DNA of 64,000 bases, from positions 107,268-171,267 of the forward strand of contig NZ_QAJM01000023.1 of assembly GCF_003852405.1 (NCBI RefSeq). Direction: 5' to 3'. Position numbers and translations under genes: made by a program. Of this stretch, positions 1 to 64,000 are shown in pieces; within the stretch, counting starts at the first letter, position 1; the number at the start of each line of letters is the position of its first letter. A model generated the notes under the pieces. That model was given only the letters and a program-made list of their open reading frames with translations. It ran no database searches and had not been told where the DNA came from. The stretch comes from Pseudomonas sp. KBW05. GTDB taxonomy: Bacteria > Pseudomonadota > Gammaproteobacteria > Pseudomonadales > Pseudomonadaceae.

Positions 1-1
1 C

Positions 2-313
2 GCAGCGCTCCGTGGCGATGCGCGTGAAATCTTCGAGTTCGGCGGGATCGTCTGGGAGCGCTATCGCGGCAAGGTGGCGGGTGTTTCGTTCGTCCATGAC
101 GACAAGGCGCTGCTGGTTCCCGAGGGCGTGCCGGATCTGTATATCTCGTGCTTCGCACCGGCTGACTACATGGAAACGGTCAATACCCAGGGCATTCCGT
201 ACTACAGCAAGATCGAGCCAATGCAGTTCGGCAAGGGTGTGGCCGGTGAGGCGCAGTCCAACCCGCTGCACCTGTGCACGCGGCCTCGGGCGCAGATCCT
301 GCTGGAGATGTGA
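2..313 (+). CDS. Major capsid protein, C-terminal part (lambda E family)
   Basis: The open frame enters from the left edge and ends at the TGA at 311-313, so only about the last 103 residues are visible. The end has the character of the lambda-E-like major capsid family, with a conserved C-terminal motif CTRPRAQILLEM and an upstream stretch YYSKIEP. The product should form the icosahedral head shell. The head-tail joining gene follows after two bases, the expected lambda-type head gene order. The true start lies outside the window. Confidence 0.85.
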   Translation, partial: AALRGDAREIFEFGGIVWERYRGKVAGVSFVHDDKALLVPEGVPDLYISCFAPADYMETVNTQGIPYYSKIEPMQFGKGVAGEAQSNPLHLCTRPRAQILLEM

Positions 314-315
314 CC

Positions 316-636
316 GTGGCCTTCCGCGACCTGATCGACGACATCGACGACGTGGTGTTTGAAACCCTCGGCGACAGCGCCTTGATCGAAGGCCGCGCCG
401 AGCCGGTGCTGGGCATGTTCTCGGCACCGTGGAAGCAACCGGCGTTCGGCAAGGTCCAGACCGCCATCCGCGAGCCACGCTTCGAGATTCGCGTGAAGGA
501 TTCGGAAGGTCTGAGCAGAGGTCTGCGGGTCACGGTCGATGTGCCAGCCCTGGATGGCGGCGGTGACTACGACCTGCTGCAACTGGAACCCAACGGCAAC
601 GGCCTAGTGGCCCTGATCCTGAGGAAGCGCCCATGA
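316..636 (+). CDS. Head-tail joining protein (FII-like)
   Basis: A 107-residue protein starting at a GTG two bases after the capsid stop; an earlier in-frame ATG at 274 would overlap the capsid gene and is less likely. It has an acidic N-terminus (FRDLIDDIDD) and a small beta-rich body. Size and position, directly after a lambda-E-like capsid gene, fit the FII-type head-tail attachment proteins that form the connector surface to which the tail docks. The assignment rests mainly on order and size. Its stop overlaps the next start in an ATGA. Confidence 0.6.
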   Translation: MAFRDLIDDIDDVVFETLGDSALIEGRAEPVLGMFSAPWKQPAFGKVQTAIREPRFEIRVKDSEGLSRGLRVTVDVPALDGGGDYDLLQLEPNGNGLVALILRKRP

Positions 637-1289
637 GCGTCGGCAGCTACGTCCATCAGACGCGTGACAGCGGGATGCTCAACATCCAGCCGTCAGCCGT
701 GCATTCCCAGGCGCTGCGCGAGTTCGGGCAGTTGGTGCCCAAGGCAGCGGCAGCGGCGCAACGGCGTGCGATCAACAAGACGTTGGGTTGGCTGCGCACC
801 CACATCGCCCGCGCCGTGGGCAAGCAGGAGCGCATTGCCATCGGCGCCGTCCGGCAACGCCTGCGGGCTTACCCGGTCAGCGGCGGGGCGATGCGCGGCA
901 AGTTGTGGTTCGGGGTCAACGCCATCGAAGCCAGCCGGATCGGCAAGGCTCGGCAAACCCGCGCCGGGGTTTCGGTAGCGGGGCGGCGTTACCAGGGTGC
1001 GTTCTTCAAGCAGGTGTATGGCGGCAGTCCGGACATCTGGATCCGCACGTCGAGCAAGCACTTCGACGCCGCCGACTATCCCGGCAGCACGCAGGGCCGA
1101 CGCAGCTCAGGCTTCATCGCGGAAAGCGACAACCGCTTCCCGCTGGCGAAGGCCAAGGTCTCGCTGGACCAGGTGCGGCCGCACTTCGACAACTGGGTGA
1201 AACAGGCCGATGAGCGCTTGCTGGAGATCCTCAAGCAAGAACTCAACTTTGAACTGCAGAAGTACCTCAAGGGGACTGCCCGTGTCTGA
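633..1289 (+). CDS. Phage minor tail protein Z-like
   Basis: A 218-residue basic protein, translationally coupled to the preceding gene by ATGA. The N-terminal third is rich in Ala, Arg and Lys (a run of alternating AAAAAQRRAINKT), followed by a compact domain. This composition and the position between head-tail joining and terminator genes match the minor tail protein Z (GPZ) family of lambdoid and Mu-like phages, which helps complete the tail-head interface. There is no catalytic motif. Family membership is judged by eye, so moderate confidence. Confidence 0.6.
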   Translation: MSVGSYVHQTRDSGMLNIQPSAVHSQALREFGQLVPKAAAAAQRRAINKTLGWLRTHIARAVGKQERIAIGAVRQRLRAYPVSGGAMRGKLWFGVNAIEASRIGKARQTRAGVSVAGRRYQGAFFKQVYGGSPDIWIRTSSKHFDAADYPGSTQGRRSSGFIAESDNRFPLAKAKVSLDQVRPHFDNWVKQADERLLEILKQELNFELQKYLKGTARV

Positions 1290-1800
1290 TCAGCCTTTTA
1301 CTCTCGACGTCTTGTACGAGGCCATTGAGCGGCGGTTGCAGCAGCAGTTGCCGGGTATTCAGGGCGTGTCGTTTTGGCCTGATTTGTCGGCAGACACCAC
1401 CATCCCCACGCCTGTGGTGTTGCTGGAAATGGCCGAGATGGAGCCGGCGCAGGATCTCGGCACGGGTGAAACCGCGCTGACCTGCAAGATCGAGGCGCGG
1501 ATCATCGTCGATTCCATCAGCACGGATCCACAGCGTCAGGCGGTGCAGTTGGCCTCCCAACTGGCCGTGCTTTTACGCGGACAGAGCTGGGGCCTTGAGG
1601 TGGATTGTGCGCAGTTCATGCGCTCCACCCAGGACTGGACCAAGCCCGAGCTGGATGGCTATTTCGTTTGGCTGGTGGAGTGGGACCAGACGGTCTACCT
1701 GGGCGTTGAAGAATGGCCGTGGCCGGATGAACCGCCGGGCACCTTGGTCATCGACCTCGGGCCGGGCGTTGGGCAGATCAAGCCGGAGGATCTGGAATGA
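1282..1800 (+). CDS. Phage protein, probable tail terminator
   Basis: Read from the GTG at 1282, which overlaps the preceding gene by 8 bases, this gives 172 residues. The frame is open further upstream, but that part lies inside gene Z. The protein is acidic with a C-terminal WPWPDEPPG stretch. I do not recognise a specific domain. Its place between a Z-like protein and baseplate gene V is where contractile phages often keep the tail-terminator or tail-completion protein, so this is a position-based guess. The stop overlaps the start of V (ATGA). Confidence 0.5.
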   Translation: MSDQPFTLDVLYEAIERRLQQQLPGIQGVSFWPDLSADTTIPTPVVLLEMAEMEPAQDLGTGETALTCKIEARIIVDSISTDPQRQAVQLASQLAVLLRGQSWGLEVDCAQFMRSTQDWTKPELDGYFVWLVEWDQTVYLGVEEWPWPDEPPGTLVIDLGPGVGQIKPEDLE

Positions 1801-2372
1801 GCTACGCCACGGCGCAACATGATCGGATGATCGCTTCCACGGTGATGCCTTGCGTTGTCGTCGCGGTGGACTTGCCGGCCGCCATGGTGCGTGTGCAGTC
1901 GGGCGATTGGACCAGCGCCTGGGTGCGCTGGCACAGCCAGGCTGCCGGCAAGGCGCGCCACTGGCGGGCGCCGAGCCTGGGCGAGCAGGGCGCACTGATC
2001 AGCCCCAGCGGGGAGCCGGCGATAGGCACATTCATCGCCGGTCTGTACGGCAATGCCGGCGCGCAACCCGACAACCGCGACCATGTGGAAGTCTGGCGTT
2101 TCGATGACGGTGGTTCGCTGGTTTACGACTGGGCGGCACACAGCTACACCATCGATCTGCCGGCGGGCAACGTCACGGTCAAGGTCGGCGGCTCGGTTAT
2201 GGAGATAACGCCGGACAGCATGCGGCTGGCGTCGGGCCAGATCCACTTGGTCGGTGTAGTCACCATCGACGGTGCGACCCAGATCAACAGCACGTTGAAC
2301 ACGACCGGCGACATCAACAGTGCCGGTAAGGTCATCGATGTCGGTGGCAATACGCCGAACCACAAACACTGA
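1797..2372 (+). CDS. Baseplate assembly protein V (spike)
   Basis: A 191-residue member of the P2 gpV / Mu gp45 family, the membrane-piercing spike at the tip of contractile tails. The N-terminal part is an OB-fold-like region with WVRWHSQAAGKARHW, and the middle and C-terminal part is a repetitive beta-helix-like stretch (SMRLASGQIHLVG, TINSTLNTTGDIN). It ends in NHKH, an H-x-H end of the kind that binds an iron ion at the needle tip in P2-type spikes. It starts at the ATGA overlap with the previous gene and is followed by a hairpin terminator. Confidence 0.88.
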   Translation: MSYATAQHDRMIASTVMPCVVVAVDLPAAMVRVQSGDWTSAWVRWHSQAAGKARHWRAPSLGEQGALISPSGEPAIGTFIAGLYGNAGAQPDNRDHVEVWRFDDGGSLVYDWAAHSYTIDLPAGNVTVKVGGSVMEITPDSMRLASGQIHLVGVVTIDGATQINSTLNTTGDINSAGKVIDVGGNTPNHKH

Positions 2373-2378
2373 CCCATA

Positions 2379-2400
2379 CCCGCCTTGTGCGGGTTTTTCG
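2379..2400 (+). terminator. Rho-independent terminator after gpV
   Basis: Stem CCCGC (2379-2383) and GCGGG (2389-2393) with a five-base loop, followed by TTTTT. It lies between V and the next small gene, so it may attenuate rather than fully stop the tail operon. Confidence 0.75.
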
Positions 2401-2418
2401 TTTTAGGAGCCTCCGTTG

Positions 2419-2616
2419 ATGAGCAAGACCAAACCCGAAAGCCTGGAGCCCATCGGGCCTGCTCGCGTGTTCCGCGACAAGCTCTACACCTCGCGCACTC
2501 TAGTCTTCCCCGATGGCAGCACGGCGCCGGTGATCAAGGGGCGTGTCACGGCCTGTGGCGATGAGCAGTTCGCACTCCTCAAGGCCCACCCGGATCTGGA
2601 ACAGGTGCAGGAGTAA
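2419..2616 (+). CDS. Small phage protein of unknown function
   Basis: A 65-residue protein starting at ATG 2419, with AGGAG at 2405-2409; a TTG one codon earlier is also possible. Sequence character: a short charged N-terminus, then GPARVFRDKLYTSRTLVF and a C-terminal DEQFALLKAHPDL. I know of no function. It sits between V and W in the baseplate block and probably belongs to the tail morphogenesis set. Confidence 0.65.
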   Translation: MSKTKPESLEPIGPARVFRDKLYTSRTLVFPDGSTAPVIKGRVTACGDEQFALLKAHPDLEQVQE

Positions 2617-2621
2617 CCCCG

Positions 2622-2948
2622 ATGATCGGAATGGATCGCCGCACCGGCAAACCGCTGTCCGGGCTCGACCATCTCCGGCAGTCCATCGAGGACATTCTCG
2701 CCACGCCCGTGGGCAGTCGGCGGATGCGACCCGAGTACGGCAGCCAGATCCGACGCTTCGTTGACCTGCCGGTTAACGGCGGCTGGAAAAGCGCTGTCCA
2801 GGCCGAGGTGGCTCGCTCTTTGGGTCGCTGGGAGCCGCGGCTAAAGCTGGAACAGGTGCAGGTCGTCGCCATCGTCGGTGGCCGCATCGACTTCAAGCTG
2901 ACCGGCGAATATAAAGGCGAAAGCCTGTTGTTGGAGGTGTCGGCATGA
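2622..2948 (+). CDS. Baseplate assembly protein W (gp25 family)
   Basis: 108 residues of the GpW/gp25 family, a wedge component of the contractile baseplate with lysozyme-like ancestry but no enzyme activity. The family hallmark is the N-terminal stretch LDHLRQSIEDILATPVGSR followed by RPEYGS. The stop overlaps the start of gene J by four bases, so the two are probably translationally coupled. Confidence 0.92.
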   Translation: MIGMDRRTGKPLSGLDHLRQSIEDILATPVGSRRMRPEYGSQIRRFVDLPVNGGWKSAVQAEVARSLGRWEPRLKLEQVQVVAIVGGRIDFKLTGEYKGESLLLEVSA

Positions 2949-3826
2949 GCACGGTGGATTTATCGGCGTTGCCGGCGCCGCAGGTGCTGGAGACGCTGGA
3001 CTACGAAGCCCTGTACGACGAAGGGCTCGCGGCGTTTCGCGGGTTCATGGGAGACAACTGGTCGGCGGCGCTGGAGAGCGATCCGGTGGTCAAGCTGGTG
3101 GAACTGGGCGCCTACGGCAAGATGCAGAACCGGGCACGGGTCAACGATGCGGCCAAGGCCTTGCTGCTGGCCTACGCGGAAAAGGAAGACCTCGATCAGC
3201 TCGCGGGCAACGTCAAGCTGCAGCGATTGGTCATTCAGCCGGCCAACCTGCTGGCGGTGCCGCCGGTCGAAGAGGTCCGGGAATCGGACGACGCGCTGCG
3301 CGAGCGGATCCAGCTGGTGTACGAAGGGTTGACCACAGCCGGCCCGCGTAACAGCTACATCTTCCACGCACGCAACGCGTCGGCGCTGGTGGCCGATGCC
3401 ACGGCGGAAAGCCCATCGCCGGCCGTGGTGATGGTCACCGTTCTCAGCCTGATCGGCAGCGGTCAGGCTGATCAGGCCTTGCTTGACCAGGTGTACTCCA
3501 CGCTTAGCGACGACGACATCCGCCCAGTTGGCGACCGTCTCACCGTGCAGAGCGCGCAGATCCTGGAGTACCGGATCGACGCCGTGCTGCACATGATCGG
3601 CGCCGGCCCGGAAAACGACGCGATTTTATCCGAAGCCATCAAACGCCTTGCTGCCTGGATCAACCCGCGCAAACGCCTGGCACTGGAAGTCGCTCGCTCC
3701 GGCATCGACGCTCAACTGCACATCAGCGGTGTGGGACGGGTCGAGTTGAAAAACTGGGTCGACCTGAAACCGACCAAATACCAGGCGGCGTACTGCACAG
3801 GCTTCAGTGTGGTGCTCGGAGGATGA
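2945..3826 (+). CDS. Baseplate assembly protein J
   Basis: 293 residues, the normal size for P2 gpJ, a baseplate wedge protein of contractile-tailed phages. The sequence opens with LSALPAPQVLETLDYEALYDE, typical of the family, and contains TTAGPRNSYIFHARNAS in the centre. It starts at the ATGA overlap with W and ends just before gene I, whose Shine-Dalgarno GGAGG (3818-3822) lies inside the end of J. Confidence 0.92.
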   Translation: MSTVDLSALPAPQVLETLDYEALYDEGLAAFRGFMGDNWSAALESDPVVKLVELGAYGKMQNRARVNDAAKALLLAYAEKEDLDQLAGNVKLQRLVIQPANLLAVPPVEEVRESDDALRERIQLVYEGLTTAGPRNSYIFHARNASALVADATAESPSPAVVMVTVLSLIGSGQADQALLDQVYSTLSDDDIRPVGDRLTVQSAQILEYRIDAVLHMIGAGPENDAILSEAIKRLAAWINPRKRLALEVARSGIDAQLHISGVGRVELKNWVDLKPTKYQAAYCTGFSVVLGG

Positions 3827-3827
3827 C

Positions 3828-4433
3828 ATGAACAGTTTGTTGCCCCTCCACAGCACGCAACTGGAGCGCGCCGTTGAAGTCGCGTTCGCCGAAAAGACCG
3901 AGATCCCGTTGCGCTCGCTGTACAACCCGGACACCTGCCCGGTGCAGTTGTTGCCGTGGTTGGCCTGGACCTGGTCGGTCGACCGCTGGGACAACAAGTG
4001 GTCGGAGGCCGTCAAGCGCTCGGCCATCCGCTCCGCGTTCTACGTGCATGCGCACAAGGGCACCATCGGCGCCCTGCGGCGGGTAGTCGAGCCGCTGGGC
4101 TACCTGATCGACGTCATCGAGTGGTGGCAGACCACACCGAAAGGCGTGCCCGGCACCTTTGCCCTGAAGGTTGGCGTGCTGGACACCGGCATTACCGAAG
4201 AGATGTACCTGGAGCTGGAGCGCCTGATCGACGACGCCAAGCCCGTCAGTCGGCCCATGACCGGGCTGGCGATCAGCCTGGAAAGCACCGGCACCGTGTT
4301 TATCGGGGCCTGCGTGTACGAAGGCGACGAACTCAGCGTTTACCCACCGATACAGCGCGATATCGACGTCAGCGGCGTGTACCGCGTCGGTGGTCGCGAA
4401 CACCACATCGACACGATGGACATCTATTCATGA
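3828..4433 (+). CDS. Phage tail protein I (baseplate)
   Basis: 201 residues, P2 gpI family, the baseplate protein that links the wedge to the tail fibre. The start chosen is ATG 3828, six bases after a strong GGAGG; the frame is open back to a GTG at 3807 but that lies inside J. Family features are LPWLAWTWSVDRWD and YVHAHKGTIGALRRVVEPLGY. The stop overlaps the fibre start (ATGA). Confidence 0.92.
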   Translation: MNSLLPLHSTQLERAVEVAFAEKTEIPLRSLYNPDTCPVQLLPWLAWTWSVDRWDNKWSEAVKRSAIRSAFYVHAHKGTIGALRRVVEPLGYLIDVIEWWQTTPKGVPGTFALKVGVLDTGITEEMYLELERLIDDAKPVSRPMTGLAISLESTGTVFIGACVYEGDELSVYPPIQRDIDVSGVYRVGGREHHIDTMDIYS

Positions 4434-6259
4434 CCGACCAAGACAGCCAGTACTTCGCGATCCTTACCGCCATCGGTGAGGCCAAACTAGCCAACGCCAT
4501 CGCCCTCGGTACGACCTTGACCTTCGCGCAAATGGCCGTGGGCGATGCCAATGAAACCAAGCCCATCCCCAACCGCCTGCAAACCAAGCTGATCAACGAG
4601 TGTCGACGTGCGCCACTGAATCAGGTGAAGCCCGACCCGAAAAACCCCGGAGTGATCATCGCCGAGCAGGTCATCCCGGAAAGCGTCGGTGGCTGGTGGG
4701 TGCGTGAACTAGCTTTATACGATGCAGCCGGCGACATGGTCGCCATTGCCAACTGCGCGCCGACTTACAAGCCGTTGCTCTCGCAGGGTTCCGGCCGGAC
4801 GCAGGTGATTCGAATCAACCTGGTGGTCAGCAGCACGGCCAACATTGAACTGAAGATTGATCCGTCCGTAGTGCTCGCCACCCGTGAATTCGTTATCGAG
4901 GGATTCGCGCGGATCGATTCACAGGTGTTTACCGGCACGCCCAAGGCACCGACACCCGATCAATTCGATAGCAGCTCCAGGCTGGCGACGACAGAAGCGC
5001 TCTGGCGCGCTGCTGGCAGCTATCGGGGCCAATACGCTGTGGACCGTTCGTTTACGCTGTCTGTCCTGCACCTTGGACAGATTGGGCGTGTGACCGGCGC
5101 CGGCGGCTACAGCGTGACCCTGCCGCCAATGGCGGGTATTCCGCCGGGTCCGGTTATTCGAATTCTCAACGCTTCCCTGGCTGCGATCACCATCATATCG
5201 TCCGGGCCGCCCATCAGCGGCGCGGCGCTGACGCCTGAAGGCGCGGTGATTCTGCCGAGAACCGGCAGTATTGAGTTTTATTGGAACGGCGCGGCTTTGG
5301 TCGTCTGGGGCGGCACGGAAGCAATGCGTTTCGCCGGTTTTGCCGCGCTGGCCTCGCCAGACTTTACCGGTATTCCAACTGGGCCTACCGCATTGGCTGG
5401 CAGCAACAGCTATCAGTTGGCGAACGCCGCATTTGTCTGGGCAGCTGTGAACGCCTATGCCACGACGGTGACTGCCGCACTTGCGTTGAAAGCACCTCTC
5501 GCAAGCCCTGCCTTTAGCGGGGTGCCCACGGCCCCCACAGCGGCGGCAGGTACCAACACGCTGCAACTGGCAAACACGGCGTTTGTTTGGTTGGCAATCA
5601 ACACCTATGCCACCACGGTCAGTGCCTCGCTGAATTTGAAAGCGAACGTGGACAGCCCTGGTTTTACCGGAGTGCCTACAGCACCAACACCAGCCGCCGG
5701 GGCCAGTACCAAGCAGATCGCTACGGCCGAGTTCGTGCAAGCGGCGTTAGCGGCGATTGACCCATGGGCAATGGTGCCGGTTGGTTCGTATGTCCCCCTG
5801 CATGATGTCGGGTCCGTACCCGCGCCATCAAGAACCAGCCCCTTTTACAAGTACATCAGGTTGACGGCGAGCGATGGTTACAACAACCCCATCCTTGTAT
5901 CGGAATCAGTCTCCGGCACAGCGCCCGAGCTTATCGCTACAGGTGTGGTCAGCTTGGCCGGTAGTCCTTTGAATGGGGTGAGGATCAGCCTGATCAACAC
6001 CGAACGCCGAACGCTGAAAGCGGGCCTACCGGGAGTTGTAGAGCAGGATGCCTTGCAAAACATTACGGGTACGTTTGGTGGCGCTGAGGCGAGTCCGTCA
6101 ACTACCGGCGCGTTCTCTAACGGCGGATGGTTTGGCAGCGTTGCAGCAGGTGGAAACACCCGAAACGTTTTAAATTTTGATGCCTCGTTGGTTGTCAGGA
6201 CGGCCGCAGAAACCCGAGTTAAGTCTCTTGGTGTTACCTATTACTTGAGGGTCAAATAA
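4430..6259 (+). CDS. Tail fibre protein
   Basis: 609 residues from ATG 4430, which overlaps gene I by four bases; the frame is open further upstream but only as antisense-like translation inside I. The first 150 residues form the conserved tail-collar/attachment domain that anchors the fibre to the baseplate (MTDQDSQYFAILTAIGEAKL). This is followed by four copies of a fibre repeat of the form FTGxPxAPTxxAGxxxxQLA near residues 165, 310, 361 and 410. The last about 170 residues are unlike the rest and should form the receptor-binding tip that sets host range. Confidence 0.88.
   Translation: MTDQDSQYFAILTAIGEAKLANAIALGTTLTFAQMAVGDANETKPIPNRLQTKLINECRRAPLNQVKPDPKNPGVIIAEQVIPESVGGWWVRELALYDAAGDMVAIANCAPTYKPLLSQGSGRTQVIRINLVVSSTANIELKIDPSVVLATREFVIEGFARIDSQVFTGTPKAPTPDQFDSSSRLATTEALWRAAGSYRGQYAVDRSFTLSVLHLGQIGRVTGAGGYSVTLPPMAGIPPGPVIRILNASLAAITIISSGPPISGAALTPEGAVILPRTGSIEFYWNGAALVVWGGTEAMRFAGFAALASPDFTGIPTGPTALAGSNSYQLANAAFVWAAVNAYATTVTAALALKAPLASPAFSGVPTAPTAAAGTNTLQLANTAFVWLAINTYATTVSASLNLKANVDSPGFTGVPTAPTPAAGASTKQIATAEFVQAALAAIDPWAMVPVGSYVPLHDVGSVPAPSRTSPFYKYIRLTASDGYNNPILVSESVSGTAPELIATGVVSLAGSPLNGVRISLINTERRTLKAGLPGVVEQDALQNITGTFGGAEASPSTTGAFSNGGWFGSVAAGGNTRNVLNFDASLVVRTAAETRVKSLGVTYYLRVK
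5361..5760 (+). repeat. Tail-fibre coding repeats, about 150 bp period
   Basis: Three consecutive degenerate repeats within the fibre gene begin near 5361, 5512 and 5661, each coding for FTG/FSG-x-P-T-x-P-T, a QLA/QIA-TAxFV segment and a TTVxAxLxLKA linker. A fourth, more divergent copy lies upstream near 4926. Such repeats allow fibre shaft length change by recombination. Confidence 0.75.
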
Positions 6260-6678
6260 TGCCTTATGCCGCAAACAATCAAATCGCCTTCGACCAATTC
6301 CACGGTTCGATCAAGATTACGAAAGAGCAGTACTCGCAGGCGCTGGAGGGTATGCAGAACGGTCTGGTGGTTAACATTGACGACGGCTTTAAGGTGATCC
6401 CGCCGCCGCTGACGTTGCCGCCGGAAACGCCCGTTCCTACACCGGAGCAGCTCACGCAACTGGCGTTGGCCGAACGAGATCGGCTGCTGGCATACGCGAC
6501 GATTCGGATTGCTCCACTTCAGTACGCGGTGGATCTGGAGGACGCCTCACACGAAGACAAGGAGAAGCTCGACGCCTGGAAGCAATACTGCGTGGCGTTG
6601 AACAGGATCGAAGTGCAGGCAGGTTTTCCGCAATCCATCAATTGGCCGGTACTGCCTGATAAACCCGTCGCCCCTTAA
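6259..6678 (+). CDS. Tail fibre assembly chaperone
   Basis: 139 residues, start ATG overlapping the fibre stop by one base. The N-terminal half resembles the variable part of tail fibre assembly (Tfa-like) proteins, then a proline-rich linker (PPPLTLPPETPVPTPEQ) and a C-terminal helical part with LAERDRLLAYATIRIAPLQ and a final WPVLPDKP, a common ending in this family. It is expected to help fold or trimerise the fibre encoded just upstream. Confidence 0.8.
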   Translation: MPYAANNQIAFDQFHGSIKITKEQYSQALEGMQNGLVVNIDDGFKVIPPPLTLPPETPVPTPEQLTQLALAERDRLLAYATIRIAPLQYAVDLEDASHEDKEKLDAWKQYCVALNRIEVQAGFPQSINWPVLPDKPVAP

Positions 6679-6695
6679 GCCTTTTAACCCCTACA

Positions 6696-6720
6696 AGCCC
6701 CGCCCGTGCGGGGCTTTGTC
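6696..6720 (+). terminator. Hairpin terminator after fibre chaperone
   Basis: Stem AGCCCCGC (6696-6703) and GCGGGGCT (6708-6715) with loop CCGT, followed by a short, broken T run. It separates the baseplate/fibre block from the sheath/tube block. Confidence 0.7.
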
Positions 6721-6738
6721 GTATCTGGAGAGCGCACA

Positions 6739-7911
6739 ATGAGTGCAAGTGGATTCTTTCACGGTGTCACCGTCACCAACGTCGACACCGGCTCGCGGCC
6801 TATCGCCGTGCCGTCGTCCTCGATCATCGGCCTTTGCGACACCTTCATCCCTGGCCCCGCTGCCAGTGCCTTGCCCAACCAACTGGTGCTGATCACCCGC
6901 GAGAGCGAAGCCGTCGCTGCCTGGGGTGCAGACGCGGCCATCACCCAGGCGATCAAGGCCATCTACGTTCGCGCCAAAGCGGTGATCGTTGCCTGCGGCG
7001 TGGTGAAGGTGGAGGACGCCGCCGCGCAGACCTCGGCCATCATCGGCGGCGTGCTGGCGAACGGCACCCGTACCGGCATGCAGGCGTTGCTCGACGGGAA
7101 GAGCCGCTTCAACGCGCAGCCGCGTTTGCTGGCTGCGCCCAAACACACGGCGACCTTGCCCGTCGCCACGGCCTTGGTGGCGTTGAGCGACAAGCTACGG
7201 GCCATGGCGATTATCGACGGCCCCAACACCACCGACGAAGCCGCGATGGAATACCGCGAAAACTTCGGCAGCAAGCGTGTATTCCTCGTCGATCCGGGCG
7301 TGCAGTACTGGGACACAGCGGCAAGTGCGACCGTCAATGCACCGAGTTCCGCGTGGGTCGCCGGGCTTTTCGCCTGGACTGACTCGGAGTACGGCTTCTG
7401 GGCCTCGCCGTCGAACAAAGAGTTCGTCGGCCTCACCGGCACCGGTCGCCCCATTGAGTTCCTGGACGGCGACGAAACCTGCCGGGCCAACCTGCTCAAC
7501 AACGCGCAGATCACCACGATCATCCGCGATGACGGCTACCGCCTGTGGGGCAACCGCACCTGTTCCAGCGATCCAAAGTGGGCGTTTGTCACCCGCGTGC
7601 GGACCATGGACATCGTCATGGACGCGATCCTTTACGGCCACAAATGGGCGGTCGACCGCTCGATCACCAAGACCTATGTCAGCGACGTGACCGAAGGCCT
7701 CGCAGCGTTCATGCGTGACCTGAAAAACCAGGGCGCGGTGATCAACTTCGAGGTGTTCGCCGACCCCACGCTGAACACGGCCAGCCAACTGGCGCAGGGC
7801 AAGGTGTACTGGAACATCCGCTTTACCGACGTACCGCCGGCAGAAAACCCCAACTTCCGGGTCGAGGTCACCGACCAGTGGCTGACAGAAGTCCTCGACA
7901 CCAACGCATAA
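6739..7911 (+). CDS. Tail sheath protein (FI)
   Basis: 390 residues, standard for P2-type contractile sheath subunits. The start ATG 6739 has GGAGAG eight bases upstream; an in-frame start at 6706 lies inside the terminator hairpin and is rejected. The N-terminus (FFHGVTVTNVDTGSRPI) and the C-terminal GKVYWNIRFTDVPPAENP are typical of the family. The sheath polymerises around the tube and contracts to drive it through the cell envelope. Confidence 0.93.
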   Translation: MSASGFFHGVTVTNVDTGSRPIAVPSSSIIGLCDTFIPGPAASALPNQLVLITRESEAVAAWGADAAITQAIKAIYVRAKAVIVACGVVKVEDAAAQTSAIIGGVLANGTRTGMQALLDGKSRFNAQPRLLAAPKHTATLPVATALVALSDKLRAMAIIDGPNTTDEAAMEYRENFGSKRVFLVDPGVQYWDTAASATVNAPSSAWVAGLFAWTDSEYGFWASPSNKEFVGLTGTGRPIEFLDGDETCRANLLNNAQITTIIRDDGYRLWGNRTCSSDPKWAFVTRVRTMDIVMDAILYGHKWAVDRSITKTYVSDVTEGLAAFMRDLKNQGAVINFEVFADPTLNTASQLAQGKVYWNIRFTDVPPAENPNFRVEVTDQWLTEVLDTNA

Positions 7912-7924
7912 AGGAGAACCGCCG

Positions 7925-8428
7925 ATGGTTCCGCAAACGCTCTACAACATGAACGCCCATATCGACGGCGTTGCCTTTAACGGGGAGATGACCAGTGTGA
8001 CGCTCCCCAAGCTCACCTTGAAAACCGAGGAGCATCGCGCCGGTGGCATGGATGCCCCGGTGGAGATGGACCAGGGCATGGAGAAACTGGAAGCCGGTTT
8101 CGCCGGCAAAGGTGCGCGCCCTGAAGCCATGAAGTTTTTTGGGCTGGCCGATCAGACGGCGTTCAACGGCGTGTTCCGAGGTTCCTTCAAAGGTCAGAAA
8201 GGCGCGACGACGGCAGTGGTCGCCACCCTGCGCGGCATGCTCAAAGAGATCGATCCGGGCGACTGGAAAGCCGGCGAGGCGGGGGAGTTCAAGTACTCCG
8301 TTGCAGTCAGCTATTACAAGCTCGAAGTAGGCGGCCGCCTGATGTACGAGATTGATCCAATCAACTGCGTCCGGGTTATCAACGGCGTTGATCAACTTGC
8401 CAGCGTCCGTCGCGACCTGGGCATGTAA
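7925..8428 (+). CDS. Major tail tube protein (FII)
   Basis: 167 residues, the usual size of the P2 FII tail tube subunit, starting 13 bases after the sheath gene with AGGAG upstream. The family opening MVPQTLYNMNAHIDG and the C-terminal IDPINCVRVINGVDQL are clearly seen. Stacked hexamers form the DNA channel inside the sheath. Confidence 0.93.
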   Translation: MVPQTLYNMNAHIDGVAFNGEMTSVTLPKLTLKTEEHRAGGMDAPVEMDQGMEKLEAGFAGKGARPEAMKFFGLADQTAFNGVFRGSFKGQKGATTAVVATLRGMLKEIDPGDWKAGEAGEFKYSVAVSYYKLEVGGRLMYEIDPINCVRVINGVDQLASVRRDLGM

Positions 8429-8442
8429 GGGAAATAGCTTTC

Positions 8443-9045
8443 ATGAAGACACTGAAAAAGCTGCCGTCCTGGCTCACCGTCGAGGCGGATAGCGCGACGA
8501 TCACGTTGACGCGTCCCAGCGATGTTAACGGCGTAAAGGTCGACCAACTGACCCTGCGCGCTCCGACCTTGCGCGAGGTCCGTGCCTCCGACGCAATCGG
8601 TGGCGACGACGAGGTAATGCGCGAAGTGACGTTGTTCGCATCCCTGGCGGATGCCGGCATTGTTGACCTCGACGGACTCAAGCTGACGGACTATTCACGC
8701 TTGCAGTCCGCCTACTCGCGGTTGTTGCAAGACGCCGGCATGCCCGAAAACAAGGGCGACACGCCGACCTGGTTGGTCGTTGGCTCCGATGGCGCAGTGG
8801 TCACGCTGTCCAAGGCGTATGACATCAACGACATCAAACTCGACCGCCTGACATTCCGGGCGCCCACGGTACGCGACGTGCGCACCGCAACTTCAGCCTC
8901 CAATGGCGACGACGAACAGCGCGAAACCATCCTGCTTGCCAGCCTCTCTGAATCCAACACCAAGGATCTGGAGGGGCTCAAGCTGACGGACTACCAGCGG
9001 CTGCAAGCCGCCTACTTTCGCCTGGTGCAGGATGACGGGGTTTAG
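8443..9045 (+). CDS. Tail assembly chaperone E, internally duplicated
   Basis: 200 residues, about twice the usual size of the P2 E / Mu gp41-type chaperone. Two copies of one domain are visible. Residues ~14-95 carry TITLTRPSDVNGVKVDQLTL and LKLTDYSRLQSAYSRLLQD; residues ~110-198 carry VVTLSKAYDINDIKLDRLTF and LKLTDYQRLQAAYFRLVQD. The protein should coat the tape measure during tail assembly. Its end overlaps the E'-like frame by 14 bases in another frame, as in phages where E' is made by frameshifting. Confidence 0.85.
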   Translation: MKTLKKLPSWLTVEADSATITLTRPSDVNGVKVDQLTLRAPTLREVRASDAIGGDDEVMREVTLFASLADAGIVDLDGLKLTDYSRLQSAYSRLLQDAGMPENKGDTPTWLVVGSDGAVVTLSKAYDINDIKLDRLTFRAPTVRDVRTATSASNGDDEQRETILLASLSESNTKDLEGLKLTDYQRLQAAYFRLVQDDGV

Positions 9046-9157
9046 CGCCTCCCTGCAGCGACAGGTCGCGAAGCGTTTGGCGACGCAGTATTCCTTCGCC
9101 GCCAACGAAATCGAGACCATGCCCTTTTCCACGATGATCTGGTGGCTCACGGACTGA
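9032..9157 (+). CDS. GpE'-like tail assembly chaperone extension
   Basis: A 41-residue open frame from ATG 9032 to TGA 9155-9157, reading QRQVAKRLATQYSFAAN then EIETMPFSTMIWWL. The pattern of a hydrophobic WW near the end fits the P2 GpE family. It overlaps the end of E in the +1 (equivalently -2) frame, with four Gs (9037-9040) at the overlap. It could be translated on its own or as an E-E' fusion by frameshift; the sequence alone does not decide. The tape measure follows after 28 bases. Confidence 0.75.
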   Translation: MTGFSASLQRQVAKRLATQYSFAANEIETMPFSTMIWWLTD

Positions 9158-9185
9158 GCCCCACATCCCTGCCTGGAGTGTTCTC

Positions 9186-11711
9186 ATGGCAAACAACCTG
9201 GCGCTCGGCCTGGTCATCGGCGGCGTCGTCAGCTCCACGGTCGGCGCCGCCTTCAAGGACGTTGAAGGCCGCATCAAGAAACTCGGCGAAACCGGCACCA
9301 AGGCCCGCGTGCTGCAAAGCACCATCGGCGACACCATCCGCCTGCGTGATGAATGGAAAAAAGCCCACGACACCGGTTCAGCCTCGGCCGGTGACCTGCT
9401 GCGAAAGCTGGAGGGCAACCTCAAAACCCTGAAAGAGCAGGGCATTGAAGTCGGCAAACTGCGCAAGGAATACCTGGCCCTCGGCCAGGTAGCGCGGGGC
9501 GCCGAACTCAAGGCGCTGGGCCACACGCAGATCCAGCAGGGCAAGGAGGGGATGAAGAATTCCCTCGGCAAAGCGGCGGCGCTCACGGCGTCGTTGGCGA
9601 TCCCGACCAAGGTCTCCGGCGATTACCAGGCGCAGATCCGCCAGATGTCGTTGTGGGCACACACCGCCGGCACAGGCGATGAAGCCGAGCTGGCAGCAAG
9701 CATCAGCAAGGTCGCGGCGGAAAAGGGCATCAGCCAGCAACTGTTGGCGAAGTCGGTCGGCGCCTTGATCGAAAAGGGCGTTGAGTGGGACGTGGCCGCC
9801 GGTTACGCCGGGCAGATCGCCGACTTGATCGACGGCCAGGGCATGGAGCCCGAAACCATCGCCACGCTGATCAACGCCTTCAAGGAGGCCGGCGTAAAGC
9901 AGGCTGACATGGCTGCATCGCTGGGGCAGGTGGCCGCCGCTGGTGACATCGGCGCGTTCGGCCCCAAGGAGATGGCCAAGTACTTGCCGGCCATGCTCGG
10001 CAATATCAAACGCCTGGGCATGGAAGGCCCAGAGGCGGTGCGCTTCCTCGGTGCAAGTTTGCAATCGCAGTTCTCGCAAACCCAGGACGCGGCGGCTGCG
10101 GCCACCAACATGAACAACCTGCTCAACGCGGTGATCAGCAGCACCAGCCAGGAGCGCTTCGCCAAGGAAGGTTATGACCTGGCCGGCTCGATCCTCGCCG
10201 CGACCAAAAGCGGCAAGGCGGCGAACCCGGTCGATGCGTTCATCATGCTCAGCGAGCAGTTGATCAAGAAACAGGACCCGGCCAAGGCCAAGAAGATCGA
10301 GGCGCTGAAGGCCAAGATCAAAGGCTCGGTGGATGGCAGTGCGGAGGAAGCGCAGGCCATGGTCGCGCTGACCGAGGCGGCGGGGTTGGCGACGATTGTC
10401 AGCGATCAGAGTGCCAGTGCGGGTTTGCTCGCGCAGATCAAATATGGCGACAAGATCAAGGCTGATATGTCGGTGATCAAGGGCACGGATGGCAAGGCCA
10501 AGATCGAGGCGGATGCGGCGAAGGCGCGGGAGACGTCCAACAGGAAGTGGGCGACGGCGACTGCCGGCATTGAATCGTCGATGACGCGCATTGGTGATGC
10601 GGTGAGGCCTTTGACTGACCTGGCTGCGGATGGGTTGGCGAAGGTTGCGTATGGGCTTGGGGAGTTGGCCGGCAAGTTTCCAACGGTAATCAGCGGGGCG
10701 ACGGTGCTGGCTGCTGGTGTGATCGGCCTGGGTGCGGCGATCAACGCGATCAAGATCGGCAAGGGCTTGGTGAATGTGGCCCGCGGTTCGCTGATGGGCA
10801 ACCCGAATGTGATCCAGCGGGTGTTCGTCACCAACCCTTCCGGCGGTGCTGGTGGGGTCGATGTCGGGGACGGTAAGCGGCGGCGGGGCAAGGGCAAGCG
10901 TGGTCGCGGTGGCCGTGGGGCTGTTGGTAGCGCTGCTGCGGCGGCTGCGCCGATTGGTGCGACGGCCAGCCGATTTGCACCCAAGGCGATGATGGGCAAG
11001 GGGCTTGGGTTCGCCAAGGTCGGTGCGCCCATGGCGCTGATCGAGGCCGGGTTGATTGCCGCTGACACTTATCAGAACGCCGAGACCCGCGACGAAAAGG
11101 CCGAGGGTTATGGCAATGCCGCTGGCACGCTGGCCGGGACATTGGCCGGTGCAGCAGCTGGGGCAGCGATTGGTTCTGTTGTCCCGGTGATCGGCACCGT
11201 GGTCGGTGGATTGATCGGCGGCTTCCTTGGCAGCTGGGGCGGCGGTGAGCTGGGCGGTGCAGTCGGCAAGGCTGCATTCGGCGGGCCAGACGCACCTGCC
11301 GAGCGATTGGTGCTGCCGGTTCAGCCTTCGCCGTTGCTGCTGCCACCACCTGGTGCATTGCCCATGCCGCGCTTGGCGCAGATGGCGCCGCCGTTAGCGG
11401 CAGGTCCACTGATGCTCAGGGCTCCCGCAGCACCTGGGCCAGCTTTGGGCGACGTGTCGCGTTCGTTGGGTGTTGCCCCGGCAGCGGCGGTTGCTCCTGC
11501 CTTGCTCAGTGCCGGGGTTACCGCGAAGTCGGAACCCCCTCGGATTGATCAGCAGTGGCAATTCTCCCCGACCGTGGGTGTCACGGTGCAGGGAGACGTC
11601 AAGGATCCACGGCAACTGGCGCAGGAGATGATGCCGCACATGCGTCAGCTGTTTGAGGAATTCAGCCGGGAGCAGGCGCGACGCAGCCTGTTCGACGCGC
11701 CACATGTTTAA
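9186..11711 (+). CDS. Tail tape measure protein
   Basis: 841 residues, the largest protein of the tail block; its length sets tail length. The N-terminus (MANNLALGLVIGGVVSSTVG) and a long helical first half (KLRKEYLALGQ, SKVAAEKGISQQLLAKSVG) are typical. Central and late parts carry hydrophobic Ala/Gly-rich segments (near residues 500-530 and 640-690) that may insert into the host inner membrane. A basic stretch GDGKRRRGKGKRGRGGRG lies near residue 560. A Pro/Leu-rich low-complexity part precedes the C-terminus. GGAG lies upstream of ATG 9186. Confidence 0.92.
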   Translation: MANNLALGLVIGGVVSSTVGAAFKDVEGRIKKLGETGTKARVLQSTIGDTIRLRDEWKKAHDTGSASAGDLLRKLEGNLKTLKEQGIEVGKLRKEYLALGQVARGAELKALGHTQIQQGKEGMKNSLGKAAALTASLAIPTKVSGDYQAQIRQMSLWAHTAGTGDEAELAASISKVAAEKGISQQLLAKSVGALIEKGVEWDVAAGYAGQIADLIDGQGMEPETIATLINAFKEAGVKQADMAASLGQVAAAGDIGAFGPKEMAKYLPAMLGNIKRLGMEGPEAVRFLGASLQSQFSQTQDAAAAATNMNNLLNAVISSTSQERFAKEGYDLAGSILAATKSGKAANPVDAFIMLSEQLIKKQDPAKAKKIEALKAKIKGSVDGSAEEAQAMVALTEAAGLATIVSDQSASAGLLAQIKYGDKIKADMSVIKGTDGKAKIEADAAKARETSNRKWATATAGIESSMTRIGDAVRPLTDLAADGLAKVAYGLGELAGKFPTVISGATVLAAGVIGLGAAINAIKIGKGLVNVARGSLMGNPNVIQRVFVTNPSGGAGGVDVGDGKRRRGKGKRGRGGRGAVGSAAAAAAPIGATASRFAPKAMMGKGLGFAKVGAPMALIEAGLIAADTYQNAETRDEKAEGYGNAAGTLAGTLAGAAAGAAIGSVVPVIGTVVGGLIGGFLGSWGGGELGGAVGKAAFGGPDAPAERLVLPVQPSPLLLPPPGALPMPRLAQMAPPLAAGPLMLRAPAAPGPALGDVSRSLGVAPAAAVAPALLSAGVTAKSEPPRIDQQWQFSPTVGVTVQGDVKDPRQLAQEMMPHMRQLFEEFSREQARRSLFDAPHV

Positions 11712-11720
11712 GGGGGAGCG

Positions 11721-12566
11721 ATGACTTATATGGAGCAGTTGCAGGCCGGCTTTAAATCCCTGGTCAAGGCCGGGGAGGCTGGCCGGCACAGCATTGACGA
11801 CATGATCGGCCCGGTGAACGGCGCGATCAGCGAGATCACCGGGGCGGCTGAGGAGATCGCCAGTCTTCCCGGTGTACCGCCCGAGGTTGGTGCAAAGCTG
11901 CAGCGCGTCATGCGCGGGATCGGCGCGGCTCAATCAAAAGTCGGGACGGTGCTGGCAACCTACAACAAAGCCACCCGAACGATGACGGGCATTGATGAGC
12001 GTATGGGAACGCTCAAGGAGCAAGCCTACCGGGCCGGAACGGCAATCAACCAGGTTGCCGGGAAGGTCGATCCCCGGTTGGCGAATATCCTGCCCACCAG
12101 CGCTCTGGCGCCCAATGCCACACCGATGGCGGAAGCGGTCAAACCGTTCCCGCATCTGCTGATTTTGCAGCCGCTGAAAACCAACGCGCAGCCGTTCTAC
12201 TTCAACCTGGACACGGCAGCGTTCGACGAACTTCGCCGGCAAACAGAATTCCGCTGGGCCTCGCAAGAGCGACTCAGTCGGCGGCCGGCGCAGCAGGCTG
12301 TGGGGATGGGCGAAGAAAAGCTCAGCCTCAAGGGCGCGATCTTTCCTGCGTTCAAGGGTGGGCTCAAACAGTTGGATACCTTGCGTTCCATTGGCGCTCA
12401 GTTGCTGCCGCTGAACTTGACCACTGGCTACGGCTTTGTCCTGGGCACCTGGTGCTTGCGCAGCCTGGAGGAAGAGCAGGGCGCGTTGCTGGCAGGCGGG
12501 ATACCGCGCAAGCAAACCTTTAGTTTGGAGTTCACGCGCTATGGCGATGATATGCAGAACGTCTGA
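11721..12566 (+). CDS. Tail protein U with long N-terminal extension
   Basis: 281 residues, against about 150 for P2 gpU. The C-terminal ~140 residues resemble gpU: PQAVGMGEEKLSLKG-like core, AIFPAFKGGLKQLDTLRSIG and LGTWCLRSLEEEQGALL. The first ~140 residues are mostly helical and predicted to be an added domain (GPVNGAISEITGAAEEIASLPG, then TYNKATRTMTG). U completes the tail end and helps join it to the head. It begins 9 bases after the tape measure stop and overlaps gene X. Confidence 0.8.
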   Translation: MTYMEQLQAGFKSLVKAGEAGRHSIDDMIGPVNGAISEITGAAEEIASLPGVPPEVGAKLQRVMRGIGAAQSKVGTVLATYNKATRTMTGIDERMGTLKEQAYRAGTAINQVAGKVDPRLANILPTSALAPNATPMAEAVKPFPHLLILQPLKTNAQPFYFNLDTAAFDELRRQTEFRWASQERLSRRPAQQAVGMGEEKLSLKGAIFPAFKGGLKQLDTLRSIGAQLLPLNLTTGYGFVLGTWCLRSLEEEQGALLAGGIPRKQTFSLEFTRYGDDMQNV

Positions 12567-12747
12567 CGGCGACCTGCTCGACACGCTGTGTTACCAGCAT
12601 TACGGGCACCTCAATGGCACGGTTGAAGCGGTGCTTTCGGCCAACCGACTGTTGGCGGATGAGCCGCAGCCTATGCGAACTGGGTTGCTGATCACCTTTC
12701 CGGATATTGAGCAGTCGACGGTTGAGCAGGTGCAGTTGTGGGATTGA
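12541..12747 (+). CDS. Tail protein X (LysM-like)
   Basis: 68 residues from ATG 12541 (a second ATG at 12547 is equally possible), overlapping the end of U by 26 bases. The sequence TSDGDLLDTLCYQHYG followed by EAVLSANRLLADEPQPM and LITFP is the compact LysM-like fold of P2 gpX. It probably binds peptidoglycan or the baseplate hub. Confidence 0.9.
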   Translation: MAMICRTSDGDLLDTLCYQHYGHLNGTVEAVLSANRLLADEPQPMRTGLLITFPDIEQSTVEQVQLWD

Positions 12748-12815
12748 TGGTTCTTTGCCCATGAAAGTTTCGCGCTGATAGACTCCTTCGCTTATTTGCA
12801 TACATGGAGTCCTCT

Positions 12816-13133
12816 ATGGAAAGAGTCAGCGAAATTCGGCTGGTCAAACGGAGTTTTTGGGGCGAGCTTAGCTATCGGTCAAACTGGTTTATCTTCGGTC
12901 TGATCGCTTGCATTCTTTTGGCACTCATTCCAATTGTCGGTTGGTTCATGGCTGCCGGCGTATTCGTGGCGATGGTGTGGAAAACCTTTGGCCTCAGGGA
13001 AAAGCAAAAGGTCGGGGATTGTCCTGTGTGTACCCAGACGCTGTTGATTGAGCCCAAGGTTGAAGGGATCGATTGCCCTGTGTGCCAAAGCTACGTCGAG
13101 ATTAGTGACGACAAGCTGATCGTCGAGAGCTGA
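12816..13133 (+). CDS. Moron-like membrane protein with zinc ribbon
   Basis: 105 residues from ATG 12816, which has GGAG six bases upstream; ATG 12804 lacks a Shine-Dalgarno. Residues ~15-48 contain one long or two short membrane segments (WFIFGLIACILLALIPIVGW, then MAAGVFVAMVW). The C-terminal part carries two CPVC pairs about 16 residues apart, a treble-clef or rubredoxin-like zinc ribbon facing the cytoplasm. It interrupts the conserved X-D tail gene order and has its own terminator, as phage morons do. The function is unknown; a holin is unlikely because of the metal ribbon. Confidence 0.72.
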   Translation: MERVSEIRLVKRSFWGELSYRSNWFIFGLIACILLALIPIVGWFMAAGVFVAMVWKTFGLREKQKVGDCPVCTQTLLIEPKVEGIDCPVCQSYVEISDDKLIVES

Positions 13134-13157
13134 CATCGCGTTTCGCTATACCAAGTT

Positions 13158-13190
13158 AAGCCCTGCCATCGTGCGGGGCTTTGTTATTTT
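13158..13190 (+). terminator. Terminator after moron-like gene
   Basis: Stem AAGCCC-T-GC (13158-13166) against GC-G-GGGCTT (13173-13181) with one wobble pair, followed by TTGTTATTTT. It ends the inserted gene just before the Shine-Dalgarno of gene D. Confidence 0.7.
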
Positions 13191-13203
13191 TGGAGGTTTA
13201 CTT

Positions 13204-14247
13204 TTGAAGCCAATCTTTCGGATCGTCGCTGACGGCACTGACATAACAGCGCTGATCAACGACCGCCTGCTGTTGCTGCGCACCCTCGACAAGCCCGGCA
13301 TGGAGTCGGACGAATTCGAGCTGCGTATCGATGATCGTGACGGCGCCGTCTTGCTTCCCAGAAAGGGCGCCGGGATCGAGGTCTACCTCGGCTACGACAG
13401 CAAGGTACTGGCACGCGTCGGCCGTTACACCGTCGACGACATCGAGGTCTCCGGCCCGCCCGACACCCTGGTCATTCGCGGCAAGGCCAGCGACATGCGC
13501 GGCAGCGGCAAGACCACCCGCAGCGGCAGCTGGGAAAACGTACCGCTGTCCAAGATCGTCAGCGACATCGCTGCACGCAACGGTTGGAAGCCTGAATGCT
13601 CGGTCGGCACAGTCGTGCCTCGGGCTGACCAGTTGAACGAGTCGGACTACAACTTCATCACCCGGCTCGCCAAAGGCTACGACTGCACAGCCAAAGTCGC
13701 CGACGGTAAGCTGCTGGTGCTGCCTCGCCAAAGCGGCCAGACCGCCAGCGGCAAGAGTCTGCCGGCGATCACCCTCCGGCGCAGTGACGTCAGTCGCTGG
13801 CAATTCCGCTTCCCCGACCGTACCACCCAAAAGGCCGTCAAGGCCAAGTACCAGGACAAGAAAACCGGCGATCTGGTCAACCTGACCCTGGACAACGACG
13901 ACGCGCCTGCCGGTTTGCCGCCGGTTCACACCGACCGCCACATCCACCCGAACAAATCTGCCGCTGAGCAAGCCGTGAAAGCCCGGCTCGCCGCGTTCAA
14001 CCGCTCGACCTCTGAGGTGCGGCTGGAGATGGTGGGGCGCACGGATTTGTTTGCTGAACGCCAGATCAATACTCAGGGCTTCAAGGAGGGAGTGGATGGG
14101 GAGTTTCTGGTTGACTCCGTGGAGCAAGTTTTTACCCGGTCCGGCTGGAGTACCACGGTTGAGTGCAACGCAGGGAAGAAGGGCAAGGCCAAGGCGGCCG
14201 GCAAGAAAAAGAAGAAGTCCAAGGAGGTCAAAGTCCTGGAGCTGTAG
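13204..14247 (+). CDS. Phage late control / tail hub protein D
   Basis: 347 residues if it starts at TTG 13204, which has GGAGG (13192-13196) at ideal spacing; an upstream in-frame start lies in the terminator. P2 gpD-type proteins form the baseplate hub beneath the spike. Features: KPIFRIVADGTDITALINDRL at the start, SDYNFITRLAKGYDC in the centre, and a C-terminal lysine-rich tail (GKAKAAGKKKKKSKE) that is unusual in charge. The gene is separated from X by the moron-like insert. Confidence 0.9.
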   Translation: MKPIFRIVADGTDITALINDRLLLLRTLDKPGMESDEFELRIDDRDGAVLLPRKGAGIEVYLGYDSKVLARVGRYTVDDIEVSGPPDTLVIRGKASDMRGSGKTTRSGSWENVPLSKIVSDIAARNGWKPECSVGTVVPRADQLNESDYNFITRLAKGYDCTAKVADGKLLVLPRQSGQTASGKSLPAITLRRSDVSRWQFRFPDRTTQKAVKAKYQDKKTGDLVNLTLDNDDAPAGLPPVHTDRHIHPNKSAAEQAVKARLAAFNRSTSEVRLEMVGRTDLFAERQINTQGFKEGVDGEFLVDSVEQVFTRSGWSTTVECNAGKKGKAKAAGKKKKKSKEVKVLEL

Positions 14248-14310
14248 CTCTCCGTACCTGCTTCACCACCCGCCGCCATCGAGCGGTATTTTTTTGTCTG
14301 GGAAAAAGCG

Positions 14311-14874
14311 ATGTCCATTACCGAGCAACAACTCCAACGCATCATGCCCAACGCCCGCCGCCAAGCGGGCGTTTTTGTATCCGCGCTCAACGCGGCCATG
14401 ACCAACCGCAAGATCGATTCGCCAAAGCGGCAGGCCGCGTTCCTCGCCCAGATCGGCCACGAGTCAGGCCAGCTGCAATACGTGCGTGAGCTGGGCAGCG
14501 ATCAGTACCTCAGCAAGTACGACACCGGCCCGCTGGCCGCCAAGCTGGGGAACACGCCGGCAGCCGACGGTGACGGCCAACGCTATCGCGGTCGCGGGCT
14601 GATCCAGATCACCGGCCACGATAACTACCTGCGCTGCAGTCTGGCGCTGTTCGGCGATGAGCGATTACTGCGCACTCCGGAACTGCTCGAACTGCCGCAA
14701 TGGGCTGCTGAGTCGGCCGCGTGGTTCTGGTCGATAAACGGATTGAACGCGCTGGCAGATCAAGAGCAATTCAACACCATCACCCGGCGAATCAACGGCG
14801 GCCTCAACGGCCTGGAGGATCGACTGCAACTGTGGGCCAGGGCGAGGGCGGTGTTATGCGTCTCTTCGACCTGA
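14311..14874 (+). CDS. Endolysin, glycoside hydrolase family 19
   Basis: 187 residues with the GH19 chitinase-like fold that many Pseudomonas phages and pyocins use as a muramidase. The predicted catalytic Glu51 lies in AQIGHESG, the second acidic residue is Glu60 in YVRELGS, and the substrate-binding motif RYRGRGLIQITGHDNY follows. It cuts peptidoglycan at lysis. There is no signal peptide, so release needs a holin. The end overlaps the Rz start by 19 bases. Confidence 0.92.
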   Translation: MSITEQQLQRIMPNARRQAGVFVSALNAAMTNRKIDSPKRQAAFLAQIGHESGQLQYVRELGSDQYLSKYDTGPLAAKLGNTPAADGDGQRYRGRGLIQITGHDNYLRCSLALFGDERLLRTPELLELPQWAAESAAWFWSINGLNALADQEQFNTITRRINGGLNGLEDRLQLWARARAVLCVSST

Positions 14875-15398
14875 TCCCCACGCAATACCGGATTGCGGCG
14901 GTCGGTCTGCTGCTGGTGATGTTGGCCGCCGGATCTGGAGCCCTGGCCTGGACCGCTCAAGACTGGCGCTACGGCAAGCAGCTGGAGCACCAGGCCCGGC
15001 TCCATGCCGACACCCTCGGCGAGTTATCCCAGGCCGCTGCGGCCCTGCAGCGCAAAGAGCAGGACAAGCGCTTCGCCCTGGAGCAGCGCCTGCACAACAA
15101 CGATGAAACCCACCACAAGGAATTGACCGATGAGCAAACGAAGCAGGCTCGTCTGCGTGATCGCTTGGCTACTGCTGATCTGCGGCTGTCAGTCGTTCTC
15201 TCCGCCACCGAAGCCACCAGCAGCTGTGCAGTGCCAACCACCACCGCCACCGGCCGCGTGGTTCATGGCCCCACGAGAGCCCAACTTGACCCAGCGCATG
15301 CTCAACGAATTATCGGCATCACCGATGTCGGCGACCAAGGATTGATCGCCCTGCGGGCCTGTCAGGCCTACGCAATAGAAGTCTCTACACCGAAGTAA
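14856..15398 (+). CDS. Rz: i-spanin, lysis protein Rz
   Basis: 180 residues from ATG 14856 overlapping the endolysin end; a longer in-frame start at 14721 lies in the endolysin. It has one N-terminal membrane helix (IAAVGLLLVMLAAGSGALAW) followed by a coiled coil rich in Gln, Glu and Lys (residues ~40-100). This is the inner-membrane half of the spanin pair that fuses inner and outer membranes in the last step of lysis. Gene Rz1 is embedded in another frame. Confidence 0.9.
   Translation: MRLFDLIPTQYRIAAVGLLLVMLAAGSGALAWTAQDWRYGKQLEHQARLHADTLGELSQAAAALQRKEQDKRFALEQRLHNNDETHHKELTDEQTKQARLRDRLATADLRLSVVLSATEATSSCAVPTTTATGRVVHGPTRAQLDPAHAQRIIGITDVGDQGLIALRACQAYAIEVSTPK
15130..15345 (+). CDS. 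Rz1: o-spanin, lipoprotein Rz1 (nested in Rz)
   Basis: 71 residues in the +1 frame, wholly inside Rz. It has a lipoprotein signal with lipobox LLICGC (Cys20 is lipidated) and a proline-rich mature part (SFSPPPKPPAA, PPPPPAAW). Nested Rz/Rz1 is the classic lambda arrangement. The outer-membrane lipoprotein contacts the Rz coiled coil through the periplasm. Confidence 0.88.
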   Translation: MSKRSRLVCVIAWLLLICGCQSFSPPPKPPAAVQCQPPPPPAAWFMAPREPNLTQRMLNELSASPMSATKD

Positions 15399-15547
15399 AA
15401 GGAGCGGCCGGGCCGGATGCGTCAACATCCAGCCCGGCCACCTTCCCCGCAGAATGCCCCTGCAAGTCCAGCCAAGGCTCCTGCTTCGTGCACAAAGCGG
15501 AGCGAGCCTAGCACTGTTTATCCATACAGCAAAGGTCTTGCTTTTAT

Positions 15548-16342
15548 ATGTCCACACCCATCATCCCTTGGATGGGCGGCAAACGCCGCCTGGCCGACCG
15601 CCTTATCCCACTTTTCCCACCCCACGAATGCTACGTCGAAGTGTTTGCCGGCGGAGCTGCGCTGTACTTCATGCGTCCCCAGGCCGCGCCGGTTGAAGTC
15701 CTCAACGACATCAACGGCGACCTGGTGACGCTGTACCGCGTCGTGCAGAACCACCTGGAAGAATTCGTGCGCCAGTTCAAATGGGCGCTCAGTTCTCGGC
15801 AGGTGTTCGAGTGGCAGAAGATGACACGTCCTGAAACCCTGACCGACATCCAGCGCGCCGCCCGGTTCTTTTATCTGCAGCACCATGCCTTTGCTGGCAA
15901 GGTTACAGGGCAGACTTTCGGCACCGCAACAACTGGACCGGCAATCAATCTGCTGCGGATCGAGGAAAACCTGTCTGCAGCGTGGCAGCGGTTGTCCGGC
16001 ACCTACGTTGAAAACCTACCCTGGCTTGCTTGTGCTGAGCGCTACGACCGTGCCCACACCTTCCACTACATGGATCCACCTTACTGGCAGACCGCCGGGT
16101 ATGGCGTGGATTTTCACTTTGAGAATTACGAGCGCATGGCGGACTTTATGCGTCGCTGCAAAGGCAAGGTCATGGTCAGCATCAATGATCACCCGGACAT
16201 TCGGCAGGTCTTTGACGGCTTCCATTTTGAAACCGTCGATATTCGCTACAGCACTACAAACCAGCGCCAGGGAAGGGCCGATGTCAGTGGAGAGTTGGTA
16301 ATCATGAACTGGGAGCCAGCCGCATTAGGGGGGCTGTTTTGA
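15548..16342 (+). CDS. DNA adenine N6-methyltransferase (D12 class)
   Basis: 264 residues with the alpha-type Dam layout: PWMGGKRRL near the N-terminus, the AdoMet site VFAGGAALYF (motif I) and the catalytic DPPYW (Asp176-Pro-Pro-Tyr). It transfers methyl from AdoMet to adenine N6. With no partner endonuclease next to it, it is an orphan phage methylase that probably protects phage DNA from host restriction or affects gene control. It lies between the lysis genes and the SOS block. Confidence 0.88.
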   Translation: MSTPIIPWMGGKRRLADRLIPLFPPHECYVEVFAGGAALYFMRPQAAPVEVLNDINGDLVTLYRVVQNHLEEFVRQFKWALSSRQVFEWQKMTRPETLTDIQRAARFFYLQHHAFAGKVTGQTFGTATTGPAINLLRIEENLSAAWQRLSGTYVENLPWLACAERYDRAHTFHYMDPPYWQTAGYGVDFHFENYERMADFMRRCKGKVMVSINDHPDIRQVFDGFHFETVDIRYSTTNQRQGRADVSGELVIMNWEPAALGGLF

Positions 16343-16425
16343 TGGTCGCCATGTTCGATCTGATTGGCTTGCTATGTGTTTATGGTAGAGCGTTACTGTG
16401 GTCACGCAAACGAAGGATGAACCCC

Positions 16426-16611
16426 ATGGAAACTGCCTCCCACCACTTGAATGTCCTGCCCTCTCAGCTTCTTGCGGCGGCCTCGCGAGGAGAGATTGAC
16501 CTTAACGAATTGGCTGCTGTTGTGTTGGCTGGCCGTGGGCTTGATCACAACGCAGCCTGGGTAGGCTTCCCGGCGGCCGCTCAATGGCTCGAGCAGCACT
16601 TACAGGGCTAA
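16426..16611 (+). CDS. Small hypothetical phage protein
   Basis: 61 residues from ATG 16426, with GAAGG eight bases upstream; the same frame is open to a TTG at 16339, but the added residues have no clear ribosome site. Sequence: a short hydrophobic helical protein with LPSQLLAAASRGEIDLN and a Trp-containing C-terminus (AAQWLEQHLQG). No function is recognised. Its last four bases overlap the end of the convergent SRAP gene. Confidence 0.6.
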   Translation: METASHHLNVLPSQLLAAASRGEIDLNELAAVVLAGRGLDHNAAWVGFPAAAQWLEQHLQG

Positions 16612-17309
16612 TCATCCGCTGATGACAACGGGAGCAGTAGCTCGGCTCCCTGATGTTTCACGTTCCCTACCTCTTTGCCAACGGCATACCACTCAAAATC
16701 CTCGGTTGGTTGACAGCACTCAGTGGCTATTTCTTGAGCGCGCTCTGGCGCAAGGCCTGGATCCAGCCACTCCCTAGCATGCTCAGGCGTCAGCACCAAA
16801 GGCTTGCGATCATGGATGTCCACCATGCCTTGGTCGCTGGCGGCGGTGATGATCACGAAACCGTCTCCTTCGTTGGGCTCCAGGCCAAGGCTCACTTGGG
16901 CGAGAGCCCCGAAAAACATGGGTTTCTGACTTTTCAGGCGAATGAAGTAAGGCTGTTTCTTCTTCGGGTCGTCGGGGTCTTTGACCCACTCATACCAACC
17001 TTCACTCGGCACCACGGCTCGGCCATTCGGCCACAGTTGCTTGAAAAACTTGCCCGTAGTGACCGTCTCCACGCGGGCGTTGATTGGGTCGGGGCGTTTG
17101 CCCTTGGCCCAGAACGGCGCCCATCCCCATTTGACTGCATCGATATGCAGGCCATTCTCTGCGGTGTGCAGCACTTGCACCCGTGTCGTTGGAGCGACGT
17201 TGTAGCGATTGATCGGCACGGCGTCGTACCCACTGAACAGCTCCATCTGTGGGTTTAACTCTTCGATAAAAATCGCCATCCCTTCGTGCTGCACGAATCG
17301 CCCACACAT
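16608..17309 (-). CDS. yedK: SRAP domain abasic-site protein (YedK/HMCES family)
   Basis: 233 residues starting MCGRF at 17309; a start two codons upstream would put residues before the catalytic Cys2, which must be N-terminal after Met removal. HMCES/YedK proteins form a thiazolidine link with abasic sites in single-stranded DNA. Visible family motifs are NARVET, PSEGWYEW and HDRKPLVL, with the active His. It is divergent from umuD across a LexA box and so belongs to the prophage SOS block. Confidence 0.92.
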   Translation of the reverse strand: MCGRFVQHEGMAIFIEELNPQMELFSGYDAVPINRYNVAPTTRVQVLHTAENGLHIDAVKWGWAPFWAKGKRPDPINARVETVTTGKFFKQLWPNGRAVVPSEGWYEWVKDPDDPKKKQPYFIRLKSQKPMFFGALAQVSLGLEPNEGDGFVIITAASDQGMVDIHDRKPLVLTPEHAREWLDPGLAPERAQEIATECCQPTEDFEWYAVGKEVGNVKHQGAELLLPLSSADD

Positions 17310-17374
17310 ACGCACCTCTCCGCTTGTCGAAATCCCCTACAGAAAAATTGACCGCAAGCGTCCTACAAAGTTAA

Positions 17375-17390
17375 CTGTACATTCGTACAG
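17375..17390. promoter_or_regulatory. LexA box between yedK and umuD
   Basis: A perfect CTGT-N8-ACAG (CTGTACATTCGTACAG, palindromic) inside extended AACTGT...ACAGTA. It lies 66 bases upstream of the yedK start on the minus strand and 21 bases upstream of umuD, so one box should control both directions in the SOS response. Confidence 0.92.
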
Positions 17391-17410
17391 TATATGTAAA
17401 AGGTCGCGCC

Positions 17411-17836
17411 ATGAGCTTTACCATTTTAGGTCCCATCGCTGAAGTCGGCGCGAAGCTGCCTTTGTGCTCGTTCCAGGTTCCGGCCGGCTTCCCGTCGCCG
17501 GCAGCGGACCACATTGAGCAGCACATCTCACTGGATGAGGTTTTGAACATCCGTGCGCCTCATGTGTACCTGGTAGCGATCACCGGTGAAAGCATGCAAG
17601 GCGTCGGGATTTTCGATGGTGACCTCGCCGTGGTGGATCGTGCCATTGAGCCTGTCCACGGGCATGTGGTGGTGGCGCTGCTGAATAATGAGCCCGTGTG
17701 CAAGCGTCTATGTAAGCGCGGCCAGGAAGTGGTACTGCTTTCCGAGAACCCCAAATTCCCAGCGCGCTACGTTCTCGAAGGCGACGAGCTGTCGATCTGG
17801 GGCGTGATCACCAGCACAGTGCGCAGCCATGTCTAA
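17411..17836 (+). CDS. umuD: Error-prone Pol V subunit UmuD
   Basis: 141 residues with the S24 peptidase fold. RecA-stimulated self-cleavage is expected at Ala25-Gly26 in [11 protein letters not shown]; the E. coli site is Cys-Gly, so this uses the alternative small residue. The catalytic dyad is Ser61 in TGESMQ and Lys98 in VCKRL. UmuD' binds UmuC to make DNA polymerase V. It overlaps umuC by 8 bases and lies next to the LexA box. Confidence 0.94.
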
Positions 17837-19106
17837 GCCAGAGCCGACCTTTGCGCTGATCGACTGCAACAGTTTCTACGCCAGTTGCGAGCGCGTATTT
17901 CGGCCCGACCTGGCGAAGGTGCCCATCGTGGTGCTGAGCAACAACGATGGCTGTGTCATCGCCCGTAGCTACGATGCCAAGCCGTTCATCAAGATGGGCG
18001 AGCCGTATTTCCAGATCAAGCACAAGCTCAAGCAGCACGGCATTGTCCCGTTCTCCTCCAACTATGCGCTGTACGGCGACATGAGCGAGCGCGTGATGAG
18101 CCTGATTGAGGCGATGGTGCCGGCAGTTGAGGTGTACAGCATCGACGAGGCGTTTGCCGACTTGACGGGTATCGGTGGATTGGATGCATTGGGTCGACAG
18201 ATTCGTGCCCAGGTGCTTCGCTGCACAGGCATCCCGGTCGGTGTTGGTATCGCTCACACAAAGACCTTGGCGAAGCTGGCAAACCACACCGCGAAGCGCC
18301 TGCAGTCTCAAACCGGCGGGGTGGTCAACATCACCGATCCGGTTAAGCGTGACTGGGTGCTACGCAATACGGACGTGGCGGAAGTTTGGGGCGTTGGCCG
18401 CAAGATGAAACTCCATCTTGATGCCATGGGTATCAAGTCGGCTATGGACCTGGCTAAGGCCGATCCGTGGACGCTCCGTAAGAAGTTCAGCGTTGTGATC
18501 GAGAAGACAGCTAGAGAGTTGGGCGGCACGCCTTGCTTGAAGCTGGATGAGCCGGATCCGCCAAAGCAGGAGATCTGCTGCAGCCGCATGTTCGGTATGA
18601 GGCTGACAGAGCTGCGGCCCATCAAGGAGGCGGTGGCCACCTACATGATGCGTGCCTCTGAGAAGCTCCGCGCCCAGGGCTCGCTGTGCAAGAAGGTGAG
18701 GGTGTGCATCCGCACTGGCATGTTCAACCCAGAGGAGGCGAAGTATGCCAATGGGGTGGTGGTGGATATGCCGTATTCCACTGATGACGTGCGGCTGCTT
18801 ACTCAAGCTGCGCTGGGTGCGCTTGATTTGATATTTCGACCAGGGTTTAAGTACAGCAAGGCTGAGGTGATGTTGCTGAATCTCTGCCAGCCAGGTGAGT
18901 ACACCGATGATTTGTTTGCTACGTCACAGCCCGCAGAGGCGACTAGGGTGATGACGGTTCTGGACCAGATCAATGAGCGTTGGGGTAGAGGGACGCTTCG
19001 CTTGGCCGGTGTGCCCGCACATCCTGATTGGGGCATGCGCCGCGATATGATGAGCCAGAGTTATACGACGAAGCTGAATCAGCTCTGGTCTGTAGCCTGT
19101 AAGTAG
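17829..19106 (+). CDS. umuC: Error-prone Pol V catalytic subunit UmuC
   Basis: 425 residues, Y-family polymerase. The palm motif [10 protein letters not shown] (Asp12) and catalytic SIDEAF (Asp106-Glu107) are intact, followed by the thumb, little finger and C-terminal regions at full length. It performs mutagenic translesion synthesis with UmuD' and RecA. Genes umuDC sit in the prophage right of the lysis block, so phage excision would carry a second SOS mutator module. Confidence 0.94.
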
Positions 19107-19298
19107 CGGCATCTTTCGGCCAAAAACTGCCTGTCATGAGCAGCTTTAATCGGCCGGGGTACAAAAACTATCCGGACTAAGACAACAAGACGAAGGCAGC
19201 TTATAAACATGGCTAAAAGTAAGAGCAAGTACAACTTATGGCTTTTTAGGAACGCTTCTGCCTAAGATCAAGTATCCACCTAAACGGAGGTACCTGTC
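19107..19298. other. Intergenic region after umuC, no gene seen
   Basis: This 192-base AT-richer spacer holds a degenerate element containing TTTCGGCCAAAA (19113-19126), related to copies near 20418 and 27027. An 18-codon open frame at 19209 is too short to support. GGAGG just before 19299 serves the next gene. Confidence 0.6.
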
Positions 19299-20357
19299 AT
19301 GAAATCACTGAGGCGACACCGTGACCGCCTACCCGTATTGGGTTGCTGGCCACAGCGATGGGTCAGAGATGACGCCGTCTGGCATATGTTTGAGTTACAA
19401 CTGAAGCCGGACGGGAACGTCGATTGGTATCTTCGTCGCGACGAGGTTGCTCATGGCGGCTATGGTTCGATTACCTATCATGATTACGACACCGCTGTCA
19501 CTGAGGCCAGATCCACAAATCTCCTGCTTAAAGATGCTGTAAACAATCTTGCCTTACCGCTTCAACAGGCCGAGTCGATACGTTTGAAAGTGCGGAAAGC
19601 ACTGACAGCGGAAGAACGTCTGATGGACGAGGAAAGGGTCATGCTGATGGAAGCTATCAAGCGTCATAGAGCGGAGCCTCGACCCCGACTGGAGGATCTG
19701 ACTGTCTTGAATGGTAATGACGCCCTAAGAGCAGAGCTTCATAGATGCCTACTGCAATACCCCTATGTTCAGCTGGTTTTTTCGGCGCGATACGGCATGC
19801 TTCTTGAGTACAAAGGAAATTTCACTTGGAGAGGCATTGGAGCTAATAGTCAGAAGGCTGCCCTATACGCTTACCGCGAGAAAATCGCGCGAGGGTTTGG
19901 GATGAGTGGTACCGAACACTGGGGCAGAACTAAAGCAGCAATTCGGGATGCGATTCTTCCTCGCGCAAATAAGCTACTACATCTTGCAAGCATGAAACTA
20001 CTGCTCGCAGATGCGTTGCATCGAGGGCAGCGGGTTTTGATCGCAGGGAGCTTTGTGTTTTGGTACGAGAATGGCAATGTCCCTCGGTGGGTAGTGAAGC
20101 AAACGGGTGCTTCAGGTAAGTCGGAGACTGGGGACGCGATGTGGCTCGAAGGTACGATTCTATCCAAGAACCATGGCCGAATCGTTGTACTGCCCTACAT
20201 CAAAGAGAACGGTGAGCGAGTGCAGGGATATACCAAAAATGCACCTCACGATGGTAAAGCTCTGCTGCGTCACCGGAATGACTACGTCGAACTTCCATTT
20301 GAGGTTCTGAAAGGAGACCTAATGTACAGTCTATTCGGTGAATTGCATTACGAATAA
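19299..20357 (+). CDS. Unrecognised 352-residue protein
   Basis: It starts at ATG 19299 with CGGAGG nine bases upstream. There is no signal peptide and there are no membrane segments. The N-terminal third is basic (LRRHRDRLPVLG). A charged helical linker follows (residues ~95-130, EERLMDEERVMLMEAIKRHR). The centre has a Lys/Arg/Trp-rich part (GANSQKAALYAYREKIARG). The C-terminus (~260-352) looks like a small beta-barrel (AMWLEGTILSKNHGRIVVLPY). I do not recognise the family. It lies between prophage SOS genes and an ECF sigma gene, with lower GC than its neighbours. Confidence 0.7.
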   Translation: MKSLRRHRDRLPVLGCWPQRWVRDDAVWHMFELQLKPDGNVDWYLRRDEVAHGGYGSITYHDYDTAVTEARSTNLLLKDAVNNLALPLQQAESIRLKVRKALTAEERLMDEERVMLMEAIKRHRAEPRPRLEDLTVLNGNDALRAELHRCLLQYPYVQLVFSARYGMLLEYKGNFTWRGIGANSQKAALYAYREKIARGFGMSGTEHWGRTKAAIRDAILPRANKLLHLASMKLLLADALHRGQRVLIAGSFVFWYENGNVPRWVVKQTGASGKSETGDAMWLEGTILSKNHGRIVVLPYIKENGERVQGYTKNAPHDGKALLRHRNDYVELPFEVLKGDLMYSLFGELHYE

Positions 20358-20417
20358 CAAACCTGCAGAGACGATGATGTGACTAAAGTGTCCATCAATA
20401 AATTACGAATAGATCTC

Positions 20418-20470
20418 TATTGGCCGAAGCGGTCTGCATGGTACGGCAGATTTCGGCCAAAAGCGGTCAT
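20418..20470. repeat. Degenerate inverted GGCCGAA/TTCGGCC element
   Basis: TATTGGCCGAAGCGGTCTGC (20418-20437) is followed by TTTCGGCCAAAAGCGGTCAT (20451-20470), an imperfect hairpin. Similar motifs occur at 19113-19132 and 27027-27046, all in intergenic accessory DNA. Confidence 0.5.
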
Positions 20471-20537
20471 CAGGTGTCTACAGAAACAGGGGCTATTCAA
20501 TCAGCCATCCAGACCGTTGGAAAAATCCTCCTAATGC

Positions 20538-21143
20538 TCACATATCAAGAGCGGACTGGTACTTCGCTATTGCAGAAAAAACCTTTAAACGAGCTCGGTG
20601 CAATAGCACTCTTACGTTAGTCAGCGATATCCCAAGAAGCGTAGAAATTTCGTTTAGATCCAACCCAGAGCGCTCCCTCAATATCAATACGCTTCTCTGC
20701 AATTCCGGTAGAGTCTCGAGAGCAATGTTGATGCGAGCATATAGCTCGGATTCGCTCAGAAGTGCTTCAGGGCTATCTTCATGCGATATCACGGAAGGAG
20801 TGTAGGAATAATCACCTACGACTAAAACGCCTCCTCCCTCAATCCACGAGGTACATGGAATACAATTCGACTCACTTCGCCGAGCTTTATATCGGCACTT
20901 CGCCGTATTGGACGTGACGGCCATCATCCAGGTTCTTAAGCTAGATCGTCTCTGAAATTTGCCTATGCCTTTCACAATCGCAAGCCATGCCTCTTGCACT
21001 ACGTCATCTGCATGGTGCCGCCCCACGATTCCATAAGCTATGGCCTTCATGGCTCCCTGATGCGTGCACACCAAATCACGATATGCGTCTTGTTCTCCGC
21101 GCAATAGGCGGTCCAAAAAATGAGCGTCATCCTTGGCGTTCAT
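20538..21143 (-). CDS. ECF-type RNA polymerase sigma factor
   Basis: 201 residues from the ATG at 21143 (an alternative ATG is at 21170). Region sigma2 is visible as GRHHADDVVQEAWLAIVKG, which binds core polymerase and the -10 element, and sigma4 as LPELQRSVLILRERSGLDLN and LLGISLTNVRVLLHRAR, the -35 helix-turn-helix. A ~45-residue acidic linker separates them. No anti-sigma gene lies next to it, so its control is unclear. It is convergent with the 352-residue gene and has relatively low GC. Confidence 0.85.
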   Translation of the reverse strand: MNAKDDAHFLDRLLRGEQDAYRDLVCTHQGAMKAIAYGIVGRHHADDVVQEAWLAIVKGIGKFQRRSSLRTWMMAVTSNTAKCRYKARRSESNCIPCTSWIEGGGVLVVGDYSYTPSVISHEDSPEALLSESELYARINIALETLPELQRSVLILRERSGLDLNEISTLLGISLTNVRVLLHRARLKVFSAIAKYQSALDM

Positions 21144-21170
21144 GGCAGTACCTAACTGTGGTCGTATCAT

Positions 21171-21732
21171 GATCGTAGCTGTCCTTGGCAGAGATGACGG
21201 TTCGGATCATGAAATGCCTAACCACTCATCGCACTGCATCGCTTGATAATCTCGGATACTCATCGCACTCGAGCCCTCAAGAGCACATACGGATCAACCC
21301 ATTCACTAGATGCACAGCGAAGATAATTAAATGTGGAAGGAGTGAAGCGCCGCTACTTTTCAAGACGCATGCGGCTGGCCGATCTCTGCCTAAGTCCACC
21401 GTCAGCTTTGGGTCGATTGCTGCCGGTCAAGCGCAAGGTCAACGGCTTTATCGGTGATGGATTGGAACTACTAAACCAAAGAGCCTTTAAAACAAAGGCC
21501 TACAGCTAACCCAGCTTTAGCTCGTACCACTTATGTACCATCGGACTCCTTTCGATCCATACCTCCGCCCTGACTAGCCGCCTTAGGCATCAGGCAGATA
21601 ACGACCCATAACGGACGTTCAAGCAGATGATGCCAAATAATCGATGGAGTTCGCATTGCCTCTAAGGGGCATTTCAAAACCTCAAAAAAATGACCAAAAG
21701 CCCTTGGCATTGATTTCACGGCGACGCGTTGA
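21171..21732. other. 562-base region without a supported gene
   Basis: Short frames exist on both strands (for example 21185-21457) but lack a ribosome site, codon bias and family features. The part near 21400-21430 contains a GGTCGATTGCTGCC-like motif common between Pseudomonas genes. I see no tRNA or convincing structured RNA. Its AT-richness may hold the promoters of the sigma gene. Confidence 0.5.
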
Positions 21733-22840
21733 TTAGCCATCCTGACCGCGATCAGCAAAACGCACCGCGATAGCCCGGAATTGCTCATGGTTGGCCAGGA
21801 AAACCTCGCAGATATCTGGATCGAAATGCGTAGCACATCCCTCTCGGATTATATCCAGCGCCTGATCGTGTGACATGCCTTTCTTGTATACGCGTCGGCT
21901 AATCAGCGCGTCATAAACATCCGCCACCGCCATGAGCCTAGCGCTGATGGGGATGTCATCGGCACTCAGCCCGTCTGGATAACCGGTACCATCCCACTTC
22001 TCGTGGTGGCTGTAGGCGATCTCCTTGGCAAGGCGCAAAAATCCCACCGAGATGCCCAACTGCTCTTCGGCATGCCGGATGGCATCGCGTCCCAGTATCG
22101 TATGGGTCTTCATCGTCTCGAACTCTTCCGGCGTGAGGCGCCCCGGCTTGAGCAGTATGTCATCGGGTATGCCGATCTTGCCGATGTCATGCAACGGAGC
22201 TGACTTAAACAGCAGGCGGATACTTTCGTCATTGAGAAACTGCTGGAACCTCGGATGTTCGCGAAGCATCTCGGCCAGTAGTCTGACGTAGTGCTGAGTT
22301 CGTCGAATGTGGTTACCCGTCTCATTGTCGCGGGTTTCGGCCAGCGAGGTCATGGCCTGAATGGTCACATCCTGGATGGCGATGACCTCGGCGGTGCGGC
22401 GCTGGACTTCCTGCTCAAGGTAAGCCTTCTGATCACGCAAAAAGTCGGCGGCCGCCTTGATCTTCAATTGGGTTTCCACCCGTGCCAGCACGATGGGTGG
22501 GTTGATCGGCTTGGTGATGTAATCCACGGCGCCCATCTGCAAACCCAGGATCTCGTCTTCCATTGTCGCCATGGCGGTGATGAAGATGATCGGGATATGA
22601 GCGGTGCGCGGATCGCGCTTGAGCCGCTCTGCTACCTCATACCCCGACAGATCAGGCATCATGATGTCGAGCAGAATCAGATCCGGGCGAGGCTCTTGCA
22701 CCGCTGCCTTCAGCGCGCGCTCACCGCTGATGGCCACCCGCATGCGGTAGATGTCCTTCAGCAGGCCATTGATCAGCGTAATATTCTCCGGCGTATCATC
22801 GACAATGAGGATGATCGGGCGAAGTGAGTAGTTTAGCGTT

Positions 22841-22848
<8 letters not shown>
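21733..22848 (-). CDS. Response regulator with HD-GYP phosphodiesterase domain
   Basis: 371 residues from ATG 22848, which overlaps the upstream kinase gene by 8 bases. A receiver domain (residues ~10-125) has the phospho-accepting Asp61 in [10 protein letters not shown] and a Lys in ITKPIN. After a helical linker comes an HD-GYP domain (~150-330) with the HD pair in [13 protein letters not shown] and [16 protein letters not shown] proteins break down c-di-GMP. Overlap with the hybrid kinase means the two are a phosphorelay pair that lowers c-di-GMP. Confidence 0.92.
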
Positions 22849-26746
<3,898 letters not shown>

Positions 26747-27235
26747 AATCCACCTGCTGGTAGGTAATTGCTCACGATCCAACTCGACGTATCCTTGTGA
26801 AAGCCCTTGCACGAGCTTGTCCGCCGTTCTGCACTGGGATGATAGGCTTTTGGAGTGTAGGCATACGCTGCAGCAAGCGCCAGGAACAAAAACTGGGCGA
26901 GCTAGCGACTTCCCACTGCTACTCACCGCTCGGAAAATGAGTTTCCGGACGCTTACTTAGCACTCGTACACCTAAGTTTCTCCACTATCCGCTATGAGTC
27001 GAAAGCAGCCTTTAGCGACCGGCTGCTATTGGCCGAAAGCAGCCATGACCCATTTCGTAAAAGCTTTGGCAGTTTTGTGGTTTGTGTTCGGTCGGCAGGA
27101 TACCGGCTGAGGGCAAAAAAAGTTCCCAAACTAAAGACGCACCCCTTGTAGAATGCGGTCTGTAGCTCGTACACTTTCCTTGAGTAATGGAACTCCGCAG
27201 GCTTTCAAAGCTCCGGCCCGCGTGAATTTGCATAG
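26747..27235. other. 489-base region without a supported gene
   Basis: It holds the leader of the kinase gene, a GGCCGAA-type element at 27027-27046, and then the left junction of the tRNA fragment. Open frames at 26992-27174 and 27012-27233 on the minus strand lack support. The junction to tRNA sequence is near 27235/27236. Confidence 0.5.
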
Positions 27236-27298
27236 CGGTCTTGAAAACCGGCGAACGTTAATAGCGTTCCCAGGGTTCGAATCCCTGGTTTCCCGCCA
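27236..27298 (+). other. Displaced 3' end of tRNA-Ser(TGA), putative attR
   Basis: 63 bases match the anticodon arm onward of a bacterial tRNA-Ser with anticodon TGA: CGGTCTTGAAAACCGG (anticodon stem-loop), a long class II variable arm, a T arm (CAGGG TTCGAAT CCCTG), GTTTCCC acceptor strand, G discriminator and CCA (27296-27298). There is no 5' half: base 27235 (g) already breaks the anticodon stem. This is what a phage or island leaves on its distal side after integrating at a tRNA 3' end. Confidence 0.85.
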
Positions 27299-27308
27299 AG
27301 ATTCAAAC

Positions 27309-27340
27309 AAAAGCCTCGCGGAAGCGGGGCTTTTGTGTTT
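27309..27340 (+). terminator. Terminator of the tRNA-Ser locus, copy 1
   Basis: Stem AAAAGCCTCGC (27309-27319) and GCGGGGCTTTT (27324-27334), loop GGAA, one wobble pair, followed by TGTTT. It follows CCA of the tRNA fragment by ten bases, as at an intact tRNA gene. Confidence 0.85.
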
Positions 27341-27345
27341 CTGGG

Positions 27346-27647
27346 GTTTGGGCAACATGCGACAGTTTTCCATAGGCACTCCGAAACCTCGCCTATTTGA
27401 AGGGCTTGGCGCGATGCCTGCGCAGCTTGCCCCACAGTAAATATCCCCTCAAATTTGTCGCTTTTCTGACGAGCTTTTACTCGTCATCTCCTTGTTTTTT
27501 TACTACTATCCTTCGTCTGTGTACTCAAGGAAGAGAGGCTGAGCGCCTTGAGTCTGGTAGAAAATTACACTCGATCATTCAATGAGTTATTGCTTTTACC
27601 CAGAACCTAACGACTCAGCCAGCCGTAATTACTTTTTGGTGAAACCG
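27346..27647. other. Spacer between tRNA fragment 1 and lipoprotein gene
   Basis: About 300 bases of low-GC DNA. A plus-strand open frame at 27397-27585 has no ribosome site or recognisable product. It belongs to the ~0.9 kb segment caught between two tRNA-Ser 3' copies. Confidence 0.5.
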
Positions 27648-28145
27648 ATGGATAAAATGTGTGGCATCGTTGTAGTGGTCGGACTTGCCCTCGCGGGATG
27701 CGCTACGAAAACTCCAGAAAAGCCTGAAGTTGCTCCAGCTCCTGCCGTCGTCCAGCCAGCACCACCTGAAGTCGCACCTTCGACACCACCAAATTACACC
27801 GTGCGGTACGAGGCAGCTCCTGCGGCCGCCACTTATGACTCCCGGACCGCTGCCTCAGCGGACGCGGATCAGTCAGAAGCAGACACAAACCTGAACCAGA
27901 ATCGCGCTGAGCAGTGCCGTAAAGAGCTGGATGTTTTGAAGCTCTACAACAAAGCGTCTTACGTGAAATACGAGGCGGAATACCAAGCCATTGCTGCCAA
28001 GACTGCCAAGTACATGGAAATCAAGGACTCGCTAGGTTCTGATTTGAACTACATGGTCATGCCTGCTTATCAATTCCAAATTCGTGAATTCTGCTTCCGA
28101 GTCAAGACTCGTCTGTCGCAGCTTGTGCTTCGCCAGGCCAAGTAA
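27648..28145 (+). CDS. Small lipoprotein of unknown function
   Basis: 165 residues from ATG 27648 (ATG 27657 is an alternative; the frame is open to 27582). The signal ends in lipobox LALAGC, so the mature protein is lipidated on Cys. Then comes a low-complexity Pro/Ala/Val stretch (VAPAPAVVQPAPPEVAPS), a linker, and a helical C-terminal half with Cys in AEQCRKELDVL and IREFCFRVK. The gene lies wholly between two tRNA-Ser 3' copies, with AT-rich codon use, so it is probably foreign cargo. Confidence 0.72.
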   Translation: MDKMCGIVVVVGLALAGCATKTPEKPEVAPAPAVVQPAPPEVAPSTPPNYTVRYEAAPAAATYDSRTAASADADQSEADTNLNQNRAEQCRKELDVLKLYNKASYVKYEAEYQAIAAKTAKYMEIKDSLGSDLNYMVMPAYQFQIREFCFRVKTRLSQLVLRQAK

Positions 28146-28172
28146 GGAAGCGCTGAAAAAGGCTTCGCACGG

Positions 28173-28201
28173 CCAGGGTTCGAATCCCTGGTTTTGCGCC
28201 A
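28173..28201 (+). other. Second tRNA-Ser 3' end remnant
   Basis: CCAGGGTTCGAATCCCTGG then TTTTGCGCCA repeats the T arm, acceptor strand and CCA of the first copy (two acceptor bases differ), and similarity continues through the terminator to 28247. It suggests an older integration event at the same locus. Confidence 0.75.
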
Positions 28202-28212
28202 AGATTCAGACG

Positions 28213-28240
28213 AAAGCCCCGCGAAAGCGGGGCTTTTGTG
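28213..28240 (+). terminator. Terminator of the tRNA-Ser locus, copy 2
   Basis: Perfect stem AAAGCCCCGC (28213-28222) and GCGGGGCTTT (28227-28236) with a GAAA tetraloop and a T-rich tail. It aligns with copy 1 at 27309. Confidence 0.9.
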
Positions 28241-28351
28241 TTTCTGGCCTCCATCCCCCAGATCAAGCATTTCATTGGCCGCTGTTGCACGGATGTGAAC
28301 CAGATGCACTGAGGTAGACTCAGCCAATTATTTAAAGGGAGCGTTAACGCA

Positions 28352-28531
28352 ATGGAATTGAAGTCGCCGAGTAAAAATATCCGAATCGTAGGCATTGCCG
28401 GGGTGGTTGCGGGCGTAGCTACCCTCGCGATGAACGCTGAAGGTTTCATGCACACGTTTGGGGTAGGTATTCTGGCGGGAGGTCTGGTGCTGTTTGTACT
28501 TCCTTCGTTCGTGGCGCGGTGCCAAAAGTGA
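28352..28531 (+). CDS. Small membrane protein
   Basis: 59 residues, start ATG 28352 with AAAGGGAG about ten bases upstream. It has two membrane helices (IVGIAGVVAGVATLAM and GVGILAGGLVLFVLPSFV) and a short basic N-terminus, and ends RCQK. No function is recognised. It lies on the chromosomal side of the tRNA fragments. Confidence 0.6.
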   Translation: MELKSPSKNIRIVGIAGVVAGVATLAMNAEGFMHTFGVGILAGGLVLFVLPSFVARCQK

Positions 28532-28706
28532 GCGCGGGCATGTAGCTTTTTGGAGGGGATGCTCCAACACCGGGCGATATCTGGCAGCTCTAAAGCCAGA
28601 TCATCCAGGCGCCAGAGCTCTGGCTGGTTGGGGGGGGTAAGAATGAGGCTGCCAAGTGCGGTCTTCGTAAAGACCTTAAGCTCCACTGATGTTCACGGAG
28701 GAATAA

Positions 28707-29237
28707 ATGCGGATCTACATCACCGGAGCCTCATGCGCAGGCGTGACTACCCTGGGCCAAAACCTCGCCAACCAGCTCGCCATGCCCCACGTCGATGTCG
28801 ATGATTTTTACTGGATGCCTACCAACCCGCCGTTCACAACCAAGCGACCTGTCAGTGAGCGCGTGCCATTGATCCAGCAAGCATTCGGTGGCGATGAGTG
28901 GGTGCTGACCGGCTCCTGCATGGGGTGGGGCGATGCGCTGATTGCCGCTGTCGATCTGATTGTATTCGTTGTGACACCCACACCCGTTCGCCTGGAGCGG
29001 CTGGCTGCCCGCGAGAAGCAGCGGTTTGGCGAACGGATCGCACCGGGTGGCGATATGCATGAGATACACATCGCCTTTCGCGAATGGGCCTCGCAGTATG
29101 ACGACCCGAGCTTTTCAGGACGCAACCGCGCGTGGCATGAGACGTGGCTGTCAGGGCAAACGGCTCCGGTCTTACGGGTTGACGGGATGAATCGTGCTGA
29201 AAAGATGGTTGCGGATGTCATTCACAGGGTGTCGTAG
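28707..29237 (+). CDS. P-loop kinase-like protein (AAA/adenylate-kinase family)
   Basis: 176 residues. The P-loop is GASCAGVTTLG, with Val where most Walker A motifs have Lys. A second conserved part is VDVDDFYWMPTNPPFTTKRP, and Arg-rich LERLAAREKQRFGERI looks like a lid. This is the adenylate/shikimate-kinase-like group often called AAA family ATPase; members I recall share the GVTTL form, so the missing Lys is a family trait and not a local mutation. The substrate is unknown. Confidence 0.75.
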   Translation: MRIYITGASCAGVTTLGQNLANQLAMPHVDVDDFYWMPTNPPFTTKRPVSERVPLIQQAFGGDEWVLTGSCMGWGDALIAAVDLIVFVVTPTPVRLERLAAREKQRFGERIAPGGDMHEIHIAFREWASQYDDPSFSGRNRAWHETWLSGQTAPVLRVDGMNRAEKMVADVIHRVS

Positions 29238-29383
29238 TTATTGCTCACAGCTCCACCTTCCGTACTAATCCCACCCACCCAAGCCCCTTCTCTTTGGTCC
29301 TGCAAGCCCCGTTTCCATTGGACTTGAGCATTTTCGGCTGCAATCCTGCCGGCCAATACCGCCGAAGAACAAGGACGCTGCCA

Positions 29384-29788
29384 ATGCTCGGTTATTACGC
29401 CCAATACAGCCACCTCTACCTCACCACCCTGATGGTGGTCACCACACTGTTTTTCGCCCTGCCGATTTTTATCGCGCCGATCGCCTGGGCGCGCGCCATG
29501 CGCTGGACGATTCCCGAGCACCAGCATTTGGCGATCTATTTTGGCCGCTGCCTGGGGGCGTTCATCCTGGTGGTGGAAGCCACCATGTTGCGCTCGGTCA
29601 CCACCGGCACCAGTTTCAGCTACGCCTTCGATGTGCTGTTTGTGGTGTTTGCGTTGATGTTTGTCGTGCATGTCTATGGCGCGCTGAAGCGCATTCAGCC
29701 CATTACCGAAACCCTGGAAATTGGCTTCTGGATGATTCTGTTCGTGCTCAACACGCTGTTCTACCCCGCGACGTCCATCACGCTGTAG
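29384..29788 (+). CDS. Small integral membrane protein
   Basis: 134 residues from ATG 29384 (the frame is open to 29294). It has four predicted membrane helices, for example TLMVVTTLFFALPIFIAPIA, LGAFILVVEATML, DVLFVVFALMFVVHVYG and FWMILFVLNTLFYPAT. No domain recognised. Stand-alone gene upstream of a GGDEF gene; the 99-base gap holds a possible promoter. Confidence 0.72.
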   Translation: MLGYYAQYSHLYLTTLMVVTTLFFALPIFIAPIAWARAMRWTIPEHQHLAIYFGRCLGAFILVVEATMLRSVTTGTSFSYAFDVLFVVFALMFVVHVYGALKRIQPITETLEIGFWMILFVLNTLFYPATSITL

Positions 29789-29887
29789 CACCACGAAACA
29801 CAGTGCCGACAAACCCATATCGACACCGGGCCTGCTCAACTAGACTAGCCAGCACAACAGCTGCTGACAGCGCCCGGTGAGCCCTCC

Positions 29888-31072
29888 ATGATTGCCCATA
29901 CCCCCACGCTTTTTGCCTGTGTTGCCCTGGTGGCGACGATCATGGCGTTTTGTCTGATCCTGGTCGGCCAGTTCAATCGGGGTGACAGCCTGCTCACCAT
30001 TGGCTTCGGTTTGCTCGCCCACGCGTTGGCCTACGTTGGCTACACCTTCTACGGGCATGCGCCGCTGTGGTTTACCTACGGCGTGGCCAATACGCTGCTG
30101 GCCGTGGCGCTGGCTTTTTATGGGGCCAGCGTGTTTCGCATCGTTGAGCTGCCTGTCGCCTGGTGGCGGGCGTTTGCGCCTGCGGTGCTGATGGCGGTGT
30201 TGATGGCCAGCCTGATCGACACCCTGGAACCGCGCATGCTCGCCGCCACCTTTGTGTTGATGTTGCAGTGCGCGCTTATCATCTATTGGACATTGCGCTA
30301 CATCCCGGCCCAGGGGCGCGCGCGCCTGCTGCTAATCATTGGCTCGAGCATCAGCCTGATTGGCCTGGGCATGCGTGTGGTGGCGGTGTTCGGCGGCGGT
30401 GCGGCAGAGATGCGCTATGACGTCAGCAACCTCAAGCAAACCATCTCGGTGAGTATCGGCACGTTCACGGCGATGATGATTTCGCTGGGCCTAGTGTTGC
30501 TGTCCAAGGAGCGCAGTGAATCGCGGTTTCAGTACCTGGCGTTGCGCGATGTGTTGACTGGCATTCTCAACCGTCGGGCGATCCTCGAGCAGTTCGCCAC
30601 GGAGCTGGAGCGCGCCCGCCGCGACGGCTCCAGCCTGGCGGTGGCGATGGTCGTTATCGACCACTTCAAGCAGATCAATGATGTGCATGGCCATCTGGCG
30701 GGGGATGAAGTGATTGTTCACTGTGCAGCGCACCTGTCCCAGCGCCTGCGCCAATCCGACAGCATCGGCCGTTATGGCGGCGAGGAGTTTCTGTTGCTGC
30801 TGCCGGGCACCAGCCCTGAAGGTGCGGTGGCGGTACTCGATGAGCTGCGCGCTTCGCTGGCCGACACGCCGGCGGGGTATGGGGCGTCAAGCATTGCGGC
30901 GCGGATCAGTATCGGTGTGTGTTGCGGGGTGCCAGGGGCGTGCGACACCACCGCCAGCCTGCTGGCCCGGGCGGATGCGGCGTTGTATGAGGCCAAGGGC
31001 ATGGGGCGCAATACCTTGCGGTTGGCGCCGCCACTGTCGGGTGAGGGCGACGCTTCGTTCAGTCCGGTCTGA
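29888..31072 (+). CDS. GGDEF-domain protein, probable impaired diguanylate cyclase
   Basis: 394 residues: six or seven membrane helices (residues 1-205) then a GGDEF domain (~220-375). Residues 297-301 read GGEEF, and an RxxD inhibitory site (Arg288-Asp291) stands five residues before it. But the metal-binding Asp of the usual DxDxFK motif is Val256 (VVIDHFKQIND; codon GTT at 30653). In PleD/WspR-type cyclases that Asp holds Mg, so catalysis is probably lost or reduced, leaving a c-di-GMP sensor through the I-site. The membrane part is an unassigned sensory module. Confidence 0.88.
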   Translation: MIAHTPTLFACVALVATIMAFCLILVGQFNRGDSLLTIGFGLLAHALAYVGYTFYGHAPLWFTYGVANTLLAVALAFYGASVFRIVELPVAWWRAFAPAVLMAVLMASLIDTLEPRMLAATFVLMLQCALIIYWTLRYIPAQGRARLLLIIGSSISLIGLGMRVVAVFGGGAAEMRYDVSNLKQTISVSIGTFTAMMISLGLVLLSKERSESRFQYLALRDVLTGILNRRAILEQFATELERARRDGSSLAVAMVVIDHFKQINDVHGHLAGDEVIVHCAAHLSQRLRQSDSIGRYGGEEFLLLLPGTSPEGAVAVLDELRASLADTPAGYGASSIAARISIGVCCGVPGACDTTASLLARADAALYEAKGMGRNTLRLAPPLSGEGDASFSPV

Positions 31073-31163
31073 TCGGTTACCCACTAACGGCCAGGAACCG
31101 CTGCCTGCGTCTAGCACGTGCGTGTTCGGGGTATCCTAGCGGCCTAACTCAAGGAGGCGTGAC

Positions 31164-31367
31164 GTGAAGGGAATCAAAACCGAAACACTGCGACAGCTTG
31201 TATGCGTTGTTGTTATCGGAATCGGAAGCGGCTTGTATGGCGCAAGGCTCGTCGAATTCTGGGGAATGTTCGCGGTGATGCTGGCGCCGCACGCGGTGTT
31301 TTACGCGTGGGATAACCGGGGCTGTTTTCGGACCTCCACTAAATCCCAGACAAAGAAAAGCCCGTGA
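31164..31367 (+). CDS. Small membrane protein
   Basis: 67 residues from GTG 31164 with AAGGAGG seven bases upstream. Two hydrophobic stretches (VCVVVIGIGSGLYGARLV and FWGMFAVMLAPHAVFYAW) point to a membrane protein with a basic C-tail. Function unknown. The stop is embedded in a hairpin. Confidence 0.6.
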   Translation: MKGIKTETLRQLVCVVVIGIGSGLYGARLVEFWGMFAVMLAPHAVFYAWDNRGCFRTSTKSQTKKSP

Positions 31368-31382
31368 TGGGGAGCACGGGCT
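31359..31382 (-). terminator. Hairpin with T-run on the minus strand
   Basis: Stem AGCCCGTG (31359-31366) and CACGGGCT (31375-31382). On the minus strand it is followed by TTTTCTTTG, so it is a good terminator for leftward transcripts; on the plus strand only a weak tail exists. Confidence 0.55.
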
Positions 31383-31540
31383 AAAAGGGATGTTCATTAG
31401 GAGCTGGTTTGACCATAAGCGCTTGACTGTGAAAACGGTGTGAAAGGACAGCACCTGATGCAACCTTTTTGTAGGGCTGTGCGACACCTACCGTCTGGCG
31501 TAGTGTGTGGGTTCTTTTCCCACAGTGCAGGGTGTAATCC

Positions 31541-31837
31541 ATGTCAGATGAAGTACGGCTTGTCGTCATTATCACTACTCAGCCGGGTCGAGGTTCCGAC
31601 CAGTTGGCGGCGTTTGAAAAGCTGGCGCCGCTGGTCAGGGCCGAGGAGGGGTGCATTCAATATGATCTGCATCCCGTGGCCGGCAACCCCGACAGCTTCG
31701 TGCTGATCGAGAAGTGGGCGTCAAAAGCCACGTTGGAAGCCCACCACCGCACGGCACATATGCAAGAAGCCAGTCGACACAATCCTACGTTCCGCGCCGG
31801 GCCTTCCACGGTTTTGCTGCTTGAGGCGGCGGTTTAA
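31541..31837 (+). CDS. Antibiotic biosynthesis monooxygenase domain protein
   Basis: 98 residues, the size of single-domain ABM (YgiN/quinol monooxygenase type) proteins. Typical parts are the N-terminal strand LVVIITTQPG, EEGCIQYDLHP, FVLIEKWASKATLEAH and HMQEASR. These form a dimeric ferredoxin-like fold without a bound cofactor in many members. The real substrate is unknown; the name reflects the fold. It lies in its own small unit. Confidence 0.85.
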   Translation: MSDEVRLVVIITTQPGRGSDQLAAFEKLAPLVRAEEGCIQYDLHPVAGNPDSFVLIEKWASKATLEAHHRTAHMQEASRHNPTFRAGPSTVLLLEAAV

Positions 31838-31925
31838 GCCATCGCCTATCGCACTTTTTTGCATTTCCTCGCTCTATCTGTGACCCCACCACATTCATTC
31901 CCCGTGGACACAAGAGCGAGACCTG

Positions 31926-32681
31926 GTGCCGATAGATCGCCTGAAAGCCAGATGTAAGCGTCGCCGGACGCGGCAACCACTGCTACTGGTTGCCGCGTTC
32001 CTGCTGTGTGTCGCCGGTTGCAGCCAGCAACAGGCGCGGGACGTGGCCAAGCAGTTCAGCAATGGCAAGCCCGATGAGTTCTTCCAGACCAGCGTCGATC
32101 GCATGGCCACCCTGGGCATGCGCGACAACCTGCAAAGCCTGTATCTGCTGATGAACAAGCTCTACCTGCGCAACCCCAGCCAATGGCGGCAATCGGGTTA
32201 CCCGGACGCGGTGAGCGCGGCCCGGGAAATCCGCCTGGCGATCGAAAACCGCCGAGCACTGCCAGCCCTTGGCGAGCGTCGCGACCTGGCCGCATTGAGT
32301 TACTCCCTGAGCCCGGAGTTTCGCGGCGACCGGGTCGGCGCCTTCATCTATGCGATCGGCAGCATGATCGTCACCGCCCATGGCGGGCGCACCGAGTTCT
32401 ACATCACTGACGCGATCAACCCGCAATTCGTCAGCAACGCCGCGCGCAACATCGAAAAAGCCACCTGGCTGCTCAGCCAGCGCCAGGATGCCAATGGTGT
32501 GTTGCTGCTGTTCTCCAACGAAATCTCGGAGGAGGGCAGCAACCTCAGCTTTGCCGTGGAATTCGGCAAGATTGTTGCGCGGCTCGACCTGTTGACCCAG
32601 CTGCTGGATGAGCGCTACCGGCGTATCGGCGTCAACTATGCGCAGAGCTTGTTGCTGATGAATTTCCTGCCGGTGCAGTAA
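31926..32681 (+). CDS. Putative lipoprotein
   Basis: 251 residues from GTG 31926. Basic N-region, hydrophobic core (PLLLVAAFLLCVAGC) and lipobox VAGC give a lipoprotein with mature Cys32. The body is mostly helical (LYLLMNKLYLRNPSQWR, FVSNAARNIEKATWLLSQR) without a recognised domain. Single gene, function unknown. Confidence 0.75.
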   Translation: MPIDRLKARCKRRRTRQPLLLVAAFLLCVAGCSQQQARDVAKQFSNGKPDEFFQTSVDRMATLGMRDNLQSLYLLMNKLYLRNPSQWRQSGYPDAVSAAREIRLAIENRRALPALGERRDLAALSYSLSPEFRGDRVGAFIYAIGSMIVTAHGGRTEFYITDAINPQFVSNAARNIEKATWLLSQRQDANGVLLLFSNEISEEGSNLSFAVEFGKIVARLDLLTQLLDERYRRIGVNYAQSLLLMNFLPVQ

Positions 32682-32790
32682 GCACCCCAAATAAGTGGCT
32701 TTACATTAGTGTGGCTAAAAATGTCCAATTGCAGCGTGATAGACGGTTTGCGCCGTCTTTCATCCCTCCCGCTTTGCCCACGAGGTCACC

Positions 32791-33690
32791 ATGCAGATCA
32801 ACAGCGAGCGTGCAGCCACTGCATGCGGTTTGGTAGCGATTCTCCTGTGGAGTACCGCCGCCGGGCTTATCCGCAGCGTCAGTGAACTGTTTGGCCCGTT
32901 GGGCGGCGCGGCGTTGATCTACACCTTGGGGGCGGTGCTGTTGGTGCTGTTCCTAGGACGGCCGCGGGTGCGTGCGACGTCCTGGTTCTACCTGATTGTG
33001 GGCAGTGCCCTGTTTGTGGCGTACGAATTGTGCCTGTCGCTGGCATTGGGTTACGCCAGCACTCGCAACCAGGCGATTGAGCTTGGGGTGGTGAACTACT
33101 TGTGGCCCTGCCTGACCGTGTTGCTCGCCATTGTCATGAATGGGCAGAAGGCCCGCTGGCTGATCCTGCCTGGTACCGCGCTGGCGTTGTTTGGCATCGT
33201 GTGGGTGGTGAGCGGTGAGGGCCTGGCATTGGCCACCCTCGTCGCCAACGTGAGCAGCAACCCCCTGAGCTACAGCCTCGCCCTGGGCTGCGCGGTGACG
33301 TTTGCTTTGTACTGCAACGTCACTCGGCGCTATGCCGGTGGGCAAAACCTGGTGATGCTGTTTTTTACCCTGGCCGCCGCTGTGCTGTGGTTGAAATACG
33401 CGCTGAGCACTGAAGTGCTGCCCGCGTTCACCCTCAACAGCAGCCTGCAACTGGGCGCGGCCGGCATTGCCATGGCCGGCGGTTACGCGCTGTGGAACCT
33501 GGGCATCCTGCGTGGCAACCTGACGCTACTGGCCACAGCCTCGTATTCTGCGCCGGTGTTGTCGTCGGCATTTGCCGCGGTGTGGTTGGGTGCCCACCTG
33601 ACCGCACAGTTCTGGCAGGGCGCCGTGTTGGTGACCGTGGGCTCGCTGATGTGCTGGCAAGCGACGCGCACGCGACTGCGCGATGTTTAG
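32791..33690 (+). CDS. yddG: DMT family exporter, YddG-type
   Basis: 299 residues with about ten membrane helices in two repeated EamA-type halves. The sequence resembles YddG: ACGLVAILLWSTAAGLIRSVSE at the start, YELCLSLALGYASTRNQAIE, VVNYLWPCLTVLLAI and GNLTLLATASYSAPVLSS near the end. YddG exports aromatic amino acids in enteric bacteria; substrate here is inferred from the family. Single gene. Confidence 0.82.
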   Translation: MQINSERAATACGLVAILLWSTAAGLIRSVSELFGPLGGAALIYTLGAVLLVLFLGRPRVRATSWFYLIVGSALFVAYELCLSLALGYASTRNQAIELGVVNYLWPCLTVLLAIVMNGQKARWLILPGTALALFGIVWVVSGEGLALATLVANVSSNPLSYSLALGCAVTFALYCNVTRRYAGGQNLVMLFFTLAAAVLWLKYALSTEVLPAFTLNSSLQLGAAGIAMAGGYALWNLGILRGNLTLLATASYSAPVLSSAFAAVWLGAHLTAQFWQGAVLVTVGSLMCWQATRTRLRDV

Positions 33691-33794
33691 GAGTGCGCTG
33701 TTTCTTCTTCCGATGTAGGAATGGGCCTAACTTCACGGGCGCTGCTTGAAACGCCTACCACTCGGCAATAGCCTCGGACTTTTCTTGGAAATGA

Positions 33795-34073
33795 GTGCCT
33801 GCCTTGGGTAAGTCAAAAACGCGTTGGCCGACGGATCGCGAAATCCGCCTGCGATTTATCCTGTTTGCCGTGATTGACGTCGCGAGTGTTCAAGGCGTTT
33901 GCGCTGAGTTGTTGTTGCCAGCGCATAAACTGCTGCGCGATTCGCCCACGGAAATGCAGTTGTGCGAAACCCTTGCTGAGATTCTGGCCACCGAAGAAAT
34001 GGTTGGCTTTCGGTTTACCCAGGGTTCAGAGGCGGATGAGTTGATGCAGACGCTGAATTTTCAGCGTGGTTAG
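33795..34073 (+). CDS. Small hypothetical protein
   Basis: 92 residues from GTG 33795, without a clear Shine-Dalgarno, so confidence is modest. It has a helical middle (LRFILFAVIDVASVQGVCAE) and an acidic C-terminal half (ETLAEILATEEMVGFRF). No domain is recognised. TTG 33804 is another possible start. Confidence 0.45.
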   Translation: MPALGKSKTRWPTDREIRLRFILFAVIDVASVQGVCAELLLPAHKLLRDSPTEMQLCETLAEILATEEMVGFRFTQGSEADELMQTLNFQRG

Positions 34074-34255
34074 ATCGATTATTTCCTTATGGTTGGTCGC
34101 AATTCCTACAACGAATATCCATAACGCTACTTTAAACGCGCCCATGGATGGAATGGGCGTAGTAACAACAAATCCAACGTCATCACATCCATATCAGCTG
34201 TTTTCATCGACCAAGCCCGCCACCGAACATCCATTCCTGCTGCTCTGCCGACGTC

Positions 34256-34283
34256 TTGCGCGGTGGCCTGGCGTCTCTAGAAT
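34256..34283 (+). promoter_or_regulatory. Possible sigma-70 promoter of the Met-rich gene
   Basis: TTGCGC (34256-34261), 16-base spacer, TAGAAT (34278-34283), 47 bases upstream of the Met-rich gene start. The -10 is good, the spacing slightly short. Confidence 0.5.
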
Positions 34284-34329
34284 CGGCGCCAGAACTTAGC
34301 CATTTCCTGTCGATTACGGAGTTTCGAAC

Positions 34330-34821
34330 ATGATGAATGCAATGCAGATGCCGATGAACAACGCCATGCCAATGATGCCGATGATGGGCATGCCGATGAT
34401 GATGGCCACGATGAAGTGCGAAATGGCCGCTGACGCCATGATGTGCACCATGAAACCTGCCGCTGGCATGGACATGGCTCAGTTCAAGAACAACGCCGAG
34501 ATGATGGCGATGATGATGAACTGCGGCATGCCGATGATGATGCAGTGCGCCAATATGTCGATGATGTGCCTGTCGGCCGACGCCATGGCCATGATGAACA
34601 ACATGAACATGATGCCGATGATGGGCATGCCGATGATGAAGTGCGTGATGGAATGCACCCTGATGGCCGACAGCATGATGTGCAAAATGATGCCAATGCC
34701 CGGCATGAGCATGGCCATGATGGAAAACTGCTGCATGCTCATGAACAAGATGATGAACGACTGCGCCATGCCGATGATGATGAGCTGCAATGGCATGCCG
34801 ATGATGTGCTGCACCTGCTGA
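34330..34821 (+). CDS. Methionine- and cysteine-rich protein, possible Cu(I) binder
   Basis: 163 residues with 66 Met (40%) and 15 Cys. Start ATG 34330 with GGAG ten bases upstream. It consists of an approximate two-fold repeat: MPMMPMMGMPMM...KCEMAADAMMC in the first half and MMPMMGMPMMKCVMEC with ADSMMC in the second, each followed by a CxMPMMM(Q/S)C motif, and the end reads MPMMCCTC. No signal peptide. Met- and Cys-rich clusters are typical of copper(I) or silver(I) binding, so a cytosolic metal buffer is the main guess; no family is recognised. There is no copper exporter next to it. Confidence 0.75.
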   Translation: MMNAMQMPMNNAMPMMPMMGMPMMMATMKCEMAADAMMCTMKPAAGMDMAQFKNNAEMMAMMMNCGMPMMMQCANMSMMCLSADAMAMMNNMNMMPMMGMPMMKCVMECTLMADSMMCKMMPMPGMSMAMMENCCMLMNKMMNDCAMPMMMSCNGMPMMCCTC

Positions 34822-34842
34822 TAGGTCTAGCTCAAAGCAACC

Positions 34843-34950
34843 CTGTGGCGAGGGAGCTTGCTCCCGCTGGGGCGCGAAGCGGCCCCGCTCTTTGTCAAAA
34901 CAGACGGGGACTGCTACGCAGTCCAGCGGGAGCAAGCTCCCTCGCCACAG
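34843..34950. repeat. REPIN-type palindromic repeat pair
   Basis: Two perfect 28-base inverted arms (34843-34870 and 34923-34950; CTGTGGCGAGGGAGCTTGCT is the outer part) around a 52-base spacer containing another small inverted repeat. A second copy is at 51594-51686. This is the REPIN arrangement common in the P. fluorescens group. Confidence 0.88.
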
Positions 34951-34959
34951 GTCATCGCA

Positions 34960-35592
34960 TTAATCGAGTCTCTCGGGATACGTGATCACCAAAAACGCCA
35001 CCGCCTCACTGTCCGCCGGGTTTCGGTAGCGGTGGGGCTGGTCGGCGTAGAACAGGATCGAATCACCGGTAGACAGCAGGTAGCGCTCGTCATTGACGCT
35101 CACCTCCAGCACACCTTGGGCCACTACCAGATTTTCCTGGATACCGGGACCATGGCCTTCGGAAACTTCCTCGCCCAGTGCGCGAAGGCGGATCTCGTAG
35201 AACTCGGATTGGCGCGCCGTATCGTAGGGAAACAACGCACGGCTAATAAACGCGCCATCGGCACTCACCAGGCGCTTGCTTTGTTGCGCCGGCAACACCT
35301 CGACCCCTTCAAATGCGCGATCTTCCAGAAACGCCGCGACCGACACCTTCAAGCCCTTGGCAATCTTGCACAGCACCTTGATCGACGGCACGCTGCGCCC
35401 GGACTCGATCTGCGCCAGCATCGCGCGGCTCACACCACAGGCGCGCGCCAGGCCGTCCAGGGACAAATGCCGCTTGCCGCGCAGGCGTTGCAGATTGTGC
35501 GCGACGCACAGGCTGATGACGTCGTCATCGGAATTCGGTTTGGGCGGGGGCGCGGGAGGATCGGGCAACACATGCAGGAAATTCATCGGCAT
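34960..35592 (-). CDS. XRE family regulator with cupin domain
   Basis: 210 residues from ATG 35592 (or 35586), chosen because the stop of the tiny upstream gene overlaps it as TAATG. N-terminal helix-turn-helix of the Cro/CI type (NLQRLRGKRHLSLDGLARAC, VSRAMLAQIESGRSVPS). C-terminal cupin-like sensor (GPGIQENLVVAQGVLEVSVN, GDSILFYADQPHRYRNP). Such proteins bind an effector in the cupin and act as repressors or activators. The target is unknown; divergent TonB receptor gene is at 35973. Confidence 0.87.
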   Translation of the reverse strand: MPMNFLHVLPDPPAPPPKPNSDDDVISLCVAHNLQRLRGKRHLSLDGLARACGVSRAMLAQIESGRSVPSIKVLCKIAKGLKVSVAAFLEDRAFEGVEVLPAQQSKRLVSADGAFISRALFPYDTARQSEFYEIRLRALGEEVSEGHGPGIQENLVVAQGVLEVSVNDERYLLSTGDSILFYADQPHRYRNPADSEAVAFLVITYPERLD

Positions 35593-35750
35593 TACGCCCG
35601 GCGAGTATCGCTGGACGACGTCGCCTGTGCAGTAAACACCGCCAGCCCTGCGCGCGCCGCATACATCGCCCACATCAGCTCGGCCGCTGCGCGCGCCTGG
35701 CGGCGTTTACGGTGGAGTGTGAAGTCGATGACAGTGGCGGATGTTTGCAT
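35592..35750 (-). CDS. Small basic protein upstream of XRE regulator
   Basis: A 52-residue open frame on the minus strand (ATG 35750, TAA 35594-35592) reading TLHRKRRQARAAAELMWAMY, basic with a hydrophobic helix, and ending TSSSDTRRA. Its stop overlaps the XRE start by one base (TAATG), a strong sign of translational coupling. No function is known; it is too short for most gene finders. Confidence 0.6.
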   Translation of the reverse strand: MQTSATVIDFTLHRKRRQARAAAELMWAMYAARAGLAVFTAQATSSSDTRRA

Positions 35751-35972
35751 GGGGGCGGTCTCGTGGGGCGTGGGTGACTCAGTGGCTCCACAGTAATCTG
35801 CGCCGGTTATTTCTTTAAATACTGAGTTTGCATGTGTTAATTCGATTTTGGACTTAAGAAACGCTGTTGCACTTCGGCGCTGGTTCGTTAATCAGGAGTG
35901 ACTTGCCGGGCGTCCCTGTCTTCCCATCTGGGCCCCGCCTTTTACGTCCCCCGAATTCCAAGGACCCACCCC

Positions 35973-38084
35973 ATGTTGTTGCGCCAGCCTCCGCTCCTGT
36001 TTGCCGCCCTGACCTTAAGCTCACTGGTGCACGCCGAAGACCTGCAACTGGCCCCGGTCGAAGTCACCAGCAGCGAAGCCAGCGCCGGCGAAATCGCCGA
36101 GGCCCAGCTCAAGAGTGTGCCCGGTGGCACCAACTACATCGACATGAACAGCGTGCAGCAGGGGCGGGTCAGCACCAACGAAGACGTGTTCAAGTACCAG
36201 GCCGGTGTGTACGCCAAGGCGGCGAACAACGAAGGGGTGAAACTGTCGATCCGGGGTTCGGGCCTGAACCGCAGCCCCGGTTCCCATGGCTCGGGCTTGT
36301 ATGAAATGTTCGACGGCCTGCCGCTGACCGGCCCAGGCGGCACGCCCTATGAGTTGAAAGACCCGCTGTGGCAAAGCCGTGTCGAAGTGCTGCGCGGCGC
36401 CAACGGTTTTGATCAGGGCGCGTTGGCGTTGGGTGGCGCGGTCAACTACGTGACCCGTACCGGCTATGACGCGCCCAAGCTGCAACTGCGTTATGAGGCG
36501 GGCAGCAAAGGTTACGCCCAGCGCGAGATCAGCTCCGGCCAGGTGCTGGGAGATGCCGATTACTACATCAGCCTCACCGACTCCGAAGCCGACGGCTACC
36601 AGCGCCAGAGCGCCGCCACGGGCAAGGGCATGGCGGCCAACTTCGGCTACCGCTTCAGCCCGGAACTGGAAACCCGTTTCTATTTGCGCTACCGCGAAAC
36701 CACCAACGACACCCCGGGCAAACTCACCCGCGCGCAGATCAGCCACGACCCCCGGGCCGCCAACAGCCTCAACGCCGCCCGCGACTCCAAGCGCCTGCAA
36801 CCGGGTTCGACCTGGATCGCCAACAAGACCACCTTGCAACTGGACGACAATTCCCGCGTCGAGTTCGGTCTGGCCTACCACGACTATCCGATGGACCTGC
36901 GCGAAGGCACGATTCGCCTGAAAGTCGCCTACACCGACATCAGCAGCACCCTCAATTACATCCGCCAGGACACGTTGTTCGGCCACGACAGCAAAACCAC
37001 GATCGGCCTGCGCACCACTCAGGCGATGCCCAACAACGGTGGCGCGGAATACGTGCGCATACCGGCCGGCAACACCGCGACCTATGCCCCCGGTACCAAG
37101 ACCCGCGACTACAGCTACCTGGGCTCCGACACCGTGCTGCATATCGGTAACGACCTGGAACTGGTGCCAGACCTGTGGCTGACCACCGGCCTCGCGGCAA
37201 TCTACACTCGCCGTGAAACCGAAGTGACCTACCCGGACGCCCACGCGCCGCTAAGCCAGCACGATTGGGACTACGCGCCGCGCATCGGCCTGCGTTACGA
37301 CTTCAACCCGCAATTGCAGGTGTACGGCAACCTGAGCCGCTCGGTCGAGCCGCCGCATGCGTGGTCGATGATCTGGGGTTCCAACAAGTACTTCACCAGC
37401 GGCCCGGCCAAGGGCATGGCGCGCGAAGGCGTGAGCCTGAAAAACCAGACCGCTACCACCCTGGAAATCGGTGGGCGCGGCGAACACTGGTTCGGCCAAT
37501 GGGACCTGGCGCTGTACCGCTCCGAAGTGCGCCACGAATTGCTCACCGTGGAAACCCAGGCCCAGACAGGCACGACAAACGCCATCGTTGCCGAAAACAA
37601 CGCCAGCCCCACCGTCCACCAAGGTCTCGAATTGAGCCTGCTCAGCCTACTGTGGGACGGCGGCCGCAACGGCAAGCTCGCCCTGCGCCAGGCCTACACC
37701 TTCAGCGACTTCCACTACCGTGACGACGACCGCTTCGGCGGCAACACCTTGCCGGGCATCCCCAAGCACTACTACCAGGGGCAACTGCGTTATAGCCATC
37801 CGACGGGGTTCTACAGCAGTTTCAACACCGAGCATTCGTCAAAGGTGGCAGTGGATTACGCCAATTCCTACAACGCCGCGTCTTACACGATTATTGGCGC
37901 GACCTTCGGCTACGACGCGCCGAAACAGGACTGGCAAGCCTGGATCGACCTGCGCAACCTCACCAACCGGCGTTACGCCAACACCATCACGCCTGGGTAT
38001 GACGACAAAGGCGTGGACATGGCGCGTTCCACGCCAGCGGATGGTCGCGGTATTTACACCGGTGTGTCCTGGAGCTGGCGCTGA
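35973..38084 (+). CDS. TonB-dependent receptor
   Basis: 703 residues from ATG 35973, which gives a clean signal peptide (LLFAALTLSSLVHA, cleavage before EDLQLAP); the frame is open to 35898. Plug domain (residues ~30-145: VKLSIRGSGL, YEMFDGLPLTGPGG, RVEVLRGANG), then a 22-strand barrel ending in an aromatic-Trp tail (VSWSWR). It takes up a ferric chelate or similar ligand with TonB energy. It lacks the N-terminal ~80-residue STN signalling domain although FecI/FecR-type genes follow. Ligand not identifiable. Confidence 0.92.
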   Translation: MLLRQPPLLFAALTLSSLVHAEDLQLAPVEVTSSEASAGEIAEAQLKSVPGGTNYIDMNSVQQGRVSTNEDVFKYQAGVYAKAANNEGVKLSIRGSGLNRSPGSHGSGLYEMFDGLPLTGPGGTPYELKDPLWQSRVEVLRGANGFDQGALALGGAVNYVTRTGYDAPKLQLRYEAGSKGYAQREISSGQVLGDADYYISLTDSEADGYQRQSAATGKGMAANFGYRFSPELETRFYLRYRETTNDTPGKLTRAQISHDPRAANSLNAARDSKRLQPGSTWIANKTTLQLDDNSRVEFGLAYHDYPMDLREGTIRLKVAYTDISSTLNYIRQDTLFGHDSKTTIGLRTTQAMPNNGGAEYVRIPAGNTATYAPGTKTRDYSYLGSDTVLHIGNDLELVPDLWLTTGLAAIYTRRETEVTYPDAHAPLSQHDWDYAPRIGLRYDFNPQLQVYGNLSRSVEPPHAWSMIWGSNKYFTSGPAKGMAREGVSLKNQTATTLEIGGRGEHWFGQWDLALYRSEVRHELLTVETQAQTGTTNAIVAENNASPTVHQGLELSLLSLLWDGGRNGKLALRQAYTFSDFHYRDDDRFGGNTLPGIPKHYYQGQLRYSHPTGFYSSFNTEHSSKVAVDYANSYNAASYTIIGATFGYDAPKQDWQAWIDLRNLTNRRYANTITPGYDDKGVDMARSTPADGRGIYTGVSWSWR

Positions 38085-38103
38085 GCCTGATCCTGCGAGC
38101 CAT

Positions 38104-38216
38104 CCCCAATCCCCTGTGGGAGCGGGCTTGTCGGGCCGCCGCATCGCCGCGAAGGCGGCCTGTCAGCCAACACAGATGCAACTGACCCACCGCCATCGCA
38201 GGCAAGCCAACTCCCT
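38104..38216. repeat. REP-like sequence
   Basis: CCTGTGGGAGCGGGCTTGTC with its partial inverse AGGCAAGCCAACTCCC further right. Same family as the tandem array at 63614-64000. It separates the receptor gene from the sigma factor gene. Confidence 0.75.
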
Positions 38217-38313
38217 CCGTGATGTGTGTTGCCCAGCGGTTCTTGCTCCTACTCCGTTTTACTGGCATTCTTCGCGCAATTGGTAATATTTCCCATTTGA
38301 GAAATTTTTGCGC

Positions 38314-38856
38314 ATGCATGACATTCCTGCCGTGCTGAACGATTCAACCCGTCAGCAGACCCTTGCGGCAATGTACAGCGAGCACCACGGCTGGCTGCAC
38401 AGCTGGCTGCGCAAAAAACTGGGCTGTTCGCAAAACGCCGCCGACCTGGCCCACGACGCGTTCATCCGCGTGCTGATGCTCGCCGAGCCGCACAACATCA
38501 AGGAGCCCCGTGCCTTTCTCGCCACCACCGCCGGGCGCCTGCTGATCGATGGCGCGCGCCGCCGGCGTATCGAAAAAGCCTATATGGAAGCCCTGGTGAT
38601 CCAGTGCGAAGACGCCGGCATGCCCGACCCGGCCGCGATCCATGTGGCGCTGCAAGCCCTGGAGCGTATTGCCGAGATGCTCGCCGGCTTGCCCGCCAAG
38701 GTCCGCGAGGCGTTCCTGTTGAGCCGTCTCGACGGGCTGACCTACAGTGAGATCGCCACGCGCCTGGAGGTGTCCTCCAGCACGGTCAAAAACTACATTT
38801 CCAGTGCCCTGGTGCACTGCTACCACAGCCTGCACGCAGCCGATCCGCTGTCATGA
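38314..38856 (+). CDS. FecI-type ECF sigma factor
   Basis: 180 residues from ATG 38314 (TTG 38308 is an alternative). The sigma2 motif NAADLAHDAFIRVLM and the RAFLATTAGRLLIDGARRRR stretch are characteristic of FecI-like iron-starvation sigma factors; sigma4 has SEIATRLEVSSSTVKNYIS. It should turn on the receptor gene. Its stop overlaps the FecR-like start by four bases. Confidence 0.9.
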   Translation: MHDIPAVLNDSTRQQTLAAMYSEHHGWLHSWLRKKLGCSQNAADLAHDAFIRVLMLAEPHNIKEPRAFLATTAGRLLIDGARRRRIEKAYMEALVIQCEDAGMPDPAAIHVALQALERIAEMLAGLPAKVREAFLLSRLDGLTYSEIATRLEVSSSTVKNYISSALVHCYHSLHAADPLS

Positions 38857-39785
38857 GTTCCGAACAAATCATTCAGCAGGCAGCGAATTGGCTGACACGC
38901 CTGCACGACGAAGACGTCACCGATGCGGACCGCCAAGCCTTCCTCCTATGGTGCGACGCCGACCCACGGCATGCCGTCGCCATTGAGCGGATGCGCGGCC
39001 TGTGGGGCAGCCTGGATACGTTGCCCGCCCAGCCTGCGCGCCGAGCCCTCAACCGCGCGTTCGCGCCGCAACGCGCGCGTGCCGCCCAGGCGGTCGGTGT
39101 GCTCGGCCTGGTGCTCTGCGGTTGGATCGGCCTGCAACACCTGCCGTTGTGGATGGCCGACCAACGCACTGGCGTCGGCGAACGCCGCCAGATCGCCCTC
39201 GAAGACGGCAGCCAGCTACAGCTCAACAGCAACTCGGCGGTAGACGTGAAGTTCGACGGCCATCAGCGGGTGATCGAACTGCTGCAAGGCGAGTTGTGGG
39301 TGGAGGTGGCCAAGGATGCGCAGCGGCCGTTTGTGGTGCGCACCGACCAAGGCACGGCGACCGCGCTGGGCACCCGCTATCTGGTCAAGCGCGCGGCAGA
39401 CGGTACGACCGTGGTGACGGTGATCGAATCCACCGTGGCCGTCAAAGGTGATACCCGCGATGAGGTCAAGGTCACGGCCGGCCAGCGTGCGATCCTCGAT
39501 CACGGCCGCGCCCAACCCGCGCAAGCCACCGGCAGCGCCGACCCGGACGCCTGGACCCGTGGCCTGCTCAAGGTCAACGACCAGCCCCTCAGCGACGTCC
39601 TGCAAACCCTGGCCAGCTACCGCCACGGCATGGTGCGCTTTGATCCCCAGGCGTTGCGCAACCTGCGGGTGTCTGGGGTGTTCAAGCTCGATGACACGGC
39701 GGCGGCACTCGCGGCACTGGCGGACAATCTGCCGATCCAGGTGGAGTACTTCACCGACCTGCTGGTGGTGGTCAAGCCGCGCTAG
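38853..39785 (+). CDS. FecR-type anti-sigma factor / regulator
   Basis: 310 residues: N-terminal sigma-binding domain (LTRLHDEDVTDADRQAFLLW), one membrane helix (AVGVLGLVLCGWIGLQ, residues ~80-98), periplasmic FecR domain (~110-205, LEDGSQLQLNSNSAVDVKFD) and a C-terminal signalling domain (SDVLQTLASYRHGMVRFDPQ). It passes a signal from an outer-membrane receptor to the sigma factor. The adjacent receptor lacks the usual contact domain. Stop overlaps the convergent activator gene. Confidence 0.9.
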   Translation: MSSEQIIQQAANWLTRLHDEDVTDADRQAFLLWCDADPRHAVAIERMRGLWGSLDTLPAQPARRALNRAFAPQRARAAQAVGVLGLVLCGWIGLQHLPLWMADQRTGVGERRQIALEDGSQLQLNSNSAVDVKFDGHQRVIELLQGELWVEVAKDAQRPFVVRTDQGTATALGTRYLVKRAADGTTVVTVIESTVAVKGDTRDEVKVTAGQRAILDHGRAQPAQATGSADPDAWTRGLLKVNDQPLSDVLQTLASYRHGMVRFDPQALRNLRVSGVFKLDDTAAALAALADNLPIQVEYFTDLLVVVKPR

Positions 39786-41599
39786 GGTTCGTTCTGGCGC
39801 AGGCGCTTGTACAGGGTGTTGCGGCTGACGCCCAGTTCCCGCGCCAGGTGGGAAATATTCCCGCCGAGTGCCTTCAAGCGTTGGTTCAAGTCGATGCTCT
39901 CATCCAGAGACTCATCGGCTGGCCGTGGCGCGGGTACGTGCAGATCTACAAAAAAATCATCCGGCAAGTGCTCCGCACGGATCGGCTGCTCCTCGGCCAT
40001 CGCCAGCGCCACCTGCAATACGCTGCTCACCTGGCGCAAATTCCCCGGCCACGGGTGCTGCTCAAACAACGCCAGCACCTCAGCGCTCAGCCCGGCCCAT
40101 TGGGTCGGTTCGCGGTGCTGCTGCCACAGTTGCTGGAACAACGCCTGCTTGTCGGTGCGTTCGCGCAAGGGCGGCAGCTCCAGGGTCAGGCCGCCGATGC
40201 GGTAGTACAAATCCTCACGAAACCGCCCGGCCTGCACCCACTCCCGCAGGGCGCGGTTGGTGGCAGAGATGATGCGCAAATCTACCGGGAACAACTCACT
40301 GCTGCCGACAGGCTGCACGCACCGTTCCTGCAAGACCCGCAGTAACCGTGCCTGGGTGGGCAGCGGCATGTCGCCGATTTCATCGAGGAACAGCGTGCCC
40401 TTGTCGGCCTTGCGGATCAGGCCAATGCTGCCTTTCTGATTGGCGCCGGTGAATGCGCCTTTTTCGTAGCCGAACAGTTCCGATTCCACCAGCTCCGCAG
40501 GAATCGCCGCACAGTTCACCGCGATAAATGCCTGCTGGCTGCGGGAACTCACCTGGTGCAGGGCTTTGACGAACACCTCTTTGCCCACCCCGGTCTCGCC
40601 GTGGATCAGCAGCGGGATGTCCTTCTCCAACAGGCGCTCGGCCTGGCGTACGGCTTTTTCCACGCGGGCGTCGCCGAAGTGCAAGGTCTTCAGCCCAATC
40701 GACGTCGGCTTTGGCGGCGTAGGTTGTGTGAATATTCGCGCCTGCACCGGTATTTGTTTGGGCCGTTTCAACAGGCACTGGAACCGATTGCGTCCCTCCG
40801 CCTGCAAGGAGAACGGCAGTCCTTCCGGCTGGTTCAGTAACTCCAGCAGCGACACCTTGAACAAACTGTCGATCATCACCCGCGACAAACTGATACCCAG
40901 CAGGTTGTCCGCGCGGCGGTTGGCCGACAGCACCTGGCCGCTGTCGTCGAAGATCAGCAGGCCGGCCCATTGACTGTCCAGGTTGTTCAGGCCGGTGTTG
41001 AAGGTCAGTTGGAAATGCTCGCCGCGAAACAGGTTGAGGATCAGCCGGTTTTCCACGGTCTGGCTCATCATCTTGACCATGCCCAGGGTGTGGGAGGGCG
41101 GCAGGTAGCTGTCGCTGGACACGTCTAGCACGGCAATGATCTCGCGCTGCGCATCGAAAATCGGCGCCGCCGAACCGGTCATGAAGCGGTTGGCCTTGAG
41201 GAAGTGTTCGTCATGCTCGATATGCACGGCCTGGGCGCAAGCCAGCGCGGTGCCGATGGCATTGGTGCCGCTGGAGCGCTCGCGCCAACTGGCGCCGGGG
41301 TTGAAACCGCGGGCCAGCTTCGGCTCGATGAAACGCTGGGTGCCCCACGACGTCAGCACCTGGCCCTGGTTGTCGGCCAGCATGATCAGGCAGTTGGAAT
41401 TGCTCAGGATGTTTTCGTAGTAGGGCAGTACTTCCTGGTGGGTGGTCTGCACCAGGGAGTGCTGGCTTTCCAGCAGTTGGCTGATGCCTTCGGCGGGCAG
41501 TTGGTCGAAGCTGGGGGCGCTTTGATGGTCCAGGCCAAACGCGCGGCAACGGCGCCAGGATTCCTGGATAAGGGTGTCGTGAGCCAAGGGTTCGGCCAT
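39782..41599 (-). CDS. Sigma-54 activator (AcoR-like)
   Basis: 605 residues from ATG 41599. Domains: GAF-like sensor (~60-200), a further sensory part with PAS-like character (~205-300), AAA+ domain with Walker A GETGVGKE, the sigma-54-contacting GAFTGA loop and DEIGDMP, then a C-terminal Fis-type HTH (ISHLARELGVSRNTLYKRLR). It hydrolyses ATP to open sigma-54 promoters. Divergent from the glycerol-type ABC operon, which has a GG-N10-GC promoter and TGTTCA boxes, so it probably controls that operon. Confidence 0.92.
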   Translation of the reverse strand: MAEPLAHDTLIQESWRRCRAFGLDHQSAPSFDQLPAEGISQLLESQHSLVQTTHQEVLPYYENILSNSNCLIMLADNQGQVLTSWGTQRFIEPKLARGFNPGASWRERSSGTNAIGTALACAQAVHIEHDEHFLKANRFMTGSAAPIFDAQREIIAVLDVSSDSYLPPSHTLGMVKMMSQTVENRLILNLFRGEHFQLTFNTGLNNLDSQWAGLLIFDDSGQVLSANRRADNLLGISLSRVMIDSLFKVSLLELLNQPEGLPFSLQAEGRNRFQCLLKRPKQIPVQARIFTQPTPPKPTSIGLKTLHFGDARVEKAVRQAERLLEKDIPLLIHGETGVGKEVFVKALHQVSSRSQQAFIAVNCAAIPAELVESELFGYEKGAFTGANQKGSIGLIRKADKGTLFLDEIGDMPLPTQARLLRVLQERCVQPVGSSELFPVDLRIISATNRALREWVQAGRFREDLYYRIGGLTLELPPLRERTDKQALFQQLWQQHREPTQWAGLSAEVLALFEQHPWPGNLRQVSSVLQVALAMAEEQPIRAEHLPDDFFVDLHVPAPRPADESLDESIDLNQRLKALGGNISHLARELGVSRNTLYKRLRQNEP

Positions 41600-41663
41600 G
41601 GGGTGACCTTCATTTTTATTGTTATGGGGTCTTGCACAAACCAACGGTTGAAACCAGATCAAC

Positions 41664-41695
41664 CTGTGGCAGCAGGCAAGCCAGCTCCCACATTT
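41664..41695. repeat. Short REP-like palindrome
   Basis: Contains CAGGCAAGCCAGCTCCCACA, a half REP, in the region between the activator and the UAS boxes. Confidence 0.55.
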
Positions 41696-41732
41696 AATCG
41701 GCTGTGTTGGTTAAATCGAGTTCGAAGAGTGT

Positions 41733-41801
41733 TGTTCAGAACTGTTCATTGTCAACCCCCGGACTGTTCAGTTGTTCACCCGGATTGTTCACTCCTGAAC
41801 A
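41733..41801. promoter_or_regulatory. Cluster of TGTTCA boxes (probable activator UAS)
   Basis: TGTTCA at 41733, 41743, 41765, 41773 and 41786, and its inverse TGAACA at 41796. The last pair forms a perfect palindrome TGTTCA-CTCC-TGAACA. Position 40-120 bases upstream of a sigma-54 promoter fits an enhancer for the divergent activator. Confidence 0.75.
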
Positions 41802-41843
41802 TGCCGTTCAAGCCAATTCCTCACACATCAAGCACTTGCAGTT

Positions 41844-41860
41844 TTGGCACGAAACTCGCT
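41844..41860 (+). promoter_or_regulatory. Sigma-54 promoter of the glycerol-type ABC operon
   Basis: TTGGCACGAAACTCGCT: the invariant GG (-24) and GC (-12) are separated by exactly ten bases, and TGGCAC is the full consensus -24. The -12 TCGC has one mismatch to TTGC. It lies 44 bases upstream of the first ATPase gene. Confidence 0.82.
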
Positions 41861-41904
41861 CTGACGAATGGCCAGATTCATTCCAATAATAAAAAGGTCG
41901 TGTC

Positions 41905-42998
41905 ATGTCATTGACCCTGGAACACGTCTCCCGCGTCGTTGAAGGCCAAACCTGGATCGACGACGCCACCCTGCGTTTCGAACCCGGCTCCTTTAACGTC
42001 CTACTCGGCCGCACCCTGTCCGGCAAGACCAGCCTGATGCGCCTGATGGCCGGCCTGGACAAGCCCGACAGCGGTCGCATCCTGATGAATGGTGTGGATG
42101 TCACCCACAAACCGGTGCGCTTGCGCAACGTGTCGATGGTGTACCAGCAGTTCATCAACTACCCGACCATGACTGTCTTCGAAAACATCGCGTCGCCCTT
42201 GCGCCAGGCCGGTGTGGCCAACGAGTTGATCCAGAGCAAAGTGTTCGAGACTGCGAAAATGTTGCGCATCGAGAAGTTCCTACAGCGTCATCCGCTGGAG
42301 TTGTCCGGCGGCCAGCAACAACGCACGGCCATGGCCCGTGCGCTGGTCAAGGATGCCGAGCTGATCCTGTTCGATGAGCCGCTGGTGAACCTGGACTACA
42401 AACTGCGTGAAGAACTGCGTCAGGAAATGCGCGAACTGTTCAAGGCGCGCCATACCATCGCCATCTACGCCACCACCGAACCCAACGAAGCCCTGGCACT
42501 GGGGGGTACCACCACCATCCTTCATGAAGGCCGGGTGATCCAGAGCGGCAAGGCGGCTGAGGTCTATCACCAGCCGCAGAGTGTGCTCGCTGCCGAGTTG
42601 TTTTCCGAGCCACCGATCAACCTGATGCCGGGGCGCATCAGCGGCAATGAAGTGAGTTTCGCCAATTTCGTGCACTTTCCGCTCAACGTCGATTTGCGCC
42701 CCATCGGCGAAGGTGAATTCCGCTTCGGTGTGCGCCCCAGTCATATCAGCCTGGTGCCGAGCAACGATGACGACCTGGAGCTGGCGGTGACCGTGGAAGT
42801 CGCCGAGATCAGCGGTTCGGAAACCTTCCTGCATGTGCGCAGCGAACATTTCCTGTTGGTGCTGCACCTGCCGGGGGTACACGAGTACGACGTCGACGCG
42901 CCGATCCGCGTGTATATCCCTACCCATAAACTGTTTGTGTTCGATAGCCAGGGCCGTCTGGTCCAGGCCCCCGGGCGCCGTGTTGCGAGGGTTGCCTG

Positions 42999-42999
<1 letters not shown>
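41905..42999 (+). CDS. Glycerol-type ABC importer ATPase 1 (GlpS-like)
   Basis: 364 residues, MalK-like with C-terminal TOBE domain. Walker A GRTLSGKT (residues 35-42), signature LSGGQQQR (133-140) and Walker B ILFDEP are present, but the H-loop His is replaced by Glu192 (ATTEPNEAL where VTHDQxEA is usual). With its partner it energises a CUT1-type importer; the gene set matches the GlpSTPQUV glycerol transporter described in Rhizobium leguminosarum. First gene of the operon; stop overlaps the next start by one base. Confidence 0.9.
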
Positions 43000-44959
<1,960 letters not shown>

Positions 44960-44969
44960 GGCCGCCAAC

Positions 44970-45785
<816 letters not shown>

Positions 45786-45795
45786 GGAGTCGATG

Positions 45796-46068
45796 ATGGA
45801 ATGGATGGCCTGGACCACCCCAACCGCACTGTTCTTCGGTGGCATCGCGCTGATTCTGGCGGGCATGACCACCTGGGAACTGCGTTCGCCGAGTATTCCC
45901 CGGCGCGGTTTTTTGCCGATCAGCACCACCCGTGGTGATCGTTTGTTTATTGGTCTTCTCGGCAGCGCCTACCTGCATTTGCTGGTAATCGGCGTCACCG
46001 GCTGGAGCATCTGGGCGGCGACTGCGCTGTCCCTGGTGTGGCTGTTGAGCGTGATGCGTTGGGGCTAG
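45796..46068 (+). CDS. DUF2160 membrane protein (GlpU-like)
   Basis: 90 residues from ATG 45796, with GAGGAG upstream (ATG 45793 is closer and less ideal). Two membrane helices (TALFFGGIALILAGMT and GLLGSAYLHLLVIGVTG) and the motif IPRRGFLPISTTRGDRLF. A DUF2160 gene in this position is a hallmark of the glycerol-type ABC operon; its job in transport is not known. Confidence 0.85.
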   Translation: MEWMAWTTPTALFFGGIALILAGMTTWELRSPSIPRRGFLPISTTRGDRLFIGLLGSAYLHLLVIGVTGWSIWAATALSLVWLLSVMRWG

Positions 46069-46100
46069 TGCCCTTATGAATAAACAACCAGGAGGTCTCT

Positions 46101-47843
46101 ATGTTCGATAAAAACAATAAGCTGCGACATAGCATTTCATTGGCCGCCGTTCTGGCCCTCAGCGGTTTGAGTGCCTCGGCCTGGGCCGATGCGTACGAAG
46201 ATGCCGCGAAAAAATGGATCGGCAGCGAGTTCAAGCCATCAACGCTCACGGCCGAGCAGCAGCTCGAAGAGTTGAAATGGTTTATCAAGGCGTCAGAACC
46301 GTTCCGTGGGATGAAGATCAACGTGGTGTCGGAAACCCTCACCACCCACGAGTACGAATCCAAGGTGCTGGCAAAGGCCTTCAGCGAAATCACCGGGATC
46401 AAGCTGACCCACGACCTGCTGCAGGAAGGCGACGTGGTGGAAAAACTGCAAACCCAGATGCAGTCCGACAAAAACATCTATGACGGCTGGGTCAACGATT
46501 CCGACTTGATCGGTACGCACTTTCGCTACGGCAAGACCGAATCCATTACCGACTTGATGGCCAATGAGGGCAAGGACTTCACCTCACCAACCCTGGACCT
46601 GAAGGACTTTATCGGCCTGTCCTTCACCACCGCACCGGACGGCAAGATCTACCAGCTGCCCGACCAGCAATTCGCCAACCTCTACTGGTTCCGCGCCGAT
46701 TGGTTCGAACGCGCGGACCTGAAAGCCAAGTTCAAGGAAAAGTACGGCTATGACCTCGGCGTGCCAGTGAACTGGTCGGCCTACGAAGACATTGCCAAAT
46801 TCTTCAGCGAAGACGTCAAGGAAATCGACGGCAAGCGCGTGTATGGGCACATGGACTACGGCAAGAAAGACCCGTCCCTCGGCTGGCGCTTCACCGATGC
46901 CTGGTTCTCCATGGCCGGTGGCGGCGACAAAGGCCTGCCCAACGGCCTACCCGTGGACGAGTGGGGCATTCGCGTCGAGGACTGCCACCCGGTGGGTTCC
47001 AGCGTCACCCGTGGCGGCGACACCAACGGCCCGGCGGCGGTGTTCGCCACGCAAAAATACGTGGATTGGATGAAGGCTTACGCGCCACCGGAAGCCGCGG
47101 GCATGACCTTCTCCGAATCTGGCCCGGTGCCGTCCCAGGGCAATATCGCCCAGCAGATCTTCTGGTACACCGCGTTTACCGCTGACATGGTCAAGCCAGG
47201 CCTGCCGGTAGTGAATGCCGACGGCACCCCGAAATGGCGCATGGCGCCGTCGCCTGTCGGCCCTTACTGGGAAGAGGGCATGAAGAAGGGTTATCAGGAC
47301 GTAGGCTCCTGGACCTTCATGAAATCCACTCCAGAGAAGCAAAAGCTTGCGGCCTGGCTCTATGCACAGTTCGTGACCTCGAAAACCGTCTCGCTGAAGA
47401 AAACCATCGTTGGCCTGACGCCGATTCGTGAGTCCGACATCAACTCCCAGGCCATGACCGACATGGCGCCGAAACTGGGCGGTTTGGTAGAGTTCTACCG
47501 CAGTCCGGCTCGACTACAGTGGTCGCCGACCGGCACCAACGTGCCGGACTACCCGCGCCTGGCGCAGCTGTGGTGGAGCAACATCGCCGCCGCCGCCAGC
47601 GGCGAGAAAACCCCGCAGCAAGCGCTGGACAACCTGGCCAAGGAGCAAGACGCGATCATGACGCGCCTGGAACGCTCCAAGGTGCAACCGGTGTGCGGCC
47701 CGAAAATGAACCCCGAGCGTGACGCGCAATACTGGTTCGACCAGCCGGGTGCGCCGAAGCCGAAACTGGCGAACGAAAAACCGAAAGGCGAGACCGTGGC
47801 TTACGGTGACCTGCTCAAGCAGTGGGAGGCGGCGCGCAAGTAA
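46101..47843 (+). CDS. Glycerol-type ABC substrate-binding protein (GlpV-like)
   Basis: 580 residues, long for a binding protein but normal for this family. Signal peptide (ISLAAVLALSGLSASAWA), then the bilobal solute-binding fold with DLLQEGDVVEKLQTQMQ and PVNWSAYEDIAKF. Shine-Dalgarno AGGAGG just upstream. It is the last operon gene and is followed by a strong terminator. Confidence 0.9.
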   Translation: MFDKNNKLRHSISLAAVLALSGLSASAWADAYEDAAKKWIGSEFKPSTLTAEQQLEELKWFIKASEPFRGMKINVVSETLTTHEYESKVLAKAFSEITGIKLTHDLLQEGDVVEKLQTQMQSDKNIYDGWVNDSDLIGTHFRYGKTESITDLMANEGKDFTSPTLDLKDFIGLSFTTAPDGKIYQLPDQQFANLYWFRADWFERADLKAKFKEKYGYDLGVPVNWSAYEDIAKFFSEDVKEIDGKRVYGHMDYGKKDPSLGWRFTDAWFSMAGGGDKGLPNGLPVDEWGIRVEDCHPVGSSVTRGGDTNGPAAVFATQKYVDWMKAYAPPEAAGMTFSESGPVPSQGNIAQQIFWYTAFTADMVKPGLPVVNADGTPKWRMAPSPVGPYWEEGMKKGYQDVGSWTFMKSTPEKQKLAAWLYAQFVTSKTVSLKKTIVGLTPIRESDINSQAMTDMAPKLGGLVEFYRSPARLQWSPTGTNVPDYPRLAQLWWSNIAAAASGEKTPQQALDNLAKEQDAIMTRLERSKVQPVCGPKMNPERDAQYWFDQPGAPKPKLANEKPKGETVAYGDLLKQWEAARK

Positions 47844-47858
47844 ACGAGTTGGATAAAA

Positions 47859-47888
47859 CAAAACGGCACTCAGGTGCCGTTTTGTTTG
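47859..47888 (+). terminator. Terminator of the ABC operon
   Basis: Perfect 11-bp stem CAAAACGGCAC / GTGCCGTTTTG with loop TCAG, followed by TTT. Because the arms carry both A and T runs it can work in both directions. Confidence 0.93.
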
Positions 47889-47923
47889 GATTGAAATACA
47901 TACCTCAGTACAAAGCGATCAAA

Positions 47924-47951
47924 TGTGGGAACTGGCAAGCCAGCTCCCACA
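47924..47951. repeat. Minimal REP palindrome
   Basis: TGTGGGAACTGGC-AA-GCCAGCTCCCACA, a 13-bp stem with one mismatch, between the convergent ABC operon and AraC gene. Confidence 0.75.
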
Positions 47952-47963
47952 ATAGTCCTGCGC

Positions 47964-48863
47964 TTACTGACGACCTTTGTTCGCCGCCAAAATCCGCGCC
48001 GTATCCCGCGCCGGCGGCAGGCCAAACACCCGCGCATAGTCCCGGCTGAACTGGGTCGCGCTTTCATACCCCACCTCAAACGCTGCGCTGGTCACGCTGC
48101 TCGCACTGGCCACCATCAAGGTGCGCGCCTGTAACAAGCGCACGCGCTTCTGATACTGCAACGGGCTCAGGTTGGTCACCGCCTTGAAGTGGCGGTGAAA
48201 CGCCGAAACGCTCATGGTTGCCATTGATGCCAGCGCGTCAACGCGAATTGGTTCGGCAAAGTCACGGCGAATCCACTGGATGGCTCGGCTGACCCGCGCC
48301 ATGGCCGTATCCGGCGCGGCAATCTCGCGCAACATCCAGCCGTGGGGGCCTTGCAGCACGTGGTAGAGGATTTCCCGTTCGTACGCAGGCGCCAAGGCGG
48401 CAATCGCGACGGGATCGCCCATCAGGCGCAGCATGCGTACCCACGCATCCATCAGCGCAGGCGTGACGGCCGCCACCGAAAACCCCGCTTCCTGCTCGCA
48501 GCGCCCGCTGGGCGATGGCAGGTCGTTGAGTAGGGTGGTCAGCACGGTCGGGTCCAGGGTCAAGCTCACCGCCAAGTAAGGCTCGCCGGTACTCGCCGGG
48601 TTCACCACCCCCACGGCGGGCAACTCGATAGACATCACAAAATACGTCGCTGGGTCGTAATGCAAGGTGCGGTCGCCGACGGTCATGCACTTACTGCCCT
48701 GTAGGATCAGGTTGATCATCGGGTCATACACGGCCGCGAGCATATGCTCGGGAATCGCCCCCTGGACCATCGCCACGCGCGGGATGCCGGTCTCGGTGCG
48801 GCGGTTTTCGGCGTTTGCGGCCAAGGCGCGCAGTTCGATCAATTGAGTATTCATGATGGCCAT
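47964..48863 (-). CDS. AraC family transcriptional regulator
   Basis: 299 residues from ATG 48863, which has GGAGG six bases upstream on the minus strand. N-terminal AraC_N ligand-binding domain (RVAMVQGAIPEHMLAAVYDP, DPATYFVMSIELP) and C-terminal double HTH (ALASMATMSVSAFHRHFKAV, AFEVGYESATQFSRDYAR). Divergent from an SDR gene with a 129-base spacer; probably its activator. Paralogue of the AraC gene at 51703. Confidence 0.9.
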   Translation of the reverse strand: MAIMNTQLIELRALAANAENRRTETGIPRVAMVQGAIPEHMLAAVYDPMINLILQGSKCMTVGDRTLHYDPATYFVMSIELPAVGVVNPASTGEPYLAVSLTLDPTVLTTLLNDLPSPSGRCEQEAGFSVAAVTPALMDAWVRMLRLMGDPVAIAALAPAYEREILYHVLQGPHGWMLREIAAPDTAMARVSRAIQWIRRDFAEPIRVDALASMATMSVSAFHRHFKAVTNLSPLQYQKRVRLLQARTLMVASASSVTSAAFEVGYESATQFSRDYARVFGLPPARDTARILAANKGRQ

Positions 48864-48992
48864 GCTGTTCCTCCCTTCGGACCCTACGCAAGCAAAAAGC
48901 AGAAACAGGCAGGATTGAAGTAGGAACGGCTGAGTTGCCGGGTAGGGCGAGGGCTACTGTGCTCACTCAACTTTTCAGCAGTGGAGCAGGCC

Positions 48993-49736
48993 ATGAGCGT
49001 CATCGTGATTACCGGAGGCAGCCGCGGGATCGGTGCCAGTACCGCCGAGTTGTGTGCTCGCCAAGGCCATGGCGTGATTCTCACCTATAACCGCAACCCG
49101 GCTGCGGCGCAGGCGGTGGTGCAGCGGATCGAAGCCGCCGGTGGCAAGGCCGTAGCGCTGGCATTGGATGTTTCCGCTGTCAGTACATTCGCCACTTTCC
49201 GCGAAACGCTGGTGCAAGCCTTGGACACCACCTGGGGCGTCAGCACCTTGAGCGGCCTGGTGAACAACGCCGGCTATGGCCTGTTCAACCCCCTGGAGTC
49301 GGTGACCGAGGCGCAGTTCGACGGCCTGTTCAGCGTGCACCTGAAAGGGCCGTTTTTCCTGACCCAGGCTTTACTGCCGTTGCTGGAAGAGCACGCCAGC
49401 ATCGTCAACCTCACCAGTGCCACCACCCGTGTTGCGACCGCAGGCGTGGCGCCTTACGCCGCATTCAAAGGTGGCCTGGATGTACTCACCCGCTACATGG
49501 CCAAGGAATTCGGCGAGCGGCGGATTCGCGCCAATGCTGTTTCGCCCGGCGCCATCCGCACCGAACTGGGCGGTGGCTTGAACGATGAGTTCGAGGCCCT
49601 GTTGGCCGGGCAAACCGCACTCGGTCGTGTCGGAGAGCCTGAAGACGTGGCGCGGGTAATCGCGCTGTTGTTGTCGGAAGAAACCCGTTGGATCAATGCC
49701 CAGACGATTGAAGTCGCGGGCGGCTACATCATCTGA
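48993..49736 (+). CDS. SDR family oxidoreductase
   Basis: 247 residues from ATG 48993, with GGAG eight bases upstream (an in-frame ATG at 48981 lacks it). NAD(P)-binding TGGSRGIG, NNAG motif and active-site Tyr-Lys in YAAFK; Ser before it in NLTSATT. Classical short-chain dehydrogenase/reductase; substrate unknown. It is followed after 16 bases by a VOC gene, and the downstream genes likely share the transcript. Confidence 0.9.
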   Translation: MSVIVITGGSRGIGASTAELCARQGHGVILTYNRNPAAAQAVVQRIEAAGGKAVALALDVSAVSTFATFRETLVQALDTTWGVSTLSGLVNNAGYGLFNPLESVTEAQFDGLFSVHLKGPFFLTQALLPLLEEHASIVNLTSATTRVATAGVAPYAAFKGGLDVLTRYMAKEFGERRIRANAVSPGAIRTELGGGLNDEFEALLAGQTALGRVGEPEDVARVIALLLSEETRWINAQTIEVAGGYII

Positions 49737-49752
49737 ATCGCGAGGCCACATC

Positions 49753-50154
49753 ATGCTGGATCATCTGTTTATCTCGGTCAGCGACATCGAGCGCTCTGTA
49801 CGCTTTTACGAAGCCACCCTCAAACCCTTGGGCATCACTGCGCGGCTTGACTACGACGGCAAGGACGGGCCACCCGGCCACCCGGACCTGAAGGGCTTTG
49901 GCGCCCATGGGCGGATGTTCTTCTGGCTGCGTGAAGGCGTGGTCGAAGGGCGAGCAGTGCATGTGGGCTTTGTCGCCAACAACCGAGCCGAGGTGGAAAA
50001 GGCCTACGCTGCGGCCCTGGACAACGGCGCCATCGATAACGGTGCACCGGGTGCGCGCTTGCATTACGACCCCAACTACTACGCGGCCAACGTCCTCGAT
50101 CCGGACGGCTACAGCCTTGAATTCGTCTACAAAAACTGGCAGCACACCCTATGA
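49753..50154 (+). CDS. VOC family protein (glyoxalase/dioxygenase-like)
   Basis: 133 residues from ATG 49753. Vicinal oxygen chelate features: LDHLFISVSDIERSVRFYEA, a central HVGFVANNRAEVEKAY and C-terminal DPDGYSLEFVY. His and Glu metal ligands are plausible at His5, His75 and Glu in LEFVY. Substrate unknown. Overlaps the next gene by four bases. Confidence 0.88.
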   Translation: MLDHLFISVSDIERSVRFYEATLKPLGITARLDYDGKDGPPGHPDLKGFGAHGRMFFWLREGVVEGRAVHVGFVANNRAEVEKAYAAALDNGAIDNGAPGARLHYDPNYYAANVLDPDGYSLEFVYKNWQHTL

Positions 50155-51110
50155 AAACCCTGATGATCTACGGCGCCACCGGCTATACCGGGCGCATGGC
50201 GGCCGAGCATGCCAAGCAGCTCGGCCTGAACCTGGTGATCGCTGGCCGCAACGTCGAGCGCCTGGCATCCCTGGCCGCAGAGCTGGACGTGCCGTATCGC
50301 GTGTTTGCGGCAGATGCCAGCCAGTTACAGGGCATCGACGTGCTGCTCAACTTCGCCGGCCCGTTCGCCCACACCGCCGAACCCTTGATGCGCGCCTGCA
50401 TGGCCAGCGGCACCGACTACCTGGACATCACCGCCGAAATCAATGTGTACCGCCTGGCCGAACAGCTCGGCGCCGGGGCGGATGTGATGCTGCTGCCCGG
50501 CGTGGGCTGGGACGTGGTGCCCACCGACTGCCTGGCGATGCACGTCGCTAGCCGCGTGCCGCAGCCGCAGTCGCTGAAAATTGCCTTGCAGGTGCCGGGC
50601 GCGATGTCCCGGGGCTCGGCGCTGAGTGTCGGCGAGATCATCGGCGCTGGGGTGATGGCGCGCATTGACGGGGAGTTGCTTGCCACTCCGGACGCGCAAT
50701 CGCAGCTCCTGGACTTTGGCGACGGCCCTGCGTTGTGCGCACCGTTGTCGTTTGGCGACCTGATTACGGCCTGGCATTCCAGCGCCATCCCGAACATCGC
50801 GATGTTCGTGCATATCACCGGGGAAGCCTTCCCCGAAGGCGACCTGTCGCTACTGCCCGACGGCCCCACCCAGGCCCAGCGCGACGCCCATCATGCCCGT
50901 GCCGTGGCCGAAGTCACGGGCATCGATGGCATGGTTGCTCGGTCGGTGATCGAAACCGTCAACGGCTACAGCTACACCCCATTGGCTGCCGTGGAAGCGG
51001 CGCGTCGAGTACTTGGCGGCGAACGCCGATCCGGCTTTGAAACCCCGGCAAAGCTATTTGGCGTGGGCTTTGCCAAGACCATCGACGGCACTCAAATCAC
51101 TGATTATTGA
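50151..51110 (+). CDS. Saccharopine dehydrogenase-like NAD(P)-binding protein
   Basis: 319 residues with N-terminal Rossmann motif GATGYTGRMAAEHA and the second part of saccharopine-dehydrogenase / enoyl-reductase-like proteins (NFAGPFAHTAEPLMRACM, GTDYLDITAEI). Such proteins are usually reductases of unknown substrate. ATGA overlap with the VOC gene makes coupling likely. Confidence 0.85.
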   Translation: MKTLMIYGATGYTGRMAAEHAKQLGLNLVIAGRNVERLASLAAELDVPYRVFAADASQLQGIDVLLNFAGPFAHTAEPLMRACMASGTDYLDITAEINVYRLAEQLGAGADVMLLPGVGWDVVPTDCLAMHVASRVPQPQSLKIALQVPGAMSRGSALSVGEIIGAGVMARIDGELLATPDAQSQLLDFGDGPALCAPLSFGDLITAWHSSAIPNIAMFVHITGEAFPEGDLSLLPDGPTQAQRDAHHARAVAEVTGIDGMVARSVIETVNGYSYTPLAAVEAARRVLGGERRSGFETPAKLFGVGFAKTIDGTQITDY

Positions 51111-51128
51111 ACTCACAGGAATTGCGCC

Positions 51129-51587
51129 ATGACTGATCTGCAAACAGCCGCTGAAAACAGTGCGGTGATCGACACCCTGCATCGCTTTGCGGCAGGTATT
51201 GACCTGAAGGACTCGGCCCTGCTTGCCTCGGCATTCACCGCCGCTGCCGTCTCGGACTTCCGCCCGGCCGCCGCCAAGGCCGGCTTTGAATACCCGGTGC
51301 TGGAAGGGCGCGACAGCATCGTCGGCGCGCTGTACGCCGCGCTCGGCCAGCTCGATACCACGCACTCGGTGAGCAACGCACGGGTCACCCTCGACGGTGA
51401 TAACGCGCGGCTGGATGCGTTGGTGGAAGCGCAGCACGTGCCGCAAAGCGATCCTTCGCGGCATTACTTGATGAAGAATCGCTATGACGTTGAGTTGGTG
51501 CGGGAGGAGGGCGTATGGCTGATCCAGCGCGTGACCGTGGATAACGTCTGGCGCTCGGGCGATCCGGCAGTCCTGGCCGGAACCTGA
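51129..51587 (+). CDS. SnoaL-like / NTF2-fold protein
   Basis: 152 residues with the nuclear-transport-factor-2 fold: LHRFAAGIDLKDSALLASAF, ALGQLDTTHSVSNARVTLDG and C-terminal EEGVWLIQRVTVDNVW. Members are polyketide cyclases, dehydratases or isomerases; the active site is not assignable. Last gene of this unit. Confidence 0.82.
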   Translation: MTDLQTAAENSAVIDTLHRFAAGIDLKDSALLASAFTAAAVSDFRPAAAKAGFEYPVLEGRDSIVGALYAALGQLDTTHSVSNARVTLDGDNARLDALVEAQHVPQSDPSRHYLMKNRYDVELVREEGVWLIQRVTVDNVWRSGDPAVLAGT

Positions 51588-51593
51588 TGACCT

Positions 51594-51686
51594 TGTGGCG
51601 AGGGAGCTTGCTCCCGCTGGGTCGCGAAGCGGCCCCAAAAAGCGGGAGCGCTACGCACTCCAGCGGGAGCAAGCTCCCTCGCCACA
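51594..51686. repeat. REPIN-type palindromic repeat pair
   Basis: Inverted 27-base arms (51594-51620 and 51660-51686), identical to those at 34843, around a different-length spacer. It lies between the SnoaL-like gene and the AraC gene. Confidence 0.88.
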
Positions 51687-51702
51687 GCGGTTCGCAGGCG
51701 GT

Positions 51703-52569
51703 TCAAGGGTGGCTTTTGAAACGTGCTGCATCCTTCACCGGCGGCAAGCCGAACAGCCGCGCATATTCGCGGCTGAACTGCGAAGCGCTTTCATAACCCA
51801 CGGTGAAGGCGATGGACGCCGCATCCAGGGTATCGAACAGCAGCAACCAACGCGCCCTCAATAGGCGCAGGCGTTTTTGATACTGAATGGGCGTCATCGC
51901 GGTGATGGCTTTGAAATGCCGGTAGAAGGCCGCCACGCTCATGCCAGTCATGGCCGCCAGCGGTTCCACGCGAAAAGGTTCGGTGTAGTGCTGGCGAATC
52001 CACTCGGTGGCTCGGCGGATCTGGGCTAGACGTCCATCGGGGCGCGCCATGGCCACCAGGGTTTCACGCAGGGGGCCTTGCAGCGCCCGAAACACAATCT
52101 CCCGCTCAATCATCGGTGCCAGCACGGCCGCTTCGTTGGGGCGATCCATCAGCCGCAGCATGCGCAGCCATGCATCGATCATTTCTGCTGGCGCCTGCAC
52201 CGCTGCGAACCGTTGCGCGCGCGGCCGTTCAGCCGGCGCGATGTCATCTGCCAATACGCTGGCGATTACAGTCGGGTCAAGGGTCAGGCGGAGTGCCAGG
52301 TAGGGCGACTCGGGAGCATAAGGGTGAACCTGCCCGGTCGCGGGCACCTCCACCGGCACCACGAAATAGCTGGACGGCCCGTAGGTGGACACCTGATCGC
52401 CGATAGACAGCGTTTTCACGCCTTGCAGCACCAGATGCAGCATCGGCTGATACACCTGATCGGCGCAGGCTTCGGCACACACCATCGCCACACGGGGCAG
52501 GCCGGTGTCGGTCCACTTGTTTTCTGCGCGCAGCACGCGGCGGCGCAGTTCATCGAGGTCGTTGTTCAT
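51703..52569 (-). CDS. AraC family transcriptional regulator (paralogue)
   Basis: 288 residues from ATG 52569 (open to 52581). The start MNNDLDELRRRVLRAEN is similar to the regulator at 47964 (GIPRVAMV versus GLPRVAMV), and the HTH halves are alike (PLAAMTGMSVAAFYRHFKAI, AFTVGYESASQFSREYAR). Divergent from an SDR gene; probable activator or repressor of it. Confidence 0.9.
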   Translation of the reverse strand: MNNDLDELRRRVLRAENKWTDTGLPRVAMVCAEACADQVYQPMLHLVLQGVKTLSIGDQVSTYGPSSYFVVPVEVPATGQVHPYAPESPYLALRLTLDPTVIASVLADDIAPAERPRAQRFAAVQAPAEMIDAWLRMLRLMDRPNEAAVLAPMIEREIVFRALQGPLRETLVAMARPDGRLAQIRRATEWIRQHYTEPFRVEPLAAMTGMSVAAFYRHFKAITAMTPIQYQKRLRLLRARWLLLFDTLDAASIAFTVGYESASQFSREYARLFGLPPVKDAARFKSHP

Positions 52570-52716
52570 GGGCTCGACCATGAGCTACGCCGAGCGGTAG
52601 CGCAAGGCAACTGAGAAGAATAGGCAAGCATGGGCGAGGAACCGGCAACCGTCATGCGGGCGGCGGGCCGAATACTGGCGGCACGCAGTATCACTCAACC
52701 GCAGGAAATCAAACGT

Positions 52717-53466
52717 ATGAAGCTCGACGGAAAAATTGCAGTCGTCACTGGCGCATCAAAAGGTATCGGCGCAGGCATTGCAAAAGGCTTGGCGGCGGCA
52801 GGCGCGACGGTGGTGGTCAACTACGCCTCCAGCAAAGCCGATGCTGATGCAGTCGTCGCCCATATCCAGGCGCAGGGCGGCAACGCCATCAGCGTGCAGG
52901 CAGACATGAGTGCGGGTGCCGATGTGACGCGCTTGTTCGACACGGTTCGGCAGACCTTCGGCACGCTGGATATCCTGGTCAACAACGCCGGTGTCGCGGT
53001 GTTCCAGATGATCGAGGACCTGACCGAAGAGGCCTTTCATAAGCAGTTCAACCTTAACGTGTTGGGCTATTTGCTGGCGGCGCGGGAGGCGGTGAAGTTG
53101 TTGGGGCAGGGCGGCAGTATTATCAATATCAGCTCGATCCTCAGCACCGACCCCTACCTGGCCTCCAGCGTGTACTCGGCCACCAAGGGGGCGGTGGACA
53201 CGCTGACGTTCGCCCTGGCGCGTGAACTGGGGTCAAAGGGCATCCGTGTCAATTCAATCTTGCCGGGCCATACCAATACCCCGGCCACCGATGGCAACTT
53301 TGCCGGTGAATTTGGCCAGTCACTGATTGCCGGGACGCCGTTGGGGCGTTTGGGTGAGCCTGAAGATATTGCACCGCTGGCGGTGTTCCTCGCGTCCGAA
53401 GATGCCCATTGGGTCACTGGGGAATCCATCCGCGCATCTGGTGGCGTGCGCGGTGTCGGCTACTGA
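52717..53466 (+). CDS. SDR family oxidoreductase
   Basis: 249 residues from ATG 52717 (open to 52630). Motifs: TGASKGIG, NNAG and the active site SAT-YSATK (Tyr-x-x-x-Lys), with the substrate loop NTPATDGNF. Resembles glucose/3-oxoacyl-ACP type SDRs, substrate unknown. The last residues are GGVRGVGY, after a 147-base divergent spacer. Confidence 0.9.
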   Translation: MKLDGKIAVVTGASKGIGAGIAKGLAAAGATVVVNYASSKADADAVVAHIQAQGGNAISVQADMSAGADVTRLFDTVRQTFGTLDILVNNAGVAVFQMIEDLTEEAFHKQFNLNVLGYLLAAREAVKLLGQGGSIINISSILSTDPYLASSVYSATKGAVDTLTFALARELGSKGIRVNSILPGHTNTPATDGNFAGEFGQSLIAGTPLGRLGEPEDIAPLAVFLASEDAHWVTGESIRASGGVRGVGY

Positions 53467-53474
53467 CGGTTTGA

Positions 53475-54386
53475 TCACTGCCGAACATGGGGATGTGCGG
53501 CAAACACCTCCACCAACCATTCGACAAACACCCGCACCCGCGCGCTCAGGTGGCGATTGGGCATGTACACCACCGACAGCGGGTTGGGCGCCGCCGACCA
53601 TTGCGTGAGCACCGGCACCAAGGTGCCTATGTCGATATGCGGCTGCACCATGAAGCGCAAGGTGTGGATTACCCCCAGCCCAGCAAGGCCTGCCGCCAGG
53701 TAGGCGTTGCTGTCATTCACGGCCACAAAATGGCGGCCCTCAACGGCGACCTGTTCGTCAGCGCGTATCAGCGCCAGACGGTTTTGTTTGCCGGTGCCGG
53801 GAAAAAAGTAGCGCACCAGCGTATGGCCTTCTTCCAGTTCAACGGGGTGGTTGGGGGTGCCGTGGGCTGCCAGATAGGCGGGTGTTGCACAGGTGACAAA
53901 CTCCAGGCTGCCCAGGCCTCGCGCAATCATTGCCGAATCCGGCAGGTGCCCGCCACGGATCACACAGTCGATGCTTTCACTGGCCAGGTCGGCGGTGCGG
54001 TCGCTGGCACCGATATCGATCTGGATATCCGGGTAGCGCTCATGAAAATCGCGCAGCGCCGGGATCACCAGCAATGTGGCGATGGTGGTGCCCATGTCAA
54101 CCCGCACTCGGCCGCTGGGGCGGCTGCGGGACACCGCCATGTCCGATTCTGCTTCCAGCCACTGGTCCAGCACCCGGCTCATGCGCGTGTGGTAGGCGCT
54201 GCCTTCCGGGGTCAGCGTCACCGTGCGTGTGGTGCGGTTCAGCAGCTTTACGCGCAGGTGGGACTCAAGCGCCTGAATCAGCTTGGTCACGGCGTTGGGG
54301 TGCACGTCCAATTGCGCGGCAGCTTTTACAAAACTGCCGGTTTCGACGATGCGTAAAAACGCCTGTACAGCCTGGAAGTAGTCCAT
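53475..54386 (-). CDS. LysR family transcriptional regulator
   Basis: 303 residues from ATG 54386. Winged HTH at the N-terminus (GSFVKAAAQLDVHPNAVTKL, ESHLRVKLLNRTTR) and a periplasmic-binding-like effector domain. Divergent from an SDR gene at 54517 across a 130-base spacer, so it likely controls that gene and itself. Stop lies 8 bases from the end of the convergent SDR gene at 53466. Confidence 0.9.
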   Translation of the reverse strand: MDYFQAVQAFLRIVETGSFVKAAAQLDVHPNAVTKLIQALESHLRVKLLNRTTRTVTLTPEGSAYHTRMSRVLDQWLEAESDMAVSRSRPSGRVRVDMGTTIATLLVIPALRDFHERYPDIQIDIGASDRTADLASESIDCVIRGGHLPDSAMIARGLGSLEFVTCATPAYLAAHGTPNHPVELEEGHTLVRYFFPGTGKQNRLALIRADEQVAVEGRHFVAVNDSNAYLAAGLAGLGVIHTLRFMVQPHIDIGTLVPVLTQWSAAPNPLSVVYMPNRHLSARVRVFVEWLVEVFAAHPHVRQ

Positions 54387-54516
54387 GGTCTCTCGCCAAT
54401 TGTCACGAATTGGATGATGCGGCATACAGATATAGGCCGTTTATCACAAAAGTCGAAGAGATTACCTTGGTTTACGCCTCGCAACCCGCGAATCGACAGC
54501 CTTTCAAGGAATTATC

Positions 54517-55266
54517 ATGACTCACTCTCTCAAAGGTAAAGTTGCACTGGTCACCGGCGCTTCACGCGGTATTGGCGCCGCCATTGCCAAGCGCCTGGCG
54601 GCCGAAGGTGCCGCTGTTGCGTTCAGCTATTCCCAATCCACCGAGCATGCGCAGTCAGTGTTGCGCAGCATCAAGGCGCATGGGGTCAGCGGCCTGGCCG
54701 TGGCGGCGGATCAAGCCGATAGCGCGGCCGTGGCGGCGCTGGTCAGGCGCGTGCATGAACACTTCGGGCGCCTGGATATCCTGGTCAACAGCGCCGGCGT
54801 CTTTACGATGGGCATGGTGGGTGACCCCGACGCCGATATAGCCGCACTGGACCGCCAGCAAGCGATTAACCTCAATGGCGTGGTGGCGGCGGTGCGGGCT
54901 GCCGTACCGCTGATGGCCGATGGTGGGCGCATCGTTTCGATCGGCACCATGTTCGCCAGCCGCGCACCGTTCCCCGGGATTGGTGACTATGCGGCGAGCA
55001 AGGCGGCCGTGGCGGCTTACGGCCGCGCCTGGGCACGGGACCTGGGGCCACGGGGAATCACGGTAAACACTGTACAGCCGGGGCCGATCAACACCGACAT
55101 GAACCCGGACACCAGCGACATGGCGCCGCTGGTCAAACAGATGACTGCGCTGGGGCGTTATGGGCAGCCGGAAGAAATCGCCGGGGTGGTGGCGTTTCTC
55201 GTCGGAGCGGATGCGGCTTTTATCACCGGTGCCACGTTGAACGTGGATGGTGGGCAGAACAGCTGA
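54517..55266 (+). CDS. SDR family oxidoreductase
   Basis: 249 residues with TGASRGIG, NSAG (Ser for the usual second Asn), and active-site YAASK, plus PGPINTDMNP. FabG-like fold; substrate unknown. SD AAGGAA just upstream. Single gene with a divergent LysR regulator. Confidence 0.9.
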   Translation: MTHSLKGKVALVTGASRGIGAAIAKRLAAEGAAVAFSYSQSTEHAQSVLRSIKAHGVSGLAVAADQADSAAVAALVRRVHEHFGRLDILVNSAGVFTMGMVGDPDADIAALDRQQAINLNGVVAAVRAAVPLMADGGRIVSIGTMFASRAPFPGIGDYAASKAAVAAYGRAWARDLGPRGITVNTVQPGPINTDMNPDTSDMAPLVKQMTALGRYGQPEEIAGVVAFLVGADAAFITGATLNVDGGQNS

Positions 55267-55309
55267 GGTCCAGCCATATTCACCCAGCCTGAAAAACATC
55301 TGACTATGA

Positions 55310-55505
55310 GAGCGGGCTTGTCAGTCAACACAGATGCAGCTGGCCCACCGCCATCGCAGGCAAGCCAGCTCCCACATTTTTGACCAGTGCAAACCTGATC
55401 TGGCCTGCAAACCCAACCCCCTGTGGGAGCTGGCTTACCCGCGAAGGCGGCTTGTCAGCCAGCACAGATGCAGCTGGCCCAGCGCCATCGCAGGCAAACC
55501 CGCGC
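55310..55505. repeat. REP-like repeats, two partial units
   Basis: Two partly overlapping copies of the CTGTGGGAGC...GCAGGCAAGCCAGCTCCCACA type, with AACACAGATGCAGCTGGCCC between arms. Same family as the 63614-64000 array. No gene is visible in it. Confidence 0.78.
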
Positions 55506-55532
55506 AGATTTGGTTTGGCGGTGTGCTCTGGA

Positions 55533-55961
55533 TTACGCCGCTTGAGGCTGGACCTGTAACTCGCCTTCCACTTCCTTGACCAACCCACTGGCCAAAAACA
55601 ACGGCAGCACTCGTTTGTGCAATTGCGGCTCGACAAATTCCTTCACCGTATCCAACCCCAGCACACCACTCAACGCCAGCTCGGCCTTGGTGTACGACAA
55701 CCACGCCTTCTTCAACACCTGCAACACATCACTGCCCGCCGTGGTGGCGAAGCGGCGGTGGGTGGGTTTGCCGTCGAAGGTGAAGGTGTGCTGGAACGCG
55801 TAGCCTGTTTCATCGCCGCCGCTGGCGGTGCAGCGGATGCAAGTGCATGGGCCGTCGCCGAAGGCCGTGCGCAGGTAGCTGTTGAAGTCCACCACGGGTT
55901 TGAGTGACAGGCGCTTATCCACCTCGAACAGGTCCCCGGTCATTTTTTCGTCAGTGTTCAA
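55533..55961 (-). CDS. Hypothetical protein with CxC-x2-C
   Basis: 142 residues, no signal. A Cys pattern CTCIRC near residue 40 may bind metal or form a disulfide. The rest is mixed (FQHTFTFDGKPTHRRF, VEPQLHKRVLPLFLASGLV). I recognise no domain. Between REP repeats and the LysR gene. The start is supported by ATG 55961, with AGGAA eight bases upstream on the minus strand. Confidence 0.65.
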   Translation of the reverse strand: MNTDEKMTGDLFEVDKRLSLKPVVDFNSYLRTAFGDGPCTCIRCTASGGDETGYAFQHTFTFDGKPTHRRFATTAGSDVLQVLKKAWLSYTKAELALSGVLGLDTVKEFVEPQLHKRVLPLFLASGLVKEVEGELQVQPQAA

Positions 55962-56047
55962 CGTGCATTTCCTCGCAGGTTCGGCGGTTTTTCAAAGCGC
56001 GGCACAATAGCAGCCGGGCGCCGGTTTGTGGGGGATTAATCAACGGT

Positions 56048-56944
56048 TCAGGCTGCAATCAAGCTGCGCTTGATCCAGTCATACAAATCATTGCCCTCGC
56101 TGGACAACTCACTGTTGGCCCGTCGGCACAGGTAATACTGGCGGCCATCATTCACCTCCAGCTCAAACAACTTCACCAACTCGCCACTGGCTACCAGCGG
56201 TGCCACCAAGGGTTCGCGTAGCAATGCGCAGCCGAGGCCGGTGAGGGTTGCCGTGAGTGCAAGCTGGCCATCTTCCAGCAACAACCCATTCAACGCGGTG
56301 GCATCCACTTCGGCGGCTTCGAACCATTGGCCCCAGGTGCCGCGTTCTTCATCGTGCAGCAGTGGCAACTGGCTCAAGGCCTCGGGCGTGTCGATGGGGC
56401 CGTGCTGTGCCAGGAAGGCGCGGCTGCAATAGGGCGTCACCGCGCCGGAGATCAGCGGTTCGCTGTGGTAGCCCGGCCAATGCCCGGTGCCGAAGCGAAT
56501 CGACAGGTCGGCCGCATCGCTGGGGTAGCTGCGGTGGTTGGCGTAGGTCACGTTGATGTCCAGCGCCGGGTGATCCTTCAGGAAATTCGCCAGGCGTGGA
56601 ATAAACAGATTGATGCCAAACAGTGGGATCAGGCTGATGGTCACCTGGCGCGTGGCGCTCTTTTCGCGCACGTGTTCGGTGGCGCTGCGCAGCACCGCAA
56701 ACGCCGAGCGAATCGCGCGGTAGTACTCGCGACCTTCATCGGTGAGCACCAGGTTGCGGCCCTGGCGCAAGGTCAGCGGTTGCTGCAGGAAGTCTTCCAG
56801 CAAATGCAGTTGATGGCTGATGGCTGACGCGGAAACCTCCAGCTCACGCGCGGCGGCATTCACCCCGCCATGGCGCGCAAAGGCTTCGAAGGTGCGCACG
56901 GCACGCAGGGGAGGGTCATTGGCTAACTGTTCTGATTTATTCAT
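56048..56944 (-). CDS. LysR family regulator, GcvA type
   Basis: 298 residues. HTH region FEAFARHGGVNAAARELEVS then ASAISHQLHLLEDFLQQPL, the GcvA-like variant with 'R.GR' at LRQGRNLVL. Effector domain follows. It is divergent from the ABC-hydrolase operon that begins at 57117, so it should be the regulator of that operon. Confidence 0.9.
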   Translation of the reverse strand: MNKSEQLANDPPLRAVRTFEAFARHGGVNAAARELEVSASAISHQLHLLEDFLQQPLTLRQGRNLVLTDEGREYYRAIRSAFAVLRSATEHVREKSATRQVTISLIPLFGINLFIPRLANFLKDHPALDINVTYANHRSYPSDAADLSIRFGTGHWPGYHSEPLISGAVTPYCSRAFLAQHGPIDTPEALSQLPLLHDEERGTWGQWFEAAEVDATALNGLLLEDGQLALTATLTGLGCALLREPLVAPLVASGELVKLFELEVNDGRQYYLCRRANSELSSEGNDLYDWIKRSLIAA

Positions 56945-57116
56945 GTGTTGAATTAAATACTAACTCTTGCGCCGAATAAAGAGCCATAAGTGCCGTATTT
57001 ACGGCATAAACAGCCTGTTTCAGGGTTGATATAACCATATGACTTTCTGTTATTTGATAAAAATAGAATAGATGCTTAGTGTGCCGCCCTTGTACGCACT
57101 GAGGTCGATGGTTTTC

Positions 57117-58060
57117 ATGGATGGGTTTATCCAACAACTGCTCAACGGTTTGATGACGGGCAGTCTCTACGCGCTGGTGGCCCTGGGTTACACCATGGTC
57201 TACGGCATCTTGCGCATCATCAACTTTGCCCATGGCGATGTGTTGATGATCGGCGCGCTGGTGGGCTTGTCGGTGATCCGTCTGTTGCAGGCCACCTTTC
57301 CAGCCCTTGCGCCGATGCTGGTGTTGCTCTGTGCGACCCTCGTCGCTATGGCCTTTTGTGCGGTGCTGGCGGTGGTGATCGAGCGCGTGGCCTATCGCCG
57401 CCTGCGCCACGCCCCGCGCCTGGCGCCGTTGATCAGCGGTATCGGCGTGTCGCTGCTGCTGCAAACCATTGCCATGCTGGTGTGGACGCGCAACCCGCAG
57501 ATGTTCCCGCAGTTGCTGCCGCTGGAGCCGATCGAAGTGCTGGCCGGCGCCTCCGCACACCCGGCCATCACCAACGCCACCGCGTTGACGACGATTGCCA
57601 TCGCCTTGTCGGTGATGCTCGCGTTGCTGGTGCTGGTGGAGCGCACGCGTTTCGGCCGGGCCATGCGTGCCGTGGCGGAGAACCCGCAAGTCGCCAGCCT
57701 GATGGGCATCAGCCCGAACCGCATCATCGTCATCACCTTCGCCATCGGCGGCGCCCTGGCGGCACTCGCCGGGATCATGATGGCCAGCAACTACGGCAGC
57801 GCGCATTTCTACATGGGTTTCTTGCCCGGCATCAAAGCCTTCACCGCGGCGGTGCTGGGCGGCATCGGCAACCTCAAGGGCGCCATGCTCGGCGGCCTGC
57901 TGCTGGGGCTGATCGAAGCCCTTGGCACCGGTTACCTCGGTGCGGCTACCAACGGCGTATTCGGCAGCAATTACCAGGATGTGTTCGCCTTTATCGTGTT
58001 GATCGCGGTGCTGGTGTTCCGGCCTTCCGGGTTGTTGGGCGAACGTTTGGCGAGCCGCGC

Positions 58061-58064
<4 letters not shown>
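57117..58064 (+). CDS. Branched-chain amino acid type ABC permease (LivH family)
   Basis: 315 residues from ATG 57117 (frames open to 57072 and an ATG at 57108 are alternatives). About eight helices; family start DGFIQQLLNGLMTGSLYALV and motif ALGYTMVYGILRIINFAHG, with GVGSNYQD-like end. First gene of an operon with overlapping genes; substrate is probably a thiazoline or amino-acid analogue, given the hydrolases downstream. Confidence 0.9.
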
Positions 58065-59142
<1,078 letters not shown>

Positions 59143-59146
<4 letters not shown>

Positions 59147-59916
59147 ACGCACCGCTGTTGCAGATCGACAAGGTCAATAAATACTTCGGCGGCGTCGCGG
59201 CGCTGACCGACGTGAGCCTGAGCATTCAGCCCGGCGAGATCTACGGCTTGATCGGCCCGAATGGCGCGGGCAAGACCACCTTCTTTAACGTGATGACCGG
59301 CTTGTACACGCCGGACTCCGGGCGCTTCCAACTGGATGGCCGCGACTACCAACCCACCAGCGTGCACCAGGTCGCAGAGGCGGGGATCGCGCGCACCTTC
59401 CAGAACATCCGCCTGTTCAACGCGATGAGCGCCCTGGAAAACGTCATGGTCGGGCGCCATGTGCGCACCCGCAACGGCCTGTGGGCAGCCTTGAGCCAGC
59501 ATCGCCGCGCCCGCGATGAAGAAGCGCAAACCCGCGCTCACGCCCATCGTTTGCTGGTCTACGTGGGCCTTGCCGGTTTCGCCAATTACCGCGCCGACAG
59601 CCTGAGCTACGGCCACCAACGCCGCCTGGAAATCGCCCGTGCCCTGGCCACCGAACCGCGCCTGCTGGCCCTGGATGAACCGGCGGCGGGCATGAACGCC
59701 AGCGAGAAAGTGCAACTGCGCGGCCTGCTGGAAAAGATCCGCGACGACGGCCACACCCTGTTGTTGATCGAACACGACGTCAAGCTGGTGATGGGCGTGT
59801 GCGACCGCATCAGCGTATTGGATTACGGCCAGGTCATCGCCGTCGGCCCGCCCGCCGACGTGCGCCAGCATCCGGCGGTGATCCAGGCCTATCTGGGAGC
59901 CAGCGCGCATGTCTGA
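59143..59916 (+). CDS. ABC transporter ATPase (LivG family)
   Basis: 257 residues with Walker A GPNGAGKT, signature LSYGHQRRLEIARAL, Walker B LLALDEP and H-loop His in EHDVKLV. One of two ATPases of the importer. Overlaps the next gene by 8 bases. Confidence 0.92.
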
Positions 59917-60625
59917 AGCACTGTTGAAAGTCGAAGGTTTGCAGGTGCGCTACGGCGCCATCGAAGCCGTCAAAGCCCTCGACCTGCATATCGATGAAGG
60001 CGAGCGCGTGACCCTGATTGGCGCCAATGGCGCGGGCAAGACCTCCAGCCTCAAGGCGCTCACCGGTTTGCTGCCGGCAGCCGGGGGCGAGATCCGTTTT
60101 GCCGGGCACTCCATCCTCGGCCAGGCGCCGGACACACTGCTGCGCCAAGGCATCGCCATGGTCCCCGAAGGCCGTGGGATTTTCGCGCGTATGAGCGTGC
60201 TGGAAAACTTGCAGGCCGGCGCATTTTTGCGCCGCGACAACGCGCAGGTGCAGCGCGAAATGAGCCAACTGTTCGAGCACTTCCCGCGACTGGAAGAACG
60301 CCTGCAGCAATCTGCCGGCCTGCTGTCGGGTGGCGAGCAACAGATGCTCGCCCTGGCGCGTGCGCTGTTATCGCGCCCACGTCTGCTGATCCTCGATGAG
60401 CCGTCCATGGGCCTGGCGCCGATCATGGTGGAGAAGATTTTCCGGGTGATCGACGACGTCTGCCGCCAGGGCATGACCCTGTTGCTGGTGGAGCAGAATG
60501 CGCGGCTGGCGCTGCAAGTCACCGACCGCGCCTATGTGATGGACACCGGGCGCATCAGCCTCAGCGGCCGATCCGAAGATTTGCTTGAACACCCCGAGGT
60601 GCGCAGCGCGTATCTCGGCGAATAA
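59909..60625 (+). CDS. ABC transporter ATPase (LivF family)
   Basis: 238 residues with Walker A GANGAGKT, signature LSGGEQQMLALARAL, Walker B LLILDEP and the VEQNA H-region typical of LivF (Gln-Asn instead of His-Asp). Partner of LivG-type ATPase. Confidence 0.92.
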   Translation: MSEALLKVEGLQVRYGAIEAVKALDLHIDEGERVTLIGANGAGKTSSLKALTGLLPAAGGEIRFAGHSILGQAPDTLLRQGIAMVPEGRGIFARMSVLENLQAGAFLRRDNAQVQREMSQLFEHFPRLEERLQQSAGLLSGGEQQMLALARALLSRPRLLILDEPSMGLAPIMVEKIFRVIDDVCRQGMTLLLVEQNARLALQVTDRAYVMDTGRISLSGRSEDLLEHPEVRSAYLGE

Positions 60626-60691
60626 CCCAACCATGACGCTACCGGACGCCCGGCGTGTTCCGACCCGCCCGAAAAGAAGCAGGAACCACTG

Positions 60692-61831
60692 ATGAGTATT
60701 TTGAAGAACACCGCATTGATCGGCCTGGCCCTGAGCAGTCTCGCCAGCGCCATGGCCCAAGCCGACCAGACCGTACTGATCGGCCTGGCTGGCCCGCTGA
60801 CTGGCCCGTCCGCGCGCATCGGCAAGGACCTGGAAAACGGCGCCAAACTGGCCATCGACCAAGCCAACGCCAAGCACCCGAAGATCAACGGCGAGGCCGT
60901 GACCTTCAAGCTGGTCTCCGAAGACGACCAGTCCGACCCGCGCACCGCCGTCACCGTGGCCCAGCGCCTGGTGGATGAAGGAGTGGTCGGCGTGGTCGGC
61001 CACTGGAACACCGGCACCAGCATTCCGGCCGCGCGGGTCTACCACGACGCCGGGATTGCGCAGGTGGCACCGGTTGCCACCGGTCATGCGTACACCCAGC
61101 AGGGTTTCGACACCAGTTTCCGCATCATGGGCCATGACGACGACGGCGGTCAGGTCGCCGGCGATTACGCGTTGAACACGCTGAAAGCCAAGCGCATCGC
61201 CGTGATCGACGACCGCACTGCATTCGGCCAGGGCCTGGCGGATCAGTTTGTCAAAGCCATCGAAGCCGGTGGCGCGAAAGTCGTCGGTCGTGAATACGTG
61301 GACGACAAGACCATCGACTTCAGCGCCGTGCTCACCAATATCCGCAGCCAGAACCCGGACCTGATCTTCTTTGGCGGCGTCGACTCCCAGGCCGCACCGC
61401 TGGCGCGGCGCCTCAAGCAACTGGGGATCAAGGCGCCGCTGATGGGCGCCGGTGGTTTTGTCAGCCAGACCTTCCTGGAGTTGGCGCAGAACGAAGGCGA
61501 GGGCGTGATCGCCCTGGAACCGGGCCTGGCGATTGCGCAGATGCCGGGTGGCAAGGCCTTCGAGCAGGCTTACAAAGAACGCTACAAGGCCAATATCGAA
61601 CTGCACGCGCCGTTCGCCTATGACGGTGTTGGCGTGCTGGTGGCGGCGATTGAACAGGCCGACTCGGTTGATCCGCAGAAGTACCTGCCGGTGCTGCGTG
61701 CCATCAGCTACGCGGGTGTGACCGGGACCATCGCGTTCGATGCGCAAGGCAACTTGAAGAAGCCGTCGTTCACCGTGTACCAGGTCAAGGCCAACCAATG
61801 GCAGCCGGTCAGCGTCGCAGGCGGCAAGTAA
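60692..61831 (+). CDS. ABC transporter substrate-binding protein (LivK family)
   Basis: 379 residues with signal peptide (LIGLALSSLASAMAQA) and the type I periplasmic-binding fold (IGLAGPLTGPSARIGKDLEN, DDKTIDFSAVLTNIRSQNPD). Binds the substrate of the importer. Here the binding protein gene comes after the permease and ATPase genes and before the hydrolases, which differs from many liv operons. A hairpin follows. Confidence 0.9.
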   Translation: MSILKNTALIGLALSSLASAMAQADQTVLIGLAGPLTGPSARIGKDLENGAKLAIDQANAKHPKINGEAVTFKLVSEDDQSDPRTAVTVAQRLVDEGVVGVVGHWNTGTSIPAARVYHDAGIAQVAPVATGHAYTQQGFDTSFRIMGHDDDGGQVAGDYALNTLKAKRIAVIDDRTAFGQGLADQFVKAIEAGGAKVVGREYVDDKTIDFSAVLTNIRSQNPDLIFFGGVDSQAAPLARRLKQLGIKAPLMGAGGFVSQTFLELAQNEGEGVIALEPGLAIAQMPGGKAFEQAYKERYKANIELHAPFAYDGVGVLVAAIEQADSVDPQKYLPVLRAISYAGVTGTIAFDAQGNLKKPSFTVYQVKANQWQPVSVAGGK

Positions 61832-61840
61832 TGATCTTTT

Positions 61841-61860
61841 GGGTGCCCTTTGGGGCACCC
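61841..61860 (+). terminator. Hairpin between binding protein and hydrolase gene
   Basis: GGGTGCCC-TTTG-GGGCACCC, perfect 8-bp stem with four-base loop but no T run on the plus strand. More likely an attenuator or mRNA stabiliser that adjusts the ratio between transport and hydrolase genes. Confidence 0.6.
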
Positions 61861-61888
61861 GATTCTGTGGAGCTGATGGAGGCACACA

Positions 61889-62368
61889 ATGAGCAAACTG
61901 GAAGGTGAACTGGGCATTCTTGCCCGGCGGCGGATCGAGGCCGAAATCATCAAGCCGATCTACGAGATTCTCAAGCGCGAGCAGGGCAAGGACTTTGCCG
62001 CTGCCGTGATCGGCGAAGCGGTGGGCAACGCGGCGATCCAGGCGGGCAAGCATTTTGCTTCGCTGGAAGAGCAGGCCGACCTCAAGAGCTTTGTCGAGCT
62101 GCAAGTGCTTTGGGAAAAAGACGACGCGCTGAAGGTCGAGATCATCGCCAGCGACGCCGAGCACTACGACTACGACGTCAAGCGCTGCCGCTACGCCGAG
62201 ATGTACACCGAGATGGGCCTGGGCGAGATCGGCCACTTGTTGTCGTGCAACCGTGACGAGCTGTTTATCGTCGGCTACAACCCCGATATCGAGCTGACCC
62301 GCACCCAGACCATCATGGGCGGCGACCATCGCTGTGATTTTCGCTACCGGGCCAAACCCCATGAATAA
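61889..62368 (+). CDS. atcB: L-2-amino-thiazoline-4-carboxylic acid hydrolase
   Basis: 159 residues of the ATC hydrolase family: LARRRIEAEIIKPIYEIL, HFASLEEQADLKSFVELQ and a C-terminal Cys-rich end (HLLSCNRDELF, GDHRCDFRY). It opens L-2-amino-thiazoline-4-carboxylate to a carbamoyl-L-cysteine intermediate. It has AGGC upstream and overlaps the amidohydrolase by 8 bases, together forming the known ATC-to-L-cysteine pair of Pseudomonas. Confidence 0.85.
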   Translation: MSKLEGELGILARRRIEAEIIKPIYEILKREQGKDFAAAVIGEAVGNAAIQAGKHFASLEEQADLKSFVELQVLWEKDDALKVEIIASDAEHYDYDVKRCRYAEMYTEMGLGEIGHLLSCNRDELFIVGYNPDIELTRTQTIMGGDHRCDFRYRAKPHE

Positions 62369-63596
62369 TCTGGCACGGGTCAACGGCGCGCGTTTGTGGG
62401 ATTCGCTGATGGACATGGCGCAGATTGGCGCCACCGAAAAGGGCGGCGTTTCGCGCCTGGCGCTGACCGACGAAGACCGTCGCGGGCGCGACTTGTTCGT
62501 GCAGTGGTGCACGGCGGCCGGGTGCAGCATTCGCGTGGACGCCATGGGCAATATCTTCGCCCGTCGCGCCGGGCGTTGTGATGACCTGGCGCCGGTGCTG
62601 ACCGGTTCCCATGCCGACTCCCAGCCCTTCGGCGGCAAGTACGACGGCATCTACGGCGTGCTCGCCGGGCTGGAAGTACTGCGCACCTTGAACGACCTCG
62701 GCATCGAGACCGACCGGCCGATCGAGGTGGTCAACTGGACCAACGAAGAAGGCTCGCGCTTTGCCCCGGCGATGATTTCGTCGGGGGTCTACGCCGGGGT
62801 GTTTGACCTGGCATACGGCCTGTCCCGCGAAGATAAAAACGGCGTGAGCATTGGCCAGGCGTTGCAGCAGATCGGCTATGCCGGCCCGCACCCGGTGGGT
62901 GGCCAGGCGGTGCATGCGGCGTTTGAACTGCATATCGAGCAGGGCCCGATCCTTGAAGCGCAAGGCATCACCATCGGCGTGGTCACCGGTGCACAGGGCC
63001 AGCGCTGGTATGAAGTCGAATTGAAGGGGCGCAGCGCCCACGCCGGCACCACGCCGATGGACCATCGCCTCGACGCCTTGCTCGGCTTCGCCCGCGTGGT
63101 CGAAGCGGTGAACGGCCTGGGCCTGGAACAAGGCGCCGAGGGGCGTGCCACGGTGGGCATGGCGAATATCTTCCCCAACTCGCGCAACGTCGTGCCGGGG
63201 CGGGTGTTTTTCAGCGTGGAGTTCCGTCACCCGGACGAAACCGTGCTGGCGCGCCAGGACCAGCAACTGCGCGAAGCGGTGGCGCAGATCGCCGACGGGA
63301 TTGGTTTGCAGCACAGCGTGACGCAGATCTTCCAGTACGCGCCGATTGCGTTTGATGCGGATTGCGTGGAGGTGGTGCGGGCATCTGCCGAGGCGTTGGG
63401 TTACAGCCATCGGCCAATGATTTCCGGCGCGGGGCATGATGCCTGCTACCTGAACCAAGTGGCGCCGACGGCGATGATCTTTGTGCCGTGTGTGGATGGG
63501 TTGAGCCATAACGAGGCGGAGGAGATTTCGCCTGAATGGTCGACGGCGGGCGCGGATGTATTGCTCCAGGCGATCCTGGCCAAGTCCTGCATCTAG
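62361..63596 (+). CDS. atcC: N-carbamoyl-L-cysteine amidohydrolase (M20 family)
   Basis: 411 residues from ATG 62361 (open to 62334). Zn-dependent M20 hydrolase motifs: TGSHADSQPFGGKYDGIYGV (with Ala between His and Asp), TNEEGSRF, ELHIEQGPILE, GRSAHAGTTPMDHR and SGAGHDA. It removes the N-carbamoyl group from N-carbamoyl-L-cysteine to give L-cysteine, CO2 and ammonia. Close relatives include other N-carbamoyl-L-amino acid hydrolases and allantoate amidohydrolases, so the exact substrate rests on the neighbouring ATC hydrolase. Confidence 0.87.
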   Translation: MNNLARVNGARLWDSLMDMAQIGATEKGGVSRLALTDEDRRGRDLFVQWCTAAGCSIRVDAMGNIFARRAGRCDDLAPVLTGSHADSQPFGGKYDGIYGVLAGLEVLRTLNDLGIETDRPIEVVNWTNEEGSRFAPAMISSGVYAGVFDLAYGLSREDKNGVSIGQALQQIGYAGPHPVGGQAVHAAFELHIEQGPILEAQGITIGVVTGAQGQRWYEVELKGRSAHAGTTPMDHRLDALLGFARVVEAVNGLGLEQGAEGRATVGMANIFPNSRNVVPGRVFFSVEFRHPDETVLARQDQQLREAVAQIADGIGLQHSVTQIFQYAPIAFDADCVEVVRASAEALGYSHRPMISGAGHDACYLNQVAPTAMIFVPCVDGLSHNEAEEISPEWSTAGADVLLQAILAKSCI

Positions 63597-63613
63597 CGAA
63601 TGTACACAAATCA

Positions 63614-64000
63614 AACTGTGGGAGCTGGCTTGGGTGGTGTGAACCTGCTCCAAAGTGGCAACCCAATCCCCTGTGGGAGCGGGCTTGCCCGCGATGGCGG
63701 CCTGTCAGCCAACACAGATGCAGCTGATCCACCGCCATCGCAGGCAAGCCAGCTCCCACAGTTTGGCTGGTGTGCACCTGATCCAGAGTGGTATCCCAAT
63801 CCCCTGTGGGAGCGGGCTTGCCCGCGATGGCGGCCTGTCAGCCAACACCGATGCAGCTGACCCACCGCCATCGCAGGCAAGCCAGCTCCCACAGTTTGGC
63901 TGGTGTGCACCTGATCCAGAGTGGTAACCCAATCCCCTGTGGGAGCGGGCTTGCTCGCGAAGGCGGCCTGTCAGACAACATAGATGCAGCTGCCCCACCG
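63614..64000. repeat. REP-like tandem array, 133-bp unit
   Basis: Units start at 63665, 63798 and 63931 with period 133 bases, each carrying CCTGTGGGAGCGGGCTTGCC, then an AACACAGATGCAGCTGA-like link and the inverse arm GCAGGCAAGCCAGCTCCCACA. The array continues past the right edge. The open frames within it are repeat artefacts. Confidence 0.92.

Follow-up and report, generated by a model that had tools for sequence, protein, structure and literature searches.

A conserved Pseudomonas protein, about half methionine and cysteine and paired with a sulfur-type regulator operon, as a candidate sulfur reserve

Bacterial reserves of carbon, nitrogen, phosphate and elemental sulfur exist, and starved bacteria cut down on methionine and cysteine, but the literature that we searched yielded neither a bacterial store of organic sulfur in protein form nor a bacterial protein of the methionine- and cysteine-rich kind described here. 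Plant 2S albumins and delta-zeins are very high in both amino acids and, in the excerpts available to us, are suggested to be a protein-bound store of sulfur; our protein shares this very high content with such seed storage proteins, which are eukaryotic and secretory and, as far as Pfam tells, without sequence kinship to it, whereas it is bacterial, richer in methionine, and partnered with a sulfur-starvation operon. The Csp fold is a four-helix bundle lined with cysteines, and with Csp proteins and metallothioneins the protein has in common its many cysteines and a chemically plausible binding of soft metals. Unlike them, it has methionine far in excess of cysteine and no Pfam match, the Csp/DUF326 family model included (Pfam and NCBIfam, E≤1). 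Its AlphaFold2 model, of moderate reliability (mean pLDDT 63), suggests a mixture of strands and helices instead of a helix bundle. MrpX of Azospira, likewise very rich in methionine, is reportedly a periplasmic oxidant scavenger encoded near methionine sulfoxide reductase genes; our protein differs from it in lacking a signal peptide, by reading, and in having a sulfur-type partner. That partner is a regulator with the same domain order as E. coli SutR (YdcN) and similarity over its full length, the name SutR standing for sulfur utilisation according to the annotation and a title cited in PMC8464067. The descriptions of SutR available to us mention no methionine- and cysteine-rich target, and the partner operon adds a small ORF and an ssu-type box. 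The same box is found at ssu promoters of Pseudomonas, across most of 53 positions and about as far from the start codon; there it drives scavenging enzymes, whereas here it would drive the regulator.

The window, i.e., the whole stretch of 64,000 nucleotides that was analysed, carries at 34330..34821 (+ strand) a gene with an ATG start whose 163-residue product has 81 sulfur atoms. An earlier note on this DNA had given the protein 66 methionines and 15 cysteines, numbers that ORF translation and our script count (which also found 0 histidines) bear out, and had described a two-fold repeat. Local alignment of residues 28-80 (34411..34569, + strand) with residues 107-160 (34648..34809, + strand) gave a BLOSUM62 score of 150, against a mean of 57.6 (sd 8.7) and a maximum of 99 for 1000 shuffles of the halves, and the 54 alignment columns held 13 identities other than Met-Met in addition to 16 Met-Met identities; the repeat is a genuine duplication. 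The N-terminus, MMNAMQMPMNNAMP, has no basic start, no hydrophobic stretch and nothing resembling a signal peptide by reading alone, in agreement with the earlier note, and the protein is probably cytosolic.

The gene is coding and under purifying selection: its sense frame was open in all 98 distinct relatives, with a median dN/dS of 0.20 (590 usable of 600 random pairs), and the remaining five frames gave 0.64 to 1.43 for the same pairs. The frame-disrupting changes in relatives that the earlier note had named as grounds for doubt were looked for and not seen. A long His-rich ORF on the opposite strand (34204-34935, -) mirrors the gene, its histidines arising because ATG reads CAT on that strand, and it could mislead annotation. 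That this ORF is the real gene and the Met ORF its shadow has, in our estimate, almost no chance of being true: the same-register antisense frame was open in 96 of the 98 relatives, yet its median dN/dS was 1.16, which contradicts an antisense gene and makes the ORF a shadow, and it is in the sense frame that the start and the C-terminal end are conserved (98 relatives), behind a conserved promoter.

A protein search that reads through stops found the Met gene in 40 of 200 Pseudomonas genomes and saw no internal stop in any of the 40 matches. A contig scan confirmed 114 stretches, from which 80 loci were kept, all titled Pseudomonas bar one titled gamma proteobacterium L18; with our first 30 loci, the strains of which partly overlap, these made 110. 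From the 110 loci we obtained 98 distinct proteins of 159-175 residues (start codons placed by hand at a conserved MMNA-like site), averaging 41% methionine and having 13-17 cysteines. In every one of the 98, methionine and cysteine together made up 45.6-52.7% of residues, or 73-91 sulfur atoms per protein. A variable linker of 17-32 residues was still 48% methionine (88 of 98 members parsed), and its composition itself looks as if it were selected. Profile searches placed the protein in three genomes of one other genus belonging to the same bacterial family; the 293 genomes sampled from the order and the 398 sampled from the phylum brought up no additional genus. The protein had no match at E≤1 in either Pfam or NCBIfam and none among PDB sequences; the claim that it fits no described family stands for these three collections.

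Alignment of the family showed that 13 of 16 cysteine columns and 39 of 74 methionine columns were at least 97% invariant. The best-scored blocks of the AlphaFold2 model, residues 31-70 and 101-140 (pLDDT 70-86), were each predicted as a strand-strand-helix-strand-strand unit, which thus occurs twice in a model of moderate reliability, and fold searches with the model gave no significant match. The model suggests, with the same reserve, a folded protein with methionines in hydrophobic positions. It is on this positional invariance, together with clusters of the CxC kind and motifs like MPMMM, that a cytosolic buffer for Cu(I), Ag(I) or another soft metal can be argued, the metal being held by the invariant cysteines and the methionine clusters, a chemistry that suits Cu(I). 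The sulfur-linked regulator would then either save sulfur in starvation by closing down a buffer that the cell can do without, or turn the buffer on when cellular thiols fall. The copper or silver buffer was the leading guess of the earlier note, and we keep it as the main rival explanation; it gained no specific support. Neither Pfam nor PDB offered a relative among the metal-binding proteins, and the regulatory evidence points to sulfur. We consider it unlikely. The invariance also bears on the reading that we prefer, a sulfur reserve, as it exceeds the need of a mere store, and for the same reason the reserve may double as a holder of soft metal.

The only conserved neighbour of the Met gene, which again speaks against a metal buffer, was the operon of an XRE-cupin regulator (34960..35592, - strand), with HTH_3 and Cupin_2 domains above the Pfam cut-off and 34% identity to E. 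coli SutR over 177 residues. We placed its start at the ATG at 35592, although the longest ORF would begin at a GTG at 35673, because relatives start there and because this ATG overlaps the stop of a small ORF. In 105 of the 110 loci the regulator was the convergent neighbour of the Met gene; each time it lay on the opposite strand, at a median distance of 73 nt and never more than 2.1 kb away. At E≤1e-60 it was found in 41 of the 200 genomes, namely all 40 with the Met gene and one other (G183), a co-occurrence with a Fisher p of 2e-41, kinship ignored; the module was absent from the other 159. In the further genus we looked at two genomes, and the two genes were paired in each of them although the flanks differed. 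Among the five loci where no regulator was matched near the gene, one (L015) had it ~6.7 kb off in the same genome stretch (L116), in two (L027 and L100) the sequence stops 243 bases past the Met gene, and two (L061 and L085) had no regulator within ~5 kb downstream. L085 carries, downstream of its position 5417 and past the Met gene, near-identical tandem repeats of a few dozen bases each. Conversely, G183 has the regulator but lacks the Met gene, and of its small ORF just the end is left; ORFs that we read as transposases lie nearby.

The small ORF (35592..35750, - strand; 52 residues) is the first gene of the regulator operon, and a pattern search found it, at 52-55 residues, in 93 of 96 regions upstream of the regulator. 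Its 92 distinct forms gave a dN/dS of 0.40 and a cysteine content of 0.2%, and it had no Pfam match at E≤0.1. Coarse clustering of the 80 longer loci brought out no other ORF cluster present in more than 28 loci. The window's TonB-dependent receptor was near the Met gene in 41 of the 110 loci and its DMT transporter in one of 110, counts that are limited for distant neighbours by the 30 loci with only ~1.5 kb of flank. In the window the receptor is followed by FecI- and FecR-like genes (35898-39785), its closest NCBIfam model being PqqU, below the cut-off; the receptor gene begins on the far side of the sulfur box, in divergent orientation, so that it may come under sulfur control too.

Upstream of the small ORF we found an A+T-rich, strongly conserved box (35794..35846, - strand), which we had guessed in writing to be of the CysB type for sulfur starvation ahead of any genome scan. 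A sequence-only model was built from 27 boxes, the consensus leaving aside five boxes missed by the pattern and those under full length. Searched at E≤10 against the strain's own 6.5-Mb genome, the model matched twice, at its own site (45.5 bits) and at a weak second site (13 bits, E 0.56), 82 nt downstream of which ssuE lies, as a separate SsuE search showed. Across the 200 genomes it matched in 147 at E≤1, module boxes counted in. We followed up 61 off-module matches, made up of 44 of the 45 listed at E≤0.0214 (G017 left out), 16 weaker listed ones and the second match in the own genome, and found downstream of 54 of them either an SsuE homologue (49 of 61; 75-99% identical to the strain's own SsuE) or the NMT1-type binding protein that we call SsuA (5 of 61), mostly 45-80 nt away. 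Module and ssu consensus boxes, compared from a hand-picked eight and seven, agree along most of their length, and the box on the partner operon is shown to be the same as that of ssu promoters. In the part of PMC12581299 available to us, the ssu genes of P. aeruginosa are induced by sulfur starvation; presumably CysB or a close LysR relative binds the box.

Seven off-module matches remained. One (L238) preceded a more distant SsuA-like protein (28.6% identity), and one, in G198 (L166, ~1600-2423), a regulator that shares 49.5% identity with the partner and has no Met gene next to it, a sulfur-linked XRE-cupin gene of a second type. The G198 regulator adjoins an ORF that we read as a flavin monooxygenase. 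In the module-less G030 (L165, ~1700-2830) 34 nt of the box (35.9 bits) are still present beside the same TonB receptor, upstream of an amino-acid-type solute-binding protein and another ORF read as a flavin monooxygenase, and seem to be the remnant of a lost module. The other four (L177, L197, L224 and L229) were of no clear kind.

The promoter-like site that the earlier note had seen upstream of the Met gene is present and conserved across relatives. It consists of a -35 element, TTGCGC (34256..34261, + strand), and a -10 element, TAGAAT (34278..34283, + strand), at a fixed distance, with TTG and TAGAATC near-invariant and a 16-nt spacer. CueR-type promoters have a long spacer with a dyad, and the ordinary spacer here, without a CueR-like long one, tells further against a metal buffer, as does the fact that regulator and box belong to sulfur. 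The ssu-type box is absent from this promoter. Just upstream of the -35 element there is a conserved dyad, AACATC-N7-GCTGCT (34226..34244, + strand), whose general form RRCAtC-N7-GCTGYT outscored every other dyad of the region when 58 non-redundant promoters were compared and was equalled in none of 200 column-permuted controls. An inverted repeat, GCGAGGGAGCTTGCTCCCGC and its mirror, seen by eye between the Met gene and the regulator (34842-34960), is presumably of the Pseudomonas REP element kind and may be a terminator for both genes. Since the motif of E. coli SutR is reported to be palindromic in the excerpt of PMC8464067 that we had, we regard the dyad as a candidate operator for the partner regulator. 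We put repression by the regulator conditionally, because a dyad upstream of the -35 element is in a frequent activator position, and activation would also suit.

Two further explanations have to be weighed against this regulatory setting. The extreme methionine content could make the protein an oxidant sink, in which peroxide or hypochlorous acid oxidises methionines that methionine sulfoxide reductases then recycle, a mechanism reportedly put forward for MrpX of Azospira, and antioxidant enzymes of P. aeruginosa are also induced by sulfur starvation in the part of PMC12581299 available to us; however, for such a role the ~9% cysteine would be superfluous, there is no signal peptide by reading and no conserved reductase neighbour, and the partner is under sulfur-type control, so that we think this very unlikely. 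Alternatively, the protein might have some other function and merely be costly in sulfur, its sulfur control serving thrift with no reserve role. The positional invariance of cysteine and methionine and the predicted fold would suit this, as would the avoidance of methionine- and cysteine-rich proteins by bacteria in sulfur starvation, observed for Rhodococcus under sulfate starvation in the excerpt of PMC8557817 that we had. A dedicated regulator operon for one protein and a variable linker that remains rich in methionine nevertheless suggest that the sulfur content is the point, and we rate thrift without a reserve role as quite unlikely.

We therefore return to the sulfur reserve as our preferred reading. 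Composition, sulfur-type box and SutR-like partner fit together, and sulfur status would, judging from these sequences, govern the module; regulator co-occurrence, off-module boxes at ssuE and ssuA, and the likeness to SutR all argue for this reading, as do the methionine plus cysteine content kept in 98 members and the methionine-rich variable linker. In sulfur plenty, the gene's own sigma-70-like promoter would produce the protein, locking up ~80 sulfur atoms per molecule. In shortage, the ssu-type box, through CysB or a LysR relative, would switch on the small ORF and the SutR-like regulator, which would act on the dyad at the Met-gene promoter to stop the costly synthesis, and proteolysis of existing protein would return methionine and cysteine. 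We infer the action of the regulator on the Met gene, the repression and the degradation for sulfur; repression is preferred because synthesis in want would cost ~80 sulfur atoms per molecule, and mobilisation is proposed by analogy with plant sulfur-rich storage proteins as described in the excerpts mentioned above. The small, almost Cys-free protein might, as a conjecture, be an adaptor sending the store to a protease. Against the reserve, the box sits on the regulator operon and not on the Met gene, at two loci (L061 and L085) the Met gene has no regulator in the ~5 kb downstream and two genomes (G183 and G198) have a regulator without the Met gene, the ssuE match in the own genome is weak by itself, and 159 of 200 genomes do without the module. 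On balance we give about an even chance to a cytosolic, folded, sulfur-rich pseudomonad protein whose production is tied to sulfur status and whose likeliest role is a sulfur reserve. For the fuller picture, that of a first dedicated bacterial sulfur bank in which a folded, repeat-built, half-Met/Cys protein is under a three-gene circuit that stops deposition in starvation, we put the chances somewhat short of even.

Should the protein turn out to buffer metal, its sulfur-linked regulator would connect the sulfur economy with that of metals. A naturally evolved protein of ~41% methionine is also of practical interest. If the sulfur reserve is true, the module would be a way for soil and plant-associated pseudomonads to bridge sulfate-poor spells.
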